Shown here piece after piece: positions 1 to 64,000 of a stretch of DNA of 64,000 nucleotides. Every line of letters starts with the position of its first letter. Position 1 is the first letter of the stretch. The notes below the pieces were generated by a model. It saw only the letters and a program-made list of their open reading frames with translations. It was not told the origin of the DNA and ran no database searches. Position numbers and translations under genes: made by a program. Source of the stretch: Rhodomicrobium lacus (GTDB lineage Bacteria > Pseudomonadota > Alphaproteobacteria > Rhizobiales > Rhodomicrobiaceae); contig NZ_RZNF01000012.1 of the NCBI RefSeq assembly GCF_003992725.1, positions 496,001 through 560,000 on the forward strand, in the 5' to 3' direction.

Positions 1-483
1 AACGATCACGGCATTGGGGTAGTCGCGCCTGAGCACGATCTCGTTGGTTGTGCCCTTGTCCGCACCGATACGAAGACCGTTCAGCTGTTCGCGCGAGGAA
101 AGCGTGCCCTTCTTGGCCAGAAACTGCTGACCGGACGAGAAATAGGGAATACTGAAATCGAGCTGCTTGGCACGCTCCTCGGTGATGGTGAAGTTTGCCA
201 GCACCAGATCGACCTTGTCGGACGTCAGCAGCGGGATGCGATTGGCCGGATTCGTGGGACGCAGTTCCAGCTTGACGCCCAGTTTATCGGCGAGCGCTTG
301 CGCGTAGTCGTCATCGAGCCCGGTTATCTGCCTCGTCTTCGGGTCGACGAATCCGAACGGCGGGTTGCTGTCGAAGGCTGCCACGCGAAGCACGCCGGCT
401 TTCTTGATGTCGTCGAGCTTGTCGGCACTGGCCGTGCCGATGGTGAGAAGCGTGGCGAGCGCCACAAGGCCATATTTGAGCAT
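1..483 (-). CDS. Amino-acid ABC transporter substrate-binding protein (partial, C-terminus outside window)
   Basis: Periplasmic solute-binding protein of the SBP_bac_3 family, which delivers amino acids to an ABC importer. The visible 161 codons begin with a signal peptide (MLKYGLVALATLLTIGTASA) followed by the family's opening KAGVLRVAAFDSNPPFGFVD and the ligand-loop region ending near GLRIGADKGTTNEIVL. The ATG at 483 is preceded by a GGGGGA Shine-Dalgarno about 6 bases upstream, which supports this start. The gene runs off the left edge, so the permease and ATPase genes cannot be seen. The ligand is not predictable beyond a polar or basic amino acid. Confidence 0.9.
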   Translation of the reverse strand, partial: MLKYGLVALATLLTIGTASADKLDDIKKAGVLRVAAFDSNPPFGFVDPKTRQITGLDDDYAQALADKLGVKLELRPTNPANRIPLLTSDKVDLVLANFTITEERAKQLDFSIPYFSSGQQFLAKKGTLSSREQLNGLRIGADKGTTNEIVLRRDYPNAVIV

Positions 484-780
484 AGCACATCCCCCATTGA
501 GTCGCGGTCGAATGACCATTGATCAGAGCAGGCCAGCGTCCTGTCACACGGAGCGAAAGGCCGTCTGCCCATTTCTATAGCATATATCGTTCTTCAATAA
601 AAATACTAGAAATTAGTTCCACGCAGGGGTGTGTGATGTGTCATTCGTTGGCATGATTTTTCAAGCGCTGCGGGTCTGACCAGAACCTCTGGTGCTTCCA
701 CAGCCGCCACGCTACCGCTTTAACCGCGCGCGCAGCGTTGAGTTGGCGGACCAGGGGCCGCAGCCAGAGAGCGTCGCCGG

Positions 781-4454
<3,674 letters not shown>

Positions 4455-4775
4455 CGAGATCCGGTCGGTGGGAAACGCAATTGCGGACGGAAAACCGGGC
4501 CCCACGATTACCGAAATCGCTGTAACGCATTTCCGTAAAACTGGACGCCGAATGTACGATCCTTGCTCGAATGCGGTAGCCCGCGCGCTGTCCTTCGAAA
4601 ACGAGCGCTGATTGGCGAATAGAGTGCACGTCGAACCGGGACAAAGGCAAGAAAGACCGCAAAGGCGACCCGACACGCGGATGATGAACCAGGCTTTCGG
4701 CTGACGGGCTCAGGTCCATTCACGGTCTGGAGCAGCAAAACCCCTTGCCAAGCCCACCGCCTTCCTCAGGTCGCA
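4455..4775. other. dnaN-recF intergenic region
   Basis: About 320 bases between the dnaN stop and the recF start. An open frame continuous with recF crosses part of it but resembles no RecF extension. I see no RNA gene, convincing terminator or strong promoter. Confidence 0.5.
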
Positions 4776-5897
4776 TCAAACGCGCATCGGCATGAGGACA
4801 TAGAGCGACGTCGCATCCGCCTCATCCGAGATCAGTGTGGGCGAAGAGCCGTCGGCAAGCTTGAACAGCGCTTTCGTACCATCGATCTGCCCGGTGATGT
4901 CGAGCAGATAGCGTGCGTTGAAGCCGATTTCGAGCGGGTCGTTCTGGTAATCTGCCGAGATTTCTTCCGTCGCCGACCCCGATTCGGGGTTATTGGCGGA
5001 GACGACCAGACGCCCCTCCGCCGCGTTGAGCTTCACCGCCCTGCCCTTCTCCGAAGAAAGGGTCGAGACGCGATCCACCGCTTTCACCAGATCGGCATTT
5101 TCGAGTAGCAGCAGCTTCTTGTTGGTTGTCGGAATGACACGCGCATAATCGGGGAATGCCCCGTCGATCAGCTTCGATGTGAGCACGACGTCGCCGACGG
5201 CGAAACGGATTTTCGCTGGCGACAGCGTTACCTCGACAGGCGCGGCGCCCGCTTCGAGCAGCTTGATGACCTCACCGACCGCCTTGCGGGGCACGATCAC
5301 GCCGGGCATGCCGTCCGCGCCTTCCGGGCGTGCCGTCTCGACCTGGGCAAGACGATGTCCATCGGTGGCCACGGCACGAAGCTTCGCGCCCTCCGGGCCA
5401 TCGACCGAGTGAAGGTAGATGCCGTTCAGATAATAGCGCGTCTCTTCCGTGGAGATGGCAAAGCGCGCCTTCTCGAACAGGCGCTTGAGTTCGGCGGCAT
5501 CCACGGTGAACCGCGTCGGCAGCTCGGTCTGTCCCATGTCCGGGAAATCGTCGGCAGGGAGGCTCGCCAGCTCAAAGCTCGCACGCCCGGCCGCCACCTT
5601 GAGGCGGCCTTCGTCGCCCTTGCGCTCGATCCTGATTTCCGCGCCTTCCGGCAGCTTTCGGACGATATCGTGCAGCGTGTGCGCGGGCACTGTTACCGCG
5701 CCCGCAACTTCGACCTTCGCGGGCACGCTTTCGATGGCCTCGATGTCGAGGTCGGTCGCCTTGAACGTCAGCCCGCCATCGCGATCCGCACCGATAAGGA
5801 TGTTGCTCAGGATCGGAATGGTGTTCCGCCGCTCGACGATGCCCGTGATATGCCCCAGCGCGCGGAGCATTGCGTTCCGATCGACAACAAAGCGCAT
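4776..5897 (-). CDS. dnaN: DNA polymerase III beta subunit (sliding clamp)
   Basis: Ring-shaped processivity clamp of the replicative polymerase. The 373-residue length and the three repeated clamp domains fit the family: it opens with MRFVVDRNAMLRALGHITGI and closes with the conserved C-terminal YVLMPMRV. Internal landmarks include RRNTIPILSNILIGA and the middle-domain TRYYLNGIYLH. It lies about 90 bases downstream of dnaA in the same direction, the classic bacterial order, and followed by recF. Confidence 0.97.
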   Translation of the reverse strand: MRFVVDRNAMLRALGHITGIVERRNTIPILSNILIGADRDGGLTFKATDLDIEAIESVPAKVEVAGAVTVPAHTLHDIVRKLPEGAEIRIERKGDEGRLKVAAGRASFELASLPADDFPDMGQTELPTRFTVDAAELKRLFEKARFAISTEETRYYLNGIYLHSVDGPEGAKLRAVATDGHRLAQVETARPEGADGMPGVIVPRKAVGEVIKLLEAGAAPVEVTLSPAKIRFAVGDVVLTSKLIDGAFPDYARVIPTTNKKLLLLENADLVKAVDRVSTLSSEKGRAVKLNAAEGRLVVSANNPESGSATEEISADYQNDPLEIGFNARYLLDITGQIDGTKALFKLADGSSPTLISDEADATSLYVLMPMRV

Positions 5898-5988
5898 AAA
5901 AACTACCCCGCTGACGCGGTGTTCTCCTTGTTAGGCAAGCATTTGAAGGCCGCGGCGACGAAGAGTCAAGCGCAGCCCGAACAGCTCG

Positions 5989-7491
5989 TCAGACGTTGCC
6001 GTCCTTCAGCATGCGAGAGAGCGAGTCGAGTTCGTCCTTCAGCACACCATCCGCCTGTTTCAGCGACTCGATCTTGCGGATGGCGTGCAGCACCGTCGTG
6101 TGGTCGCGTCCGCCGAACCGGCGGCCGATTTCCGGAAGCGAGCGCGAGGTGAGTGTCTTCGCGAGATACATGCCGATCTGACGAGGTCTCACGATGGACT
6201 GGTTGCGGCGGCTGGAGAGGAGATCCCCGCGCTGGACGCCGTAGTGCTTGGCGACGATGCGGAGTATGTCATCGATCTTGACCCGCTTAGGCTCCTTCGA
6301 GCGGATCAGATCGCCGATGGTGTTTTCGGCGGCGTCGACCGTCACCTTCTCGCCCGTCAGCTGCCACGTCGCGTGCAGACGCGTGATCGCGCCTTCGAGT
6401 TCGCGGCCATTCTCGGTGAGCTGGGTTGCGAGATATTCGAGCACATCGCCGGGTACTTCAAACCCCCGCGAAAGCGCGATCTTTTCCGCCGTCCTGCGCT
6501 GCAGGATCTTGAGGCGAAGGTCGAAATCGAGCGCGGACATCTCCGCGACGAGCCCGCCCGACAGGCGCGAGCGCATCCGCGCGTCGAAGCTCTCCAGCAG
6601 CAAGGGCGCGCAGTCCGCCGCGACGACGACCTGCTTGCCGCCATCGATGAGCGAATTCAGCGTGTGGCAGAACTCCTGCTGGAAGGTGCGTCCCTGCAGG
6701 AACTCCATGTCGTCGATGATGAGCAGGTCGATGGTGCGCAGTTTTTCCTTGAAGGCGGGCGCGTCGCGCGTCTGAAGCGCTTCCGCGAAGCTGTACATGA
6801 AACGCTCGGCGGTGAGGTAGAGCACCTTCGCGTTCGGATTACGCGCCTTCATTTCCCACGCGATGGCGTGGAGAAGATGCGTCTTGCCCATCCCGACACG
6901 CGCGTGGATGTAAAGCGGATTGTACTTCAGCGGCTGATCGGGCGTGCTTTCCGCCACCTGAAACGCCGCCGCGTGAGCGAGCCGATTCGGCGAGCCGACC
7001 ACGAACGACTGGAACGTGTAGCGCGGGTCGAGGGGCGACCCCTCGAAGCCCTCAAGCCCGGTGCGGCCATCGCGGGCGGGCGTGTTGACGATGCGAAGCG
7101 GCACGGCGGGCGACGGTGCGGCCTGCACCTTCGGCATCACCGGCTCCACCGCGGCCGTGGCCGCGGCGGGCGACGGCTTCATCTTCTCCACCGGAGCGAG
7201 ATGAGGTTGGCGAACGCGGAATTCGAGGCGGTTGACGCCGTTCAATTCCGTGCCGCAGCAGGCGAGCAGCTTGTCGGAATAGTGAGATTGCAGCCAGTTG
7301 CGCAAAAACTTCGTCGGAACAGAAACCTGCACCACGCGTCCATCGCATGAGTCCAGCTCGACGCGACCAAACCAGCTCGTAAAGACGTCTTCGCCGAGTT
7401 CGGCGCGCAGGCGGCTCTGTATACGCCGCCATTTGTGTTCGATCGACGTCTGTTCGATCGAAGAGGTTGTCGAGAGATTCAGGGCTTCCAT
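5989..7491 (-). CDS. dnaA: Chromosomal replication initiator DnaA
   Basis: AAA+ initiator that binds DnaA boxes and opens the origin. Domain I (WRRIQSRLRAELGEDVFTSW) is followed by an Ala/Pro-rich linker, then the AAA+ core with P-loop ARVGMGKTHLLHA (about residues 197-209), Walker B LLIIDDMEFLQG, and the C-terminal DNA-binding helix-turn-helix signature GRDHTTVLHAIRKIE. The frame is open to 7599, but the ATG at 7491 has GAGGA seven bases upstream and gives a normal 500-residue protein, so it is chosen. The gene heads the dnaA-dnaN-recF-gyrB run; the long upstream gap may hold its control region. Confidence 0.96.
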   Translation of the reverse strand: MEALNLSTTSSIEQTSIEHKWRRIQSRLRAELGEDVFTSWFGRVELDSCDGRVVQVSVPTKFLRNWLQSHYSDKLLACCGTELNGVNRLEFRVRQPHLAPVEKMKPSPAAATAAVEPVMPKVQAAPSPAVPLRIVNTPARDGRTGLEGFEGSPLDPRYTFQSFVVGSPNRLAHAAAFQVAESTPDQPLKYNPLYIHARVGMGKTHLLHAIAWEMKARNPNAKVLYLTAERFMYSFAEALQTRDAPAFKEKLRTIDLLIIDDMEFLQGRTFQQEFCHTLNSLIDGGKQVVVAADCAPLLLESFDARMRSRLSGGLVAEMSALDFDLRLKILQRRTAEKIALSRGFEVPGDVLEYLATQLTENGRELEGAITRLHATWQLTGEKVTVDAAENTIGDLIRSKEPKRVKIDDILRIVAKHYGVQRGDLLSSRRNQSIVRPRQIGMYLAKTLTSRSLPEIGRRFGGRDHTTVLHAIRKIESLKQADGVLKDELDSLSRMLKDGNV

Positions 7492-8178
7492 TTCAACATC
7501 CTCGCGGCCCGTTCCGGGCCTCAGCGTTTCATCAGATATGTTTGTTCGGCCTTGGAAATACGCGCTACGCCGCGAAGGCGAGCGCCCGGCCGTCGTCAAT
7601 ATCGAGCAAAGCGTCCTGACACCCCGGAATCACCGGGGCCAGAATACGATGCGGCCGCGCCGCCTTTCCGGGGCGCCGTCGCGTGATCAGGCTGGAAGGA
7701 CGATCAGGCTCATGCTGGGAAGGATGGCTGGCCGGGGCGGACACAAAGACCGCGTCGGCGAGTTCGGATGCCAGATTCTGGAACTCCCTCGATGCGACAT
7801 AAGCCTTCCATGGAAGGGAAGGATGCTCGGCCTTCGAGGTCTCGACCCGGTGGCGACGCTGATGTCGCGGAACGAGTCCGTGCGCCTGATCCGAAAGAAT
7901 CGGACGCATATGGCGCGTAACAGGGAACTTCCACGCATAAACACATACAGATTGCGGCAGAGCCGCGATGCTTTCACTTCGCATACGTCTTCCTCCCGCC
8001 CAATGCCTTGCGGACAGAAGGTGAACACAACTCCGGACGGAGTCCGGCGCGCACCGACTATCCATTGCCTGATCATGGACATCGCGCTGCACCCGTGGAG
8101 GCCACCCCACTTGGCTCAGCTCGGTACGCATTACAAGGTTACACTTTCAGGAGGGGAACACCCCCGTTCGGAGACCCA

Positions 8179-8207
8179 ACAATACAAAGGCTGGAGCCCC
8201 TGCGCAA
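8179..8207 (-). promoter_or_regulatory. Possible sigma-70-like promoter upstream of dnaA
   Basis: On the minus strand TTGCGC (8202-8207) is followed after 17 bases by TATTGT (8179-8184). Spacing is ideal but each hexamer matches consensus only partly, and it would give dnaA a leader of almost 700 bases. Weak prediction. Confidence 0.22.
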
Positions 8208-8299
8208 GTGGCCTCCCCCTCGGCCCAAGCTCTAAATCCACACGCCAAGATTGCATTTCGCTCTTCGCGCCGACGCGGAAAATGGCTCGCAAGCGACTG

Positions 8300-8321
8300 G
8301 AATCGTTAACGATTCGTTTAC
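8300..8321. promoter_or_regulatory. Perfect 16-bp palindrome with two GANTC sites and a CtrA-like half box, upstream of dnaA
   Basis: GAATCGTTAACGATTC (8300-8315) is its own reverse complement. Both ends are GANTC, the CcrM methylation target of alphaproteobacteria, and TTAA at 8306-8309 is followed after 7 bases by TTTAC, close to the CtrA consensus TTAA-N7-TTAAC. It sits between the rpsT terminator and dnaA, suggesting cell-cycle control of dnaA, which is inference. Confidence 0.45.
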
Positions 8322-8335
8322 TTTTGCGCCGCGAC

Positions 8336-8371
8336 AAAAAATGCGGGGCCGCCTGTCGGCGGCTCCCGCAT
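8336..8371 (-). terminator. Rho-independent terminator downstream of rpsT
   Basis: On the minus strand a GC-rich stem (ATGCGGG and CCGCC paired with GGCGG and CCCGCAT, loop GACA, small internal bulge) is followed immediately by six T. It lies about 170 bases past the rpsT stop and would separate rpsT from dnaA transcription. Confidence 0.75.
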
Positions 8372-8466
8372 TGGTTGCTGATTTTCTTTGGCCGGAGAAG
8401 CGCGCTTAGCCCAGCGCAATGGGCGCCTTCGCGCACGAAGCACTAAGCATCTGAAACCGTTATAAA

Positions 8467-8531
8467 TTTCGCTCCATCTTTTCAGCGGGAGCGAAACGCT
8501 CGCTTAAGTTACTGATGCAATTCCGCATCAG
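8467..8531 (-). other. Two stem-loops in the rpsT 3' region
   Basis: CTGATGC/GCATCAG (8512-8518 with 8525-8531, loop 6) lies 12 bases past the rpsT stop, and TTTCGCTCC/GGAGCGAAA (8467-8475 with 8488-8496, loop 12) follows. Neither has a good T tract; they may stabilise the rpsT mRNA end ahead of the true terminator. Confidence 0.4.
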
Positions 8532-8542
8532 CTTTCAGAAAT

Positions 8543-8815
8543 CTAGGCAGCCTGGCCGAGAGCCTTGATGCGAGCCGACAGCCGGGAGATCTTGCGAGAC
8601 GCGGTGTTCTTGTGGAGGATGCCCTTCGAGGCCGAGCGCATGATCTCAGGTTGTGCCTCGCGCAGCGCCAGATTAGCGGCTTCCTTGTTGCCGGACGCGA
8701 TTGCTTCCTCAACCTTACGCACGAAGGTGCGCACGCGGCTCTTGCGCGCCTTGTTGATCAGCGTGCGGCGTTCCGCCTGTCGGGCGGCTTTCTTGGCCGA
8801 TTTCGTATTTGCCAT
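8543..8815 (-). CDS. rpsT: 30S ribosomal protein S20
   Basis: Small basic protein that binds 16S rRNA early in 30S assembly. The 90-residue sequence opens with the diagnostic [17 protein letters not shown] and keeps the family's [15 protein letters not shown] end. An AGAGGA ribosome site precedes the ATG. rpsT upstream of dnaA is a common alphaproteobacterial arrangement. Confidence 0.97.
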
Positions 8816-8989
8816 ATGACGTAGTCCTCTCGCGAGCGAACAACCCGCGCCTTCGAGCCGTTTCGGGAATGAAATACCGTGTCCGCTAGCCCCTTGGGCA
8901 GCAACCTGCCCTGCATATACCTGCGAAGCCGGCGAGCGTCAATGTCGGGCGGCGTGAAGCCACATTTCTCTCTCGGTAACGCTCTGGTT

Positions 8990-9178
8990 TCACGAGCCGA
9001 GAACGTTCAGAGCCACCGCGCGCGGATTGCGCGGCCCGTCATCGATCCGCAGCGGCTCCATCTTGACCACAAGCAGGGCGATCAGCAAGAGCGCAATGTA
9101 AAAAAGACCGATCGTGCCGATCACATCCGAAACGCTGCCTGCATCATCGCCGTCTTCGTTGCCGCGACCGTACCGCAT
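8990..9178 (-). CDS. Small single-pass membrane protein, unknown function
   Basis: 62 residues with an acidic N-terminus (MRYGRGNEDGDDAG), one hydrophobic segment at about residues 20-40 (VIGTIGLFYIALLLIALLVV) and a short polar tail. The ATG at 9178 has a strong GGGAGG ribosome site five bases upstream, the main reason to accept this short frame. It stands alone between rpsT and the CCA-adding enzyme gene. I do not recognise a family. Confidence 0.55.
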   Translation of the reverse strand: MRYGRGNEDGDDAGSVSDVIGTIGLFYIALLLIALLVVKMEPLRIDDGPRNPRAVALNVLGS

Positions 9179-9203
9179 CGGCCCTCCCTATCAAACGACG
9201 CGA

Positions 9204-9219
9204 GTGACAAGAATGTCAC
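9204..9219. promoter_or_regulatory. Inverted repeat upstream of the small membrane protein gene
   Basis: GTGACA-AGAA-TGTCAC is a perfect 6-bp dyad with a 4-base centre, 26 bases upstream of the ATG at 9178. Position and symmetry suit a repressor or activator site, but no cognate regulator is visible. Confidence 0.35.
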
Positions 9220-9257
9220 CTGCAAGACTAAGGTATGAGAGGGAGGTCTGAGAAGTC

Positions 9258-10532
9258 TTAAGTTTCCGGGTGCGATCCCGCCAAGCCGTTCGGGCGCGCG
9301 TTCTTCTCCTCAAGCGCAAGAAGCGTCTCGCGGTCGAGCGTGAAGCCGCTGGCGATGAACCGCTCTTCCAGATAGCGCAGATGCGCGCCGAGCCCCGGAC
9401 CGGGCAGCCACCCCTCGTTCAGAAGATCCGCGCCGTTGACCGGGAATTTGGGGCGCTGCCATTCGCGCGGCAGTTCGGCCGCGAATCGCCACGCCCCATC
9501 GTCCAAAGGCGCGCCGGACGCAGCCCACCCGATCAGCACGCTGCCGAGATAGGTGCGCGCGCCGATTCGATAGAGGAGCGTTTCGAGATCCCGCTTGCCC
9601 AGCGGTGCACGAAACCACGGCGCAACGGAAGCGAGCCCCATCAGATCGTTTCGCTCGTCGTTCGATAGCCGCAACCTGCCTGCGAGCCGCTCGGCGTCCT
9701 CCTCGACGAAGACCGAGAGCGCGGCGAGCCGGTACATCGGATCAGGCATCATCTCAAGTTCAGCCTCGATCGCAGCGATGCGCTCGAATCGGCTGCGCCG
9801 GGCGATGCCGCCGAGCACGATGAGAAGGAGCCCGCTTTCGTCCATGACGCGAATCGCGTCGGGGGCTCGCACCGTCACCAGAATTCGCAGCATTTCCGCG
9901 CGAACGCGCTCCGCCGAAAGGCGCTTCAATCCATGCCGCTCGCGAATCGCGGCGGCCACACCGTCCGCGTCGAAGTCGCCATTCGCATAGTCGGCGCTGA
10001 AGCGGAAGAATCGCAGAATGCGCAAATAGTCTTCGCGGATGCGCGTATCCGCGTCGCCGACAAACCGCACGCGCCGCGCGAGAAGGTCCGCCAGTCCATC
10101 GAGCGGATCGTAAACCGCACCGGCAGCGTCTGCATAAAGGGCGTTGAGCGTGAAATCACGGCGGCGCGCGTCCTCAGCCCAGTTGTCGGCGAAGGCCACA
10201 GTCGCGCGTCTTCCGTCGGTATCGACATCGCGGCGCAGCGTCGTCACCTCGAAGGGAACGCCGTCCACCACGAGCGTGATCGTGCCGTGGTCGATGCCGG
10301 TCGGGACCGTCTTGATGCCGGCGGCGGCGGCAAGGCGAAGCGTGTCGTCCGGCTTCGCGGTCGTCGCGAAATCGACGTCCATCACCGGCTCGTCGAGAAG
10401 CGCGTTGCGCACCGCGCCGCCGACCGCGCGCACCTCGAACCCCTCGCGGTTGAGGCAGGCGAACACGGCCCGCACCTCGGGCGCGCGAAACCACGCCGCA
10501 TCAGCCACAGTCACGTTTTCAAGCTTGGTCAT
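9258..10532 (-). CDS. CCA tRNA nucleotidyltransferase / poly(A) polymerase family protein
   Basis: Adds or repairs the 3' CCA end of tRNAs. The nucleotidyltransferase head shows VRAVGGAVRNALL followed by the metal-binding DVDFATTAKPD (DxD), and the RNA- and primer-binding part shows RRDFTLNALYAD and YLRILRFFRFSADYA. From the ATG at 10532 it is 424 residues, normal for the alphaproteobacterial form. Its start overlaps the 3' end of the upstream Nudix gene by 14 bases, implying translational coupling. A poly(A)-polymerase role cannot be excluded by sequence alone. Confidence 0.9.
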   Translation of the reverse strand: MTKLENVTVADAAWFRAPEVRAVFACLNREGFEVRAVGGAVRNALLDEPVMDVDFATTAKPDDTLRLAAAAGIKTVPTGIDHGTITLVVDGVPFEVTTLRRDVDTDGRRATVAFADNWAEDARRRDFTLNALYADAAGAVYDPLDGLADLLARRVRFVGDADTRIREDYLRILRFFRFSADYANGDFDADGVAAAIRERHGLKRLSAERVRAEMLRILVTVRAPDAIRVMDESGLLLIVLGGIARRSRFERIAAIEAELEMMPDPMYRLAALSVFVEEDAERLAGRLRLSNDERNDLMGLASVAPWFRAPLGKRDLETLLYRIGARTYLGSVLIGWAASGAPLDDGAWRFAAELPREWQRPKFPVNGADLLNEGWLPGPGLGAHLRYLEERFIASGFTLDRETLLALEEKNARPNGLAGSHPET

Positions 10533-11265
10533 ATGTCGTCTCGCCCTCGTATCGCGGGGCATACAGCCTTTCGTAAAGGTTGCGCAACATTGCAGCCGTC
10601 GCGCCCCAGATGAACCGCTCCTCGAACTGCATCGCGTGAAACAGGATGCGGTAGTCCTGCCACTCGCGCAAATGGCGCAGATGATTCCGCTCGTTCATGA
10701 GAAAGGAGAGCGGCACCTCGAAAACGTCTGCCACCTCGTTCGGCTCGGGTTGGGGCACGAAGGCCGGGTCCACCAGCCCCATCACGGGGATGACGCGAAA
10801 GCCCGTACCGGTGTTATGAAGATCGAGCAGCGCGAGGGGCTTCACCAATTCCGGGAGAAGGCCGATTTCCTCGCGCGCCTCGCGCAGCGCGCTGTGGATG
10901 GGCGTCGGATCCGACGTTTCGATTTTTCCGCCCGGAAACGCCACCTGCCCGGCATGCGCGGACAGATGCGCCGTGCGCAGCGTCAGCAACACCGTCACCT
11001 CGGGCTCGCGCGCGACGATGGGCACGAGCACCGCCGCCATGCGCCATTTCTCGGGGGGAATGAGAAATTCGAGCCTTAAATTTGCGTTAGGATTACCCGT
11101 CTCGTCGAGGCGCCGCCCCGCGTCGATGCCGTAGGTAACCGGCTGTTTCGCCATCCAGACCGCCTTTTCGAGGCCGATGCCGCGCGAATGCGCCAGGGCG
11201 GAAAAACCCGTTGGCGAAAAGGGACTTATCTCAAGCCCGGATACCTGCGCCGAAAGCCCTGCCAT
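10519..11265 (-). CDS. Nudix hydrolase, probable CoA pyrophosphatase
   Basis: Hydrolyses a nucleoside-diphosphate-linked compound, most likely coenzyme A to phosphopantetheine and 3',5'-ADP. The UPF0035-type lead-in LSAHAGQVAFPGGKIE runs into the Nudix box, whose catalytic core is ALREAREEIGL. The ATG at 11265 has GGAG nine bases upstream; a GTG at 11280 would add five residues. The 3' end overlaps the CCA-adding enzyme gene, a pairing seen in many Hyphomicrobiales. It is divergent from the MoxR operon across about 170 bases. Confidence 0.85.
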   Translation of the reverse strand: MAGLSAQVSGLEISPFSPTGFSALAHSRGIGLEKAVWMAKQPVTYGIDAGRRLDETGNPNANLRLEFLIPPEKWRMAAVLVPIVAREPEVTVLLTLRTAHLSAHAGQVAFPGGKIETSDPTPIHSALREAREEIGLLPELVKPLALLDLHNTGTGFRVIPVMGLVDPAFVPQPEPNEVADVFEVPLSFLMNERNHLRHLREWQDYRILFHAMQFEERFIWGATAAMLRNLYERLYAPRYEGETTYDQA

Positions 11266-11437
11266 GGGCACCGTCTCCACAAAACGAACAAAGTGATGCA
11301 GCGCTCTTCCAGAATGTGAGCCGCTGCCAGGGCGCGCCGCCAGGCGTTAAGGCTGCTCCCCGGCGGTTGTATCACCGGGGCGCGGCAGCATATACTCTCA
11401 TTATCGAAGTGCGTCTTAACCCAGCAGGTTTGAATCG

Positions 11438-12430
11438 ATGCTGCATCCCTCCGAGCCGGACATCGTTTCCCGCGTGGACGACATTCGCGCAAAAGTTGCG
11501 CGCGTCAAGGAATCGATCTCCCGCGTCATCTTCGGGCAGGATGCCGTGATCGAGCTTGTGCTCGTCAACATCCTGTCCGGCGGCCACGCGCTGCTGATCG
11601 GCGTACCTGGCCTCGCGAAGACCTCGCTCGTGGAGGCGCTGGGCTCTGCCCTCGGACTTGACGCGAAGCGCATCCAGTTCACGCCCGACCTCATGCCGTC
11701 CGACATCGTCGGCACCGAAGTGCTTGAGGAGAAAGACGGTCGCCGCAGCTTCCGCTTCGTGCCGGGGCCGGTCTTCGCGCAGCTTCTCATGGCGGACGAG
11801 ATCAATCGCGCCAGCCCGAAGACGCAATCCGCGCTCCTTCAGGCGATGCAGGAACAGCAGGTGACCTATGCCGGGCAGACCTACCCGCTGCCGTCGCCCT
11901 TCTTCGTGCTCGCGACGCAAAACCCGCTTGAACAGGAAGGCACTTATCCTCTTCCCGAGGCGCAGCTCGACCGCTTCCTGCTTCAGGTGGACGTGTCCTA
12001 TCCCGACGCGGCCGCGGAACGCCGCATGCTTTATTCCACCACCGGCACCGAGGATCGCACCGTGCAGCCCGTGCTGACGGCAGACGAAGTGATCGCGGCG
12101 CAGCGGCTCGTGCGCCAGGTTCCGGCGGGCGACAGCGTGGTCGACGCCATCCTTGGGCTTGTCCGCTCCGCGCGTCCGAACACGCAGGAAGCCGGGCCGC
12201 GCGTGAACGAACTCGTCGCCTGGGGTCCGGGTCCGCGCGCGAGCCAGTCGCTCATGCTTACGGTCCGCGCCCGCGCCCTGCTCGACGGCCGGTTCGCGCC
12301 GTCCATCGACGATGTGATTGCGCTCGCCAAGCCCGTGTTGCGCCACCGCATGGCGCTGACCTTCGGGGCGCGCACGGAGAACGTCACCGTCGACGAGGTC
12401 ATCGATTCCCTGCTCGCGAAGCTGAAATAG
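11438..12430 (+). CDS. MoxR-family AAA+ ATPase
   Basis: Chaperone-like ATPase that remodels partner proteins, typically those with von Willebrand A (vWA) domains. Walker A GVPGLAKTS (around residue 55), Walker B MADEINRASPKTQSALLQAM and the sensor region FFVLATQNPLEQEGTYPLPE identify the family; 330 residues is the usual length. It is the first gene of a four-gene plus-strand operon with DUF58, BatA/DUF4159 and vWA-like membrane proteins, the standard partners of MoxR proteins. The substrate metal or complex is not known. Confidence 0.92.
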   Translation: MLHPSEPDIVSRVDDIRAKVARVKESISRVIFGQDAVIELVLVNILSGGHALLIGVPGLAKTSLVEALGSALGLDAKRIQFTPDLMPSDIVGTEVLEEKDGRRSFRFVPGPVFAQLLMADEINRASPKTQSALLQAMQEQQVTYAGQTYPLPSPFFVLATQNPLEQEGTYPLPEAQLDRFLLQVDVSYPDAAAERRMLYSTTGTEDRTVQPVLTADEVIAAQRLVRQVPAGDSVVDAILGLVRSARPNTQEAGPRVNELVAWGPGPRASQSLMLTVRARALLDGRFAPSIDDVIALAKPVLRHRMALTFGARTENVTVDEVIDSLLAKLK

Positions 12431-12445
12431 CCGAGGCCGCCCCCT

Positions 12446-13402
12446 TTGACGACTGCGTCGGAACTCCTTTCGCGGCCCTCGGCCCTCGCTCTTGAAGGCG
12501 CATCGCAGGATCTCGTGGCCAAGCTGCCCGCGCTTCTGATGGAAGCGCGGCGCGTGGCGATCACGGTCGCGCAGGGAACGCATGGACGGCGGCGCGCGGG
12601 GCCTGGCGAAACCTTCTGGCAATACCGCACTTTCGAGGCGGGCGACCCGTCCGCGCTGATCGACTGGCGGCGCTCCGCCGGTTCGAGCCACCTTTACGTC
12701 CGCGAACGCGAGTGGGAGGCGGCCCACACGGTCTGGATCTGGATCGACCTTTCGGCTTCCATGATGTTTCGCTCGCACCTGGCATCGCAATCGAAGGCAG
12801 AGCGGGCAGTGGTTCTGGCGCTCGCGCTGGCGACGCTCCTTTCCGAAGCGGGCGAGCGCGTCGGCATTCCGGGCCTCATGGAGCCGAAGACGAGGCGGAA
12901 TGCCGCCACCGCGATGGTCGAGGCGATTGCGCGGGGTATCGGCGCGCTGGACGGGCTGCCGGAAGGCGGCCGACGCGTCAGCCGTCATTCGGAAATCGTG
13001 ATCTTCAGCGACTTTCTTGAGCCGGAAGCCTCGCTCGCGGCGCGTTTCGCGCTCCTCGCGCGACAGGGGTCGCGCGGCCATCTCATGCGTATCCTCGACC
13101 CCGCCGAGGAGAGCCTTCCCTATCAGGGCCGCGTCGACTTCGTGGACGCCGAAAACGGCGAGCATTACGTCGCCGAGCGCGCCGAAAGCCTGCGGGACGA
13201 CTATGGCGCCAGACTTGCCGCTCATAAGGCCGCGCTCGCCCAGCATGCCCGTGCCGTCGGCTGGTCGCCCTTTCTGCATCACACCGATCGCGCCGCGACT
13301 GAAGCGCTGCTCGCGCTGCACATGCATCTGTCGGGCCTCGAAAAAGCCTACCGTGCGACAGGCTTCGTGAAGGGCCAACCGCAGGCGGGGAACGATCCAT
13401 GA
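12446..13402 (+). CDS. DUF58 domain protein (vWA-like)
   Basis: Partner of the upstream MoxR ATPase. The DUF58 signature is GDPSALIDWRRSAGSSHLYV followed by REREWE, and a degenerate vWA metal site appears as IWIDLSASM. The predicted start is TTG at 12446, 15 bases after the moxR stop; no ATG gives a full-length product. The 3' end overlaps the next gene by four bases (ATGA), showing tight coupling. 318 residues with no obvious membrane segment, so probably cytoplasmic. Confidence 0.88.
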   Translation: MTTASELLSRPSALALEGASQDLVAKLPALLMEARRVAITVAQGTHGRRRAGPGETFWQYRTFEAGDPSALIDWRRSAGSSHLYVREREWEAAHTVWIWIDLSASMMFRSHLASQSKAERAVVLALALATLLSEAGERVGIPGLMEPKTRRNAATAMVEAIARGIGALDGLPEGGRRVSRHSEIVIFSDFLEPEASLAARFALLARQGSRGHLMRILDPAEESLPYQGRVDFVDAENGEHYVAERAESLRDDYGARLAAHKAALAQHARAVGWSPFLHHTDRAATEALLALHMHLSGLEKAYRATGFVKGQPQAGNDP

Positions 13403-16281
13403 TCGGCGCGCTTCAATCGCTAAGCTTTTCCGCGCCCTGGATGCTGACGGGGCTTGCCGCGCTGCCGCTGATCTGGTGGCTGCTTCGCGCGACGCCGCCG
13501 CGCCCGGACACCGTCGCCTTCCCGCCGACCTCCATCCTTGTCGGGCTGAAGCATCGGGAGAAGACGCCCGTGCGCAGCCCGTGGTGGCTGACAGCCTTGC
13601 GCATTCTCGTTGCCGCAGCCGTGATCGGCGCGCTCGCCGGGCCGCATATCAAGCCCCAGGCAACCGCCAGTTCGACGCTCGCGCAGCCGCTCCTTGTCGT
13701 CGTGGACAACGGCTGGCAGAGCGCGAGCCGCTGGGCCGCGCGCCGTGCCTTCGCCGAGCAACTCGCCGCTCTCGCCGAAGGCAGTGGACAGACGCTGTTT
13801 CTTGGAGTCACAGCCGGCCCGGCCGCGCCGCTTCAGCCGATGACCCCTGTGGAATTCCGCCAGCGCTTCGCCTCGCTCTTGCCGCAGCCGTACCCCGGCG
13901 ACCGCGCGGGGCTTGCCGCGCAGGTCGAGCGCGAGCTTGGCGCGCAGCGCGGCGAGCTTTCCGTGGCCTGGCTCGCGGACGGCATCGAGGACAGCGGCGC
14001 CTCGGCGCTCAACAAGGCGCTGGCGAACGTCGCTGCGGGCGGTGTCATCGACCTTTACGGCGATCCGAACGGCGCGGGCGCGGTCGCGCTGACCCGGGCG
14101 ACGTCTGCGAATGCCGGACCGATCGCGGCGAAGATCCTGCGAGCGGAATCGTCGCCCCAGAGCGGTCAGGTCGCAGCGTTGACGGCGCGCGGCGAGCGGT
14201 TGTCGGTGGCGTCCTTCGATCTCAGGAGCGGAGCATCATCGGCGGAAGTCGCCTTTGACCTGCCGCTTGATCTTCGCAATCAGGTCGCGCGGCTCGAAAT
14301 CGTGGGCGAGGCGTCAGCGGGCGCTGTTTTTCTGCTCGACGGGCGCTCGCAGCGCCGTCGCGTGGGCCTCGTGGCGACCGAAGGAAACGACGAAGCGCAG
14401 CCGCTCCTGTCGCCGACCTATTATCTCGAACGCGCACTGACGCCCTTCGCGGAGATCGTTCGTCCGCGCACCGCCAATCTCGACGTCGCGACCGCCGATC
14501 TGGTGGCGGCGAAGCCCTCGGTGATCATCCTTTCCGACGTGGGGCGCCTGTCCGGTTCCGTCCGCGAACGGCTGAACGCCTTCGTGGAAGGCGGCGGGAT
14601 GCTGATCCGTTTCGCCGGGCCGAGGCTCGAACAGGGCGGCGATACGCTTCTTCCCGCGCCGTTGCGCGAAGGCGGGCGCACGCTTGGCGGGGCTATGACG
14701 TGGACATCGCCCCAGACGCCCGCAGCCTTCGAGGAGGAGTCGCCGTTCAACCGGCTGGCGATCCCGAAGGATGTCGCCATAACGCGGCAGGTTCTGGCCG
14801 ACCCGGCCAAGATGCCACGAGAAACGAAAGTCTGGGCACGCCTTTCCGACGGAACGCCGCTTGTCACTGCGGCGCGGCGCGGCACCGGAACTTTAGTCTT
14901 TTTTCACATTACCGCGAACCCGGATTGGTCTAATCTACCTATTTCGGGTCTTTTCGTCGAAATGATGCGTAAAACACTTGAAGCGTCGCCGTTGCAGTTT
15001 TCTCCGACCTCGAAAACGGGGGCCGATCCGTTGGACATGCAGGCGGCCGCCCTCAATCAGGATGTTCCGCTGAAACCCTGGCGCGTCCTCGACGGATTTG
15101 GAAAGCTTGGCGTACCGGGCGAACGCGCGCAGCCAATAGCGGCTGGCGCCGCCGATACGGCCCGGGTCAACGCAGCGAACCCGCCCGGGCTTTATGGCCC
15201 GCAGAACGCAGTGCGCGCCCTGAACGCCGTTCAGGACGGCGACACCTTCGCATCGCTCAAGGCGGTGGACGGCGCGCGCGTGTCCGTATTCACCGAGGCC
15301 AAGACCATCGCGCTCGCGCCCTGGCTTTTCCTCGCCGCGCTCTGCCTCTTCCTGCTCGACGGCGTGGCATGCGCACTCTTCCTCGGCCGCAGCGCACCGC
15401 GCTGGCGGAAACCGGCTGCCGCCGCGCTCGCTCTCGGCTTGGGCCTCGCTCTCAGCTTCGCGCCCGAGTCGCGCGCAGAAGCCCGCAACGTTGCGCCCAA
15501 GCCTGCCGCGAATGCGTCCGACCTCTCCAAGGATGCCGCCGACTTCGCCATGGCGGCCTCGCTTGAAACGCGCTTCGCTTACGTTCTCACGGGCAATTCC
15601 GAGGCGGACAGCGTGAGCCAGGCGGGCCTCGCGGGGCTCTCCCGCATCCTGTCCGCGCGCACGGCGGTGGAGCCGGGCGAGCCGATCGCGGTCGACCCGG
15701 CGAAGGACGAACTCGTGTTCTTCCCGCTCATCTACTGGCCGGTGCTGGCGAACGCCGAACCGCTGCCGGATCACGTGCTGGCGAAAGTGGATGCCTACAT
15801 GAAACAGGGCGGCCTCATCATTTTCGACACAAAGAACGATGAGGCGAGCCCCGAGAGTCTGCTTGCTCGTGGCGGCCGGACGCCGCTGTCTCAGCTTCTC
15901 GGCAAGCTCGACATTCCGCCGCTCCAGCGCGTGCCGGACGATCACGTGCTCACGCGGTCGTTTTATCTGCTGCAATCCTTCCCCGGCCGCTGGGACAACG
16001 GCGATCCATGGGTGGAGGCGCGGCAGGAGTCCGGCGACGCGGCGCGGCGCGGCGTGAAGTCGGACGGCGTCAGCTCCATCATCGTCACGTCGAACGATCT
16101 CGCCTCCGCCTGGGCGATGGACGACGCGGACCGGCCGATGTTCGCTGTCGTGCCCGGCGGGGAGGATCAGCGCGAAATGTCGTACCGCGTCGGCGTCAAT
16201 ATCGCGATGTACGCGCTCACGGGGAACTACAAGGCCGATCAGGTCCATGTGCCCGCCATCCTCGAACGGCTGGGGCATTAG
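13399..16281 (+). CDS. BatA / DUF4159 domain membrane protein
   Basis: 960-residue protein of the MoxR-linked system. Two N-terminal hydrophobic segments flank the BatA motif (APWMLTGLAALPLIWWLLRA and LRILVAAAVIGALAG); a central region resembles a class I amidotransferase-like fold (VIILSDVGRLSGSVRERLNA, FVEGGGMLIRFAGPRL); a membrane span near residue 640 (WLFLAALCLFLLDGVACALF) leads to the C-terminal DUF4159 domain with DELVFFPLIYW and YMKQGGLIIFDTKND. The start overlaps the DUF58 stop as ATGA. Likely a membrane platform for the complex; the function of this class is undefined. Confidence 0.87.
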   Translation: MIGALQSLSFSAPWMLTGLAALPLIWWLLRATPPRPDTVAFPPTSILVGLKHREKTPVRSPWWLTALRILVAAAVIGALAGPHIKPQATASSTLAQPLLVVVDNGWQSASRWAARRAFAEQLAALAEGSGQTLFLGVTAGPAAPLQPMTPVEFRQRFASLLPQPYPGDRAGLAAQVERELGAQRGELSVAWLADGIEDSGASALNKALANVAAGGVIDLYGDPNGAGAVALTRATSANAGPIAAKILRAESSPQSGQVAALTARGERLSVASFDLRSGASSAEVAFDLPLDLRNQVARLEIVGEASAGAVFLLDGRSQRRRVGLVATEGNDEAQPLLSPTYYLERALTPFAEIVRPRTANLDVATADLVAAKPSVIILSDVGRLSGSVRERLNAFVEGGGMLIRFAGPRLEQGGDTLLPAPLREGGRTLGGAMTWTSPQTPAAFEEESPFNRLAIPKDVAITRQVLADPAKMPRETKVWARLSDGTPLVTAARRGTGTLVFFHITANPDWSNLPISGLFVEMMRKTLEASPLQFSPTSKTGADPLDMQAAALNQDVPLKPWRVLDGFGKLGVPGERAQPIAAGAADTARVNAANPPGLYGPQNAVRALNAVQDGDTFASLKAVDGARVSVFTEAKTIALAPWLFLAALCLFLLDGVACALFLGRSAPRWRKPAAAALALGLGLALSFAPESRAEARNVAPKPAANASDLSKDAADFAMAASLETRFAYVLTGNSEADSVSQAGLAGLSRILSARTAVEPGEPIAVDPAKDELVFFPLIYWPVLANAEPLPDHVLAKVDAYMKQGGLIIFDTKNDEASPESLLARGGRTPLSQLLGKLDIPPLQRVPDDHVLTRSFYLLQSFPGRWDNGDPWVEARQESGDAARRGVKSDGVSSIIVTSNDLASAWAMDDADRPMFAVVPGGEDQREMSYRVGVNIAMYALTGNYKADQVHVPAILERLGH

Positions 16282-16288
16282 GCACGCG

Positions 16289-18379
16289 ATGAATTGGTCG
16301 TTCGAGTTTTTTCCGTTTTTCCCGCGCGAAGTGCTGATCGCGCTGGCGGTTGCCAGCCTTGTGGTGCTCGCGCTCTCGGCCTGGCGCAACCGACGCGGCC
16401 TTTTCCTGCGGGCGCTCGCACTCGCCTGTCTCCTTCTCGCGCTTGCCAATCCCAATCTGAAGAACGAGGTGCGTCAGTCTCTCTCCAACATCGCCGTGGT
16501 GGTGGTGGACGAAAGCTCCAGCATGCAGCTCGCCGGTCGCGCCGACCGCGCCCGCGACATCGAAGCGGCGCTGAAGGAAAAATTCTCTCAGATTCCCGAT
16601 CTCGAAGTGCGCTGGGTGCACGCCGCGCCGACCGACCAGCAAGGCGGCGAGTCGACCGAACTTTTCGCCGCGCTCGACAAGGCCATGGGCGACATCCCGC
16701 CGGGACGCGTAGCGGGCGCCGTGTTCGTCACCGATGGACAGATACACGACGTGCCCGCCGACAAGACGCGGCTCGGCTTCGATGCGCCGGTTCACGCGCT
16801 GATCGCGGGCGCGCCCGACGAAAAGGACAATCGTATCGAGGTTGTCTCGGCGCCGCGCTTCGGCCTTGTCGGCTCCGAGCAGACCGCCGAGATCCGCGCG
16901 GAGAAAAGCGGCAAGGATGGCGACGGGATGGCAACCATCTCGATTCGCCGCGCTTCCGGGCCGGTCGAGACCATTACCGCGCCTTACGGCAAGACTGTGC
17001 CGATCAGGATGCGTTTCGACCGCGCCGGGCCCAATATCGTGGAAATCGATCTGAAGGCGGAGCCGGGCGAACTCACAACGATCAACAACAAGACCGTCAT
17101 TCAGGCGCATGGCGTCCGCGAGAACTTGCGCGTGCTGCTGGTTTCGGGCGAGCCGCATGCGGGCGAACGCACATGGCGCAACCTGCTGCGCTCCGACGCG
17201 GCGGTCGACCTCGTGCATTTCACCATCCTCCGGCCGCCGGAGAAACACGACGGCACGCCGATCGACCAGCTTTCGCTGATCGCGTTTCCGACGCGCGAGC
17301 TTTTTTCCGAGAAGCTGAACCAGTTCGATCTCATCATCTTCGACCGATATCAGCGCCGCGCGGTGCTGCCGATGGTCTATCTCGATAATGTCGCGCGCTA
17401 TGTCGAGCAGGGCGGCGCGGTGCTCGTGGCGGCTGGCGCGGATTACGCCTCACCCGTGAGCCTCGCGCGGACGCCGCTCGGTCAGGTGCTGCCCGCGCGT
17501 CCGACCGGCCGCGTGGTGGAGGAACCGTTCCGTCCCTCCATCACCAAGGAGGGCGAGAAACATCCCGTCACGGCGGGGCTTCCCGGCTCGCCGAAGAAGG
17601 ACGGACAGGAGCCGAAATGGGGCCACTGGTTCCGCGTGGTGGATAGTCAGGCCGATCGCGGCGAGGTGGTCATGAGCGGTGCCGAAGGCAAGCCTCTGCT
17701 CGTGCTCGACAGGCGCGGCGAGGGCCGCGTGGCGCTGCTGCTCTCCGATCACGCCTGGCTCTGGGCGCGTGGCTATGAAGGCGGCGGCCCGCATGTGGAT
17801 TTGCTGCGACGCCTCGCGCACTGGCTGATGAAGGAACCGGACCTCGAAGAAGAGGCGCTTTCGGCGCGCGCGGGCCGGAGCGAGATCACAGTGGAACGCC
17901 GCTCCGTGAAAAGCGAAATCGGCGAGGCGACGCTGACCCTACCCTCGGGCAAGGAGGTGAAGGTTGCCCTCGACGAAACCGCACCGGGTCGCTTCTCCAA
18001 AACAATACCGACGAATGAGGCGGGAGTGCATCGGGTCGCGATGGACGGACTGACAGCCGTAGCCATCGCGGGCGACCTGAATTCGCCCGAGTTCCGCAAG
18101 GTTATCGCAACCAGCGAACCGATACGACCAATCCTCGAAAAGAGCGGCGGCGGCGCGTTTTATCTCGGCGGCACGATGAACGCGCCGGCGAAGGACGTGC
18201 CCTCGATATCGATGGTGAAATCCGGTCATCGCTTCGCTGGTGGAACGTGGCTCGGCCTGAAGGCGCAGGACGCATTTGAGGTCAAGGCCGTGTCCTACAC
18301 GCCGCTCGTGGCGGGATTCGCCGCGCTCGGCCTCGCGCTCGGCCTCCTCGCGCTGACCTGGTATCGCGAGGGCCGTTAG
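16289..18379 (+). CDS. Membrane protein with vWA-like and amidotransferase-like domains (MoxR operon, fourth gene)
   Basis: About 696 residues. Two N-terminal transmembrane helices (VLIALAVASLVVLALSAW, LFLRALALACLLLALA) precede a vWA-like domain with the MIDAS-type VVVVDESSSMQLAGRADRAR, then an amidotransferase-like segment (LIIFDRYQRRAVLPMVYLDN, VEQGGAVLVAAGADY), a beta-rich region and a final transmembrane helix ending WYREGR. The ATG at 16289, 7 bases after the previous stop, is preferred over the upstream in-frame codon at 16247, which lies inside the previous gene. With its neighbours it probably forms a MoxR-dependent envelope complex. Confidence 0.82.
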   Translation: MNWSFEFFPFFPREVLIALAVASLVVLALSAWRNRRGLFLRALALACLLLALANPNLKNEVRQSLSNIAVVVVDESSSMQLAGRADRARDIEAALKEKFSQIPDLEVRWVHAAPTDQQGGESTELFAALDKAMGDIPPGRVAGAVFVTDGQIHDVPADKTRLGFDAPVHALIAGAPDEKDNRIEVVSAPRFGLVGSEQTAEIRAEKSGKDGDGMATISIRRASGPVETITAPYGKTVPIRMRFDRAGPNIVEIDLKAEPGELTTINNKTVIQAHGVRENLRVLLVSGEPHAGERTWRNLLRSDAAVDLVHFTILRPPEKHDGTPIDQLSLIAFPTRELFSEKLNQFDLIIFDRYQRRAVLPMVYLDNVARYVEQGGAVLVAAGADYASPVSLARTPLGQVLPARPTGRVVEEPFRPSITKEGEKHPVTAGLPGSPKKDGQEPKWGHWFRVVDSQADRGEVVMSGAEGKPLLVLDRRGEGRVALLLSDHAWLWARGYEGGGPHVDLLRRLAHWLMKEPDLEEEALSARAGRSEITVERRSVKSEIGEATLTLPSGKEVKVALDETAPGRFSKTIPTNEAGVHRVAMDGLTAVAIAGDLNSPEFRKVIATSEPIRPILEKSGGGAFYLGGTMNAPAKDVPSISMVKSGHRFAGGTWLGLKAQDAFEVKAVSYTPLVAGFAALGLALGLLALTWYREGR

Positions 18380-18647
18380 TCTCCGGCCGGTCGGTTCCGC
18401 AGCGTCTGTCGGTGAACACCTCTCGGGCGCTTGCAGGCGGCACCGTTTACCGTCCGGTTTGAAGCGCAATCGGACTTGCATTACCCTCGGAGACGCAGCG
18501 GAGGCGGCCGATTTACGGCATGACGCTGGACACTTTCGCTCGCACGGCTTCCACCAGCGAAGCAACGTTGCGCCGCTTGCGTAAATGGTGCAAAAAAGGA
18601 CGATAGCCGCGCGAAGCGCTGCATCTCCCATTCGCGAACGAGCCTCG
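18380..18647. other. Gap before nuoA
   Basis: About 270 bases between the MoxR operon and nuoA. It should contain the nuo promoter, but I see no clear -35/-10 pair or terminator. Confidence 0.4.
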
Positions 18648-19013
18648 ATGACCGAACTTCTTCAGCAATATTTTCCGCTTGTGATCTTCCTCGGCGTCTC
18701 GCTCGTTATCGGGCTTGGCCTGCTTGTCGCGCCGTTCTTCGTTGCGCCCAACAATCCCGATCCCGAGAAGGTCGCGGCCTATGAGTGCGGTTTCCCGGCT
18801 TTCGACGACGCCCGCATGAAGTTTGACGTGCGCTTCTATCTCGTCGCGATCCTTTTCATTATCTTCGATCTCGAAGTCGCCTTCCTCTTCCCGTGGGCGG
18901 TAGCCTTCAAGGAGGCCGGTCTTGCCGGCTTCTGGGCGATGATGGTGTTCCTTGCCGTTCTCACCATCGGCTTCATCTACGAATGGAAGAAGGGCGCGCT
19001 CGACTGGGATTGA
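18648..19013 (+). CDS. nuoA: NADH-quinone oxidoreductase subunit A
   Basis: Membrane-arm subunit of respiratory complex I. The 121-residue protein has three hydrophobic helices and the conserved loop [20 protein letters not shown] with its reactive Cys, plus the [14 protein letters not shown] helix. The ATG at 18648 matches the family's start [10 protein letters not shown]. First gene of the nuo operon. Confidence 0.95.
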
Positions 19014-19101
19014 GCAGGCTCTGCCGAATCGTAAAAACCGCTTGGCGTTTGCCTCCATCTCGCCATATATCGACCAGGGTTAAGCGCGCACTGTTGGATC
19101 G

Positions 19102-19656
19102 ATGACCACGCTCGGATTTCCTCAGCCATTTTATGACACCCCCGGCCGCTCGCCGGCAGGGGCAGCCGTCGATTTCGATGGACTCAATGCTCAGCTTTCG
19201 GACAAGGGGTTCCTTGTCACGAGCACAGAGGACGTAATCAACTGGGCGCGCACCGGCTCGCTCATGTGGATGACATTCGGCCTCGCATGCTGCGCCGTGG
19301 AAATGATCCAGGTGTCGATGCCGCGCTACGATCTCGAACGTTTCGGCACCGCTCCGCGCGCCAGCCCGCGCCAGTCTGACCTGATGATCGTGGCCGGCAC
19401 GCTATGCAACAAGATGGCGCCTGCGCTTCGCAAGGTCTACGACCAGATGCCGGAGCCGCGCTACGTCATCTCCATGGGCTCATGCGCCAATGGCGGCGGC
19501 TATTACCACTATTCCTATTCGGTGGTGCGCGGCTGCGATCGTATTGTGCCCGTCGATGTCTACATCCCCGGTTGCCCTCCCTCCGCCGAAGCGCTGCTTT
19601 ACGGCATCATGCTTCTCCAGAAGAAAATCCGCCGCACCGGCACGATTGAACGATAG
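19102..19656 (+). CDS. nuoB: NADH-quinone oxidoreductase subunit B
   Basis: Peripheral-arm subunit that holds the N2 4Fe-4S cluster and passes electrons to quinone. The four ligand cysteines are visible: the tandem pair C63-C64 in [15 protein letters not shown]128 in [12 protein letters not shown] and C158 in [13 protein letters not shown]. 184 residues, usual length. Followed 8 bases later by nuoC. Confidence 0.97.
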
Positions 19657-19664
19657 GCGAATCG

Positions 19665-20273
19665 ATGACGAATACGGCGAAGCTCGAAGCGCTGGGCGAA
19701 GCTCTGAAGGGCGGCTTTCCGGAAGGCGTCATAGAGACGCGGCTCGCGTTCGGCGAACTGACGGTGATTGCCGATCGAGCCCATATTCCCGCCATTGCGG
19801 CGTTTCTGCGCGATGATCCGGCGTGGCGCTTCACGACTCTCATAGACATCTGCGGAGCGGATTATCCCGAGCGCGCGGAACGCTTCGATGTCGTCTATCA
19901 CTTGTTGAGCGTGTATCAGAATTTGCGTGTGAGGCTCAAGACCGCGACCGACGCGTCGACACCGGTGCCAAGCATCGTGGGCGTGTTTCCCGCTGCGAAC
20001 TGGTTCGAGCGCGAGGCTTACGACCTTTACGGCATCCTGTTCCAGGGCCATCCCGACCTGCGCCGTATCCTTACAGACTATGGCTTCCGAGGCCATCCGC
20101 TGCGAAAGGATTTCCCGCTCACGGGCTTTGTGGAACTGCGTTACGACGAAGAGCAGAAGCGCGTCGTATATGAGCCGGTGAAGCTCCCGCAGGAGTTCCG
20201 CAACTTCGACTTTCTCTCTCCTTGGGAAGGAGCGGATTACCTGCTTCCCGGTGACGAGAAGGCGACGAACTAA
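19665..20273 (+). CDS. nuoC: NADH-quinone oxidoreductase subunit C
   Basis: 30-kDa-type subunit of the complex I peripheral arm, without a cofactor. The family signature is [20 protein letters not shown] followed by [19 protein letters not shown]. 202 residues; separate from nuoD, as usual in alphaproteobacteria. In most relatives nuoD follows directly; here a methyltransferase gene intervenes. Confidence 0.96.
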
Positions 20274-20401
20274 GGTCGATTACATTCAGCGGCGGTATCC
20301 GGATCTGGCCGGCGCATGGCGTCCCGGTTCGGTCGGGCTGTGTCTGTGTTGCAGGCCGGTGCCAGTCTTTTGCAAGCAAGTTACATTCGGCTACATTTCA
20401 T

Positions 20402-20429
20402 TTGCACATCGGCGTGCATCGTCTAAATC
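20402..20429 (+). promoter_or_regulatory. Possible promoter for the methyltransferase gene inside the nuo operon
   Basis: TTGCAC (20402-20407) is followed after 16 bases by TAAATC (20424-20429), 33 bases before the ATG at 20463. A second pair, TTGCAA and TACATT, lies just upstream. Both are moderate matches. Confidence 0.3.
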
Positions 20430-20462
20430 TACCTTGGTTATTTAGCTTGGGCGGGGCGTTTT

Positions 20463-21113
20463 ATGTTGGTCGAAAAGAATTTTCCTCGGACGACGGGATG
20501 GTCGCCGAACGGGCCTCATCGCGAAAGTTGGCATGACAGGGCAACTCTCGCCGCACGGCTTCTGCGGACCGGGGATGTCGTCTGCGACCTCGGCGCCGGT
20601 TCCCAATCCTTCAAACAGGTCTTGCCGGCCGGCGTCGGATACATCCCCGTGGATTGTTACGATGCAATTCCGGGGACCCATATTGCGGATTTCAACCAGC
20701 CCGCATTCACGCTCCCCGACGCGCCGTTCAACGTTCTGACGGCTTTGGGCGTCATCAATTGGCTCGACGATCCGGAAGCATTCCTGCAGCGCCTGAGCGA
20801 ACTGGCAGATGGCAGGTTTTTCATTTTTACCTACGATTTGTGGCCCAACAAAAACAACATACGGGGTTTCGCGCACCCCGGCATGGATACGATGGAAGGA
20901 GCCGTCCGTGTGTTTTCTCCCTTTATCCAGAATTTGACCCCGGTGATTGTTTATCGCCGCCGCGTTCTGTTCTCCGGCACTCTGGGAACCGGCCAGACGG
21001 CGAACGAAGTCAAGCCATCTGCGACAAAGATATATTTGAAATACCTTCGTCCGCAGGAGTTCATCCTCATGAAACTTTTTAGGCTAGACATGATGCCTTC
21101 GTGGCTTGCATAA
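20463..21113 (+). CDS. SAM-dependent methyltransferase (class I), substrate unknown
   Basis: 216 residues with a Rossmann methyltransferase core: the SAM motif I is [19 protein letters not shown], followed by an acidic strand end ([11 protein letters not shown]) and a motif IV-like stretch [20 protein letters not shown]. The style resembles methionine-biosynthesis-W or glycan-linked methyltransferases, but a specific family cannot be named. It lies between nuoC and nuoD in the same orientation, with 189 bases before it that contain promoter-like sequences and only 41 bases after it to nuoD. The upstream DNA is visibly more AT-rich than the nuo genes, suggesting insertion. Confidence 0.8.
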
Positions 21114-21154
21114 GTGTTGGGTTAACAGACCCACTGCAAGACGAGCTTAGAGAA

Positions 21155-22399
21155 ATGGCTGACGGCAGCGCGACCGTTGTGTCGCACGAACTGGATTCCA
21201 CGACCTGCGAACGTCCGCCGGAGAACCGCAACTTCACGATCAATTTCGGGCCGCAGCATCCGGCCGCGCACGGCGTGCTCCGGATGATCCTCGAACTTGA
21301 CGGCGAGGTCGTGCATCGCGTCGATCCGCATATCGGACTTCTGCATCGCGGCACGGAAAAGCTTATCGAGCACAAGACCTATCTTCAGGCGATCCCCTAT
21401 TTCGACCGGCTGGATTACGTGTCGCCGATGAATCAGGAGCACGCCTTCTGCCTCGCCATCGAGAAGCTGCTGGGCGTGACCGCGCCCATTCGCGGCCAGC
21501 TCATTCGCGTGCTTTATTCGGAACTCGGCCGCATCCTGAATCACCTCCTGAACGTCACCACCTTCGCGCTCGACATCGGCGCGCTGACGCCGCCGCTCTG
21601 GGGGTTCGAAGAACGCGAAAAAGGCATGGTGTTCTATGAGCGGGCGAGCGGCGCGCGGCTTCACGCGAACTACTTCCGCCCCGGTGGCGTCCATCAGGAT
21701 CTGCCGCAGGCGCTCATCGACGATATGGAGGCGTGGTGCGACAGCTTCCTCAAGGTGCTGGACGACCTCGACACGCTCCTTACCGATAACCGCATCTTCA
21801 AGCAGCGCACCGTCGATATCGGCGTCGTCAGCCTCGACGACGCGATGGCGTGGGGCTTCACGGGCACGATGATACGCGGCTCCGGCGGGGCTTGGGATCT
21901 GCGCAAGAGCCAGCCCTACGAATGCTATGCGGATCTCGACTTCGACATCCCGATCGGCAAGAACGGCGACAACTGGGACCGCTATCTCATCCGCATGGAA
22001 GAAATGCGCCAGTCGATCCGCATCATGAAGCAGTGCATCGAGCGGCTGAATTCACCCGCAGGCAAGGGGCCGGTGCTGCTGCCGAATAACAAGGTCACGC
22101 CGCCGCGCCGCGAAGAGATGAAGCGGTCGATGGAAGCGCTCATCCATCACTTCAAGCTCTATACCGAGGGCTTTCGCGTGCCGGAAGGCGAGGTTTACGC
22201 GGCCGTGGAAGCGCCGAAAGGCGAGTTCGGGGTCTACCTCGTGGCGGACGGAACCAACCGCCCCTATCGCTGCAAGATCCGCGCACCCGGCTTTCCGCAT
22301 CTCGCCGCGATGGACTTCCTCTGCAAGGGGCACATGCTGGCGGACGTGTCGGCCATTCTCGGCAGTATCGATATCGTGTTCGGCGAGATCGACCGCTGA
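21155..22399 (+). CDS. nuoD: NADH-quinone oxidoreductase subunit D
   Basis: 49-kDa-type subunit that forms the quinone pocket with NuoB. The family start is seen in [20 protein letters not shown], with the quinone-site [12 protein letters not shown]; other landmarks are [15 protein letters not shown] and the C-terminal [14 protein letters not shown]. The GTG at 21101 is in frame but overlaps the methyltransferase gene; the ATG at 21155 gives a normal 414-residue protein. Confidence 0.96.
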
Positions 22400-22514
22400 T
22401 CGCTTTTGTGACGGGTGCCGGCGGATGCCTTGAAGGGACAGGGCGTGCGGTCGGAGGCCGTACCGCAGCGCTCAGGGGCTAAAGGAAACGCAATAGTTGG
22501 GGGGAAGCCGCGCA

Positions 22515-22793
22515 ATGTGGAATGTGGTTGCCTGGGTGCTTGCCGCCGTCGTTGGCGCAGGGTTTGGCGCTTTTGCGAAGTCTACCGGCATCCTCGGCAT
22601 TGACGCCGGGCCGTTCTCGGTCGTCTTCATGTTCCTGTCGCTGCTGCTGATCTCGTTCGTGTATCAGTTTCGCATCAACATGCGTGACAAGGGCGACGGT
22701 CGCGGCCTCAGGATCGCGCCGCCTTCCCCGTCTATCCTCGTCGACGCGGCCATCTTCTTCGCGGGCGCGCTGTCGGCGATGAAGAACGTCTGA
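22515..22793 (+). CDS. Small membrane protein within the nuo operon
   Basis: 92 residues from the ATG at 22515, preceded by a GGGGGAAG ribosome site. Three hydrophobic stretches (WNVVAWVLAAVVGAGFGAFA, FSVVFMFLSLLLISFVYQF, SILVDAAIFFAGALSA) indicate an integral membrane protein. It follows nuoD by about 115 bases in the same direction. No known complex I core subunit fits; it may be an accessory or assembly factor, which is inferred from position only. Confidence 0.7.
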   Translation: MWNVVAWVLAAVVGAGFGAFAKSTGILGIDAGPFSVVFMFLSLLLISFVYQFRINMRDKGDGRGLRIAPPSPSILVDAAIFFAGALSAMKNV

Positions 22794-22863
22794 CGCTCGA
22801 AATGGGCGCGGCGATGTGCTCCTTTTCCGGAGGGTTCCGGCGCGTTGTGTGCAGGAGGGGCAG

Positions 22864-23352
22864 ATGACGGATCTGGCAGAGACGGAAGAGGTGGTGGTCG
22901 CAACTCCCGATAGCCGCTTTTCCTCGCCTGAGCGTCTTGGCCTCCACCTCCTCGAAATCGGGCGCATCCAGAACAATTCAGGCTCGCTTCTGCAATTCGT
23001 TGCGATCCTGTTCGCGGTCTGCATCTACTTCTTCAACGCGCTCGTCTATCCGGCCTCGCCGCACCGCGCGCTCTACGCCACGGTGCTCGCCGTAGACGCC
23101 ACGCTCATCGTGGTCGCGTGCTTTTTCTATCTGCGCTGCCTGACGCTGTCGGTCGGATGGAGCGCGATCAGAAATCCGCAGACGAACTATCATCTTCTGT
23201 CGACGCTCGGCGAAAACGAGATGGAGGAGACGCTCCGCCGCGTCATCCGCTCTTTCCGCCGCGGCACCTATTGTTTCGCGGCGAGTTTCTTCACGACGCT
23301 TGTCTCGCTCGTACTCGTCGCTCTGGGATACACCAACATGCTGCCATCCTGA
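22864..23352 (+). CDS. Membrane protein within the nuo operon, unknown function
   Basis: 162 residues from the ATG at 22864, chosen for its AGGAGGGG ribosome site three bases upstream. Three likely membrane helices: LLQFVAILFAVCIYFFNALV, LAVDATLIVVACFFYLRCL and FAASFFTTLVSLVLVALGY; a cytoplasmic-looking loop lies between the second and third. No known family recognised. It lies between the previous small membrane protein and nuoE and is probably co-transcribed with both. Confidence 0.7.
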   Translation: MTDLAETEEVVVATPDSRFSSPERLGLHLLEIGRIQNNSGSLLQFVAILFAVCIYFFNALVYPASPHRALYATVLAVDATLIVVACFFYLRCLTLSVGWSAIRNPQTNYHLLSTLGENEMEETLRRVIRSFRRGTYCFAASFFTTLVSLVLVALGYTNMLPS

Positions 23353-23451
23353 GCGCTTTCCCGCCGATATTCCTGCACCCTGCGCCCGCTTAACCTCTGG
23401 CGAACACGGCGCATCTCGGTTATTAACCTGCCAGAACTTCTGGGAACCCGC

Positions 23452-24480
23452 ATGTCCGTCCGACGCCTCGATCCGAATCAGCCGAGCGACTTCGAATTCA
23501 CGCCTGAAAATCTGGCGTGGGCGAAGGAGCAGATCAAGAAATACCCCGAAGGCCGCCATCAGGCCGCCGTCATCCCGCTTCTCTGGCGCGCGCAGGAGCA
23601 GAACGACCGCTGGCTGCCCGAACCCGCGATCCGTTATGTCGGCGATCTGCTCGGAATGCCCTATATCAGGGTTTACGAGATCGCGACCTTCTACTCGATG
23701 TTCAACCTGTCGCCCGTCGGCCGCTATCATGTGCAGGTCTGCGGTACGACGCCTTGCATGCTTCGCGGTGCGGAAGAGATCAAGAAGGTCTGCAAGCGAG
23801 AAATCGGCGCCGAGCGCGAGGTAACGCCCGAAGGCGTCTTCTCGTGGGTCGAGGTGGAATGCCTCGGCGCGTGCGTGAATGCGCCCATGGTGCAGATCAA
23901 CGACGATTATTACGAAGACCTGACGCCGGAGAACTTCGAAGCTGTCCTCTCGGGGCTTCGGCGCGGGCGCGAGGTGAAGCCCGGCTCGCAGATCGGGCGT
24001 CAGTTCTCGGCGCCGGAAGGCGGCCCGACAACGCTTCTCTTCCGCGATGACGACGAGCCCAGGGAGACGCAGCCGGAGCGCGCCGCCGGGGAAGCTCAGA
24101 CGCAGGCGGAGGTTCAGGGAGCGGTCGAGGCCGCCTCGCCGGTTCAGCCGCCGGAAGCGAAGTCCGGCGATGTGGAGAAGGGCGCGGAAGAGCGCGCGCG
24201 CTTCGAGCGGCCGGAAGGCGACCCGGACGACCTGACGAAGCTCGCCGACCTCGACCCCGACGCGCAGCACGCGTTGAACGCCATCGGCATCACCCGCTAC
24301 GGCCAGGTTGGCCGCCTCACGGCAGAGGATGTGGAGTGGATCGAAACGCGCTATCCTCGTTTCAAGGGCAAGACGGCCGAGTGGCTCGCGGCCGCGAAAG
24401 CGCTGATCGAAACGGATACGCCGGGCGGCGTCGCCCCCGATGCGGCGGGACGCGAGACCGAGCCGAAAGATAAGGACTGA
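23452..24480 (+). CDS. nuoE: NADH-quinone oxidoreductase subunit E with C-terminal extension
   Basis: 24-kDa-type subunit carrying the N1a 2Fe-2S cluster; ligands C97 and C102 (QVCGTTPCM) and C137 and C141 ([11 protein letters not shown]). At 342 residues it is about twice the core length. After about residue 175 an acidic Ala/Glu/Pro-rich linker leads to a C-terminal helical domain ([39 protein letters not shown]) resembling the helix-hairpin-helix-like tails of many rhizobial NuoE proteins. The nuoF start follows 2 bases after the stop. Confidence 0.95.
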
Positions 24481-24482
24481 GC

Positions 24483-25775
24483 ATGCTTTCCGATAAAGAC
24501 CGCATCTTCAAAAACCTATACGGACAGCATGACTGGGGCCTGAAAGGCGCGCGCGAGCGCGGCGCGTGGGACAACACCAAGGCGATCCTCGAAAAGGGGC
24601 AGGACTGGATCATCGAGGAGATGAAGGCGAGCGGGCTGCGCGGGCGCGGCGGCGCGGGCTTCTCCACCGGCATGAAATGGTCCTTCATGCCCAAGAAATC
24701 GGACGGGCGCCCGCATTACCTCGTTGTCAACGCGGACGAGTCCGAGCCTGGCACCTGCAAGGACCGCGAAATCATCCGCCACGATCCGCACCTTCTCATC
24801 GAGGGCTCGCTCATCGGCGCTTTCGCCATGCGGGCGCACACCGTCTACATCTACATTCGCGGCGAGTTCATCCGCGAGCGCCAGCGCCTGCAGGCCGCCA
24901 TCGATCAGGCCTATGAAGCGCGCCTCATCGGCAAGAACAACATCCACGGCTGGGACGTCGATATCTACGTTCACCATGGCGCGGGCGCGTATATCTGCGG
25001 CGAGGAAACGGCGCAGCTCGAAAGCATCGAAGGCAAGAAGGGCCAGCCGCGCCTGAAACCGCCGTTCCCGGCCAATGCGGGCCTGTGGGGCGCGCCGACG
25101 ACGGTCAACAACGTCGAATCCATTGCGGTTGCCCCCGACATCCTGCGGCGCGGCGCGGCATGGTTCGCCGGCCTCGGCAAGCCGAATAACACGGGCACGA
25201 AGCTCTTCTGCATCTCGGGCCACGTCGAGCGGCCTTGCAACGTCGAAGAGGAAATGGGCATCAGCTTCCGCGAACTCGTGGAGAAGCACGCGGGCGGCAT
25301 TCGCGGCGGCTGGGACAATCTGCTCGCCATCATTCCCGGCGGTTCGTCGGTGCCGTGCGTTCCGGCGCATATGTGCAACGACCTCGGCATGGACTTCGAC
25401 AGCCTGCGCAAGGTCGGCTCCGGCCTCGGCACGGCTGCGGTGATCGTGATGGACAAGTCCACCGACATCGTGAAGGCCATCTCGCGCCTGTCATACTTCT
25501 ACAAGCACGAAAGCTGCGGCCAGTGCACGCCCTGCCGCGAGGGCACCGGCTGGATGTGGCGCGTGATGGAGCGCATGGTCGAAGGACGCGCCGAGCACGC
25601 GGAAATCGACATGCTTTGGGACGTCTCGAAGCAGATCGAAGGCCACACCATCTGCGCGCTGGGCGATGCCGCCGCGTGGCCGGTGCAGGGCCTGATCCGG
25701 CACTTCCGCCATGAGATGGAAGCGCGCATCGACGCGTTCCACGCACAGCACAAGGCGCGCGTCGCGGCGGAATAG
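24483..25775 (+). CDS. nuoF: NADH-quinone oxidoreductase subunit F
   Basis: 51-kDa-type subunit that oxidises NADH; binds FMN and the N3 4Fe-4S cluster. The glycine-rich nucleotide site is [15 protein letters not shown] (residues 52-66), a second flavin/NADH segment is [12 protein letters not shown]-like ([13 protein letters not shown], 169-181), and the cluster ligands are C345, C348, C351 ([12 protein letters not shown]) and C391. 430 residues. nuoG does not follow: the next gene is on the opposite strand. Confidence 0.97.
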
Positions 25776-25833
25776 GCTGTCAGGGGAGCGTCGATGACCA
25801 GGTCCGGCGTTCCCGATTCGGCCTGGCTGAAGA

Positions 25834-25865
25834 TCAGGCCCATGGCCCTTCGCGTGGCGGCCTGA
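25834..25865. terminator. Possible hairpin between convergent nuoF and the histidine kinase gene
   Basis: TCAGGCC (25834-25840) pairs with GGCCTGA (25859-25865) across an 18-base loop, in the 115-base gap between two converging genes. No T tract on either side, so only a weak terminator candidate. Confidence 0.25.
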
Positions 25866-25890
25866 GCATCACCGCCCGAGGTGGAATGCG

Positions 25891-27960
25891 TCAGGCGGCC
25901 CTGCTCTGGTTGCGCAGACGCAGATCGCGCCCCCGCTCCGCCAGGCGCTTGACCGTCGAGATGAAACAATCGCTCTTGAGCGGTTTCGCCATATACCCGT
26001 CGGCGCCCGCAGAGGCGTGATATTCTTCCGCCCCCTTCATGGCATCGGCCGTAAGGGACAGGATCGGAATATCCCGCTTCCAGTCGGCGCGGTGACGGAT
26101 GATACGGATAGCCTCGACGCCATTCATGATGGGCATCTGACTATCCATGATGATGAGGTCGTAATCGCGCTTTTCGAGCTTCACGAGAACCTGCTGGCCA
26201 TTCTCCGCCGAATGCGTTTCGCATCCGGCGGCCTGCAGGAGCGCGAGCGCGAGCTTGAGGTTGATCGGGTGGTCTTCGGCTACGAGCACATCGTAGACGC
26301 AGGGCGTGAGTCGCGCCGTTTCTTCCTCACCCGCGTGGCTCCCTGAGGAAGCTGGCAACTGCGCCTGTTCGGTGTCGAGCCACAGTGGCAGCCAGACCCG
26401 GAATGTAGAGCCTTCTCCGCGCTCGCTTGCCACCGTGATCACCCCGCCCATCAGTTCGACGAGTTCCTTGGCGATGGCGAGGCCCAGGCCGCTGCCCCGA
26501 ACCTTTCCGGAGCAGTCCTCGCCCTGGTAGAAACGGTTGAAGATCTTGCGCAACCGGTCCGGCGCGATGCCCGGTCCCGTGTCGCTGACCGAAATGGCAA
26601 GTCCGTTACTCTCGGCCGTTATCGAAAGCATCACAGAACCGGCTTCGGTGAACTTGATCGCATTGCCGAGAAGATTGACGAGAACCTGGCGGATACGCTT
26701 CAAGTCGCCGACGGCTATTGTTTGTCCCGACAGATTACAGGAGATCTTCAAGCCGAGAGATTTCTCTTCGGCCAGGGCTTGAAGCGAGCGCGCCGCTGAA
26801 ATCAGCTCGCTCATCTTGAAAGGTGCACTCTGGATTTCAAGCGTGCCTCGCTCGATCTTGCCAAGGTCCAGGATTTCGTCGATCAGCGACATGAGCGACT
26901 TCGATGACGATTGGATGAGGGTTGCATAATCGCGCTGCGTGTCGCTCAGATCGCCCTGAAGCAGCAAATCGTTGAATCCGATGATTCCATTCATCGGCGT
27001 ACGCATTTCGTGGCTCATGTTGGTCAGGAACTGGCTTTTTGCCCTGTCGGCCGATTCGGCGCGCAAACGGGCTTCCTCAAGTTCGGCCTGCTGGCGTTTC
27101 AAGGAGCTGATGTCCGTCCATATGCGAACGGTCTCGTTGTTTTCCATCCGCTTGTGCCGGCGCGACATCCAGCAACCGTTAGCAAACCGCATGTGCATCT
27201 CGGAAAATGAGTGTTTGGAGGCGGCGAGCTGTCGGTCGATCCAGCGATCCGGATCTTCCTTTCCGATATCGACGAGCCCTTTCGCCACCGTACCTCGCAA
27301 CAGATCTTCGAAGGACGCTCCGGGGCCGATGGTGTTTTCGATGCCCTCGTGAAGCTTGGTGAACGCCTCGTTGGCAATGAGAAGCCGATCGTTTTCGTCG
27401 TAAATGGCGAAACCGTCCGAAATGGCTTCGACCGCCGCGCGCAAACGCCCTTCAGCCTTGCTGCTGCCGAGCATGGCCTTGGTGACGTCGCAATCCCTTC
27501 CGACACAAAAGGTGATATCGCGCTGAATGGCGACGAATCCGCGGATGTGTCCTTTCGCGTCGAGAAGCGGCATCACTTCGAGGTCGAACCAGACGGGAAT
27601 GCCTCGTCTTTCGCCCAGCACCTGTGTCTTTACCGGCTCGCGCGCTTCGAGCGCATGCAGGAGAGCGGCAGCCACCACGTTCTCGTTCAAGCCGGGCGAT
27701 TGAAGCAGCGAAGACGGAGTGCGCGCGGCGATTTCGTGCGGGGGAACTCCCGTGAGCTGCGCAAAGCCGGCGTTGGCCCAAAGGAATTTGCCCGTCTCGT
27801 CCGTTACGACGACAGCGTCTCGCATGCCGTCATCCGGCGGAGCGCACAGTTCTTCCTTTGCAAGGTTTTGCAGGATCATCCTCGAAATCCGAACAGCGGG
27901 ATCAACATAACCACCGGCAACGACATATTGCGGCGGCGCCATCAACGGACAAAGTGCCAT
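25891..27960 (-). CDS. Soluble hybrid sensor histidine kinase with PAS domains and receiver domain
   Basis: 689 residues. Order: N-terminal PAS (about 45-150, VVVTDETGKFLWANAGFAQL), a second PAS_7-type sensor (about 175-285, ISDGFAIYDENDRLLIANEA), HisKA with phospho-accepting H317 in FLTNMSHEMRTPMNGIIGF, HATPase_c with N box LVNLLGNAIKFTE and G boxes DTGPGIAP and GSGLGLAI, then a receiver domain with acidic pair in VAEDHPIN, phospho-acceptor D606 (MDSQMP), T637 and K659. No membrane segments, so a cytoplasmic sensor. No partner response regulator lies nearby. Confidence 0.93.
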   Translation of the reverse strand: MALCPLMAPPQYVVAGGYVDPAVRISRMILQNLAKEELCAPPDDGMRDAVVVTDETGKFLWANAGFAQLTGVPPHEIAARTPSSLLQSPGLNENVVAAALLHALEAREPVKTQVLGERRGIPVWFDLEVMPLLDAKGHIRGFVAIQRDITFCVGRDCDVTKAMLGSSKAEGRLRAAVEAISDGFAIYDENDRLLIANEAFTKLHEGIENTIGPGASFEDLLRGTVAKGLVDIGKEDPDRWIDRQLAASKHSFSEMHMRFANGCWMSRRHKRMENNETVRIWTDISSLKRQQAELEEARLRAESADRAKSQFLTNMSHEMRTPMNGIIGFNDLLLQGDLSDTQRDYATLIQSSSKSLMSLIDEILDLGKIERGTLEIQSAPFKMSELISAARSLQALAEEKSLGLKISCNLSGQTIAVGDLKRIRQVLVNLLGNAIKFTEAGSVMLSITAESNGLAISVSDTGPGIAPDRLRKIFNRFYQGEDCSGKVRGSGLGLAIAKELVELMGGVITVASERGEGSTFRVWLPLWLDTEQAQLPASSGSHAGEEETARLTPCVYDVLVAEDHPINLKLALALLQAAGCETHSAENGQQVLVKLEKRDYDLIIMDSQMPIMNGVEAIRIIRHRADWKRDIPILSLTADAMKGAEEYHASAGADGYMAKPLKSDCFISTVKRLAERGRDLRLRNQSRAA

Positions 27961-28379
27961 CTATTTGTCATCAAACTGCGCGCTTGAGCGTCAGGGTCAA
28001 GTGAAATGCCATAAATGGAGAGGTCACTGCTTGCACCGAACTAACGATTGGCATACAATTTTAGAAAATTACTTCGCGCATGACACCTAAGTCATTGAAA
28101 CAAGGAAGTATATCCTTCACGAAAAAGGACATATTCCACAAAAACCAAGATACAAAATCGATCGCCTGCGAGGAGATCCCGCAGTGAAAATTGCATGAAA
28201 GCTTCGCTTCCCGGAACCGAGCCCGGCTGCCGGCCAAGACCCTGCCTGGACCGCGTCCCGGACATGTGTGAAACGGCTTTTTTCCGGTAAGACGCGCGAC
28301 AAACTGGAAAGATAGAGCGCGCTTTCGATCCAATCAAAAGCGGGTAGGCTCCCGGGCGCTCGGCCTCCGGGTTACGGCG
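27961..28379. other. AT-rich intergenic region upstream of the kinase
   Basis: About 420 bases between the kinase start and the end of the deacetylase-like gene. Short open frames here lack ribosome sites and recognisable sequence. It contains the kinase promoter candidate and an AAGGA/TCCTT short dyad near 28104-28119. Confidence 0.5.
28058..28086 (-). promoter_or_regulatory. Candidate promoter of the hybrid histidine kinase gene
   Basis: On the minus strand GTGTCA (28081-28086) is followed after exactly 17 bases by TAAAAT (28058-28063), about 95 bases upstream of the kinase ATG. The -10 matches consensus at five of six positions. Confidence 0.4.
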
Positions 28380-29360
28380 TCACTGGCGTACGTCTTCGCT
28401 TCCGGCTCGCGCGGCGTTCCGCCGCTCGTCCGACCGGCTCTGAGGGACCGGGCCAGCAGAGCGCTGGGTCTCGCGTGCCGGCGGACGCATATCGCGACGT
28501 CGCTCTTCCGCCTGATCCGTGGAGGGTCTCGCTACCCGGGGCGCTGAAACAGTCGCAGGGATCGACAGCTTCGCGAGAATATCCGGCTTCGGCACGAAAT
28601 TGGCGGCCGGCACGATCTGAACGATCTTGAAGCCTTCGATTTCCATGTTGACCAGGACGCTGTCGAGCGCGTCCACGGTAGTCTTGCTGGTATCGCGAAA
28701 AACGAGGACGCCTTTGCCAGCTTCCTTGAGCCTTGCAAGGGTTCGGTTGGCGAAAGCAGTCGGGGTGAGGCCCGGATCGCCATCGCCCGATTCGATGTCG
28801 GCATGCCAGAGGCTGACGCCCCGCTCTTCGAGATAGGCCCGCAACTCGGGCGTGAGCGCTCGTTGCGACACGCGAAGGAACGGCGCCACCGCTTCGTTCG
28901 ACGCCTTTGCGACCGCGGCGAGCCCGCTCTCCGTCTCATTTCTGGCGTCTTCGAACTTGACCGCTTCCGCCGCGCCCGCTTTCGGCCAGAGGCCCGCGGC
29001 CAGCGTATGACCGCGTCGCGCTACATCGCGCACGGTCGCGGCATTTGCCAGCGCCGCGCTTCCCTTGAGGAAGAAAGTTGCCTTGACGCAGTGCTTGTCG
29101 AGGATGTCGAGGATATATTTCGTGTAGGCGCTGTGCGGTCCCTGCTCGAAGAAAAGCACGATTTCCTTCTCACCGAGCAAAGACGGTTCGGACATCACCT
29201 CGCCCGCGTTCTGCTCGCCGCCATAGGCATGTCGTTTCGCCGAGTCGACCGCCACCACGCGCGCGAGGAAGCTCTTGTTTTCGGCATAGACGCACTCTTT
29301 CGCATCAGCCAGAGCCGGGAACAGAACGACGGCCGATAAACCAAGCAACCCAATCTTCAT
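28380..29360 (-). CDS. Secreted polysaccharide-deacetylase-like protein
   Basis: 326 residues from the ATG at 29360, with signal peptide MKIGLLGLSAVVLFPALADA. The body resembles a NodB-fold deacetylase: an opening strand (EIVLFFEQGPHSAYTKYIL) where family members have TFDDGP, then LDKHCVKATFFLKGS and RRGHTLAAG. The metal-binding TFDDGP is replaced by FFEQGP and the usual HxxxH is not evident, so it may be catalytically altered. The C-terminus is a low-complexity Arg/Ser/Pro tail. It lies downstream of glpX on the same strand but beyond a strong hairpin. Confidence 0.72.
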   Translation of the reverse strand: MKIGLLGLSAVVLFPALADAKECVYAENKSFLARVVAVDSAKRHAYGGEQNAGEVMSEPSLLGEKEIVLFFEQGPHSAYTKYILDILDKHCVKATFFLKGSAALANAATVRDVARRGHTLAAGLWPKAGAAEAVKFEDARNETESGLAAVAKASNEAVAPFLRVSQRALTPELRAYLEERGVSLWHADIESGDGDPGLTPTAFANRTLARLKEAGKGVLVFRDTSKTTVDALDSVLVNMEIEGFKIVQIVPAANFVPKPDILAKLSIPATVSAPRVARPSTDQAEERRRDMRPPARETQRSAGPVPQSRSDERRNAARAGSEDVRQ

Positions 29361-29421
29361 CAGTGCCCCCGCTGCCTCGGCGGTCTTCACGCAAAGTTCT
29401 CCGGCGAACGATGGTTCGCAT

Positions 29422-29455
29422 GGCAAGAGCCGACACGTGCGTGTCGGCTCTTGCC
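29422..29455. other. Perfect 15-bp stem-loop between glpX and the deacetylase-like gene
   Basis: GGCAAGAGCCGACAC (29422-29436) pairs perfectly with 29441-29455 around a 4-base loop. No T tract follows on either strand. It lies 88-121 bases downstream of the glpX stop and about 60 bases upstream of the next start, so it could block read-through, protect the glpX mRNA end or act as a protein site. Confidence 0.6.
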
Positions 29456-29542
29456 GGGGAGTTCATCAAACGCAGCTTTGGGGCCGATGTTTGTTTCCGA
29501 TGTTGAATTGCTTACACATACGTGAGACGGCGCCGCCAGAAT

Positions 29543-30538
29543 TCAGCGGTGGAACTTGCGGACGTCGAGATGCTCGGCGCGAATCCAGCGCACCGTGCGA
29601 GTGGATGAGCGCATGATCACGGTGTGTGTCTCGATGCGACCGTCGAAGAAGCGCGCGCCCGGCAGCAACGGGCCGTCCGTGACGCCCGTCGCGGCGAAGA
29701 TGATGTCCCCCGAGACCATATCCTCAACACGGAAGATCTTTCGGGGGTTTTCGATGCCGAGCGTCTCTGCGTGCCGAGCCTGCTCGTCATTGAGGCCCCA
29801 GAGCCGCCCCTCGATCTGGCCGCCGAGGCAGGCGAGCGCGGCGGCTGCGAGGACGCCTTCGGCGGAACCGCCCGTGCCGAGGTAGATATCGATGCCGGTT
29901 TCGTCCGGCTTGCAGGTCTGGATCACGCCCGCTATGTCGCCATCGCCGATCAGAGCCACGGCTGCGCCGGCTGAACGGATCTCCTCGATCAGCCTCGCAT
30001 GGCGTGGCCTGTCGAGCACGCACGCCGTCAGTTCGGAAACGCGCACGCCCTTTGCGGATGCGAGGCGCGCGAGATTTTCTTCAATGGGGCGGTCGAGGCT
30101 CACCAGTCCCGGTTCATAGCCCGGACCGATGGCGATCTTCTCCATGTAGACGTCCGGCACCTTGAGCATGCAGTCGCGCTCGGTCATCGTTACGACCGCG
30201 AGCGCGCCCGGCAGGGATTTCGCGCAGAGCGTCGTGCCTTCGAGCGGATCGACCGCAATGTCGACGGGCTGCCCGCCGACGCCCAGTTCCTCCCCCTCGT
30301 AGAGAAGAGGCACTTCGTCCCGCTCGCCCTCACCGACCACGATGCGGCCGTCGATGGCGAGTTCGGCAAGCTCGCGATGCATGGCCGTGGCGGCGGCGGC
30401 GTCCGCCTGCCGTTCGTCGCCCCGCCCGCGGAGTTTGGCCGCCGCGACGGCGGCGCCCTCCGTCACACGAGCGATATCGAGCGAAAGCGTGCGCATGAGA
30501 CTGCTCGCCGGTCTGGCGAATGACGGCTCGTTTGCCAT
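29543..30538 (-). CDS. glpX: Class II fructose-1,6-bisphosphatase
   Basis: Dephosphorylates fructose 1,6-bisphosphate in gluconeogenesis and the Calvin cycle; some members also act on sedoheptulose 1,7-bisphosphate. Family hallmarks: RIVVGEGERDEVPLLYEGE, the metal site AVDPLEGTTLCAK and DIYLGTGGSAEGVLAAAAL. 331 residues. It starts 45 bases after the hom stop, matching the frequent alphaproteobacterial hom-glpX pairing; recJ, often next, is absent. Confidence 0.95.
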   Translation of the reverse strand: MANEPSFARPASSLMRTLSLDIARVTEGAAVAAAKLRGRGDERQADAAAATAMHRELAELAIDGRIVVGEGERDEVPLLYEGEELGVGGQPVDIAVDPLEGTTLCAKSLPGALAVVTMTERDCMLKVPDVYMEKIAIGPGYEPGLVSLDRPIEENLARLASAKGVRVSELTACVLDRPRHARLIEEIRSAGAAVALIGDGDIAGVIQTCKPDETGIDIYLGTGGSAEGVLAAAALACLGGQIEGRLWGLNDEQARHAETLGIENPRKIFRVEDMVSGDIIFAATGVTDGPLLPGARFFDGRIETHTVIMRSSTRTVRWIRAEHLDVRKFHR

Positions 30539-30583
30539 GGTCCTGGCCCTCCCGCGAAACTCAGGTGGCTAAAGCTGTAGCAC

Positions 30584-31915
30584 TTAAAGCGCCTCGATCC
30601 GTATCGTTTGGGGCACGCCGGAAACATGCCCATCCTCGACGATAGCGTCGAGCGCCGCGCGAAGACGTTCCTCGCGCGTGCGATGCGTGATGAGGACGAC
30701 AGGCGTCGATTCTGCTCCGTTACCCGGTCGCCGGAAACCGGGCAGATCGGTCGGCGCGCGCCTCTGAACGATGCTTTCGAGCGAGATATCCTGTTCGGCC
30801 ATGCGTGTGGCAATGGCGGCGATGGCGCCGGGGCGGTCGTAGACGGAGAGGCGAATGTAGAAGCCGCCCTCATGCGACGACATGCCGGGCCGCGTCTGGG
30901 GGCGAAGCCTCGCAACGGGCAGGATGAAGGGGGGGCTGATGTGGTTGCGGGCGATGTCGATGATATCTCCCGCCACAGACGACGCGGTCGCGCGCGCGCC
31001 GGCGCCCGGCCCGGCGAGGATGATCAGCCCTGCGTAATCGCCCTCGACGGCCACAGAATTCAGCGCTCCGTCCACACGGGCAAGAGCGCTTGTCTTCGGG
31101 ATCATGGTTGGCGAGACACGCGCCTCGATGCCGTCCTCCGTCTGGATGGCGACGGCGAGCAACTTGATTCGGTAGCCGAGTTCTTCGGCGGCGTCGAAAT
31201 CGAACGGTTCGATGCGGCGGATGCCTTCGAGGTGAATCGAGCCAAAGTCCGGGCGGACGCCGAAGGCGAGCGCCGCGAGAAGCGCGAGCTTGTGGCCCGC
31301 ATCCTGTCCGTCGATGTCGAAACTCGGGTCTGCTTCCGCATAGCCGAGCGCCTGCGCCTCGGCCAGCACCTCCGCGAAGGGCAGCTTCTCCCGCTGCATA
31401 CGTGTCAGGATATAATTGCTCGTGCCGTTCAGAATGCCGTAGACGCGACTTATGGAATTGCCGAGCAGGCTCTCGCGCAGCCCCTTCACGATGGGAATGC
31501 CGCCCGCGATGGCCGCCTCGAAATTGAGCGCGAGGTTCTTCTTCTCGGCAAGCCCGGCGAGATAGACGCCGTGGCGCGCAAGAAGCGCCTTGTTCGCGGT
31601 TACGACATGCTTGCCCGCTTCGAGCGCGGCTTCCACGCTTTGAAGCGCGGGGCCTTCCTCGCCGCCGATCAACTCCACGAATACGTCGATGGCATCGCTT
31701 CTTGCGAGATCCGCGGCATTCGCGAACCACGCAATGCCCGTAAGGTCCACGCCGCGATCCTTGCCGGGGTTGCGTGCCGACACCCCAGCGACCTCGATGC
31801 TGCGCCCCGAGCGCTCGGCGATGGCCGCGCCGTTTTCGTGCAGCAGGGACACCAGTCCCGCGCCCACCGTGCCGAGACCGGCGATGCCCAATCGAAGCGG
31901 GGGAAGATCAGTCAT
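30584..31915 (-). CDS. hom: Homoserine dehydrogenase
   Basis: NAD(P)-dependent reduction of aspartate semialdehyde to homoserine, for threonine and methionine synthesis. Rossmann motif RLGIAGLGTVGAGLVSLL at the N-terminus, catalytic-domain stretch ILNGTSNYILTRM and GYAEADPSFDIDGQDAGHKL, and a C-terminal ACT domain (GGFYIRLSVYDRPGAIAAIA) that usually mediates threonine feedback. The ATG at 31915 gives 443 residues; an upstream in-frame codon at 31960 adds a non-conserved basic leader. Confidence 0.96.
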   Translation of the reverse strand: MTDLPPLRLGIAGLGTVGAGLVSLLHENGAAIAERSGRSIEVAGVSARNPGKDRGVDLTGIAWFANAADLARSDAIDVFVELIGGEEGPALQSVEAALEAGKHVVTANKALLARHGVYLAGLAEKKNLALNFEAAIAGGIPIVKGLRESLLGNSISRVYGILNGTSNYILTRMQREKLPFAEVLAEAQALGYAEADPSFDIDGQDAGHKLALLAALAFGVRPDFGSIHLEGIRRIEPFDFDAAEELGYRIKLLAVAIQTEDGIEARVSPTMIPKTSALARVDGALNSVAVEGDYAGLIILAGPGAGARATASSVAGDIIDIARNHISPPFILPVARLRPQTRPGMSSHEGGFYIRLSVYDRPGAIAAIATRMAEQDISLESIVQRRAPTDLPGFRRPGNGAESTPVVLITHRTREERLRAALDAIVEDGHVSGVPQTIRIEAL

Positions 31916-32008
31916 GTCTCGTCGATCCTTATCGCGCGTCCCCTGGAGTCCTGGCGGCAAGCGCAGTCACCCTGCGCGGCTACAGGCTGACGCACACCAA
32001 ATCACATC

Positions 32009-32035
32009 ATTATCGGTATCTCTCGGGCGATGCAA
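32009..32035 (-). promoter_or_regulatory. Possible hom promoter
   Basis: On the minus strand TTGCAT (32030-32035) is followed after 15 bases by GATAAT (32009-32014), about 95 bases upstream of the hom ATG. Spacing is shorter than ideal. Confidence 0.25.
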
Positions 32036-32145
32036 TTAGGGAGCGTCTGCGTGACAGCGACCGGCTGCCTCGGAACGCGGGGTTTCATCAGCCATCGACG
32101 AGGCAGACGTTTCCCGGCCGTCTCCGGTATGGATGTGACATGCGC

Positions 32146-33228
32146 CTAAGCGCGAGCCCCGCCGCGCTCGTACCAGCCGCGCGACGACTTGACGAGGCGC
32201 ACCACGGACAGCATCACCGGCACCTCCACCAGCACGCCGACCACGGTTGCCAGCGCCGCGCCGGACTGGAACCCGAACAGCACGATCGCTGTCGCCACGG
32301 CCAGTTCGAAGAAGTTGCTCGCGCCGATGAGCGCGGACGGCCCCGCCACGCACCACGCCACGCCGAAACGCCGGTTCAGCCAATAGGCCAGCCCCGCATT
32401 GAAATAGACCTGGATGACGATCGGCACCGCAAGCAGCGCGATAATGAAAGGTTGCCGCACGATCTGCTCGCCCTGAAGACCAAACAGCAGCACGAGCGTC
32501 AGCAGCAGAGCGGTCAGCGAAAACGGCCCAAGCGCCTTCAGCGTGCGATCGAGCACCGCCCGTCCTCCGGCGCGCAGCGTCGCCGCGCGCCAGGTTTGCG
32601 CGATCAGCACCGGAATGATGATGTAAAGCAGCACCGAAAGCAGCAGCGTTTCCCACGGCACCGAGATCGCGGACAACCCGAGCAACAGCCCGACAAGGGG
32701 CGCGAAAGCAATCACCATGATTGCGTCGTTCAGAGCCACCTGACTGAGCGTAAAATGCGGCTCGCCATCGACGAGGTTCGACCACACGAACACCATGGCG
32801 GTGCAAGGCGCGGCGGCGAGCAGGATAAGCCCCGCAATGTAACTGTCGATTTGGTCTGCGGGCAGAAGCGGACGGAAGAGGGAGCCGATGAACAGCCAGC
32901 CGAGCAGCGCCATCGAGAACGGCTTGACGAGCCAGTTCACCCCGACCGTCGTGGCGATGCCGCGCCAGTGCGCACCGACTTCGCGCAGCGCCGCCGGGTC
33001 GATCTTCAGCAGCATCGGGATGATCATCACCCACACGAGGACCGCCACCGGAAGGTTGATCTCCGCCACCGTGGCCGCGCCGATGGTCTGAAACAGCGAC
33101 GGCGCGAAGTGTCCCGCCGCAATGCCGACGACGATGCAGAGCGCGACCCACAGAGTGAGCCAGCGCTCGAAGATGCCGAGCGCGGCGGGCGCTTCGGCTG
33201 TGGCGAGATTCACGGACGCTTCGCTCAT
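32146..33228 (-). CDS. acr3: ACR3-type arsenite efflux transporter
   Basis: Inner-membrane arsenite (and possibly antimonite) exporter of the bile/arsenite/riboflavin transporter superfamily, often annotated arsB. 360 residues with about ten hydrophobic helices; the conserved functional cysteine is C142 in LLAAAPCTAMVFVWSNL, and a second family motif is AGPSALIGASNFFELAVA. Its ATG overlaps the arsC stop as ATGA. Last gene of the arsR-arsM-arsC-acr3 operon. Confidence 0.94.
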   Translation of the reverse strand: MSEASVNLATAEAPAALGIFERWLTLWVALCIVVGIAAGHFAPSLFQTIGAATVAEINLPVAVLVWVMIIPMLLKIDPAALREVGAHWRGIATTVGVNWLVKPFSMALLGWLFIGSLFRPLLPADQIDSYIAGLILLAAAPCTAMVFVWSNLVDGEPHFTLSQVALNDAIMVIAFAPLVGLLLGLSAISVPWETLLLSVLLYIIIPVLIAQTWRAATLRAGGRAVLDRTLKALGPFSLTALLLTLVLLFGLQGEQIVRQPFIIALLAVPIVIQVYFNAGLAYWLNRRFGVAWCVAGPSALIGASNFFELAVATAIVLFGFQSGAALATVVGVLVEVPVMLSVVRLVKSSRGWYERGGARA

Positions 33229-33752
33229 TCGCTGCGGTCCGCCTTCGCCGTTGCGCCTTCCATGCGGCCGATGTCCCGCAACGTGTCGGAAAGGGCGAGC
33301 TTGCTGACGGTGCGAAGCGGCAGGGCGGTAAAGACCTGGATGCGATTGCGCAGATAACGGAACGCATCATTGAAGGCGCGCTGCTTCTCGATGTCGGTGC
33401 CTTCGACGGCCGCCGGGTCTTCGATGCCCCAGTGCGCGGTCATCGGTTGCCCCGGCCAGAAGGGGCAGGTTTCGCCCGCCGCGTTGTCGCAGACGGTGAA
33501 AACGAAATCCATCTTCGGCGCATCGGCGGCGGCGAACTCATCCCAGCTTTTCGAGCGGAAGCCGTCGGCCGGGTAGTCGTAGGCCGCCAGCGTCTTCAGC
33601 GCATACGGGTTGACGACGCCTTTCGGCTGGCTGCCCGCCGAGAAGGCGTTGAAGCGGCCCGCGCCGTCCCTGCGCAGGATGCCTTCCGCCAGGATCGAGC
33701 GTGCCGTGTTGCCCGTGCAGAGAAACAGGACGTTGTAAACGGTGTCGGTCAT
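33225..33752 (-). CDS. arsC: Arsenate reductase, low-molecular-weight phosphatase type
   Basis: Reduces arsenate to arsenite for export by Acr3. The phosphatase-type loop is VLFLCTGNTARS (C12-x5-R18), and the general-acid region MDFVFTVCDNAAGETCPFWP carries the further cysteines used in the redox relay. 175 residues; the ATG at 33752 is used because homology starts at MTDTVYNVLFLC. The C-terminal tail after about residue 140 is longer than in minimal family members. Confidence 0.93.
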   Translation of the reverse strand: MTDTVYNVLFLCTGNTARSILAEGILRRDGAGRFNAFSAGSQPKGVVNPYALKTLAAYDYPADGFRSKSWDEFAAADAPKMDFVFTVCDNAAGETCPFWPGQPMTAHWGIEDPAAVEGTDIEKQRAFNDAFRYLRNRIQVFTALPLRTVSKLALSDTLRDIGRMEGATAKADRSE

Positions 33753-33769
33753 TTTTCTCTCCCCCTGTC

Positions 33770-34600
33770 CTATCCGCAGCAGCACGATTTCTTGGGCTTC
33801 ACCGCGCGCACGAAGGCGCTCATGAGTTTGCCGTCGAGTTGCCCGGCGATCGCGTCCACATCGATGCCCTTGCCTGAGAGGAACTCGCGCGCGTCCTCGC
33901 CGCGATAGAGGCGCGTCGGCTCGATGCCGATGGCCTCGAAGCCGGCGGCGGCGAGCTTCTGCGCATATTCGCCTTCTTCCAGCGCGCCCGCGATGCAGCC
34001 CGCCCAGGCGAGCACGTTCTTGCGGATGTCGTCGGGGATCTCGCCGCGCGTGACGATGTCGGACACAGCGAAGCGCCCGCCCGGCTTCAGCACGCGAAAC
34101 GCCTCGCGCAGCACGCGGTCCTTGTCGCCCGAGAGGTTGATGACGCAGTTCGAAATGATGACGTCCACCGAATTGTCGGGCAGCGGGATGGCTTCGATCT
34201 CGCCTTTCAGGAACTCGACGTTCTCGACGCCCGCCTGTTTCTGGTTCTCGCGGGCGAGCGCCAGCATGTCGTCGGTCATATCGAGGCCGTAAGCCTTGCC
34301 AGTCGGGCCGACGCGGCGCGCCGAAAGGAGCACGTCAATGCCGCCGCCCGAGCCAAGGTCGAGCACGGTTTCGCCCGGCGCGAGCTGCGCCAGCGCCGTG
34401 GGATTGCCGCAGCCGAGAGAGGCCAGCACCGCCGCTTCGGGCAGCATCCCCTTCTCGGACACGTCATAAAGGTTCGACGTGATCGGCTCGGAGCCTTCGA
34501 GCGCCGCATTGCCGCCGCAACACGACCGCCCTTCGCTGACGCGCCTTGCCGCTTCGCCGTAACGGTCGCGTACGGCTTCCTTCACATCGGTGTCGCTCAT
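33770..34600 (-). CDS. arsM: Arsenite methyltransferase
   Basis: SAM-dependent methylation of As(III) to methylated, partly volatile species. SAM motif [20 protein letters not shown]; arsenic-binding cysteines in [15 protein letters not shown] and [16 protein letters not shown]; extra Cys pairs at both ends (C27-C28 in GRSCCGGN and the terminal KKSCCCG). 276 residues from the ATG at 34600, which overlaps the arsR stop as ATGA. Eighteen bases separate it from arsC. Confidence 0.95.
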
Positions 34601-34953
34601 GGTGTGTGCTCCTGACAGCAGGTGACTTCTTCCGGGCTGATGGCGCGGTTGCGCGTGCAGCATTCCGCAAAAAGGAAGGCGAGAATGTCCTGCAGCGCCT
34701 GCGTATTCGCCGTGTAGCGAAGGAACGTGCTTTCGCGGCGGACCTTCACGAGGTCTTCGTTCTTCAGCTTTTCGAGATGGTGGGAGAGCGTCGAGGACGG
34801 AATGCCGAGTTCCGAGCCGATTTCGCCGACGACGAGGCCATAAGGGTGCGCGGACAAAAGAAGGCGCACGATGCGAAGCCGCGTTTCGGTGCCGAGCGCT
34901 GCCATCATGTCGGCATAGCGCGCAATCTGTTCGTCCTGCGTAGCGTCGGCCAT
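34597..34953 (-). CDS. arsR: ArsR-family arsenic-responsive repressor
   Basis: Winged-helix repressor that leaves DNA when As(III) binds. The DNA-reading region is YGLVVGEIGSELGIPSSTL followed by SHHLEKLKNEDLV; the C-terminal cysteine pairs (AECCTRN and VTCCQEH) are likely As(III) ligands, of the type placed near the C-terminus rather than in the ELCVCDL helix. 118 residues from the ATG at 34953. First gene of the operon, with an operator-like dyad 20 bases upstream. Confidence 0.94.
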   Translation of the reverse strand: MADATQDEQIARYADMMAALGTETRLRIVRLLLSAHPYGLVVGEIGSELGIPSSTLSHHLEKLKNEDLVKVRRESTFLRYTANTQALQDILAFLFAECCTRNRAISPEEVTCCQEHTP

Positions 34954-34972
34954 TGTCGCCCTCAATTCCTGT

Positions 34973-35004
34973 ATTTCTATAAATACCGAAATATAGAAAT
35001 GCAA
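34973..35004 (-). promoter_or_regulatory. ars operon promoter with overlapping ArsR operator
   Basis: On the minus strand TTGCAT (34999-35004) and TATAGA (34976-34981) are separated by exactly 17 bases. A perfect 9-bp dyad, ATTTCTATA (34973-34981) and TATAGAAAT (34992-35000), spans the spacer and the -10 box, an arrangement expected for ArsR repression by blocking polymerase. Confidence 0.75.
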
Positions 35005-35238
35005 GGGTTTTCGGGCGAGCGGACAGCGCTCGCGCGGCGTTCAGAACAGTATCGGGACGAAAAGCACGGTATTCGGCGGCGCGACGGCCTTCACGGGGCG
35101 TTCGGGCTGCAAACCGATAGCGTCAGGCGGTGCGACGCGGGCGCGGCGAGGCGCGGCGCCGGTCGCGCCACAGACGACCGGCCACCTGACCTAAAGCGTC
35201 CCGCCTGAACGGCGGGACGGGCGTCACGTTATGTTTGA

Positions 35239-35970
35239 TCAGAGCTTCAGGCCGGAATGAATGGCCGCGATGCCGCCCGACAGGTTGCGATATTGCACGC
35301 GGCTGAAGCCCGCCTTTTCGATCATGCCGGCGAACTTCTTCTGGTCCGGGAAGGCGCGGATGCTGTCCACGAGGTAGCGATAGGGCTCGGCGTCGCCCGC
35401 CACCACGCGGCCGAGCGGCGGCACCACGGCATCGGAATAGACCTCGTAGACCTTGTCGAACAAGGGCACCTGCACGCGCGAAAATTCGAGGCAGAGGAAA
35501 CGCCCGCCCGGCTTCAGAACGCGGAAAGCCTCGTTCAGCGCGTTCTGCTTGTTGTCCACGTTCCGAATGCCGAAGGAGATCGTGTAGAAGTCGGACGTGT
35601 TGTCGCGATAGGGCAGGCTCTCGGCATTCGCCTGCACGAACGACACCTTGCCCGCAAAATCGGGATGCTTGTCGCGGCCCGCGTCCATCATCGAATGGTT
35701 GATGTCGGTGATGATCGAACGCGATCCGGGACCGGCCGCCTTGAGGAACCGCTTCGTGATGTCGCCGGTGCCTCCCGCGACGTCGATCAAGAGCGACGCG
35801 CTCGACTTCGACGGAGCGAGCCAGTTGATCGCCGCATCCTTCCAGATGCGGTGCACGCCGCCCGACATCAGATCGTTCATCAGGTCGTAGCGTGTGGCGA
35901 CGCGGTCAAAGACGGTATTGACGAACCCCTGAAAGCCAAGGTTCTGGATTTTGTGATCGTAAGCAGTCAT
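35239..35970 (-). CDS. ubiE: Ubiquinone/menaquinone biosynthesis C-methyltransferase UbiE
   Basis: Methylates the benzoquinol (or naphthoquinol) ring in quinone synthesis. Signatures: VFDRVATRYDLMNDLMSGGV at the N-terminus, SAM motif LLIDVAGGTGDITKRFL, and the second family signature [20 protein letters not shown]. 243 residues from the ATG at 35970. Divergent from the flavoprotein gene at 36159 across about 190 AT-rich bases. Confidence 0.95.
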   Translation of the reverse strand: MTAYDHKIQNLGFQGFVNTVFDRVATRYDLMNDLMSGGVHRIWKDAAINWLAPSKSSASLLIDVAGGTGDITKRFLKAAGPGSRSIITDINHSMMDAGRDKHPDFAGKVSFVQANAESLPYRDNTSDFYTISFGIRNVDNKQNALNEAFRVLKPGGRFLCLEFSRVQVPLFDKVYEVYSDAVVPPLGRVVAGDAEPYRYLVDSIRAFPDQKKFAGMIEKAGFSRVQYRNLSGGIAAIHSGLKL

Positions 35971-36158
35971 TCCGTTCGCTCCGGGGGCGAGTGAGAAAAT
36001 TTGATGCGATATGTGGCGCACGGGCGGCACAATGTAAACGCGTCATTATGCTTGAAGGCATTAACCGCTAGCAGAGTGTTGCAATGCAATAGGACTGTAC
36101 AACCGCCACATTTCTCGGAGAGGATAGTTTGTTTGCATCCTAGAGAAAATTTTAAGCC

Positions 36159-37322
36159 ATGGTACGCACTCCCCATCCCTATGATCTCGTCATTGCCGGT
36201 GCAAGCTTCGCAGGCTTGGTAGCCGCCAAGACGGCGGCCATCCGCGGGCTGAAAGTGGCCGTGCTCGAACCGAAGGCAGCAGCCGGCCAGCATGTGTCTT
36301 CGACGGGCATCCTGACCAAGGAAGCGGCGCAGGAAATCGACCTCCCCTACACCCTGACGCGGCGCGTTTACGGCGTGCGGCTTTACGCTCCCAACCTCCG
36401 CCACGTCGACCTGTTCGCGCCGGACAGCTTCTTTTTGACAACGGATACCGGGCGCGTCCTCGGCTGGCTCGCGCAGGAAGCGCAGCGGGCCGGGGCGCAA
36501 ATTCTCTGGCGCACCCCGTTTCAGGGCGCGGAGCGCAAGGACGGCGTATTCGTTTTCAAGGGCGTCAACATCTCCGCGCGGCACATCATCGGCGCGGATG
36601 GCGCGCAGTCGGCCGTGGCGCGAGCCTTCGGGCTTGGGCTGAACGAGCGCTTCATGCTCGCCACCGAGCACGAATATGACGGGTTGAACGCAGACCCGCG
36701 CTTTCTGCACTGCTTCCTCGATTCGAGGCTTGCGCCGGGGCATATCGCCTGGGTCGCGCCCGGCCCCTCGCTTTTTCATGCGGGGCTTGCCGCCCGACCG
36801 GGGCGCCGCCCGCGTCTGGCCGCCTTCCTCGCCAAGACCGCGCCGATCTTCGGTTTCGAGGATGCAAGTCTCGTGGAGCGGCGGACGGGGCGCATTCCGT
36901 GCGGCGGCGTGGTTCGTCCGTTCGCCACCGACGGCGTGACGCTGATCGGCGACGCGGCGGGGATGGCTTCGCCGACAACCGGCGGCGGCGTCGGCTTCGC
37001 CTTCCAGTACGGGCGGCGCGCGGCGCAAGTCGTGGCCGATCACCTCCTGCATCTCGGGCCATCGCCGGAGGTGGCGCTCGCGAGGGAACTGCCGCGTTTC
37101 GGCCTCAGTCACCTGACGCGGCTCGCGCTCAACCTCGCACCGCCGAACGCCCTCCTGTCGGCCGCGCTCGGCACCGCCCCCATGCGCAGGTTCGCGCAAC
37201 ACGTCTATTTCCGCGAACGCGGCGGCAAGGGCATCAGCTTCGCCGACTTCCAGGCAAGGCTGAACGGACTCGAAAGGCCGCCGTTTACCGCCAACGGCGT
37301 CGCTCCGCGAAATATCCCGTAG
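36159..37322 (+). CDS. Geranylgeranyl-reductase-family flavoprotein
   Basis: 387-residue FAD-dependent oxidoreductase. The N-terminal dinucleotide fold is YDLVIAGASFAGLVAAKTA with an acidic strand end (VAVLEPK); the second FAD motif is TLIGDAAGMASPTTGGGVGF. These features match the geranylgeranyl reductase or digeranylgeranylglycerophospholipid reductase group that saturates prenyl chains. The substrate cannot be told from sequence; no bacteriochlorophyll genes are near. Divergent from ubiE, which would suit a quinone or isoprenoid role, an inference only. Confidence 0.8.
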   Translation: MVRTPHPYDLVIAGASFAGLVAAKTAAIRGLKVAVLEPKAAAGQHVSSTGILTKEAAQEIDLPYTLTRRVYGVRLYAPNLRHVDLFAPDSFFLTTDTGRVLGWLAQEAQRAGAQILWRTPFQGAERKDGVFVFKGVNISARHIIGADGAQSAVARAFGLGLNERFMLATEHEYDGLNADPRFLHCFLDSRLAPGHIAWVAPGPSLFHAGLAARPGRRPRLAAFLAKTAPIFGFEDASLVERRTGRIPCGGVVRPFATDGVTLIGDAAGMASPTTGGGVGFAFQYGRRAAQVVADHLLHLGPSPEVALARELPRFGLSHLTRLALNLAPPNALLSAALGTAPMRRFAQHVYFRERGGKGISFADFQARLNGLERPPFTANGVAPRNIP

Positions 37323-37425
37323 ACCTGGGAAGGCGTGTGTTTTACGAAATGTCGAACGGTGCGATGCGACCCGCGCCGGATGACGAGATTTCCGAACCGC
37401 CTTTTGAGAGACACGGAGACTTTCC

Positions 37426-37857
37426 ATGCCGATGCATCGCTTTCTTGAGTGGCATGCCAGTCAGTTCATGACGAAGGACGTCGAATCCGTTCCTTCGTCG
37501 CTGACACTCCGCGAACTCGGCGCGCTGTTCGATCATAATGACTACAATTCATTTCCGGTCGTCGACAACGACGTGCTCGTCGGTCTCGTCACGAAGCTCG
37601 ACTTCCTGAAGGCGTTCATTTTCGACACCAGCCACCTCATGCCGCATTATGGAGAGGTGATGTCCAAGACGGTGGCCGAAGTGATGATGAAGGACATCGT
37701 TCATGTCGAGCCGGAAACGCCACTGACGAAGGTGCTGGAACTCATGGTGAAGCTTCGCACACGCGGCTTCCCCGTGCTCGACGAGGGCAAGCTTGTCGGC
37801 TTCATCTCTCGCACCGACCTCACACACGCGCTGACGCTCGCAACCCGCGACGAGTAA
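37426..37857 (+). CDS. Two-CBS-domain protein
   Basis: 143 residues containing two CBS motifs (about 14-70, MTKDVESVPSSLTLRELGAL; about 80-140, VMMKDIVHVEPETPLTKVL), each ending in a typical loop (VGLVTKLDFL and VGFISRTDLT). Such free-standing proteins bind adenine nucleotides and act as energy sensors. GGAG lies nine bases before the ATG. It precedes the prolyl-tRNA synthetase gene by about 60 bases, so co-transcription is possible. Confidence 0.88.
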   Translation: MPMHRFLEWHASQFMTKDVESVPSSLTLRELGALFDHNDYNSFPVVDNDVLVGLVTKLDFLKAFIFDTSHLMPHYGEVMSKTVAEVMMKDIVHVEPETPLTKVLELMVKLRTRGFPVLDEGKLVGFISRTDLTHALTLATRDE

Positions 37858-37918
37858 GCCGCGCTCACACCAGACATTCGGGCGGCCGCAGGCGCCGCCC
37901 CAGGAACAGGTTTTCGCC

Positions 37919-39463
37919 ATGTCGCAGCACGCCCTTTCCGTAACGCGCGAACAGAATTTTCCCGAGTGGTATCAGGCCGTTGTCCGCGACGCGGATCTTG
38001 CGGAAACCTCACCGGTGCGCGGCTGCATGATCATCAAGCCGTGGGGTTATGGCATCTGGGAGCGGGTGCAGAAGGGGCTCGACGAGCGCATCAAGGAGAC
38101 CGGGCACGAAAACTGCTATTTCCCGATCTTCATCCCGATGAGCTTCATCGCCAAGGAAGCGGAGCACGTCGAAGGCTTCGCGAAGGAAATGGCGGTCGTC
38201 ACCCATCACCGCCTCAAGAACATAGACGGCAAGCTCGTACCCGATCCCGAAGCCGAGCTTCAGGAACCGCTGATCGTGCGCCCGACGTCGGAAACGATCA
38301 TCGGCGACGCCTTCCAGCGCTGGGTCAAGAGCTACCGCGACCTGCCCATCCTCATCAACCAGTGGGCGAACGTGGTGCGCTGGGAAATGCGCACGCGCAT
38401 GTTTCTGCGCACGGCGGAGTTTCTCTGGCAGGAGGGCCACACCGCGCATGCCGACAAGGCCGACGCCATGGCCGAGACGCTCCGCATGCTGGAAGTCTAC
38501 CGCAGCTTCGCCGAGGATGTGCTGGCGATGCCGGTCGTAGCGGGCGAAAAGCCCGAGAACGAGCGCTTCCCCGGCGCTGACAACACCTATTCGATCGAAG
38601 CCATGATGCAGGACGGGAAGGCCCTTCAGGCCGGAACCTCGCATTACCTCGGAACGCACTTCGCGCAGGCGCAAAACATCCGCTTCCAGAACGAGGCGGG
38701 CGAACTCGCTCTCTGCCATACAACGAGCTGGGGCGTGTCCACGCGGCTCATCGGCGGCGTGATCATGACGCATGGCGACGACGACGGCTTGCGCCTTCCG
38801 CCCGCCATCGCGCCGAAACAGATCGTCATCGTGCCGATGCTGCGCGACAAGCCGGAAGACGCGGCCGTGGTCGAATTCTGTACGGGCCTCGCGGCGGAGC
38901 TTAACGCGAAGACGGCATTCGGTGAGCCGATCCGCGCGCATATCGACAGCCGCAAGATCAAATCGGCCGACAAGCGCTGGGACTGGGTGCGCCGCGGCGC
39001 GCCGCTCATCCTCGAAATCGGCCCGCGCGACGCGAGCGGCGGCAACGTCACGTTCACGCGCCGCGACCGCTTACGCGATGGCCCCAAGGTGAAATCGCAT
39101 GCGCTGCCCCGCGCGGAGTTCGTCGCCGGGGTGGAGGCGCTGCTTCGCGAGATCCAGAACGCGCTATACACAGACGCGAAGAAGCGGCTCGACGCCAACA
39201 TCCGCTCCGACATCAAGAGCTTCGACGAACTGGCCACGTATTTCGGCCCGGCCGAAGAGGATGAGGGCGGCGCGTTCAAGGGCTGGGTGCGCGTATCGTG
39301 GTCGCGTCCCACCGGCCCCGCGCTCGAACAGATCGCCGACAAGCTCAAGGCGCTGAAACTCACCATCCGCAACACGCCGCTCGACGGGAAAACTACGGAC
39401 GCGGCTTGCTTCTTCACCGGCGGCGCGGCGGTCGAAGACATCATCATCTCTCGGGCTTATTGA
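37919..39463 (+). CDS. proS: Prolyl-tRNA synthetase, archaeal/eukaryotic (type 3) form
   Basis: Class II enzyme that charges tRNA-Pro. 514 residues. Motif 2 region is RWEMRTRMFLRTAEFLWQEG with following HTAHA; GTSHYLGTHFAQAQNIRF lies in the active site; the C-terminal domain ends with the characteristic terminal tyrosine (IIISRAY), which type 3 enzymes insert in the active site. The N-terminus FPEWYQAVVRDADLAETSPV is of the archaeal/eukaryotic type rather than the ~440-residue alphaproteobacterial type. No editing (INS) domain is present. Confidence 0.93.
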   Translation: MSQHALSVTREQNFPEWYQAVVRDADLAETSPVRGCMIIKPWGYGIWERVQKGLDERIKETGHENCYFPIFIPMSFIAKEAEHVEGFAKEMAVVTHHRLKNIDGKLVPDPEAELQEPLIVRPTSETIIGDAFQRWVKSYRDLPILINQWANVVRWEMRTRMFLRTAEFLWQEGHTAHADKADAMAETLRMLEVYRSFAEDVLAMPVVAGEKPENERFPGADNTYSIEAMMQDGKALQAGTSHYLGTHFAQAQNIRFQNEAGELALCHTTSWGVSTRLIGGVIMTHGDDDGLRLPPAIAPKQIVIVPMLRDKPEDAAVVEFCTGLAAELNAKTAFGEPIRAHIDSRKIKSADKRWDWVRRGAPLILEIGPRDASGGNVTFTRRDRLRDGPKVKSHALPRAEFVAGVEALLREIQNALYTDAKKRLDANIRSDIKSFDELATYFGPAEEDEGGAFKGWVRVSWSRPTGPALEQIADKLKALKLTIRNTPLDGKTTDAACFFTGGAAVEDIIISRAY

Positions 39464-39535
39464 CCCGGAGGCGCTTCATGCCGGTTTCACAATGCTATAC
39501 CCTCGTTTCGGGTTTTCCGCACATGGGGATTGCAA

Positions 39536-39937
39536 ATGATAACCGACTGGCAAACGATCCGCGCGTTAATGGCAGCGGCCATCGATTTCGCCGAAGCTGT
39601 CGAGCGCGCGGGCCTCTCGGAAGAGGATCGCGGCCGAACCGTACATGTCGATGGCCGGACGGTCAGCCTTTTCGACATCATGGCGAGCGCCTCGACCCTA
39701 CCCGAGGCACTGCGCTACCGCATTATCCGAGACCGGCACGACTTGGGAGCGGATGCCCCTTATGTATCGGAGAACGCGCGAATCGTCATGGCGATGACGG
39801 GCGCCTGTGTCGAACTTATCGGCGCGGGCTACGCGAATCCCGCACCTGAAGACATCCGCAAAGCCATCGGCTGGTATCGGGATCATGCCTTGCCGCTCCT
39901 CCTGAAGGCAAAGGCAGAGCAACCCGGTCAATCCTGA
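39536..39937 (+). CDS. Hypothetical protein
   Basis: 133 residues from the ATG at 39536, which has GGGGA six bases upstream. Mostly helical and soluble by composition, with no signal peptide, membrane segment or recognisable motif; segments include TIRALMAAAIDFAEAVERAG and DIRKAIGWYRDHALPLLLKA. It lies between proS and fmt on the same strand. Confidence 0.65.
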   Translation: MITDWQTIRALMAAAIDFAEAVERAGLSEEDRGRTVHVDGRTVSLFDIMASASTLPEALRYRIIRDRHDLGADAPYVSENARIVMAMTGACVELIGAGYANPAPEDIRKAIGWYRDHALPLLLKAKAEQPGQS

Positions 39938-40137
39938 TCCGCAGGCCGCTCATGGCGCTCCCGGTGCACCGCGGAAGGCCGTTTGGCGAAATCGCCGCTC
40001 GTTTTGCGCGACGTCCGCGCGCTTACGGCTTGCAAAATCAACCCCCGCGCGCTTTAACAACCCTCTCACGGATCGTTACGAGCGCGTGAAGCCGCGCTCG
40101 CGATCAGCCGAAAAAGCATTCAGGAGACGCCGATCCG

Positions 40138-41070
40138 ATGGTTCTGCGCGTCGTGTTCATGGGGACACCGGACTTTTCCGTTCCCACCCTTAGCGAAATC
40201 GTCGCGGCCGGACATGATGTCGTCGGCGTTTATACGCAGCCGCCGAGACCCGCCGGGCGCGGCATGGAGCCGAAAAAATCGCCCGTCCATGCCTTCGCCG
40301 AAGAAGCGGGTTTGCATGTCCTCACGCCGAAATCGCTGAAAAAGCCCGAGGCGCAGGCCGAGTTCGCGGCGCTCGGCGCGGACGTGGCCGTGGTCGTCGC
40401 CTATGGGCTGATTCTGCCGAAGCCGGTGCTCGCCGCGCCGCCGCTTGGCTGTCTCAACCTGCACGCCTCTCTTTTGCCCCGATGGCGCGGCGCCGCGCCC
40501 ATTCAGCGCGCGATCATCGCAGGCGACACCGAAACCGGCGTGATGGTGATGAAAATGGAGGAGGGCCTCGACACCGGCCCTATCGCGCTCGCGGACCGGA
40601 TTTCCATCGGCGCCGACGCCACTGCGGGCGAAATCCACGATCACCTTTCGCTCATGGGCGCGCCGCTGATGCTGACGGCGCTCGACCGGCTTCCGCGCGG
40701 GGAACTCGCCTTCACGCCGCAATCCGAGGAAGGCGTGACGTACGCCGCCAAGATCTCGAAGGACGAAACGCGTATCGACTGGTCGCGTCCGGGGCCCGAA
40801 GTGCACGACAAGATCCGCGGACTGTCTCCATATCCCGGCGCCTGGTTCGAGGCGCTGCTTGGGGGCAAATGCGAGCGCGTCAAGGTGCTGCGCTCGGTGC
40901 TGGTGCCCGGCAAGGGCGATCCGGGTCAGCTTCTCGACGGGCATCTGACGGTCGCATGCGGCTCGCAGGCCGTGCGGCTCACAAGGGTGCAGCGCGCGGG
41001 CAAGCGTGCTGTAGGCGGCGACGAGTTCCTGCGCGGCTTCCCCCTCGGCAAGGGTACACAATTCGAGTAA
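40138..41070 (+). CDS. fmt: Methionyl-tRNA formyltransferase
   Basis: Transfers formyl from 10-formyltetrahydrofolate to initiator Met-tRNA. N-terminus [19 protein letters not shown], catalytic region [20 protein letters not shown] with the Asn-His pair, then [16 protein letters not shown], and the C-terminal RNA-binding domain ending [10 protein letters not shown]. 310 residues. The peptide deformylase gene def, commonly adjacent, is not present. Confidence 0.96.
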
Positions 41071-41273
41071 CGACGTGCCCGACGGCGCGTCGAAGCAGCC
41101 CGATTGCGAAGAAAAGCTCATAATTTCAGAAACTTGCCGCATGCCATCTCATTCACGGCATAGCTTTGGCGGTTTGAATCGCCGAAACGTGAAGAAAAAC
41201 AAGGAGTCGTGACTGGGAATTGAAGGTCTTACCGCGCAAGGTAGAAAGCGGACCATCGATTTCGGAGGCTCTC

Positions 41274-42038
41274 TTGACGCGCTTAGCATCGGTTGGCCGC
41301 CTTTTTCTCACAGGCGCTCTCGCCATTATGTGCGCGGCAAGCGCGACGCTTGCCGGTTCACCAAACGAGAAGACATCCGTTGTGGAATTGTTCTCGAGTC
41401 AAGGCTGCTCCCGCTGCCCACCGGCGCACAGGATACTGCAACAGCTTTCGCGTCGGCCCGGCATCGTGGTGCTGAGTTTCCCGGTCAATTACTGGGACTA
41501 TCTCGGCTGGAAAGACACGCTGGCACGCCCGGAATATGGCGAACGCCAGCGCGATTACGCAGCGCTTCTCACCAGGGGCGAGGTTTTCACGCCGCTGGCC
41601 GTCGTGAACGGCATGCGCAATTGCGTCGGCAGCAACCTCGGCGAGATCGACGCGGCAATCAAGTCCACATCGGCCACGCTCGCGAGCCAGTCTGTGTCTC
41701 TCTCCGTCCGCCAGGAAGATGGAAATCTCTTTGTCGAGGTCGGCGAAAGCGCCACTCCCTCGCGCCATCGCAGCGGCAAGCTCTGGATCGCAACCGTGCT
41801 CCGCTCGCGGTCTGAGAAAATCGGCGCGGGCGATAATGCCGGACAAATGGTTGCTTATACAAACGTCGTGCGCCGCTTGACGGATGCCGGAGACTGGCTG
41901 GGCGCGCCCACCTCCTATTCGCTGCCGGTAGACGCGCTGTCGAAAGACGGCGACATGCTCGTCGTGTTCTTGCAGACGGGAAAGCTCGGTCCCATACTTG
42001 CCGCAACATTGGTGGACATGGGCTTCAACGGAAACTGA
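41274..42038 (+). CDS. DUF1223 secreted thioredoxin-like protein
   Basis: 254 residues with signal peptide (LFLTGALAIMCAASATLAG) and the DUF1223 opening SVVELFSSQGCSRCPPAHRI, where a CxxC (GCSRCPP) resembles a thioredoxin-type active site. The TTG at 41274 is preceded by GGAGG with a 5-base spacing, better than the TTG at 41220, which only has a distant AAGGAG; neither start is ATG. Role unknown in the family; likely a periplasmic redox protein. Confidence 0.8.
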   Translation: MTRLASVGRLFLTGALAIMCAASATLAGSPNEKTSVVELFSSQGCSRCPPAHRILQQLSRRPGIVVLSFPVNYWDYLGWKDTLARPEYGERQRDYAALLTRGEVFTPLAVVNGMRNCVGSNLGEIDAAIKSTSATLASQSVSLSVRQEDGNLFVEVGESATPSRHRSGKLWIATVLRSRSEKIGAGDNAGQMVAYTNVVRRLTDAGDWLGAPTSYSLPVDALSKDGDMLVVFLQTGKLGPILAATLVDMGFNGN

Positions 42039-42045
42039 CGGCGCA

Positions 42046-42471
42046 ATGGCTTACTGGCTTTTCAAGACGGAACCGGGGACATTTTCCTGGGACGATCAAC
42101 TCAAGGCCGGAGCCAAGGGCGAGGAGTGGAGCGGCGTCCGCAACGCCCTCGCGCAGAAACACATGCGGGCGATGAAAAAGGACGACCTCGGCTTCTTCTA
42201 TCATTCCGTGCATGAAAAGCGCATTGTCGGCGTGGTCCGCGTCCTGAACGAAATTCACCCGGATTCGACAGATCCGACCGGACGGTGGAATTGCGTGGAC
42301 GTCGTTGCGGTCGCGCCTATTCCCCAGCCCGTCACGCTTGCCGAAATCAAGAGCGAACCGCAGCTCTCCGATATGGCGCTGGTGAAATACTCTCGGCTGT
42401 CCGTTCAGCCCGTCAAGCCCGAAGAATGGGAGATCGTCTGCCGCATGGGGGGCTACAAGCCTGCGCGATGA
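42046..42471 (+). CDS. EVE domain protein
   Basis: 141 residues of the thymocyte-nuclear-protein-1-like EVE family of PUA-like folds, thought to bind modified nucleic-acid bases. Diagnostic pieces: MAYWLFKTEPGTFSWDDQL, WSGVRNALAQKHMRAMKKDD and FFYHSVHEKRIVGVVRV. It starts 7 bases after the DUF1223 stop and is probably co-transcribed. No restriction or defence genes are adjacent. Confidence 0.9.
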   Translation: MAYWLFKTEPGTFSWDDQLKAGAKGEEWSGVRNALAQKHMRAMKKDDLGFFYHSVHEKRIVGVVRVLNEIHPDSTDPTGRWNCVDVVAVAPIPQPVTLAEIKSEPQLSDMALVKYSRLSVQPVKPEEWEIVCRMGGYKPAR

Positions 42472-42501
42472 GGCCAGCAGGAACGGCGACCGGCGTTTCC
42501 G

Positions 42502-42536
42502 GAATTGCCTTATAAATTACTGAATTGTCTTATAAA
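42502..42536. repeat. Two direct copies of a 15-bp motif with 20-bp period
   Basis: GAATTGCCTTATAAA (42502-42516) and GAATTGTCTTATAAA (42522-42536) differ at one base. They lie at the junction of two convergent genes; the second copy overlaps the stop codon of the tail-anchored protein gene. Confidence 0.6.
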
Positions 42537-42970
42537 AATGAATAGACAAGGTAGCCTGCCACCGCGAGCAGGATGATCGCCAGAAGATAAAGAAATGGGG
42601 CGGCTGCGGACGAAAGCCGCTCGTCGAGGATCAGATCGGGAGCACCGGGCGGCGGCGGCTCATGCGAAGCTGCTGGCTCTGCTGCGGGCGCCTTCTGACG
42701 CGCCTGTGCGGCATCCGACAACGAAGTTTCGTGATGAGCGGGCTGACCATCGGGCGGCGGAATTTCGCTTTCCGCTGCACGCGCATCTTCGCCGCGAGCG
42801 GTCTCGGCCTCAGCGAGGTCATCCGGGTTCGGCGACGCGAGGGCGGCATCTTCAATGGCGACCGCAATAGGCCGGTCCTCCTGCCCGCTCGCACCGCCAG
42901 CGGCTGGATCGGCGGCAATCTCTTCGCTCTGAGAGTTCGCATCGACCTTGGTGCTTTCGTTGCCTCCCAT
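42530..42970 (-). CDS. Acidic tail-anchored membrane protein, unknown function
   Basis: 146 residues: an Ala/Glu/Pro/Asp-rich, low-complexity, probably disordered cytoplasmic part (SQSEEIAADPAAGGASG and similar) and one C-terminal transmembrane helix (APFLYLLAIILLAVAGYLVY) right at the end. The ATG at 42970 has AAGGAG four bases upstream. No family recognised; the layout is that of a tail-anchored protein. Confidence 0.65.
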   Translation of the reverse strand: MGGNESTKVDANSQSEEIAADPAAGGASGQEDRPIAVAIEDAALASPNPDDLAEAETARGEDARAAESEIPPPDGQPAHHETSLSDAAQARQKAPAAEPAASHEPPPPGAPDLILDERLSSAAAPFLYLLAIILLAVAGYLVYSFL

Positions 42971-43229
42971 CGCTCTCTCCTTCTCAGGCTTACCGCCTGT
43001 CAAAGCGCTGACGCCTCCCCGGCGGACCGAGCCGGACAAGCGGATCGAAGACTATTCTCTAACCTCTTTCTTTGGGCCGAACCTTGCAGCACATTATAAA
43101 TGGGTTTCACGCGCCGGAAAAGATATGAGATAGGCCCCGCGCTTCGTCGCCGCGCATGAAGCGAAATCGGGCAATTTCCCTCCTGCATGGCCGCCTTCTT
43201 GCTTCTGCCCCCCTGACGGGAGCCTTTGT

Positions 43230-44603
43230 ATGAAAACCTACCTCGACTGGTCGGCCTACGACACCTATGGCATCGGCGACGCCTACTCGGGCATTCCCGC
43301 CACCGGCGGCAATTATGCAAAAGCCGTGGCGGTCTGCATGCACAGCCGCGACTGCCGCAAGAAAGGCAAGGGCCTCATGTGCCCGAGCTTCCGCGTCACA
43401 GACGACCCGGCGCATTCGCCGGAGGCCCGCGTCGCCGCCTTCAAGGCCGCGCTCAACGGGCAGTATGGCGCCGAGCCGTTCACGGACGCGCGGCTCGCCG
43501 AGGCGATGGACCTGTGCGTGTCCTGCAAGGGCTGCAAGAAGGAATGCCCGAGCGCGGTCGACATGACGCTCATCAAGACGGAATATCTTGCGCAGCGCAA
43601 CGCCGCGCAGGGCGTGCCGCGGCGTACGTGGCTTTTCGCGAACCTGCCGCGCTGGACGACCTATCACCGCGGGCTCCTGCGCGCCGCCATCGGCTTTCGC
43701 AACCGCTCGAAGCTGGCGGCAAAGCTCGCCGAGCGCCTGTTCGGGATCGCCGCAAAGGCGCCGCTGCCGATGCCCGCACGGCGGCAATACGAGCATCAAG
43801 TCCCGGAAACGCCCGCGCCGCGCGGCGATGTCTATCTGTTCGCCGATTGCTTCGCGACGCATTTCGAGCCGGAAATCGCGGCGGCGGCGACGCAAGTGCT
43901 GACCGCGTGCGGCTATCGCGTGCGCGTGCTTTCGCCCGCACCCGGCGATCCGGAAAGAGACCGCGCGCTCTGCTGCGGCCGTACCTACCTCACCCACGGG
44001 CTCGTAGACGAAGCGCGCCGCGAAGGCGCCCGCGTGCTCGCCGCGCTGCGCCCCGCCATCGAGACGAAAACGCCCGTGATCGGCATCGAACCGTCGTGCC
44101 TTCTGTCGCTGCGCGACGAGCTTTATTGCCTCGGCCTCGGCGCGGAAGTGGGCGCGGCAGGCAAGCAGCTCTTTCTGTTCGAGGAATTCCTGTCGCGCGA
44201 GATTCAGCGCAACGGCCTCGTGCTGCCGCTGAAGGACGGCGCATCGCAAAAGGTGCTGGTGCACGGGCACTGCCATCAGAAAGCGTTCGGCACGATGAAG
44301 GCGCTCAGGAAAACGCTCGGCGCAATTCCGGGACTGGAAGCCGAAATCGTGGAATCGAGCTGTTGCGGCATGGCAGGCAGCTTCGGCCTCGAAGCCGAGC
44401 ATCGCGAGGTTTCCCAATCCATGGCCGAGGCGTCGCTTTTGCCCGCGATGCGCGCGGCCGCCGCCGACACGCGGCTCGTCGCAAACGGCTTCTCGTGCCG
44501 CCACCAGATCGCGAACGGCACCGGCCGCAAGCCAGACCACATCGCGCTGGTTCTGCGGGACGCGCTCGACGAGACCGGAGCGCCTCCATACCGGAGAGCG
44601 TGA
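43230..44603 (+). CDS. Iron-sulfur oxidoreductase subunit (CCG-domain, C-terminal half of FAD/Fe-S dehydrogenases)
   Basis: 457 residues. Cysteines of two 4Fe-4S clusters: C36, C42, C51 (with MCPSFRVTDDPAHSPEAR following) and C96, C99, C102, C106 (CVSCKGCKKECP). Two CCG domains follow, with ALCCGRTYLTHGLVD, HCHQKAFG and ESSCCGMAGSFG. This matches the Fe-S part of YdiJ/D-2-hydroxyacid-dehydrogenase-like proteins, where an FAD domain is fused or adjacent. Here no FAD partner gene lies beside it, so the electron donor is unknown. Confidence 0.85.
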   Translation: MKTYLDWSAYDTYGIGDAYSGIPATGGNYAKAVAVCMHSRDCRKKGKGLMCPSFRVTDDPAHSPEARVAAFKAALNGQYGAEPFTDARLAEAMDLCVSCKGCKKECPSAVDMTLIKTEYLAQRNAAQGVPRRTWLFANLPRWTTYHRGLLRAAIGFRNRSKLAAKLAERLFGIAAKAPLPMPARRQYEHQVPETPAPRGDVYLFADCFATHFEPEIAAAATQVLTACGYRVRVLSPAPGDPERDRALCCGRTYLTHGLVDEARREGARVLAALRPAIETKTPVIGIEPSCLLSLRDELYCLGLGAEVGAAGKQLFLFEEFLSREIQRNGLVLPLKDGASQKVLVHGHCHQKAFGTMKALRKTLGAIPGLEAEIVESSCCGMAGSFGLEAEHREVSQSMAEASLLPAMRAAAADTRLVANGFSCRHQIANGTGRKPDHIALVLRDALDETGAPPYRRA

Positions 44604-45189
44604 GACGCCCTCAATCGGCAATCAGGGCACTGAGGGATGCGCTCCACCCGGCGCGGGGCGACTCAACTTCAGGTAGGCAAGCGCCCGCCCGCGTGGCCAG
44701 GGCGCGGATTTTGACCGAACCCGCCCTCAAAACCAGCAACGAGCAATATTCATCCCCGATATCGGGGGCGTTCTCGCAATAATTTCCGCGTGAGCGCTAA
44801 AACGGGGCTGACTCGTTATCGTTGTCCCCGCCACGGGCCGCCCGATCGCGCCCGGATCTCTCCGACAAACGCGCAGATTCTCGAAGCGCGCCGCGCTGGC
44901 GACGCTTGAGCCGCGCTCCCGGCTTAAAGAGGCGTACGGAGCACACCTGAACGAAAATATCGAAATTACGCTGTAAATTCCGTGACTTGACCCGGAATAA
45001 ACCACCGTGGCCGATTTGCACCGGTCAGCCCAAGAACAGTTTGGATGGGTTCCAATGCAACCTGTGGTTGGTGTAGATTGTCAGCGTGCTCCACTAAAAA
45101 GGTGACGTGGGGTTCACCGATGGCAGCGCGCAGGGAAAGCAGATGCGTAGCGGCCAATGCAAACAAATTTGGCGCTGAGAAAAGGGAAT
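44604..45189. other. Long region upstream of the porin gene
   Basis: About 590 bases without a recognisable gene. It holds the perfect palindrome CCCCGATATCGGGG at 44754-44767, and AT-richer DNA toward the porin gene, where its promoter is expected; no -35/-10 pair stands out. Confidence 0.45.
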
Positions 45190-46545
45190 ATGGGCATGAC
45201 TGGGGGAATCTTCAACAGGACGAGCGCCTTTGCGCTTGTCGCGGCTGCTGGCCTTATGATGGGCGGCCTCTCCTTCGCTACCACTTCTGCCAAGGCGGCT
45301 GACCTTGGCGCTGACGATCTCGAAGCGCGCGTCGCCGAGCTCGAAGCCACCACGGCTCGCAAGGGCAACCGCAAGGTTTCGCTGACGATCTCCGGTCAGG
45401 TCAACAAGGCCATCCTGGCGTGGGACGACGGCAAGGACAGCGATGCTTACATCGTTGACAACACGCAGTCTTCCTCGCGCATCAGCCTCAAGGGCTCGGG
45501 CACGATCTCGTCAGACCTGAAAGCCGGCTTCTATCAGGAATTCGAATACCGTGACGCCGCTTCGGGCACCGTCGCTTATGACAATTCCGCTGGCAAGAAC
45601 TGGGATACGGACGGTTTCCGCACGCGCCAGAACAACGCATGGATCGAAAGCAAGACATTCGGTCGCGTGACCGTCGGTCTGCAGAACGTCGCGACGAAGG
45701 ACATCGTTTACGTGAACCTCGCTCCGACCATCGGTTCGGACTCGGATAACAACTACTTTGCCGGCTTCAAGGCCACCGACGGCAACAGCCGCAGCAACCT
45801 GAACACCAGCGTGTTCTGGAACTCGCTGGACTCGAGCCGCGTCGAAGCTGTCCGCTACGACACGCCTTCGCTGTACGGCTTCATCGTTTCGGCTTCGTTC
45901 GCCGGTAACGACTTCTACGACGTCGCGCTGCGCTACCAGAAGGAGTTCAACTCCATCCGTGTCGCCGCCGGCATCGGTTATGCTTGGTCCGGCCTGAATA
46001 GCGATAGCAGCAGCAATCGCATCAGCTACGGTGTCTCCATCGATACCACCACCCCGGCAAACAGTCAGGTTCTGGCCAGCAGCACGGGCAAGAGTTCGAA
46101 GCTCGAAGTTGTGAGCGGCTCGATTTCGGCGCAGCACGTTCCGACCGGCCTTTATGCTTCGTTCGCCGCAGGCTCGCGTGAAATCACGAACCCGAACTTC
46201 GGCGCCGCAATCACAAACGAAGCTAGCTACTTCTATATTCAGGCTGGTATCTCGAAGCGCTTCCTCGATTACGGCGCGACGACGGTTTATGGCGAATACG
46301 GCCAGTATGACGACTTCGCCGCCGGCGCGACCTTCAAGGCTGACAATACGGGCAGCGGAGTGCGGATCGGTTCCTCGACCGCTGAGCGCTATGGCGCTGG
46401 CGTGATCCAGGCCTTCGATGCGGCTGCTCTCGACGTCTATGCGATCTATCAGCACATCGATCTCGAAGCCAAGGACACGGCTGGTGTGGACCTCAAGCTG
46501 AACTCGACGGACGCGGTCATCAGCGGCCTTCGCCTGAAGTTCTAA
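45190..46545 (+). CDS. Alphaproteobacterial porin
   Basis: Outer-membrane beta-barrel, 451 residues. A signal peptide (LVAAAGLMMGGLSFATTSAK) ends in AKAAD, followed by a short helical start (LGADDLEARVAELEATTARK) and a run of alternating beta strands beginning VSLTISGQVNKAILAWDDG; the last residue is Phe (LRLKF), the outer-membrane insertion signal. The ATG at 45190 has AAGGGA upstream. Codon choice and the strong terminator fit a highly expressed gene. Solute specificity is unknown. Confidence 0.93.
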   Translation: MGMTGGIFNRTSAFALVAAAGLMMGGLSFATTSAKAADLGADDLEARVAELEATTARKGNRKVSLTISGQVNKAILAWDDGKDSDAYIVDNTQSSSRISLKGSGTISSDLKAGFYQEFEYRDAASGTVAYDNSAGKNWDTDGFRTRQNNAWIESKTFGRVTVGLQNVATKDIVYVNLAPTIGSDSDNNYFAGFKATDGNSRSNLNTSVFWNSLDSSRVEAVRYDTPSLYGFIVSASFAGNDFYDVALRYQKEFNSIRVAAGIGYAWSGLNSDSSSNRISYGVSIDTTTPANSQVLASSTGKSSKLEVVSGSISAQHVPTGLYASFAAGSREITNPNFGAAITNEASYFYIQAGISKRFLDYGATTVYGEYGQYDDFAAGATFKADNTGSGVRIGSSTAERYGAGVIQAFDAAALDVYAIYQHIDLEAKDTAGVDLKLNSTDAVISGLRLKF

Positions 46546-46569
46546 TCTGGTTCAAACCGGATTTCATGG

Positions 46570-46600
46570 AAAGGCCGCCTTCGGGCGGCCTTTTCTTTTT
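46570..46600 (+). terminator. Rho-independent terminator of the porin gene
   Basis: AAGGCCGCC (46571-46579) pairs with GGCGGCCTT (46584-46592) around a TTCG tetraloop, followed by TTCTTTTT. It lies about 25 bases past the porin stop. Confidence 0.92.
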
Positions 46601-46986
46601 GCTCCGCCGCGGCGTCGTTCGCCGGAGCCCCAGGTCTTCCGACGCGTCAGCGATGTCTGCGCCGCCGCGCCGCCCGAGGCAAGCCCGCCCGCAAACCTGC
46701 CGCGCCAGCGCCTTCCCGCGCGCATCGCCGCACCGCAAGCGCATCCGCCTTCAGCCAAAGCCCCTTGATGCGACCGTTCCAATCAAGCTAAACAAGCAAC
46801 GTTGAGCCAGTGCTCAGGCGCGCACGTCTGTTTTCCCTCTCCCTACTCGCGAGCAAACGCATGCGCCTTGAGAGCACTGGCAATTTATTGAATCCTTTGC
46901 GGTTGAGAATTTGACCTTCGATAGGGAGCCCGCCGCTCGGGTGCATCGAATGTCAAGTTCACCGCGCTGGCGGGGAGCACGGCCAC
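46601..46986. other. Intergenic region before yggT
   Basis: About 390 bases between the porin terminator and yggT. Open frames here are biased, basic and without ribosome sites. No repeats or RNA gene seen. Confidence 0.45.
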
Positions 46987-47268
46987 ATGCACGCATTTTT
47001 CGGTTTCATCGCGATGGTGATCTCGCTCTTCATCTGGGTGATCATCATCAGCGCCATCCTGAGCTGGCTCATCGCTTTCGACGTGGTGAACCGCCGCAAT
47101 CGCGTGGTCTACACCATCGCGGACGGCCTCTATCGCCTGACCGAGCCGCTGCTTCGCCCGATCCGCAACGTGTTGCCCGATCTTGGCGGCCTTGACCTGT
47201 CGCCCGTGGTGCTGATCCTCGGCCTGATCTTCCTGCGCGATGTCGTCATCTTCGGATGGATTCTTTAG
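46987..47268 (+). CDS. YggT family membrane protein
   Basis: 93 residues with two hydrophobic segments (FIAMVISLFIWVIIISAILS; SPVVLILGLIFLRDVVIFGW) separated by the conserved LTEPLLRPIRNVLPDLGGLD, the YggT hallmark. Members affect cation resistance and cell division protein placement, but the mechanism is not settled. It is followed within 20 bases by the DUF167 gene, a common pairing. Confidence 0.9.
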   Translation: MHAFFGFIAMVISLFIWVIIISAILSWLIAFDVVNRRNRVVYTIADGLYRLTEPLLRPIRNVLPDLGGLDLSPVVLILGLIFLRDVVIFGWIL

Positions 47269-47287
47269 CGCCGGTCCGTTGAGCGCG

Positions 47288-47605
47288 ATGTCGCTTCCCG
47301 CGACGCCGAAGCCCGGCGGCGTGCTGCTTCACGTGCGGCTGACGCCGAAGGCGAGTTCGGCGCGCGTCGCGGGCGTCGAGGCGTTCGACGGCAAGCCCGT
47401 GCTGAAAGCCTATGTCACGACGCCGCCGGAAGACGGCAAGGCGAATGCGGCGCTCGGGGTGCTCATCGCGGGCTGGCTCGGCGTGCCGAAATCGACCGTT
47501 TCCATGGCGGCGGGGCAGAAATCGCGGCTCAAGACGGTGGCGGTTGCGGGCGATGCCGATGACCTGCTCGCGAAAATTGCCCTGTCTCTCGACAAGACGG
47601 GCTGA
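47288..47605 (+). CDS. DUF167 (YggU) family protein
   Basis: 105 residues of the DUF167 fold: LLHVRLTPKASSARVAGVEA, then LKAYVTTPPEDGKANAALGV and the basic MAAGQKSRLKTVAV. Small cytoplasmic protein of unknown function usually next to yggT. An in-frame ATG at 47240 lies inside yggT, so the ATG at 47288 is preferred. Confidence 0.87.
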   Translation: MSLPATPKPGGVLLHVRLTPKASSARVAGVEAFDGKPVLKAYVTTPPEDGKANAALGVLIAGWLGVPKSTVSMAAGQKSRLKTVAVAGDADDLLAKIALSLDKTG

Positions 47606-47722
47606 ATCATCGCGCCGGAGGGTGTATGCGTTTCGCATGGCCCGATGCGGCGAAAGCCCCGCCCCGAAAAATTCAAGCGTTTTTCGGCCGAGGCGGTGCG
47701 GTAAGGAAAGAAGGTGAGCGCG

Positions 47723-48610
47723 ATGGCTGAAGCGAAGATACTGGACGGCGTCGCCATGGCGGCGGAAATCAAGGCCGAGGCGGCAAAGCTCGCGGCGGCG
47801 TTCGCGGAGAAGACCGGGCGCGCGCCGGGGCTCGCGGTGGTGCTCGTGGGCGAGAACCCGGCGAGCCAGGTTTACGTGCGCTCGAAGCTGAAGCTCGCGC
47901 GCGAACTCGGCTTTCATTCGGTGGAAGAGCGCCCCGCCGCCGATATCGACCGCGCAGGGCTGCTGGCGCTGATCGCGCGGCTCAATGCCGATCCGGCGGT
48001 CGACGGCATTCTCGTGCAGCTTCCCCTGCCCTCGCATCTCGACGCGGACGACGCCATCGCTGCCATCGCGCCCGAGAAGGACGTCGACGGCTTCCATGTG
48101 GTGAACGCGGGCAAGCTGTTCGCGGGGCTGCCCGGTTTCGTGCCGTGTACGCCGCTCGGCTGCCTGAAGCTCATCAAGAGCGTTCACCCGAACCTCGCGG
48201 GCGCGAACGCGGTCGTCGTGGGCCGCTCGAACATCGTCGGCAAGCCGATGGCGCATCTCCTGTTGCAGGAAAACTGTACCGTCACCATCGCGCACTCGAA
48301 GACGCGCGATCTGCCCGCCGTCATCGCGGGCGCGGATGTGCTCGTCGCCGCCGTGGGGCGCCCGAGCATGATTCCGGGCAAGTGGATCAAGCCGGGCGCG
48401 ATCGTGGTGGATGTCGGCATCAATCGCGTGCCCGCGCTCGACGGCAAGTCGAAGCTCGTCGGCGACGTGGATTTCGAGAGCGCGAAGCATGTCGCGGGCG
48501 CGATCACGCCGGTGCCGGGCGGCGTCGGGCCGATGACGGTGGCCTATCTGATGGTCAACACCTGCCGCGCCGCTTATCTGCGCGCGGGGCTGGAGTGGGG
48601 CGGCGTGTAG
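47723..48610 (+). CDS. folD: Bifunctional methylenetetrahydrofolate dehydrogenase/cyclohydrolase
   Basis: Interconverts 5,10-methylene- and 10-formyl-tetrahydrofolate; supplies formyl groups to fmt and purines. Signatures: [20 protein letters not shown] with the catalytic Lys of [20 protein letters not shown], and the NADP site [18 protein letters not shown], then [15 protein letters not shown]. About 295 residues. The ATG at 47723 has AAGGTG upstream; a GTG at 47714 adds three residues. Confidence 0.96.
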
Positions 48611-48724
48611 CGCCGTCGTCCGGCAGCCTCGCCGGTGGCGAGAACGCTCCGGCCACAGTGTGGCGTTCCCTGCGGCAACCCTTGCCGCTTCCGCGGCAGG
48701 CGCTCCGGGATCGCTTTCGTCGCG

Positions 48725-49495
48725 TCAAGCCGCGCGCTGAAGATCGGGCGCTGCCTCCCGCCGGTCGGCGCTCTTCAGCCACGTATCGATAAAATGCGCC
48801 GTCCACGCGCGGAGCTTCGCTCCGTGCAGGGCGTGCGATTCGATATGGCCTTTGGCATTCTGAGCACCCGGATGCGCGAGCTTGGCGGCGCCGCGCACCG
48901 TCCAGCCGTGGATCATCGCAAGCGTGATCTCGGGATGGAATTGCAGACCGAAAGCGTTGCTGCCGTGGCGAAACGCCTGATTTTCGAACACTTCGCCCGC
49001 CGCCAGCCGCACCGAGTCGCGGCAGAGCGAAAAGCCCTCGAAATGCCAGTGATAGACGTGGCTCGGCCACGGCCCCAGAGTCTGGTCGTGCGGATGGATC
49101 GGTTCCCATCCCGCCTCAAGATGGCCTGCCGGGTGCGGCGTAACCGTCGCGCCGAGATGCTTCGCCAGCATCTGCGCGCCAAGGCATATGCCGAGGAAGG
49201 GTTTGCCCTCGGAAAGAGGTACGCCGATCCAGTCGATTTCGCGACGGATGTAATCGTCGGGATCGTTGGCGCTCATCGGACCGCCGAACACCATTGCACC
49301 CGCATATCCGTCGAGCGAAGCGGGAAGAGGATCCCCGAAGCGCGGCCGCCTGATGTCGAGGGCATGCCCGTGCGCTCGGAGCAGTTGACCGACGGCTCCC
49401 GGCTGGGACTCGCGTCGATGCATGACGACGAGAACAGGTTCCCTGGCATGCTGAGCCGGATTTGCCGGGCCGGTAAATGAAAGCAATTCAGACAT
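48725..49495 (-). CDS. Class I glutamine amidotransferase (GMP-synthase-like)
   Basis: 256-residue stand-alone GATase. Catalytic triad: nucleophile C104 in FLGICLGAQMLAKHLGA, and H187 and E189 in GLQFHPE. N-terminal VLVVMHRRESQPGAVGQLL and AMVFGGPMSAND complete the fold. No synthetase domain is attached, so the substrate may be a free gamma-glutamyl or peptide compound; unknown. It is divergent from the Nudix gene at 49677. Confidence 0.87.
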   Translation of the reverse strand: MSELLSFTGPANPAQHAREPVLVVMHRRESQPGAVGQLLRAHGHALDIRRPRFGDPLPASLDGYAGAMVFGGPMSANDPDDYIRREIDWIGVPLSEGKPFLGICLGAQMLAKHLGATVTPHPAGHLEAGWEPIHPHDQTLGPWPSHVYHWHFEGFSLCRDSVRLAAGEVFENQAFRHGSNAFGLQFHPEITLAMIHGWTVRGAAKLAHPGAQNAKGHIESHALHGAKLRAWTAHFIDTWLKSADRREAAPDLQRAA

Positions 49496-49620
49496 GTGTC
49501 ACTTGCAACAAAACCATGATGCCGGTGCAATACTCAAGACATGTGCCACAATAGCTCGAACGGGAGTATTACCGTTCGAGAAGCTACAACCTAAAGGCTA
49601 CAGGCCGGGGTTTCAACCCC
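49491..49620. promoter_or_regulatory. Repeat-rich divergent control region (amidotransferase / Nudix)
   Basis: Contains a direct repeat, GACATGTGTCAC (49491-49502) and GACATGTGCCAC (49538-49549), with 47-base period; a 9-bp hairpin CTCGAACGG/CCGTTCGAG (49555-49563 with 49572-49580); and a smaller GGGG/CCCC stem at about 49607-49620. The first repeat overlaps the amidotransferase start codon. Confidence 0.45.
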
Positions 49621-49676
49621 CGACGACGGGCCGGCGGACAATAAAGAAGAAAGCTTTCGGCGAAAGGGATCGCGCA

Positions 49677-50108
49677 ATGTCTTCGTTCTATCCTCGCGCC
49701 GGAGTTGCGATAGCGGTTTTTCGAGGTCTGGCCACGCTTCTCGTTCGGCGCAGCAAACAGCCCTATGCCGGGATGTGGTCGCTGCCCGGTGGCGCGGTGC
49801 TTCTCGGCGAAACCGCGCGCGAGGCAGCATCCCGCGAACTCTTCGAGGAGACAGGGCTTCTTGCCTCGGCTTTGACTTTGGGCGATGTTGCCGATGCGAT
49901 AGCGCGGGACGACGAGGGCGCGGTGATTGCACACTTCATGATTGCCGTTTTCGCGACGGAAGCCGTTACCGGCGCGCCTGTCGCGGGCAGCGATGTTACC
50001 GAGGCTTGTTTTTTTACCGACGAGCAGCGCGGACACCTCACCTGCACGCCGGGGCTTGAGACGGCAATACGGAGCGCGAAGGCTGCACTCTGCAAAGGCT
50101 CATCATGA
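49677..50108 (+). CDS. Nudix hydrolase
   Basis: 143 residues. Nudix box from SLPGGAVLLGETAREAAS into RELFEETGLL, with all catalytic glutamates present. The lead-in ATLLVRRSKQPYAGMWSLPG resembles ADP-ribose or NADH pyrophosphatases, but the substrate cannot be assigned. The ATG at 49677 has AAGGGA eight bases upstream. Its stop overlaps the next start (ATGA). Confidence 0.88.
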   Translation: MSSFYPRAGVAIAVFRGLATLLVRRSKQPYAGMWSLPGGAVLLGETAREAASRELFEETGLLASALTLGDVADAIARDDEGAVIAHFMIAVFATEAVTGAPVAGSDVTEACFFTDEQRGHLTCTPGLETAIRSAKAALCKGSS

Positions 50109-50629
50109 TAGGCATGACACGGAAATGTCTGAGAGGCGCTGCGGCGATCGCCATGGCGTGGGCGGCCTTCGCAGCGATGCAACCCGCCGAGGCGCAGTTC
50201 TTCGACAGGTTATTGCAACCGCAACAGCCTCCGCAGCAACAGCGCCGCGCGCCCCCGCGCCAGCAGCCCGCTCCGCCGCCGCCCCAGGTTCAGCAGGAAG
50301 CCGCGCCGCAGGGCAAACTCGGCTCCGAAGACCGCCCTTACGACGCACAGCTTTTCCGCCTTGCCGAGATTCTTGGCACCTTGCACTATTTGCGGGAGCT
50401 TTGCGGGGCGAATGAGGGGCAGGTCTGGCGCGAGCATATGCGCGAGCTTGTCAGTTCGGAAGGAACGAGCGCGCTGAGGCGGGCCAAGCTCGTCGAAGCC
50501 TTCAATCGCGGCTATCGAGACTACTCCCGCACCTACCGGACGTGCACACAACCGGCACTGGTTGCGATCAAGCGTTTCATGGATCAGGCCACGACCATCA
50601 CCGACGGGCTCGCCGCGAACGACAAATAG
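50105..50629 (+). CDS. TIGR02301 family secreted protein
   Basis: 174 residues with signal peptide (AIAMAWAAFAAMQPAEAQ), a Gln/Pro-rich spacer, then the family domain RPYDAQLFRLAEILGTLHYL with RELCGANEG, ending in AFNRGYRDYSRTYRTCTQPA. Two cysteines could form a disulfide. Function of the family is unknown; it is largely limited to Hyphomicrobiales, which supports the taxonomic call. Translationally coupled to the Nudix gene. Confidence 0.88.
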   Translation: MIGMTRKCLRGAAAIAMAWAAFAAMQPAEAQFFDRLLQPQQPPQQQRRAPPRQQPAPPPPQVQQEAAPQGKLGSEDRPYDAQLFRLAEILGTLHYLRELCGANEGQVWREHMRELVSSEGTSALRRAKLVEAFNRGYRDYSRTYRTCTQPALVAIKRFMDQATTITDGLAANDK

Positions 50630-50711
50630 CCCTGTCCTCCCCGTATCACCTTGCTTTTAACGGCAACGGCACAAGGAAACGCGGCGGATTTCATGAAACG
50701 AGACAACATTT

Positions 50712-50753
50712 GCTCTTGCCGTCCCCGAAATCATCGCCGGGGACGGCATGAGC
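50712..50753. terminator. Long hairpin between convergent genes, probable bidirectional terminator
   Basis: GCTC-T-TGCCGTCCCCG (50712-50727) pairs with CGGGGACGGCA-T-GAGC (50738-50753), one T-T mismatch, 10-base loop. It lies between the TIGR02301 gene and the M15-like gene, which converge. T tracts are poor, so termination efficiency is uncertain. Confidence 0.6.
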
Positions 50754-50781
50754 CTTTGCGACATCGATGTCAGTCGACCGC

Positions 50782-51336
50782 TCAGCTATCGGAATCGTCG
50801 TCGTCTCGGGCATAGCGCACGTAATAGCGCTTCTGTCCGCGTGCATTCGCGCTCCGCACGCCCGGCCTTTGCTGTTTCCGCGCAGCGTAGCGAACCGCGC
50901 CGCCATCATCCACATGGCCGCAATCGTTGAAACTGCATCCGTCGCGGAAGCCATGTTTGGCGATGATTGCGCGCGCCTGGTACATGAAAGAGGTCGTCAG
51001 CCCCCAGCCGCGCTGATCGAAATCGCAGGCCGCGCCCGAGTAGTGACGCGAGTTGGGAACATGTCCGCCGTGAGCATGGCAATGGACCGAACGCGGCTTG
51101 TAGCCGTGCGCGACGAAGTCGGCGATCAGGGCCTGAAAGCGCCCGGCGAGATGAGCGGCGACGCGGATCGGCCCGGCTGCCGTGGTGATTGTGACGAGGC
51201 CGCCGCTGCTGCCTCTGCCGAGGCTCGCCTCGCTCGTACCGAGCTGCTTGGCGTGATGACGATGCCGATGGGTTGCGTTGGCCGGAATTGCGAAAAGCAT
51301 GACAATGGCTGCTGTGAGAAGCAGTCGCATACTCAC
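50782..51336 (-). CDS. Secreted M15-like peptidase domain protein
   Basis: 184 residues with signal peptide (LLLTAAIVMLFAIPANA) followed by a His-rich stretch. Metal ligands of the M15 zinc peptidase pattern can be seen: H98 and D105 in SRHYSGAACDFD (H-x6-D) and H141 in CGHVDDGG. The family cleaves D-Ala peptides in peptidoglycan or belongs to endolysin-like proteins. The C-terminus is a charged Arg/Asp tail. A catalytic role is likely but unproven. Confidence 0.72.
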   Translation of the reverse strand: MSMRLLLTAAIVMLFAIPANATHRHRHHAKQLGTSEASLGRGSSGGLVTITTAAGPIRVAAHLAGRFQALIADFVAHGYKPRSVHCHAHGGHVPNSRHYSGAACDFDQRGWGLTTSFMYQARAIIAKHGFRDGCSFNDCGHVDDGGAVRYAARKQQRPGVRSANARGQKRYYVRYARDDDDSDS

Positions 51337-51708
51337 CTACCTGTTACGAGTGATGACAGAGGATGCTTACACCGGACATGCGCGCTTTCAGCGTCGCGTC
51401 GGCGTCGAGATCATCCTCGCCGGCTCATGTGGCACAGCTTCCGCTGGCGACCGGCGACCTTTTTCGCTAAAGTTTAATTAAGGCGGTGCCGCGGCTCCAA
51501 ATTGCGATGCCAGAAGCGGGGAGGTCGCTCGGCGACGCTCTGTATTAAAATTCGTTAATTTTTCAGTCTCTTATCAAGTAAAATGCCTGCGACAATATGT
51601 TGTATGCCAGACCTAAGTCTCGGCATTTCTGCGAAGGCTGCGAGAGCGGAAATCCGGCGAGCCGAAGGCGCGGATGTCGGACCACACCGGCGGCAGTCGT
51701 CGCCTGGA
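51337..51708. other. Intergenic region upstream of the M15-like gene
   Basis: About 370 bases, AT-rich near 51470-51570, containing TTAA-N6-TTAA at 51545-51558. Probable promoter of the M15-like gene and 3' end of the phosphomannomutase gene; no clear terminator or coding frame. Confidence 0.4.
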
Positions 51709-53220
51709 TCAGATTTTCTGATTATATTCGCCGATCTCGGGATAGGTGGCGAGATGCTGGTCGATCTCGGCGAAGATCGCGCGCATGTTCGCGTCCGATG
51801 CTGGACTTTCAACGACGACCACGAGTTCCGGCTTGTTCGACGAGGCGCGCACGAGGCCCCACGTACCGTCTTCGAGCACGAGGCGGATTCCGTTCACGGT
51901 GAGGATTTCGGAAATCTTCTGGCCCGCGATCTCGCCGCCCTGGTCCGCGATCGCCTTGAAATGCGCGATCACGCGGTCGACCACGTCATATTTCTTCTCG
52001 TCGTCGCAATGGGGCGACATCGTCGGCGACTGCCACGTCTTCGGCAGATCGCGGTAAAGCTCCGCCATGGTCTTGTCGGGGTTGCGCGAAAGCATGTCGC
52101 AAATCGCGATGGCCGACACGATGCCGTCGTCATAGCCGCGCCCGAGCGGCGGGTTGAAGAAATAATGGCCCGACTTCTCGAAGCCGACGAGCGCGCCCGT
52201 CTGGTGACTGTAGCGCTTGATATAGGAATGGCCGGTCTTCCAGTAGGCGGTCTGGGCACCGTTCTTGACGAGCACGGGGTCCGTTGAGAACAGACCCGTC
52301 GACTTCACGTCCACCACGAATTTCGCGTCGTTGTGCAAACCCGAAATATCGCGCGCGAGCATCACGCCAACCTTGTCGGCGAAAATCTCCGTGCCTTCGT
52401 TGTCGACCACGCCGCAACGGTCGCCGTCGCCGTCGAAGGCAAGGCCGACATCGGCGCCCGAGAGCCGCACCGCGTTCGACACCGCATGCAGCATCTTCAG
52501 CGATTCCGGGTTGGGGTTATGGTTGGGGAAGGTGTAGTCGAGATCGGTGTTGAGCGGGATAACCTCCACGCCGAGCTTCGCCAGCACCTCCGGCGCGAAA
52601 GCGCCCGCCGTGCCGTTGCCGCACGCAACCACCGCCTTGATCCTGCGCGTGAGGGGCTTGCGGTCGGTGAGATCGGCGATATAGCGTTCGGCGATGTCGC
52701 CGTGGAAATGACACGTCCCGCCCTCATGCGGCGCGAAGCGGCCTTCGAGCACGATCGCCTTGAGTTCGCTCATGTCTTCCGGGCCGAAGGTGAGCGGCCG
52801 CGCCATGCCGAGCTTGATGCCGGTCCAGCCATTGTCGTTGTGGCTCGCAGTGACCATCGCCACGCCCTCCACTTCAAGCGCGAACTGCGCGAAATAGGCG
52901 GTCGGCGAGAGCGCAAGGCCGATATCGTGAACCTCGGCGCCGCCCGCCAGCAGCCCGGCGATGAGCGCGGATTTGATGCTCGACGAATAGGAGCGGTAGT
53001 CATGGCCCGTCACGATGCGCACCGGCACGCCCCGCTCGCGCATCAGGGTCGTGAGCCCGATCCCCAGCGCCTGCATTCCCATGAGATTGATCTCCTGCGG
53101 GAACAGCCAGCGCGCGTCGTATTCGCGAAAACCCGTCGGCTTGACATAGGGAAGACGCTCGAATTCCGCCGTGTTCGGCCTGATGTCCGTGCGCGGCTTG
53201 GGAAATACTGCGGCTGTCAT
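51709..53220 (-). CDS. Phosphomannomutase / phosphoglucomutase
   Basis: Alpha-D-phosphohexomutase, interconverts hexose 6- and 1-phosphates for polysaccharide and lipopolysaccharide precursors. 503 residues. Active serine S126 in MVTASHNDNGWTGIKLG, metal loop LAFDGDGDRCGVVDNEG, sugar loop GFEKSGHYFFNPP and phosphate site WGLVRASSNKPELVVVVE. It opens with the FREYDARW substrate-side motif. Isolated gene; which sugar is favoured is not resolvable. Confidence 0.93.
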   Translation of the reverse strand: MTAAVFPKPRTDIRPNTAEFERLPYVKPTGFREYDARWLFPQEINLMGMQALGIGLTTLMRERGVPVRIVTGHDYRSYSSSIKSALIAGLLAGGAEVHDIGLALSPTAYFAQFALEVEGVAMVTASHNDNGWTGIKLGMARPLTFGPEDMSELKAIVLEGRFAPHEGGTCHFHGDIAERYIADLTDRKPLTRRIKAVVACGNGTAGAFAPEVLAKLGVEVIPLNTDLDYTFPNHNPNPESLKMLHAVSNAVRLSGADVGLAFDGDGDRCGVVDNEGTEIFADKVGVMLARDISGLHNDAKFVVDVKSTGLFSTDPVLVKNGAQTAYWKTGHSYIKRYSHQTGALVGFEKSGHYFFNPPLGRGYDDGIVSAIAICDMLSRNPDKTMAELYRDLPKTWQSPTMSPHCDDEKKYDVVDRVIAHFKAIADQGGEIAGQKISEILTVNGIRLVLEDGTWGLVRASSNKPELVVVVESPASDANMRAIFAEIDQHLATYPEIGEYNQKI

Positions 53221-53529
53221 GACGGCTCCGGGGGGGCTTTCTGTGATTGAACACTGGCATACCTGCGTTGCACGGGGCTGCCAAGTTTGTTCGGTGACGG
53301 CTGTGTCCCGGTCGACGCCGACGCTCTTCGCCGGGATGCGTGCAAGAGCGGATACAGTCCGGGTCTTTCCAAGAAGCCGATCCGGCTATAAGAGCATGTC
53401 GAGCGTCCGGATGCTCCGGCGTACCCGTTCGATGCGAGCCGAAAGTTGGTTTGATTTGAGCGTCCACCGCCGGATGCATCAAATGGCGAACCCACTTCAG
53501 AGATTTGATTCCGAACTATTCCCACGCCC
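53221..53529. other. Divergent intergenic region (phosphomannomutase / permease)
   Basis: About 310 bases between two divergent starts. It must carry both promoters; I see no clear hexamer pairs, repeats or small genes. Confidence 0.4.
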
Positions 53530-54963
53530 ATGTCGAACGATGATACCGCCACCTGGTCGCGGCTGAAGGCGTTGCCTCGGGCATCGCTTTTCCTTGTCGC
53601 GGTGATCGCGCTCGCCTTCGTGGATGTGTTCACGGGATGGAGGCCAGCCGCCTTCATCGCGCTGCCGTTCCTGATCGCCTATTTCGCCTGTGTCTGGAAC
53701 CGCATGATCCTGAACGCGAAGATCCTGCTCGCGGGCTGCGCGGCGATAGGCATCTTCGCCGCATTCCAGCCCGGGGGCATTGCGATCCTTGGCGCCGGCG
53801 CGAGTCGAATGGTTTATCTGCCGACCTTCATTGCGCTGCTCGGCCTTCTGCGCGCGGCGGCGAGCGCGTCCACGATGATCGCGCTCGCAGGTCGCCACCT
53901 CGTGAACCAGCCGCCCTCGCGCCGTTATCTGTCGCTGTCCTTCGGAGCGCATTTCTTCGGCGTCCTGCTCAACATCGGCGGCCTGGCGCTTCTCGTCGAG
54001 ATGGTGCGCGACGCCAACACGCTGAAAGCGGCGGGCGGCAATGAACGGATCGTCGCCTGGCGCGAGCGGCGCATGACAGCGGCGGCGCTGCGCGGCTTTT
54101 CCGCCATCGTGTTCTGGTCGCCGCTCGGCGTTTCCTTCAATCTGCTGCTCGTCTCGGTGCCCGGCTTGACATGGGCGGAAGCAGGGCCGCTTGGCATCCT
54201 CGGCGCAACGGCGTTCATTCTGCTCGGCTGGATTTTCGATCAGGTGCAGAAGCCGAAAGGATTTCAGCGGCAGGAACCGCAGAGGATAGCAGGCGGGATG
54301 CTCGCGGTCGCCGCATTGATCGGCCATGTCGCGGCGATTTCGGTTGCGACGGGCTTCGTCGAGCGCGAGCTGGACCTGTCGTTCCAGACTGCGCTTCTCG
54401 TCGCGGTGCCCGTTTACGCCTTCCTGTGGGCGCTCGGCATCTCGATGGCGAGCGCGCGGCCCGCGCCTGTGAAGGCGAGCGCCGCAATCCTCATCGACAA
54501 GGGCGTCGCGGCATTTCCGGGCTATGCGAACGAAATCGCGGTCTTCGCGGCGTCGGGCTTCCTGGGCGCTGCCCTCGTCGCGCTCGTGCCGCAGGATGCG
54601 ATGCGCGCCTTCTTCCACACGATACCGCTGCCGCCCGCGCTGTTCGCCTGCGGGCTTTGCCTCAGCGTTGCGGCGATGGGGCAGATCGGGCTCAATCCGA
54701 TGATCGGCGCGACCATCCTTGCGAGCGCTGTCGCGTCCGTCGACATGCCCGGCCTTTCCAAGACGGCCATCGTGCTTGCCATCGCAGCGGGCTGGACATG
54801 CTCGGTCATATCATCGCCGTTCAACTCGTCGCTCGTGATGACGGCGTCGCTCGTCAACCGCCGTCCCGGCGAGGTGGCCTACAAATGGAACGGGCTCTTT
54901 ACGCTGGCCGCGCTTTTCCTGAGTTGCCTTGTGCTTGCACTCACCCTGCCGCTGGCGCGCTGA
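53530..54963 (+). CDS. Polytopic membrane protein, putative permease
   Basis: 477 residues with about 10-12 hydrophobic segments (for example ASLFLVAVIALAFVDVFTGW, YLPTFIALLGLLRAAASAST, LFACGLCLSVAAMGQIGLNP). Internal similarity in layout and helical hairpin-like loops (FWSPLGVSFNLLLVSVPGL; GWTCSVISSPFNSSLVMTA) resembles ion-transporter superfamily proteins with two re-entrant regions. No specific family or substrate can be named. Confidence 0.75.
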   Translation: MSNDDTATWSRLKALPRASLFLVAVIALAFVDVFTGWRPAAFIALPFLIAYFACVWNRMILNAKILLAGCAAIGIFAAFQPGGIAILGAGASRMVYLPTFIALLGLLRAAASASTMIALAGRHLVNQPPSRRYLSLSFGAHFFGVLLNIGGLALLVEMVRDANTLKAAGGNERIVAWRERRMTAAALRGFSAIVFWSPLGVSFNLLLVSVPGLTWAEAGPLGILGATAFILLGWIFDQVQKPKGFQRQEPQRIAGGMLAVAALIGHVAAISVATGFVERELDLSFQTALLVAVPVYAFLWALGISMASARPAPVKASAAILIDKGVAAFPGYANEIAVFAASGFLGAALVALVPQDAMRAFFHTIPLPPALFACGLCLSVAAMGQIGLNPMIGATILASAVASVDMPGLSKTAIVLAIAAGWTCSVISSPFNSSLVMTASLVNRRPGEVAYKWNGLFTLAALFLSCLVLALTLPLAR

Positions 54964-54988
54964 TCGCAAGCTCGGGCGTGGCTGCCAT

Positions 54989-55004
54989 AATTGCATGCGC
55001 AATT
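54989..55004. repeat. Short dyad after the permease gene
   Basis: AATTGC-ATGC-GCAATT, a 6-bp dyad with 4-base centre, directly before the composite palindromic element. No T tract. Confidence 0.4.
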
Positions 55005-55008
55005 GACG

Positions 55009-55174
55009 CTAGTGGAGCGAATTTGACATTTGAGTCCCGGTGGCTGCGCGCTTGCGAGCAAATGTCAAATTCAAAACTCCACTAGAATCATGATATTGCT
55101 AGTGGTCTTTTCGATTCCGACATTTGCTCGCAAGCGTGCTGCAAACGATGCAAATGTCGGAATCGGACCACTAG
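55009..55174. repeat. Composite palindromic element: two tandem long hairpins (MITE- or BIME-like)
   Basis: Hairpin 1 spans 55009-55085 (arms 55009-55032 and 55059-55085); hairpin 2 spans 55099-55174 (arms 55099-55126 and 55151-55174); a 13-base spacer containing ATCATGAT separates them. All four arms begin or end with CTAGTGG/CCACTAG and share the inner core GACATTTG/CAAATGTC. In both hairpins one arm has a small T-rich bulge. The inner flank CTTGCGAG of hairpin 1 recurs inverted (CTCGCAAG) in hairpin 2, so the halves are inverted copies of one unit. It lies between the permease and bestrophin genes and codes for nothing evident. Confidence 0.85.
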
Positions 55175-55269
55175 ACTGCGACAAAACGTGCGAGCGTGGC
55201 AGCGCTCACACCGATTTTGCCCTTCCTTCAAGTCGACGGCGTCCGCCGTCCTGGCGAGAGATTCCCGAG

Positions 55270-56181
55270 ATGATCGTTCGCAAGTCGCCGAACATGCTGG
55301 CGATGCTGTTTACCTTGCGCGGAACCGTGGTGATTCAGATCTGGCAGCGGCTGCTCATCGTTGCCGTCGTGTCGACCTTCGTGGCCGTCTTCCCGCATGT
55401 GTGGTCGGAACCGCTGCCGTCGGTTTCGCTGGCGCCCTTCAGCCTGATCGGCCTTGTGCTGTCCATCTTCCTCGGCTTTCGGAACAACGCCTGCTACGAC
55501 CGCTGGTGGGAAGCACGCAAGCAATGGGGCCATCTCATCGCTCAGTCGCGGGCGCTCGCTCGCGAGGCGCGTGCGCTGCACGATCCCGAAGTGACGGAGC
55601 GGATCGCGCGGCGTTCCATCGGTTTCGCCGCCGTGCTTGCGGCACGCCTTCGCGGGCAAGACGAGGCGGCCGCTTTGCGCCCCTGGCTCTCGGAGGCGGA
55701 GGCGGTCGCGGTGCTCGCGACCCGCAACCGGCCTCAGGCCGTCCTTCAGCTCCTGACGGTGGAAATCGTCGACGTCCATCGCAGGGGAAACTGCGGCGAG
55801 ATCCTGCTGCGGATGCTTGAAGACCGCGTGGAGGAAATGAACGCGATCCAGACCGCCTGCGAGCGGATCAAGAACACGCCCGCGCCCTTCGCCTATTCGC
55901 TGCTGCTGCACCGGACATCGTGGATTTTCTGCCTTGTCTCGCCGTTCGGCCTTTGGGAGACCTGCGGGCTTGCAACGCCGCTTTTCACCCTTGTGCTGGC
56001 TTACGCATTCTTCGGCCTCGATGCCGTCGGCGACGAGTTGGAGGAGCCTTTCAGCCTTTTGCCCAACGGCCTGCCCCTCAATGCCATGGTGCGCACCATC
56101 GAGATCGATCTTCTTGAGACGATCGGCGCGAAGGAAATCCCGGAGCCCTTGCAGCCGGTCGACGGCTGGCTTCTCACCTGA
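55270..56181 (+). CDS. Bestrophin family (YneE-like) membrane protein
   Basis: 303 residues, homologous to bacterial bestrophin channels (KpBest type) that conduct ions across the inner membrane. Visible landmarks: FTLRGTVVIQIWQRLLIVAV, LGFRNNACYDRWWEARKQWG (a strongly conserved block) and the C-terminal EEPFSLLPNGLPLNAMVRTI. The open frame extends upstream through the palindromic element, but homology begins at MIVRKSPNMLAMLF, so the ATG at 55270 is chosen. Confidence 0.9.
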   Translation: MIVRKSPNMLAMLFTLRGTVVIQIWQRLLIVAVVSTFVAVFPHVWSEPLPSVSLAPFSLIGLVLSIFLGFRNNACYDRWWEARKQWGHLIAQSRALAREARALHDPEVTERIARRSIGFAAVLAARLRGQDEAAALRPWLSEAEAVAVLATRNRPQAVLQLLTVEIVDVHRRGNCGEILLRMLEDRVEEMNAIQTACERIKNTPAPFAYSLLLHRTSWIFCLVSPFGLWETCGLATPLFTLVLAYAFFGLDAVGDELEEPFSLLPNGLPLNAMVRTIEIDLLETIGAKEIPEPLQPVDGWLLT

Positions 56182-56192
56182 GGCGGCGGCGC

Positions 56193-57329
56193 CTATTCCG
56201 CCGCCGTGCTCGCATCGGACGCCCGAAGATCCTGCCAGCCCGAGCCGAGCGTGCGCCTGTCGAACGAGACGGACTTCACGATGGCGAACACCGGTTCGCC
56301 GACGGCAAGCTTGAGCCGCTCCACCGAAAAGCGCGTGAGCCGCGCGACGAGCATCTCGCCCTTGCAGTCGACGCGCAGCTCGACGCTCGGGCCATCCGTA
56401 GCGCCCAGCTCCGCCACCACGCCGCGAAACACGTTCAGCGCGCTGACATCGTCCGGCTTCTCGCGCGCAATCATCACGTCGCGCGCCTTGATCTGCATGC
56501 GGACATCCTTGCCCTCGGCGATGTCGAGGCGCGGCATCCGCCATTCCCCCGCCTGCGAAACGAGAGTGGTGAGATCGTAATCGGCATCGTGCTTCTCGAC
56601 CTTGGCGAGGATGACCGCGCCCGCATCGTCGCCGCCCTCCGCTGCCGGGAACAGATCGACGCGCCGCATCAGATCCAGCGTCGGGCCGAACGCGCGCATC
56701 TTGCCTGCCGAGAGCACGACAAGCGTGTCGGACAGACGCGCCACTTCCGCCACCGAATGGCTCACATAGACGATGGGGATGCCCGCCTCGTCGCGGAGCC
56801 GTTCCAGATACGGCATGATTTCGAGTTTGCGCGCGTCGTCGAGCGAGGCGAGCGGCTCGTCCATGAGGAGCAGCTTCGGCGCGGCCAGGAGCGCTCGACC
56901 GATGGCGACGCGCTGCTTCTCGCCGCCGGAGAGCCGGTTCGGGTAGCGCGCGAGAAGGTGATCGATGCCGAGAAGATCGGCGACGCGCGCGAGTTCTCCG
57001 CCGCTCTTGTCCACTGCGCCCGCGAACCATGCGCCATAGAGCAGGTTCTGCTTGACGGACAGGTGCGGGAACAGGCGGCCTTCCTGAAACACCATGCCGA
57101 GCCTGCGCTTGCAGGCGGGCACGAAGATGCCGCGCGCCGTATCGACAAGCGTCTCGCCGTCGATGACGATGCGGCCGCGAGCAGGCCGCGTCAGCCCCGC
57201 GATCAGGTTGATGAGCGTGGTTTTCCCCGACCCCGAATGGCCGAACAGCGCAACGAAGCGCCCGTCGGTCTCGAAGTCGACATCGAGCGCGAACGCGCCG
57301 AGATTTTGCGCCACAGCGACTTCGATCAT
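56193..57329 (-). CDS. modC: Molybdate ABC transporter ATP-binding protein
   Basis: ATPase of molybdate import, 378 residues. Walker A ALFGHSGSGKTTLINLIAG, signature NRLSGGEKQRVAIGRALL, Walker B KLLLMDEPLASLDD and H-loop VYVSHSVAEVARL; the C-terminal part (about 290-355) is a TOBE/molybdate-binding domain (MQIKARDVMIAREKPDDVSA). The ATG at 57329 overlaps the modB stop as ATGA. The same frame runs open far upstream inside modB, which is a shadow. Confidence 0.95.
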   Translation of the reverse strand: MIEVAVAQNLGAFALDVDFETDGRFVALFGHSGSGKTTLINLIAGLTRPARGRIVIDGETLVDTARGIFVPACKRRLGMVFQEGRLFPHLSVKQNLLYGAWFAGAVDKSGGELARVADLLGIDHLLARYPNRLSGGEKQRVAIGRALLAAPKLLLMDEPLASLDDARKLEIMPYLERLRDEAGIPIVYVSHSVAEVARLSDTLVVLSAGKMRAFGPTLDLMRRVDLFPAAEGGDDAGAVILAKVEKHDADYDLTTLVSQAGEWRMPRLDIAEGKDVRMQIKARDVMIAREKPDDVSALNVFRGVVAELGATDGPSVELRVDCKGEMLVARLTRFSVERLKLAVGEPVFAIVKSVSFDRRTLGSGWQDLRASDASTAAE

Positions 57330-58033
57330 GACGTGATGCTCCTCGCGCCGCCCGCGCGCCGGGCCAGCCACTCGGATGCGATCAGCGCCCCCATCGAGAT
57401 GACGAGCGAAACGAGCGTAAGCCGAAGCGCGCCTTCGTCGCCGCCCGGCACCTGCGTGAAGGTGTAGATCGCCGAAGGCAGCGTCTGAGTCTCGCCGGGA
57501 ATGTTGGAGACGAAAGTTATCGTCGCGCCGAATTCGCCCATGGCGCGCGCGAAGCAAAGGATCATGCCCGCGATGACGCCGGAGGCGATGAGCGGCAGCG
57601 TAACCGTGAGGAACACCCACGCCGGACTCGCGCCGAGAGTGCCCGCCGCGTCTTCGAGCCGACGGTCGACGGATTCGAGCGAAAGGCGGATGGCGCGCAC
57701 CATGAGCGGAAAGCCCATGACGGCGCAGGCGAGCGCAGCGCCCGTCCATCGGAACGAAAAGACGAGTCCGCAGCACTGCTCGAAGAACTGCCCGGCGGGG
57801 CCTTTCCTGCCGAAGGAGATAAGAAGCAGATAGCCTGTCACGACGGGAGGCAGGACGAGGGGAAGATGAACGATGCCGTTGAGGAGGGACTTCCCCCAGA
57901 ATTCGCGCCTCGCCAGCACCCAAGCGATGGCGAGCCCGAAAGGCAGGCTCGCCACGACTGCGACGGTCGCGACCAGGAGGCTCAGCCGGATGGCGGTCCA
58001 CTCATCCGGGCTGAGCGTCCAGAAGTCGTTCAG
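57326..58033 (-). CDS. modB: Molybdate ABC transporter permease (apparent CTG start)
   Basis: Inner-membrane permease, about 235 residues. The EAA loop is RRLEDAAGTLGASPAWVFLT and later FARAMGEFGATITFVSNIPG. Family homology begins with LSPDEWTAIRLSLLVATVAV, but no ATG, GTG or TTG lies in frame before it. The only plausible start for a complete protein is CTG at 58033, overlapping the modA stop as CTGA; the first standard start is a GTG at 57955, which would delete part of the first helix. Overlaps modC as ATGA. Confidence 0.85.
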   Translation of the reverse strand: MNDFWTLSPDEWTAIRLSLLVATVAVVASLPFGLAIAWVLARREFWGKSLLNGIVHLPLVLPPVVTGYLLLISFGRKGPAGQFFEQCCGLVFSFRWTGAALACAVMGFPLMVRAIRLSLESVDRRLEDAAGTLGASPAWVFLTVTLPLIASGVIAGMILCFARAMGEFGATITFVSNIPGETQTLPSAIYTFTQVPGGDEGALRLTLVSLVISMGALIASEWLARRAGGARSITS

Positions 58034-58827
58034 GACTTCTTGTCCGCGAGAACGGTGAAGCCCTGCTTCTCGAAGTGAGGCGCGGCCGCGGGCGACTTGA
58101 TGAAGCTATAGAACGACTTCGCGTCCTCGCCCGCCTTCGTGGTCAGCGCAATCGGATAGATGATCGCGGGATGCGAGGAGGCCGGGAAGGTGGCGATGAC
58201 CTTTACGTTCGCGTCGGAAACCGCGTCGCTCGCATAGACGATGCCGAGGGGCGCTTCGCCGCGGCTGACGAGGAGGAGCGCCGCGCGCACGCTTTCAGCC
58301 TGCGCCAGCTTGTTTTCCACCTCCGACCAGAGGCCCAGCTTTTCGAGCGCGGCCTTGCCGTATTTGCCGGCGGGCACGGACGTGACCTGACCGACCGCGA
58401 GGCGCCCGTCTCCGAGGATCTTGCCGAGATCGGCGCCTTCCTTCAGCTCGATCGTCGCGGTGCTATCCTTCGGCGCGATGAGGACGATCGCGTTGCCGAG
58501 CAGGTTCGCGCGCGTCTGGTTGTCGATCAGCGCCTTCTTCTCTACGTAGTCCATCCAGTCGAGATCGGCGGAGATGAAGATATCGGCTGGCGCATCCTGT
58601 TCGAGCTGCTTGGCGAGCGCGGAACTTGCCGCGTAGCTGGTCTTCACGGACTTGCCTTCGTTCGCCTTCTGCCAGTCGGCGGAGATGGCATCGAGCGCGT
58701 TCTTCAGGCTCGCCGCGGCGAAGACGATGACGGGTTTCGTTTCCTCGGCGATGGCCTGCGGCACGACGAGCGCAGCCGAGAGAAGCGCGGCGGAGACCGT
58801 CGCCATGAAGCGTGATCTGAAGCTCAT
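58030..58827 (-). CDS. modA: Molybdate ABC transporter substrate-binding protein
   Basis: Periplasmic molybdate/tungstate-binding protein, about 265 residues. Signal peptide FMATVSAALLSAALVVPQAI ends before AEETKP; mature motifs are VIVFAAASLKNALDAISADW, TSYAASSALAKQLEQDAPAD and IFISADLDWMDYVEKK. AGGAA precedes the ATG at 58827 by about five bases, better than the ATG at 58839. First gene of modABC, with modB and modC overlapping in series. Confidence 0.95.
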   Translation of the reverse strand: MSFRSRFMATVSAALLSAALVVPQAIAEETKPVIVFAAASLKNALDAISADWQKANEGKSVKTSYAASSALAKQLEQDAPADIFISADLDWMDYVEKKALIDNQTRANLLGNAIVLIAPKDSTATIELKEGADLGKILGDGRLAVGQVTSVPAGKYGKAALEKLGLWSEVENKLAQAESVRAALLLVSRGEAPLGIVYASDAVSDANVKVIATFPASSHPAIIYPIALTTKAGEDAKSFYSFIKSPAAAPHFEKQGFTVLADKKS

Positions 58828-58843
58828 TCTTTTCCTCATTCGA

Positions 58844-58909
58844 TCCGATATCGGACAGGTGGGTAGATATATCTGCGTCTATATATGCGTTGTATCGCTG
58901 TCTATATAG
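58844..58909 (-). promoter_or_regulatory. Probable molybdate-responsive (ModE-type) control region of modABC
   Basis: Upstream of modA lie several TATATA blocks: GATATAT (58866-58872), a direct repeat GTCTATATA at 58877-58885 and 58900-58908 (23-bp period), and the palindrome TCCGATATCGGA (58844-58855). ModE boxes are TATAT-rich dyads at this position in related bacteria. No modE gene is in the window. Confidence 0.45.
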
Positions 58910-59123
58910 TTGAGGGGAAAAACTGTCGACATCAAACGAGCGCGTGTCCGTTCACGGAACCGCTAGGCAAAATGCCCGGCTTCGCGCAAAATGACGCAGC
59001 GCGGTTCAGGGACATTCCGCCCGTAGGGCCCAATCGAAAAAACGCATTGTGCGAAGCAGCGCCGTCCGGGTTTTCTTTGCTGAAGACGGCGGGTGAAAAA
59101 CGAGTTCGGCTCAAAGAGGTGCC

Positions 59124-61883
59124 ATGATCGACACGCTTAGCCCTGCCCTCGGCGGTCTTCCCGATCTCGAGTCCCGCCTGCAGGACGATATCCGCCTTCT
59201 CGGCGCGCTCTTGGGCGACACCATCCGCGAACAGGAGGGCGACGAAGCCTTCCGGATCATCGAGATGATCCGTCGGCTGAGCGTGGCCTTCGAGCGCGAA
59301 GCCGATACCGACGCCGCCCGCGCCCTGGACGACATCATGGCCCGCGTCACGCCGGAACAGGCGGTCATCATCGCGCGGGCCTTCAGCTATTTCTCGCATC
59401 TCGCCAACATCGCCGAGGACAGGCATCGCATCCGCGCGGCGCGGGTCGCGCTCGAACGGCGCCCCGACGAGCAGGAAGGAAGCCTGGACCTCACCTTCGA
59501 GCGCCTGGCAAAGGCGGGGATCGCGCCCGACACCGTTTTCGACATGCTGGGGAACAGCCTCGTTTCGCCGGTGCTCACGGCGCATCCGACCGAGGTGCAG
59601 CGGCGCAGCATCCTCGACGCGACAAGCTCGATAGAACGCCTGCTCGAAGAACGCGACCGCCTCACCGGGCTCGAACTGAAACGCAACGAAGCCTTGTTAC
59701 GCGGGCGCGTGCTGCAACTTTGGCAGACGCGGCTTCTGCGCTCCACTCATCTCACCGTCGCCGACGAGATCGAGAACGCGCTGCGCTTTTACAAGTCCAG
59801 CTTTCTGTCGGAGATTCCCCGCCTTTACGAGACGCTGGAACAGCGCATCGGCAGGCCGCATGTCGGCTCGTTCTTCCAGATGGGATCGTGGATCGGCGGC
59901 GACCGCGACGGCAACCCGAACGTCAACGCCGATACGCTGAGGCTCGCTCTCAGGCGGCAAAGCGAAATCGCGCTGCGCAACTACCTCACCGAAGTGAATG
60001 AACTCGGCATCGAAATGCCGCTGTCCACCCGCCTCACCCAATGCACGCCCGAGCTTCAGGCGCTGGCCGAACGCTCGAACGACAACGATCCGCACCGGGC
60101 GGACGAGCCCTACCGCCGCGCGCTCACAGGCATCTACGCCCGGCTCGCGATGACGCTGCGAAAGCTCGCCGACAAATCCGCTCTCCGGCCGCCGCTTACA
60201 TCCGCCGAGCCTTATGCGCAGGCCGAGGATTTACTTGCCGACCTCGTCGTGATCGAAGAATCGCTGCTGGCGAACAAGGGCGGCGCGCTGATCGAAACGC
60301 GGCTCGGGCCCTTGCGCCGCGCGGTGGAGGTGTTCGGCTTCCATCTCGCCACCGTCGACCTGCGTCAGAACTCCGACAAGCATGAGGAGGTGGTCGGCGA
60401 GCTTCTGGCGACAGCGCGCGTCGCGCCCGACTACAAGGGGCTCGGCGAGGAAGAGAAGCAGGCCGTGCTGCTCTCCGTGCTGCGCGATCCGCGCCAGCTT
60501 CGCATTCCGACCGCCGCCTATTCCGACCTCGCCGCCTCTGAACTCGCCATCCTCGACACGGCGCGGGCCATGCGCGCAACCTATGGCGAGCGCGCCATCC
60601 GGCAATACATCATCAGCCACACCGAGAGCGTGAGCGACCTCCTCGAAGTGATCGTGCTTCAGAAAGAGGCGGGACTGATGAAGGGCGCGCTTGGCGACGC
60701 GGACGCGCGCGCGGCGCTGATCGTGGTGCCGCTGTTCGAGACCATCCCCGACCTTCGCCGCGCCGAGCACATCATGCGCGACTTCCTCGCGCTGCCCGGC
60801 ATCCATTCGCTCGCGGCGGCGGGCGACGGCATTCAGGAAGTCATGCTCGGCTATTCCGACAGCAACAAGGACGGCGGCTTTTTCACGAGCAACTGGGAAG
60901 TATGCCGCGCGTCGGTGGCTCTGGAACGGCTCTGCTCGGAAGACGGGCTTCGCCTGCGCCTTTTCCACGGGCGCGGCGGCACGGTGGGACGCGGCGGCGG
61001 CCCGACCTATCAGGCCGTATTGGCGCAGCCCGCAGGCACGGTAAACGGCCAGATCCGCATCACGGAACAGGGCGAGGTGATCGCGTCGAAATATGCGCAT
61101 GCGGAAATCGCCCGCCGCAATCTCGAGTCGCTTGCCGCCGCATCCATCGAAGCGACGTTGCTGTCGCCCCGTCAGCCCGTCCCGCCCGAGTTTCTCGAAG
61201 CGGCCGAGGAGCTTTCGGCGCTGAGCATGAAATCCTATCGCGCGCTGGTCTACGATCTGGAGGGCTTCGACGCCTTCTTCTTCGCCGCAACGCCCATCGC
61301 GGAAATAGCGGAACTCAACATCGGCTCGCGCCCCGCCTCCAGAAAGGCGAACCAGCGCATCGAGGATCTGCGCGCGATCCCATGGAGCTTCTCCTGGGGG
61401 CAGGCGCGCGCGGCGCTGCCGGGCTGGTACGGCTTCGGCACGGCGGTGCGCGCCTACGCGAAGGAAGCCCCGTTCGAGCGCACCGCGCTTTTGCGGCGCA
61501 TGCGTCGGGAGTGGCCGTTCTTCCGCACGCTGCTTTCCAACATGGACATGGTGCTTGCAAAGGCTGACATGCGGATCGCGCGCCGCTATGCCGATCTCGT
61601 GCCGGACAGACAGCTTGCAAGCCGTGTAACGGGAGCGCTGCTCGTGGAATGGAACGCCACCGTCGAAGCGTTGAACATCATCACCGGCTCGCCGGATCGC
61701 CTTGCCGACAATCCGCCGCTCGCGCGCGTGATCTCGCGGCGCATTCCCTATATCGCGCCGCTGAACCATCTCCAGGTCGAGTTGCTGAGACGCTGGCGGC
61801 GTGGCGATCACGCGGAGAAAATCCGTCTCGCGATCCAGATTTCGATCAACGGCGTGGCCGCCGGGATACGGAATACCGGCTGA
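59124..61883 (+). CDS. ppc: Phosphoenolpyruvate carboxylase
   Basis: Fixes bicarbonate onto PEP to form oxaloacetate, refilling the TCA cycle. 919 residues. Catalytic H154 in [17 protein letters not shown]; second active-site signature [18 protein letters not shown]; the glycine-rich loop [20 protein letters not shown]-terminal [21 protein letters not shown] lies upstream of the ATG. Usual allosteric control by aspartate/acetyl-CoA cannot be read from sequence. Confidence 0.97.
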
Positions 61884-62056
61884 CGTAAGAACTCCACACA
61901 GCTTCCTTGGAGGCAAGTGATATATATAATTAAGTATACAGATGGATCAGCCGATGCTGGCCGCGCGTATGAGAAAGCCAAACGCTGGACCACCCGCCCC
62001 ACCATCACCGAGGCAGGAAGAAGTCGGACAGACCTCGGCACAGGTTCAGCAATAAT
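61884..62056. other. Junction between ppc and the HAD gene
   Basis: About 170 bases, AT-rich at 61918-61940 (TATATATAATTAAGTATAC). No terminator with T tract after ppc. It marks the left side of the compositionally different segment. Confidence 0.4.
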
Positions 62057-62842
62057 TCAGCCCGTTTGGGCAGCAATGACCACGTTGGCGGCTTCGACAA
62101 ACCCCACACCGCCCGGCCCGTTGGTAATCCACTGGGGCGCCGTGGGAATTTCGGATAAATAGCGCGTTACGGTGCTGACCCCCACCGAATGCCGGAAAAA
62201 GGCAAACATTGGTGCATCGTTGGTCGAATCCCCCACATAAAGAACCGCCTGATTTTCCACGGCAATATCCGTTTGATAGGTCTCGGCCAAAACCCGACGG
62301 GCCATAGCAAGTTTGTCGTATCCCCCCAACCACCCCAGAATCCACAGGTTGTTGACCGTTGTATCGGCCTTGTTTTCGCGCAGTGCGGCAAGGATGGCTG
62401 CCGCCATGTCCGGGTCATGGGGTTGCGCAAAGGCGATTGAGGTCAGCCGGAATTTTTGATCTTCGGCAAACCGGGCGGACGGAACGGCGGTTAAAACCCG
62501 CTGACCGATCCGGGCCAATTCTTCTGCCAATTTTTCATGATGTTCGGGCGCATGCCAGAAGTTCCGTTTTACGCCATGCCGGGTGGGCTCGCGTTCAAAA
62601 AAGAACCCGCCATTTTCGCCGATCACGCCATCCACCGGCCACATCCGGGCCATCTGATCGCACCACCCTGCCGGAGCAGCCGTCACCGGAATGACTTTGA
62701 TCCCCGCCTGTTGCAATCGTTCCAGAGCATGATAGGCCGCCGCGGCCAAGCGCCCATGATGGGTCAGCGTTTCATCCATATCGGTCAATACGAAACGAAC
62801 ATTCCTGAAAATCGAAACATCGGCTTGGGCCAGAGGAAGCAT
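62057..62842 (-). CDS. HAD-superfamily (type IIB) phosphatase
   Basis: 261 residues. Motif I FVLTDMDETLTHHGRL, motif II in IKVIPVTAAPAGW, motif IV VLYVGDSTNDAPMFAFF; cap-domain layout as in Cof, sucrose-phosphate or mannosyl-phosphoglycerate phosphatases. The ATG at 62842 has AGGT upstream; the open frame continuing to 63010 reads through the transposase relic. Its codon use is visibly less GC-rich than the neighbouring ppc gene, hinting at transfer. The sugar-phosphate substrate is unknown. Confidence 0.85.
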   Translation of the reverse strand: MLPLAQADVSIFRNVRFVLTDMDETLTHHGRLAAAAYHALERLQQAGIKVIPVTAAPAGWCDQMARMWPVDGVIGENGGFFFEREPTRHGVKRNFWHAPEHHEKLAEELARIGQRVLTAVPSARFAEDQKFRLTSIAFAQPHDPDMAAAILAALRENKADTTVNNLWILGWLGGYDKLAMARRVLAETYQTDIAVENQAVLYVGDSTNDAPMFAFFRHSVGVSTVTRYLSEIPTAPQWITNGPGGVGFVEAANVVIAAQTG

Positions 62843-62973
62843 GGTCGACCTGATCAGAGACAATGAGCGAGAAAAAACGTTATAAATTTTTAGAAGCTTA
62901 ACAAGCCTTTGCGGTGTGAATCCACAATGGAGATGTAACCGATATTTCCAAGATGGGTGGCCCATCCGCCCGT

Positions 62974-63155
62974 CAACATGGAGCCGGTTTCCGTGGGCGA
63001 GCGTCGTCAATCATCTCCAGGATGCGGCGAAACAGGTCACGCGGCACAGCAACCTCGGTCATTTGGAAGATGGTGTAGCGGGCATGGGCGATTACAACAT
63101 TGCCTTGAATCCGCACTTGCAGTTTCCCGGAAAAGCCATATTTTACGATGCGACT
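62974..63155 (-). pseudogene. Transposase C-terminal remnant (IS1380-like)
   Basis: A 60-codon open stretch on the minus strand, ending in TGA at 62974-62976 and bounded upstream by TAA at 63156-63158. It reads GKLQVRIQGNVVIAHARYTI then FQMTEVAVPRDLFRRILEMI, which closely resembles the C-terminal end of IS1380-family DDE transposases (a FQxAEVAVPRxLFxxIL block). There is no start codon or catalytic core, so only a relic. The family name is from memory of the motif and needs a search. Confidence 0.6.
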
Positions 63156-63187
63156 TTATACTGATCGTTTGAAGAAGGAACCGCCCG

Positions 63188-63394
63188 ATGAAAGTCAGCG
63201 CCCGGAATGTGTTCACCGGTAAAATAACGAAAGTTATCAAGGGGGCGACGACGGCTCATGTGGTCCTCGATGTCGGTGGCACACCCATCACGGCCTCGAT
63301 CACGAATGAATCCGTCGAAGATCTGGGCCTGAAAGAAGGTCAGGAGGCATCGGCGATCATCAAGTCTTCCGATGTCATCATCGCCGTGAAGTAA
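63188..63394 (+). CDS. mop: Molbindin (Mop), molybdate-binding protein
   Basis: 68-residue single Mop/TOBE domain: MKVSARNVFTGKITKVIKGA, then TAHVVLDVGGTPITASITNE and GLKEGQEASAIIKSSDVIIA. Such proteins assemble into rings that store molybdate or tungstate in the cytoplasm. A TATACT -10-like box lies about 30 bases upstream (63157-63162). It sits about 5 kb from modABC with ppc and the HAD gene between; a shared regulon is plausible but not shown. Confidence 0.92.
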   Translation: MKVSARNVFTGKITKVIKGATTAHVVLDVGGTPITASITNESVEDLGLKEGQEASAIIKSSDVIIAVK

Positions 63395-63470
63395 GTTTTG
63401 CACTCCGCCAACCGAGGAAGCGCGGTCGTCATCACTCGCGCTTTTCTTTGGATGGATAATCCCTGAGAAT

Positions 63471-63505
63471 AAAAAGCAGCGCTGCAATTGCCGCGCTGCT
63501 TTTTT
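63471..63505. terminator. Bidirectional rho-independent terminator
   Basis: AAAAAGCAGCGC (63471-63482) pairs with GCGCTGCTTTTT (63493-63504), loop of 10 bases. The A and T runs give a T tract on both strands, suiting the converging mop and phosphatase genes. Confidence 0.92.
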
Positions 63506-63509
63506 CAAT

Positions 63510-64000
63510 CTACACGCGGTCCGCCGTCTCGATTTCGCGGCCACGTCCGGCGTTGATGAAGAAATTGCGGATTTCCGGCCGGCGTTCGAGCTGAATCCGG
63601 TAGATCGCCCCCGCCGCGCGCGTGAATTCGCCGTCCCGGCCAAGGATCGCCTCGCCATATTCAAGAATGCGCAGGTTCGGCCATGCCTTGTCCCGCATCG
63701 CCAGAATGTGCTGCATGATCGTGTCGGCGGACAGCACCGTTTGCGACTGAGCCAGAAGCAGCGCCATCATGGCGGTCGAGCGCGAAATTCCCATGTGGCA
63801 ATGAACGAGCAGGTGCCTGAGGCTTCCGGCCTCGGCTTCCGAATCGCGGCCGAACGCCAGCATTCTTGCCACATCATCGGGCGTAGGAGCGACGTGTCCG
63901 GCAGTCTCCTCTATGATGTCGTGAAACCGCATCTCAAGTCGAGCGTGCTCCCCATAAGCGCCGAATGCCTCCGGCTCTGGCTCGTCAGGATCGAGAATCG
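63510..64000 (-). CDS. Tyrosine-phosphatase-like protein (partial, N-terminus outside window)
   Basis: The visible 163 codons include the cysteine-phosphatase signature LLVHCHMGISRSTAMMALLL (HCx5R) and the upstream general-acid region FHDIIEETAGHVAPTPDDVA. The frame is open to the right edge (LDPDEPEPEAFGAYGEHARL) with no convincing start, so the beginning lies outside. It ends 5 bases after the terminator stem. Probably a dual-specificity-like or tyrosine phosphatase; its substrate is unknown. Confidence 0.85.
   Translation of the reverse strand, partial: ILDPDEPEPEAFGAYGEHARLEMRFHDIIEETAGHVAPTPDDVARMLAFGRDSEAEAGSLRHLLVHCHMGISRSTAMMALLLAQSQTVLSADTIMQHILAMRDKAWPNLRILEYGEAILGRDGEFTRAAGAIYRIQLERRPEIRNFFINAGRGREIETADRV

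Follow-up and report, generated by a model that had tools for sequence, protein, structure and literature searches.

Given that two long stem-loops built on one common unit lie side by side in an intergenic stretch of Rhodomicrobium lacus, the question arises what kind of repeat they form, where it settles, what keeps its arms alike and what could move it. Herein, we followed the element from the window (the whole stretch of 64,000 nucleotides that was analysed) to the rest of the home genome, to related genomes and to plasmids. We found that the feature is probably one copy of a non-autonomous IS630-type MITE.

Structure and recurrence of the double hairpin

The element occupies positions 55009-55174 and consists of two hairpins (77 and 76 bp) joined by a 13-bp linker. 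Hairpin A (55009-55085, plus strand, 77 bp) has the outer arms CTAGTGGAG and CTCCACTAG and the inner arms GAATTTGACATTTG and CAAATGTCAAATTC, with an A-rich bulge on the 3' arm. Hairpin B (55099-55174, plus strand, 76 bp) has the outer arms CTAGTGGTC and GACCACTAG and the inner arms GATTCCGACATTTGC and GCAAATGTCGGAATC, with a T-rich bulge on the 5' arm and a GANTC in both arms. The 13-bp linker (55086-55098) reads AATCATGATATTG, and a linker of about this length was found throughout the 29 aligned doublets described below. The outer CTAG on the left (55009-55012) is read as target C-TA plus the first G of the element, and that on the right (55171-55174) as the last C of the element plus target TA-G. 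Upstream lies a gene of 477 aa (53530-54963, plus strand) with no Pfam family at E 0.001; since its stop ends 45 bp before the element, the window copy is off any stop codon. The downstream gene (55270-56181, plus strand) encodes a Bestrophin_2 family protein (PF25539).

The words CTAGTGG and GACATTTG each occurred four times in the 64-kb window, every time within the element, and shuffling gave four or more occurrences in 2 and 9 of 100 trials, respectively. The sequence-only reading had described two tandem stem-loops of about 76 bp with a 13-bp spacer, CTAGTGG and an inner-edge word common to all four arms, AG and AATT in one hairpin against TC and CGATTCC in the other, and bulges in the same place in both. 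All of these features were found again, the bulges being A/T-rich and located on both linker-facing arms. When each hairpin was folded singly, on both strands, z ranged from -5.8 to -11.2 and none of 200 shuffles was equally stable; the whole element region gave z = -9.7. In the best RNA fold of the region (window 55000-55180), A and B pair with each other to form a single long structure rather than two hairpins, with -87.4 kcal/mol for the joint structure versus -35.4 and -44.4 for the separate hairpins.

The earlier expectation that the unit recurs across the genome was borne out. The home genome (3.88 Mb, 24 contigs) yielded 91 matching pieces with 40 of 73 candidates scored; merged by eye, these represent 40 distinct places, all of which were analysed, so that at least 40 copies is a lower bound. 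The consensus unit has CTAG ends and measures 168 bp, of which 78 belong to hairpin A, 13 to the linker and 77 to hairpin B. A doublet alignment was obtained in 31 of the 40 places, and three others (L028, L060 and L064) hold hairpin B only. The congeners carry their own sets, with at least 29, 27 and 31 matches in G001, G002 and G004, respectively; 20 candidates per genome were scored, out of 48 to 64 in these copy-rich congeners, and the counts are therefore lower bounds. No match to the element was found in the same-genus genome G003. When the flanks of the 40 own places were compared with those of 44 fetched loci (20 from G001, 20 from G004 and 4 from G002), one insertion was common at both flanks (L066 and L184). 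Tandem copies in G004 have one CTAG in common.

Beyond the genus, 4 of 289 Alphaproteobacteria genomes, the home genome included, matched at E 0.001 (two candidates scored per genome, hence a lower bound), and the family accordingly looks patchy. An exact-pattern scan of named genomes found at least 119 loci bearing the element. Carriers among the matches listed are Chelatococcus, Phyllobacterium, Jiella, Brucella daejeonensis and Agrobacterium vitis, along with Novosphingobium, Sphingomonas, Rhodomicrobium udaipurense and Caulobacterales MAGs. Among the same listed matches (119 loci), 100 loci gave 106 delimited complete elements: 83 doublets of 163-169 bp, 19 singles of 71-78 bp and 4 larger arrays. 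With 83 of these 106 elements being doublets, the A-linker-B arrangement appears to be the usual unit in several orders. A single copy lacking counterparts in relatives is thus excluded by the at least 40 home places, the three congeners and the at least 119 other loci.

The element therefore has the traits of a MITE: it is short, bears terminal inverted repeats (CTAGTGG...GACATTTG) in a 168-bp consensus, and stands in at least 40 places, and it is too short for a transposase gene. Its unit can be written as GTGG-hairpin A-linker-hairpin B-CCAC set at TA, mostly inside CTAG. The sequence-only reading had left open a MITE-like or a REP/BIME-like repeat. In the latter case, a RAYT tyrosine transposase would move the repeat as single-stranded hairpins, and the palindromic make-up, the many copies and the presence of single and paired hairpins would agree with this. 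Against it, no Y1_Tnp (RAYT, PF01797) match was found in any of 12 carrier genomes, with 5 of 14 controls positive, and the element has inverted repeats and TA at both ends as well as hairpins of about 77 bp. We consider a REP/BIME-type repeat highly improbable, and it was the MITE half of the proposal that was supported. Collectively, the element family is real, mobile and of MITE type; it is ordinary in kind and unusual in its use of stop codons and its conserved double hairpin.

Two side observations concern copies of the element. In the downstream flank of the own copy L007 lies a further palindrome-like repeat family; G004 has dozens of matches to it, and a few were seen in each of G001 and G002. 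In addition, a viral contig (IMG/VR) ends inside an element copy at L354 (14567-14717), which may be a prophage boundary or a binning artefact.

Stop codons as places of residence

In 26 of the 40 home-genome places, the adjoining gene ends on the outer TAG of the element (25 TAG and one TAA), a placement that the sequence-only reading had not noticed. Stop overlap was also seen in 12 of 20 pieces of G001, in 4 of 24 pieces of G004 and, among the matches listed from other genomes, in 44 of the 106 complete elements, none of which was placed within a gene by the gene finder. All these fractions, and the background counts below, come from one crude, home-made codon-usage gene finder trained on the window. 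An alternative count in which some copies are split (43 home pieces) gives 28 stop labels including false ones, such as that of L021, where a TGA lies 3 bases off; 26 of 40 is preferred. Deposited annotation was consulted for 7 of 19 plasmid records, with near-duplicates, unannotated records and the weakest matches omitted; one of the seven lacked annotation. A deposited CDS ends exactly on the element TAG in four of the six annotated copies (Agrobacterium T29, Rhizobium RCAM05350, Bradyrhizobium CB82 and A. vitis) and in neither of the other two (Martelella and Aminobacter). Stop residence was found for 16 of the 20 home copies scoring best against the window copy and for 10 of the other 20, a trend (p = 0.096).

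Since CTAG is the usual seat of the element, the fractions were set against the background of this word. CTAG occurs 13 times in the 64-kb window versus 217 expected, about 17 times rarer, and four of the 13 lie in the element. Apart from those of the element, 464 kb of background contained 16 CTAGs at stops, 82 in intergenic and 44 in coding sequence. The home proportion of 26/40 exceeds that of the non-coding background CTAGs (16/98; Fisher p = 5e-8), and the 44/106 elements among the matches listed from other genomes exceed a background of 37/173 non-coding CTAGs (p = 0.0003). G004 shows little stop excess. When stops were compared with positions 1-60 bp behind a gene, the ratio was 38:8 for the element (own genome and G001) versus 15:13 in the background (p = 0.015), a moderate excess over CTAGs close behind genes. 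Because the excess shrinks against near-gene CTAGs, the pattern can be mostly attributed to target availability and the purging of harmful insertions, and there may be a residual preference for stop codons beyond target availability.

To see the sites without the element, the flanks of twelve stop-sited own copies were joined and searched in four congeners. The joined flanks of L060 had no match in these four genomes. The other eleven copies gave 38 rows, which come to 36 different orthologous or paralogous places once two repeats are set aside, and the element was absent from the 60 bases after the stop in all 36. The position of the stop codon is unchanged in 30 of the 36 places (16 TAG, 6 TAA and 8 TGA). 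L003 accounts for four of the six exceptions, with all of its places; the remaining two, both in G003, belong to L015 (L118) and L069 (L138). Gene truncation was rejected as the general cause of stop overlap, given the 30 related stops of identical position, with L003 excepted.

The empty places also bear on the target duplication. At L002 the empty stop reads CTAG in two species, at L008 in three and at L016 in one. The copy L069 is internally deleted; its empty place reads CGC-TAA in G001, G002 and G004, and its filled place reads CGC-TA(GTGG...CCAC)TAA in the home genome, indicating that two bases were duplicated and that the element provides the G that keeps a stop. A 2-bp duplication is thus suggested by one locus with three relatives, whereas in L014 CTAA stands at each end, which would agree with a duplication of 4 bp. 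TA stands inside CTAG at most element ends, and the end-base counts (outer C in 126 of 142, inner G in 133 of 142) are compatible with either duplication length.

Collectively, these data suggest how the distribution may arise. Insertions into genes and promoters would be purged by selection in genomes where CTAG is rare, and a TAG or TAA stop would be a harmless site, because the terminal G of the element rebuilds it. The likeliest role of the element would be selfish persistence, the hairpins at mRNA 3' ends having at most incidental effects. It is also conceivable, though rather unlikely, that integration itself is directed to stop codons, in that the complex, over and above CTAG availability and purifying selection, favours CTAG or CTAA at gene ends and the terminal G rebuilds the stop; such a preference could work, for example, via DNA exposed at translation or transcription termination, and the reading as a whole is held with the same reserve.

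Small mobile repeats need harmless insertion places, and here the rule is readable: a rare CTAG coincides with TAG stops. A rare target word, together with a first base that completes the stop, allows dozens of strong hairpins to be tolerated at gene ends with the protein unchanged. The system offers a simple and testable example in which target choice and selection can be told apart, and the natural empty and filled stops allow the effect of a stop-adjacent hairpin on mRNA and termination to be measured.

Other mobile DNA was seen at the same TAG of two G004 stops, namely an IS427-like end at the L015 orthologue and a double hairpin at the L009 orthologue. The latter (L133, 1645-1757) is a different double-hairpin repeat, and stretches related to it were also found in L209, L213, L201, L205 and L137.

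Matched arms, RNA folding and methylation sites

We next considered what keeps the paired arms alike. The 83 doublets were clustered at 85% identity, and the 28 representatives plus the window copy gave an alignment of 29 rows. The structure pairs 96.3% of the cells; this value and the counts that follow apply to a structure read from the same sequences, with related rows counted repeatedly. Matched changes were found at 14 pairs, with 59 doubly changed cells, versus 6.6 and 14.5 in shuffles; the covariation score was 0.145 versus 0.072 shuffled, and none of 500 shuffles scored as high. One-sided wobble cells numbered 14 and mismatches, summed from the table, 52. Further pair types showed no excess (25 versus 26.4 in shuffles), and the loops are variable across the aligned doublets.

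Since selection on RNA is expected to leave more G-U intermediates, the few wobbles point to matching at the DNA level. The hairpin interior is inverted in L022 and L023 (hairpin B) and in L027 (hairpin A), and in the window copy the loop side of hairpin A partly resembles hairpin B sequence, which suggests exchange within palindromes. The matched changes had earlier been ascribed either to selection for the fold or to copying; judged by the aligned sequences, DNA-level copying appears to fit better than RNA folding, with 59 doubly changed against 14 wobble cells and inversions in three copies, and fold selection is disfavoured. The arms would thus be kept alike through copying or inversion inside the palindrome.

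The same data bear on a role in RNA. A regulatory element of mRNA 3' ends (a terminator, stabiliser or processing site) that is selected for its fold and placed after stops to act there would account for the very stable folds, for the position directly behind genes and for a covariation that no shuffle equalled. Nevertheless, no terminator-like site was found inside the element, the sole one found lying beyond it. The orientation, tabulated for copies at stops, is unbiased (hairpin B adjoins the stop in 23 and hairpin A in 18), and the element is absent from all 36 related places. The wobble count, the lack of excess pair types and the variable loops likewise speak against selection on a fold, and no Rfam family reached its gathering score. 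We therefore regard a 3'-end RNA element as improbable. Sub-threshold Rfam matches, to microRNA and archaeal sRNA families, were set aside as an effect of the long palindrome.

Besides being a mobile repeat, the element might act as a cluster of methylation sites, a possibility that we consider rather unlikely. Of the 29 rows, 26 keep GANTC, the CcrM site, in the left arm of hairpin B and 26 keep it in the right arm, and the variation at its N position consists of paired changes (column 117: 22 U-A, 6 C-G). By contrast, only 16 of the 29 rows have GANTC in hairpin A, and 13 have it in the linker. A comparable repeat is CIR, the Caulobacter CcrM-associated repeat, which in the accessible parts of the sources (PMC2229807, PMC10969869) is an intergenic alphaproteobacterial repeat with two inverted-repeat arms, a linker and GANTC, the arms being described as long and the hosts as Caulobacter and Brucella (PMC2229807). 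Two inverted-repeat arms, a linker and GANTC within the repeat are likewise found in our element. CIR, compared here by description only, differs in its length of about 110 bp, and the accessible parts of PMC2229807 and PMC10969869 describe no TA target, stop-codon placement or transposase link for it. The consensus here has 168 bp, and 83 of the 106 elements among the matches listed measure 163-169 bp and 19 measure 71-78 bp.

The putative mobilising transposase and comparable systems

Given that the element has no room for a transposase gene, elements with similar ends were sought. Thirty IS630 loci (PF13358) from the genus and near relatives showed no element-like ends, and neither did 30 IS427-like loci (PF13340); in both sets, many loci were without a terminal repeat that could be found. 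Fourteen single-ended loci, viewed for an end-adjoining transposase, proved instead to be degenerate copies, contig-end cuts and single hairpins. A plasmid search with two 30-nt arms returned element copies and weak matches, with no evident IS among them. The short end matches L038 (1501-1633) and L045 (1399-1531) in G009 were rejected as IS; they appear to be a distant relative that likewise has two hairpins and is bounded by CTAGTGG, with a differing interior and a shorter second hairpin.

An end resembling the element arms was found in an IS630 element of Sphingomonas sp. 37zxx (L404), where CTA is followed by GTGGATTGATTCCAACGTTTGG. The match of its first six letters is no test, because L404 was chosen for holding TAGTGG; over the whole end, element arms matched up to 19 of 24 positions, and no plus-strand 24-mer of the window exceeded 16. 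The best 30 of 167 plasmid matches to the L404 end include transposases annotated as IS630-like ISAr1 family. ISAr1-type ends read CTA-GTGGATTGATTCC...AATCAATCCAC-TAG, and six copies (two of which are the same insertion in related plasmids), each 1146 bp long, lie between CTA and TAG and terminate in GTGGATTGAT or a sequence close to it. Beyond GTGG, the own hairpin B agreed with the left end of the Rhizobium leguminosarum copy at 12 of 18 positions, with p = 0.0002 by a simple, uncorrected binomial, in one of twenty own-consensus comparisons. Agreement between the arms and the right ends of the IS is weak (p 0.02 to 0.14 for the own consensus).

In the home genome, the single ISAr1-like transposase copy is split over two frames and lies near a contig end (G000:C2:648-1675, L099). 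The ends of this copy and of its relatives in G001 read GTGCACTGAC instead of GTGG. All 10 complete copies of the G001 IS stand at CTAG, and 3 of the 10 on a neighbour's stop. Because an ISAr1-like transposase was found at E 1e-20 in only 4 of the 21 genomes searched (20 of them carriers), we infer the mobiliser rather than name it: judged from the ends, it would be an ISAr1-type transposase. Such an enzyme of the IS630 family, supplied in trans, would recognise GTGG.....GA.T...AC..TTTG ends and join the ends of the element to TA with a 2-bp duplication.

The ISAr1 group, which consists of autonomous insertion sequences, thus resembles the element in its CTA-GTGG... ends, its insertion at CTAG and a left end similar to the element arms. 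It differs in encoding a transposase within 1146 bp, whereas the element has no room for a gene and contains two internal hairpins. In the ISAr1-type copies, including L438 (1502-2581), the transposase frame ends on a TAG formed with the target, so that the insertion site supplies the stop codon of the IS. The stop-codon rule of the element mirrors this arrangement: the ISAr1 transposase gene ends on the junction TAG, and the element instead spares the stops of host genes. IS870 of Agrobacterium vitis, which we take to be a relative of the ISAr1 group, reportedly requires a CTAG target to create its own stop codon.

Other known repeats were compared as well. Correia/NEMIS and RUP are not known to share the sequence of the element, and RIME (Rhizobium-specific intergenic mosaic elements) are built from large palindromes. 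According to the accessible part of PMC2229807, Correia/NEMIS and RUP are short MITEs with terminal inverted repeats and TA ends, like the element, and RUP is proposed to be moved by IS630-Spn1; they occur in other hosts, and stop-codon residence is not mentioned in that part. Br-REP1 and Br-REP2 of Bradyrhizobium are likewise palindromic, alphaproteobacterial and located in 3' untranslated regions, as far as the available text of PMC5082802 goes, but the consensus printed there looks unrelated by eye and the core is much shorter. RIME are rhizobial intergenic repeats and were compared by description only, from the accessible part of PMC2573895. No Sinorhizobium record appeared among the plasmid matches to the element, though S. 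meliloti pSymB is in the searched collection. The term 'stop codon' is absent from the accessible part of the MITE review PMC10969869, and no report of a stop-codon-resident MITE was found in the literature searched, as far as its texts were accessible, most subscription journals lying outside its scope. In a text search of the literature with pieces of the sequence, the 20 matches listed out of 174 are unrelated by title, which is no proof of absence from print.

An IS5/IS427-type transposase is a second candidate for moving the element. Several IS427-like elements whose ends start with G were found here at CTA-..-TAG, and one of them (L150) sits at the CTAG terminating a degenerate hairpin-B copy. 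Yet among the fetched PF13340 and PF01609 loci with detectable terminal repeats, a subset of the matches in which many loci showed no repeats, none had GTGGWSCGAWTYYGACATTTG-like ends, and 4 of 10 other carrier genomes had no PF13340 match. We consider this origin unlikely, and the ISAr1-type transposase remains the preferred candidate. The L150 element itself is an IS427-like IS of G002 (955-1818) with the ends GGAAGTGTGGACATTT, and its end was found again in G004 (L129), where it lies on the TAG with which the L015 orthologue stops.
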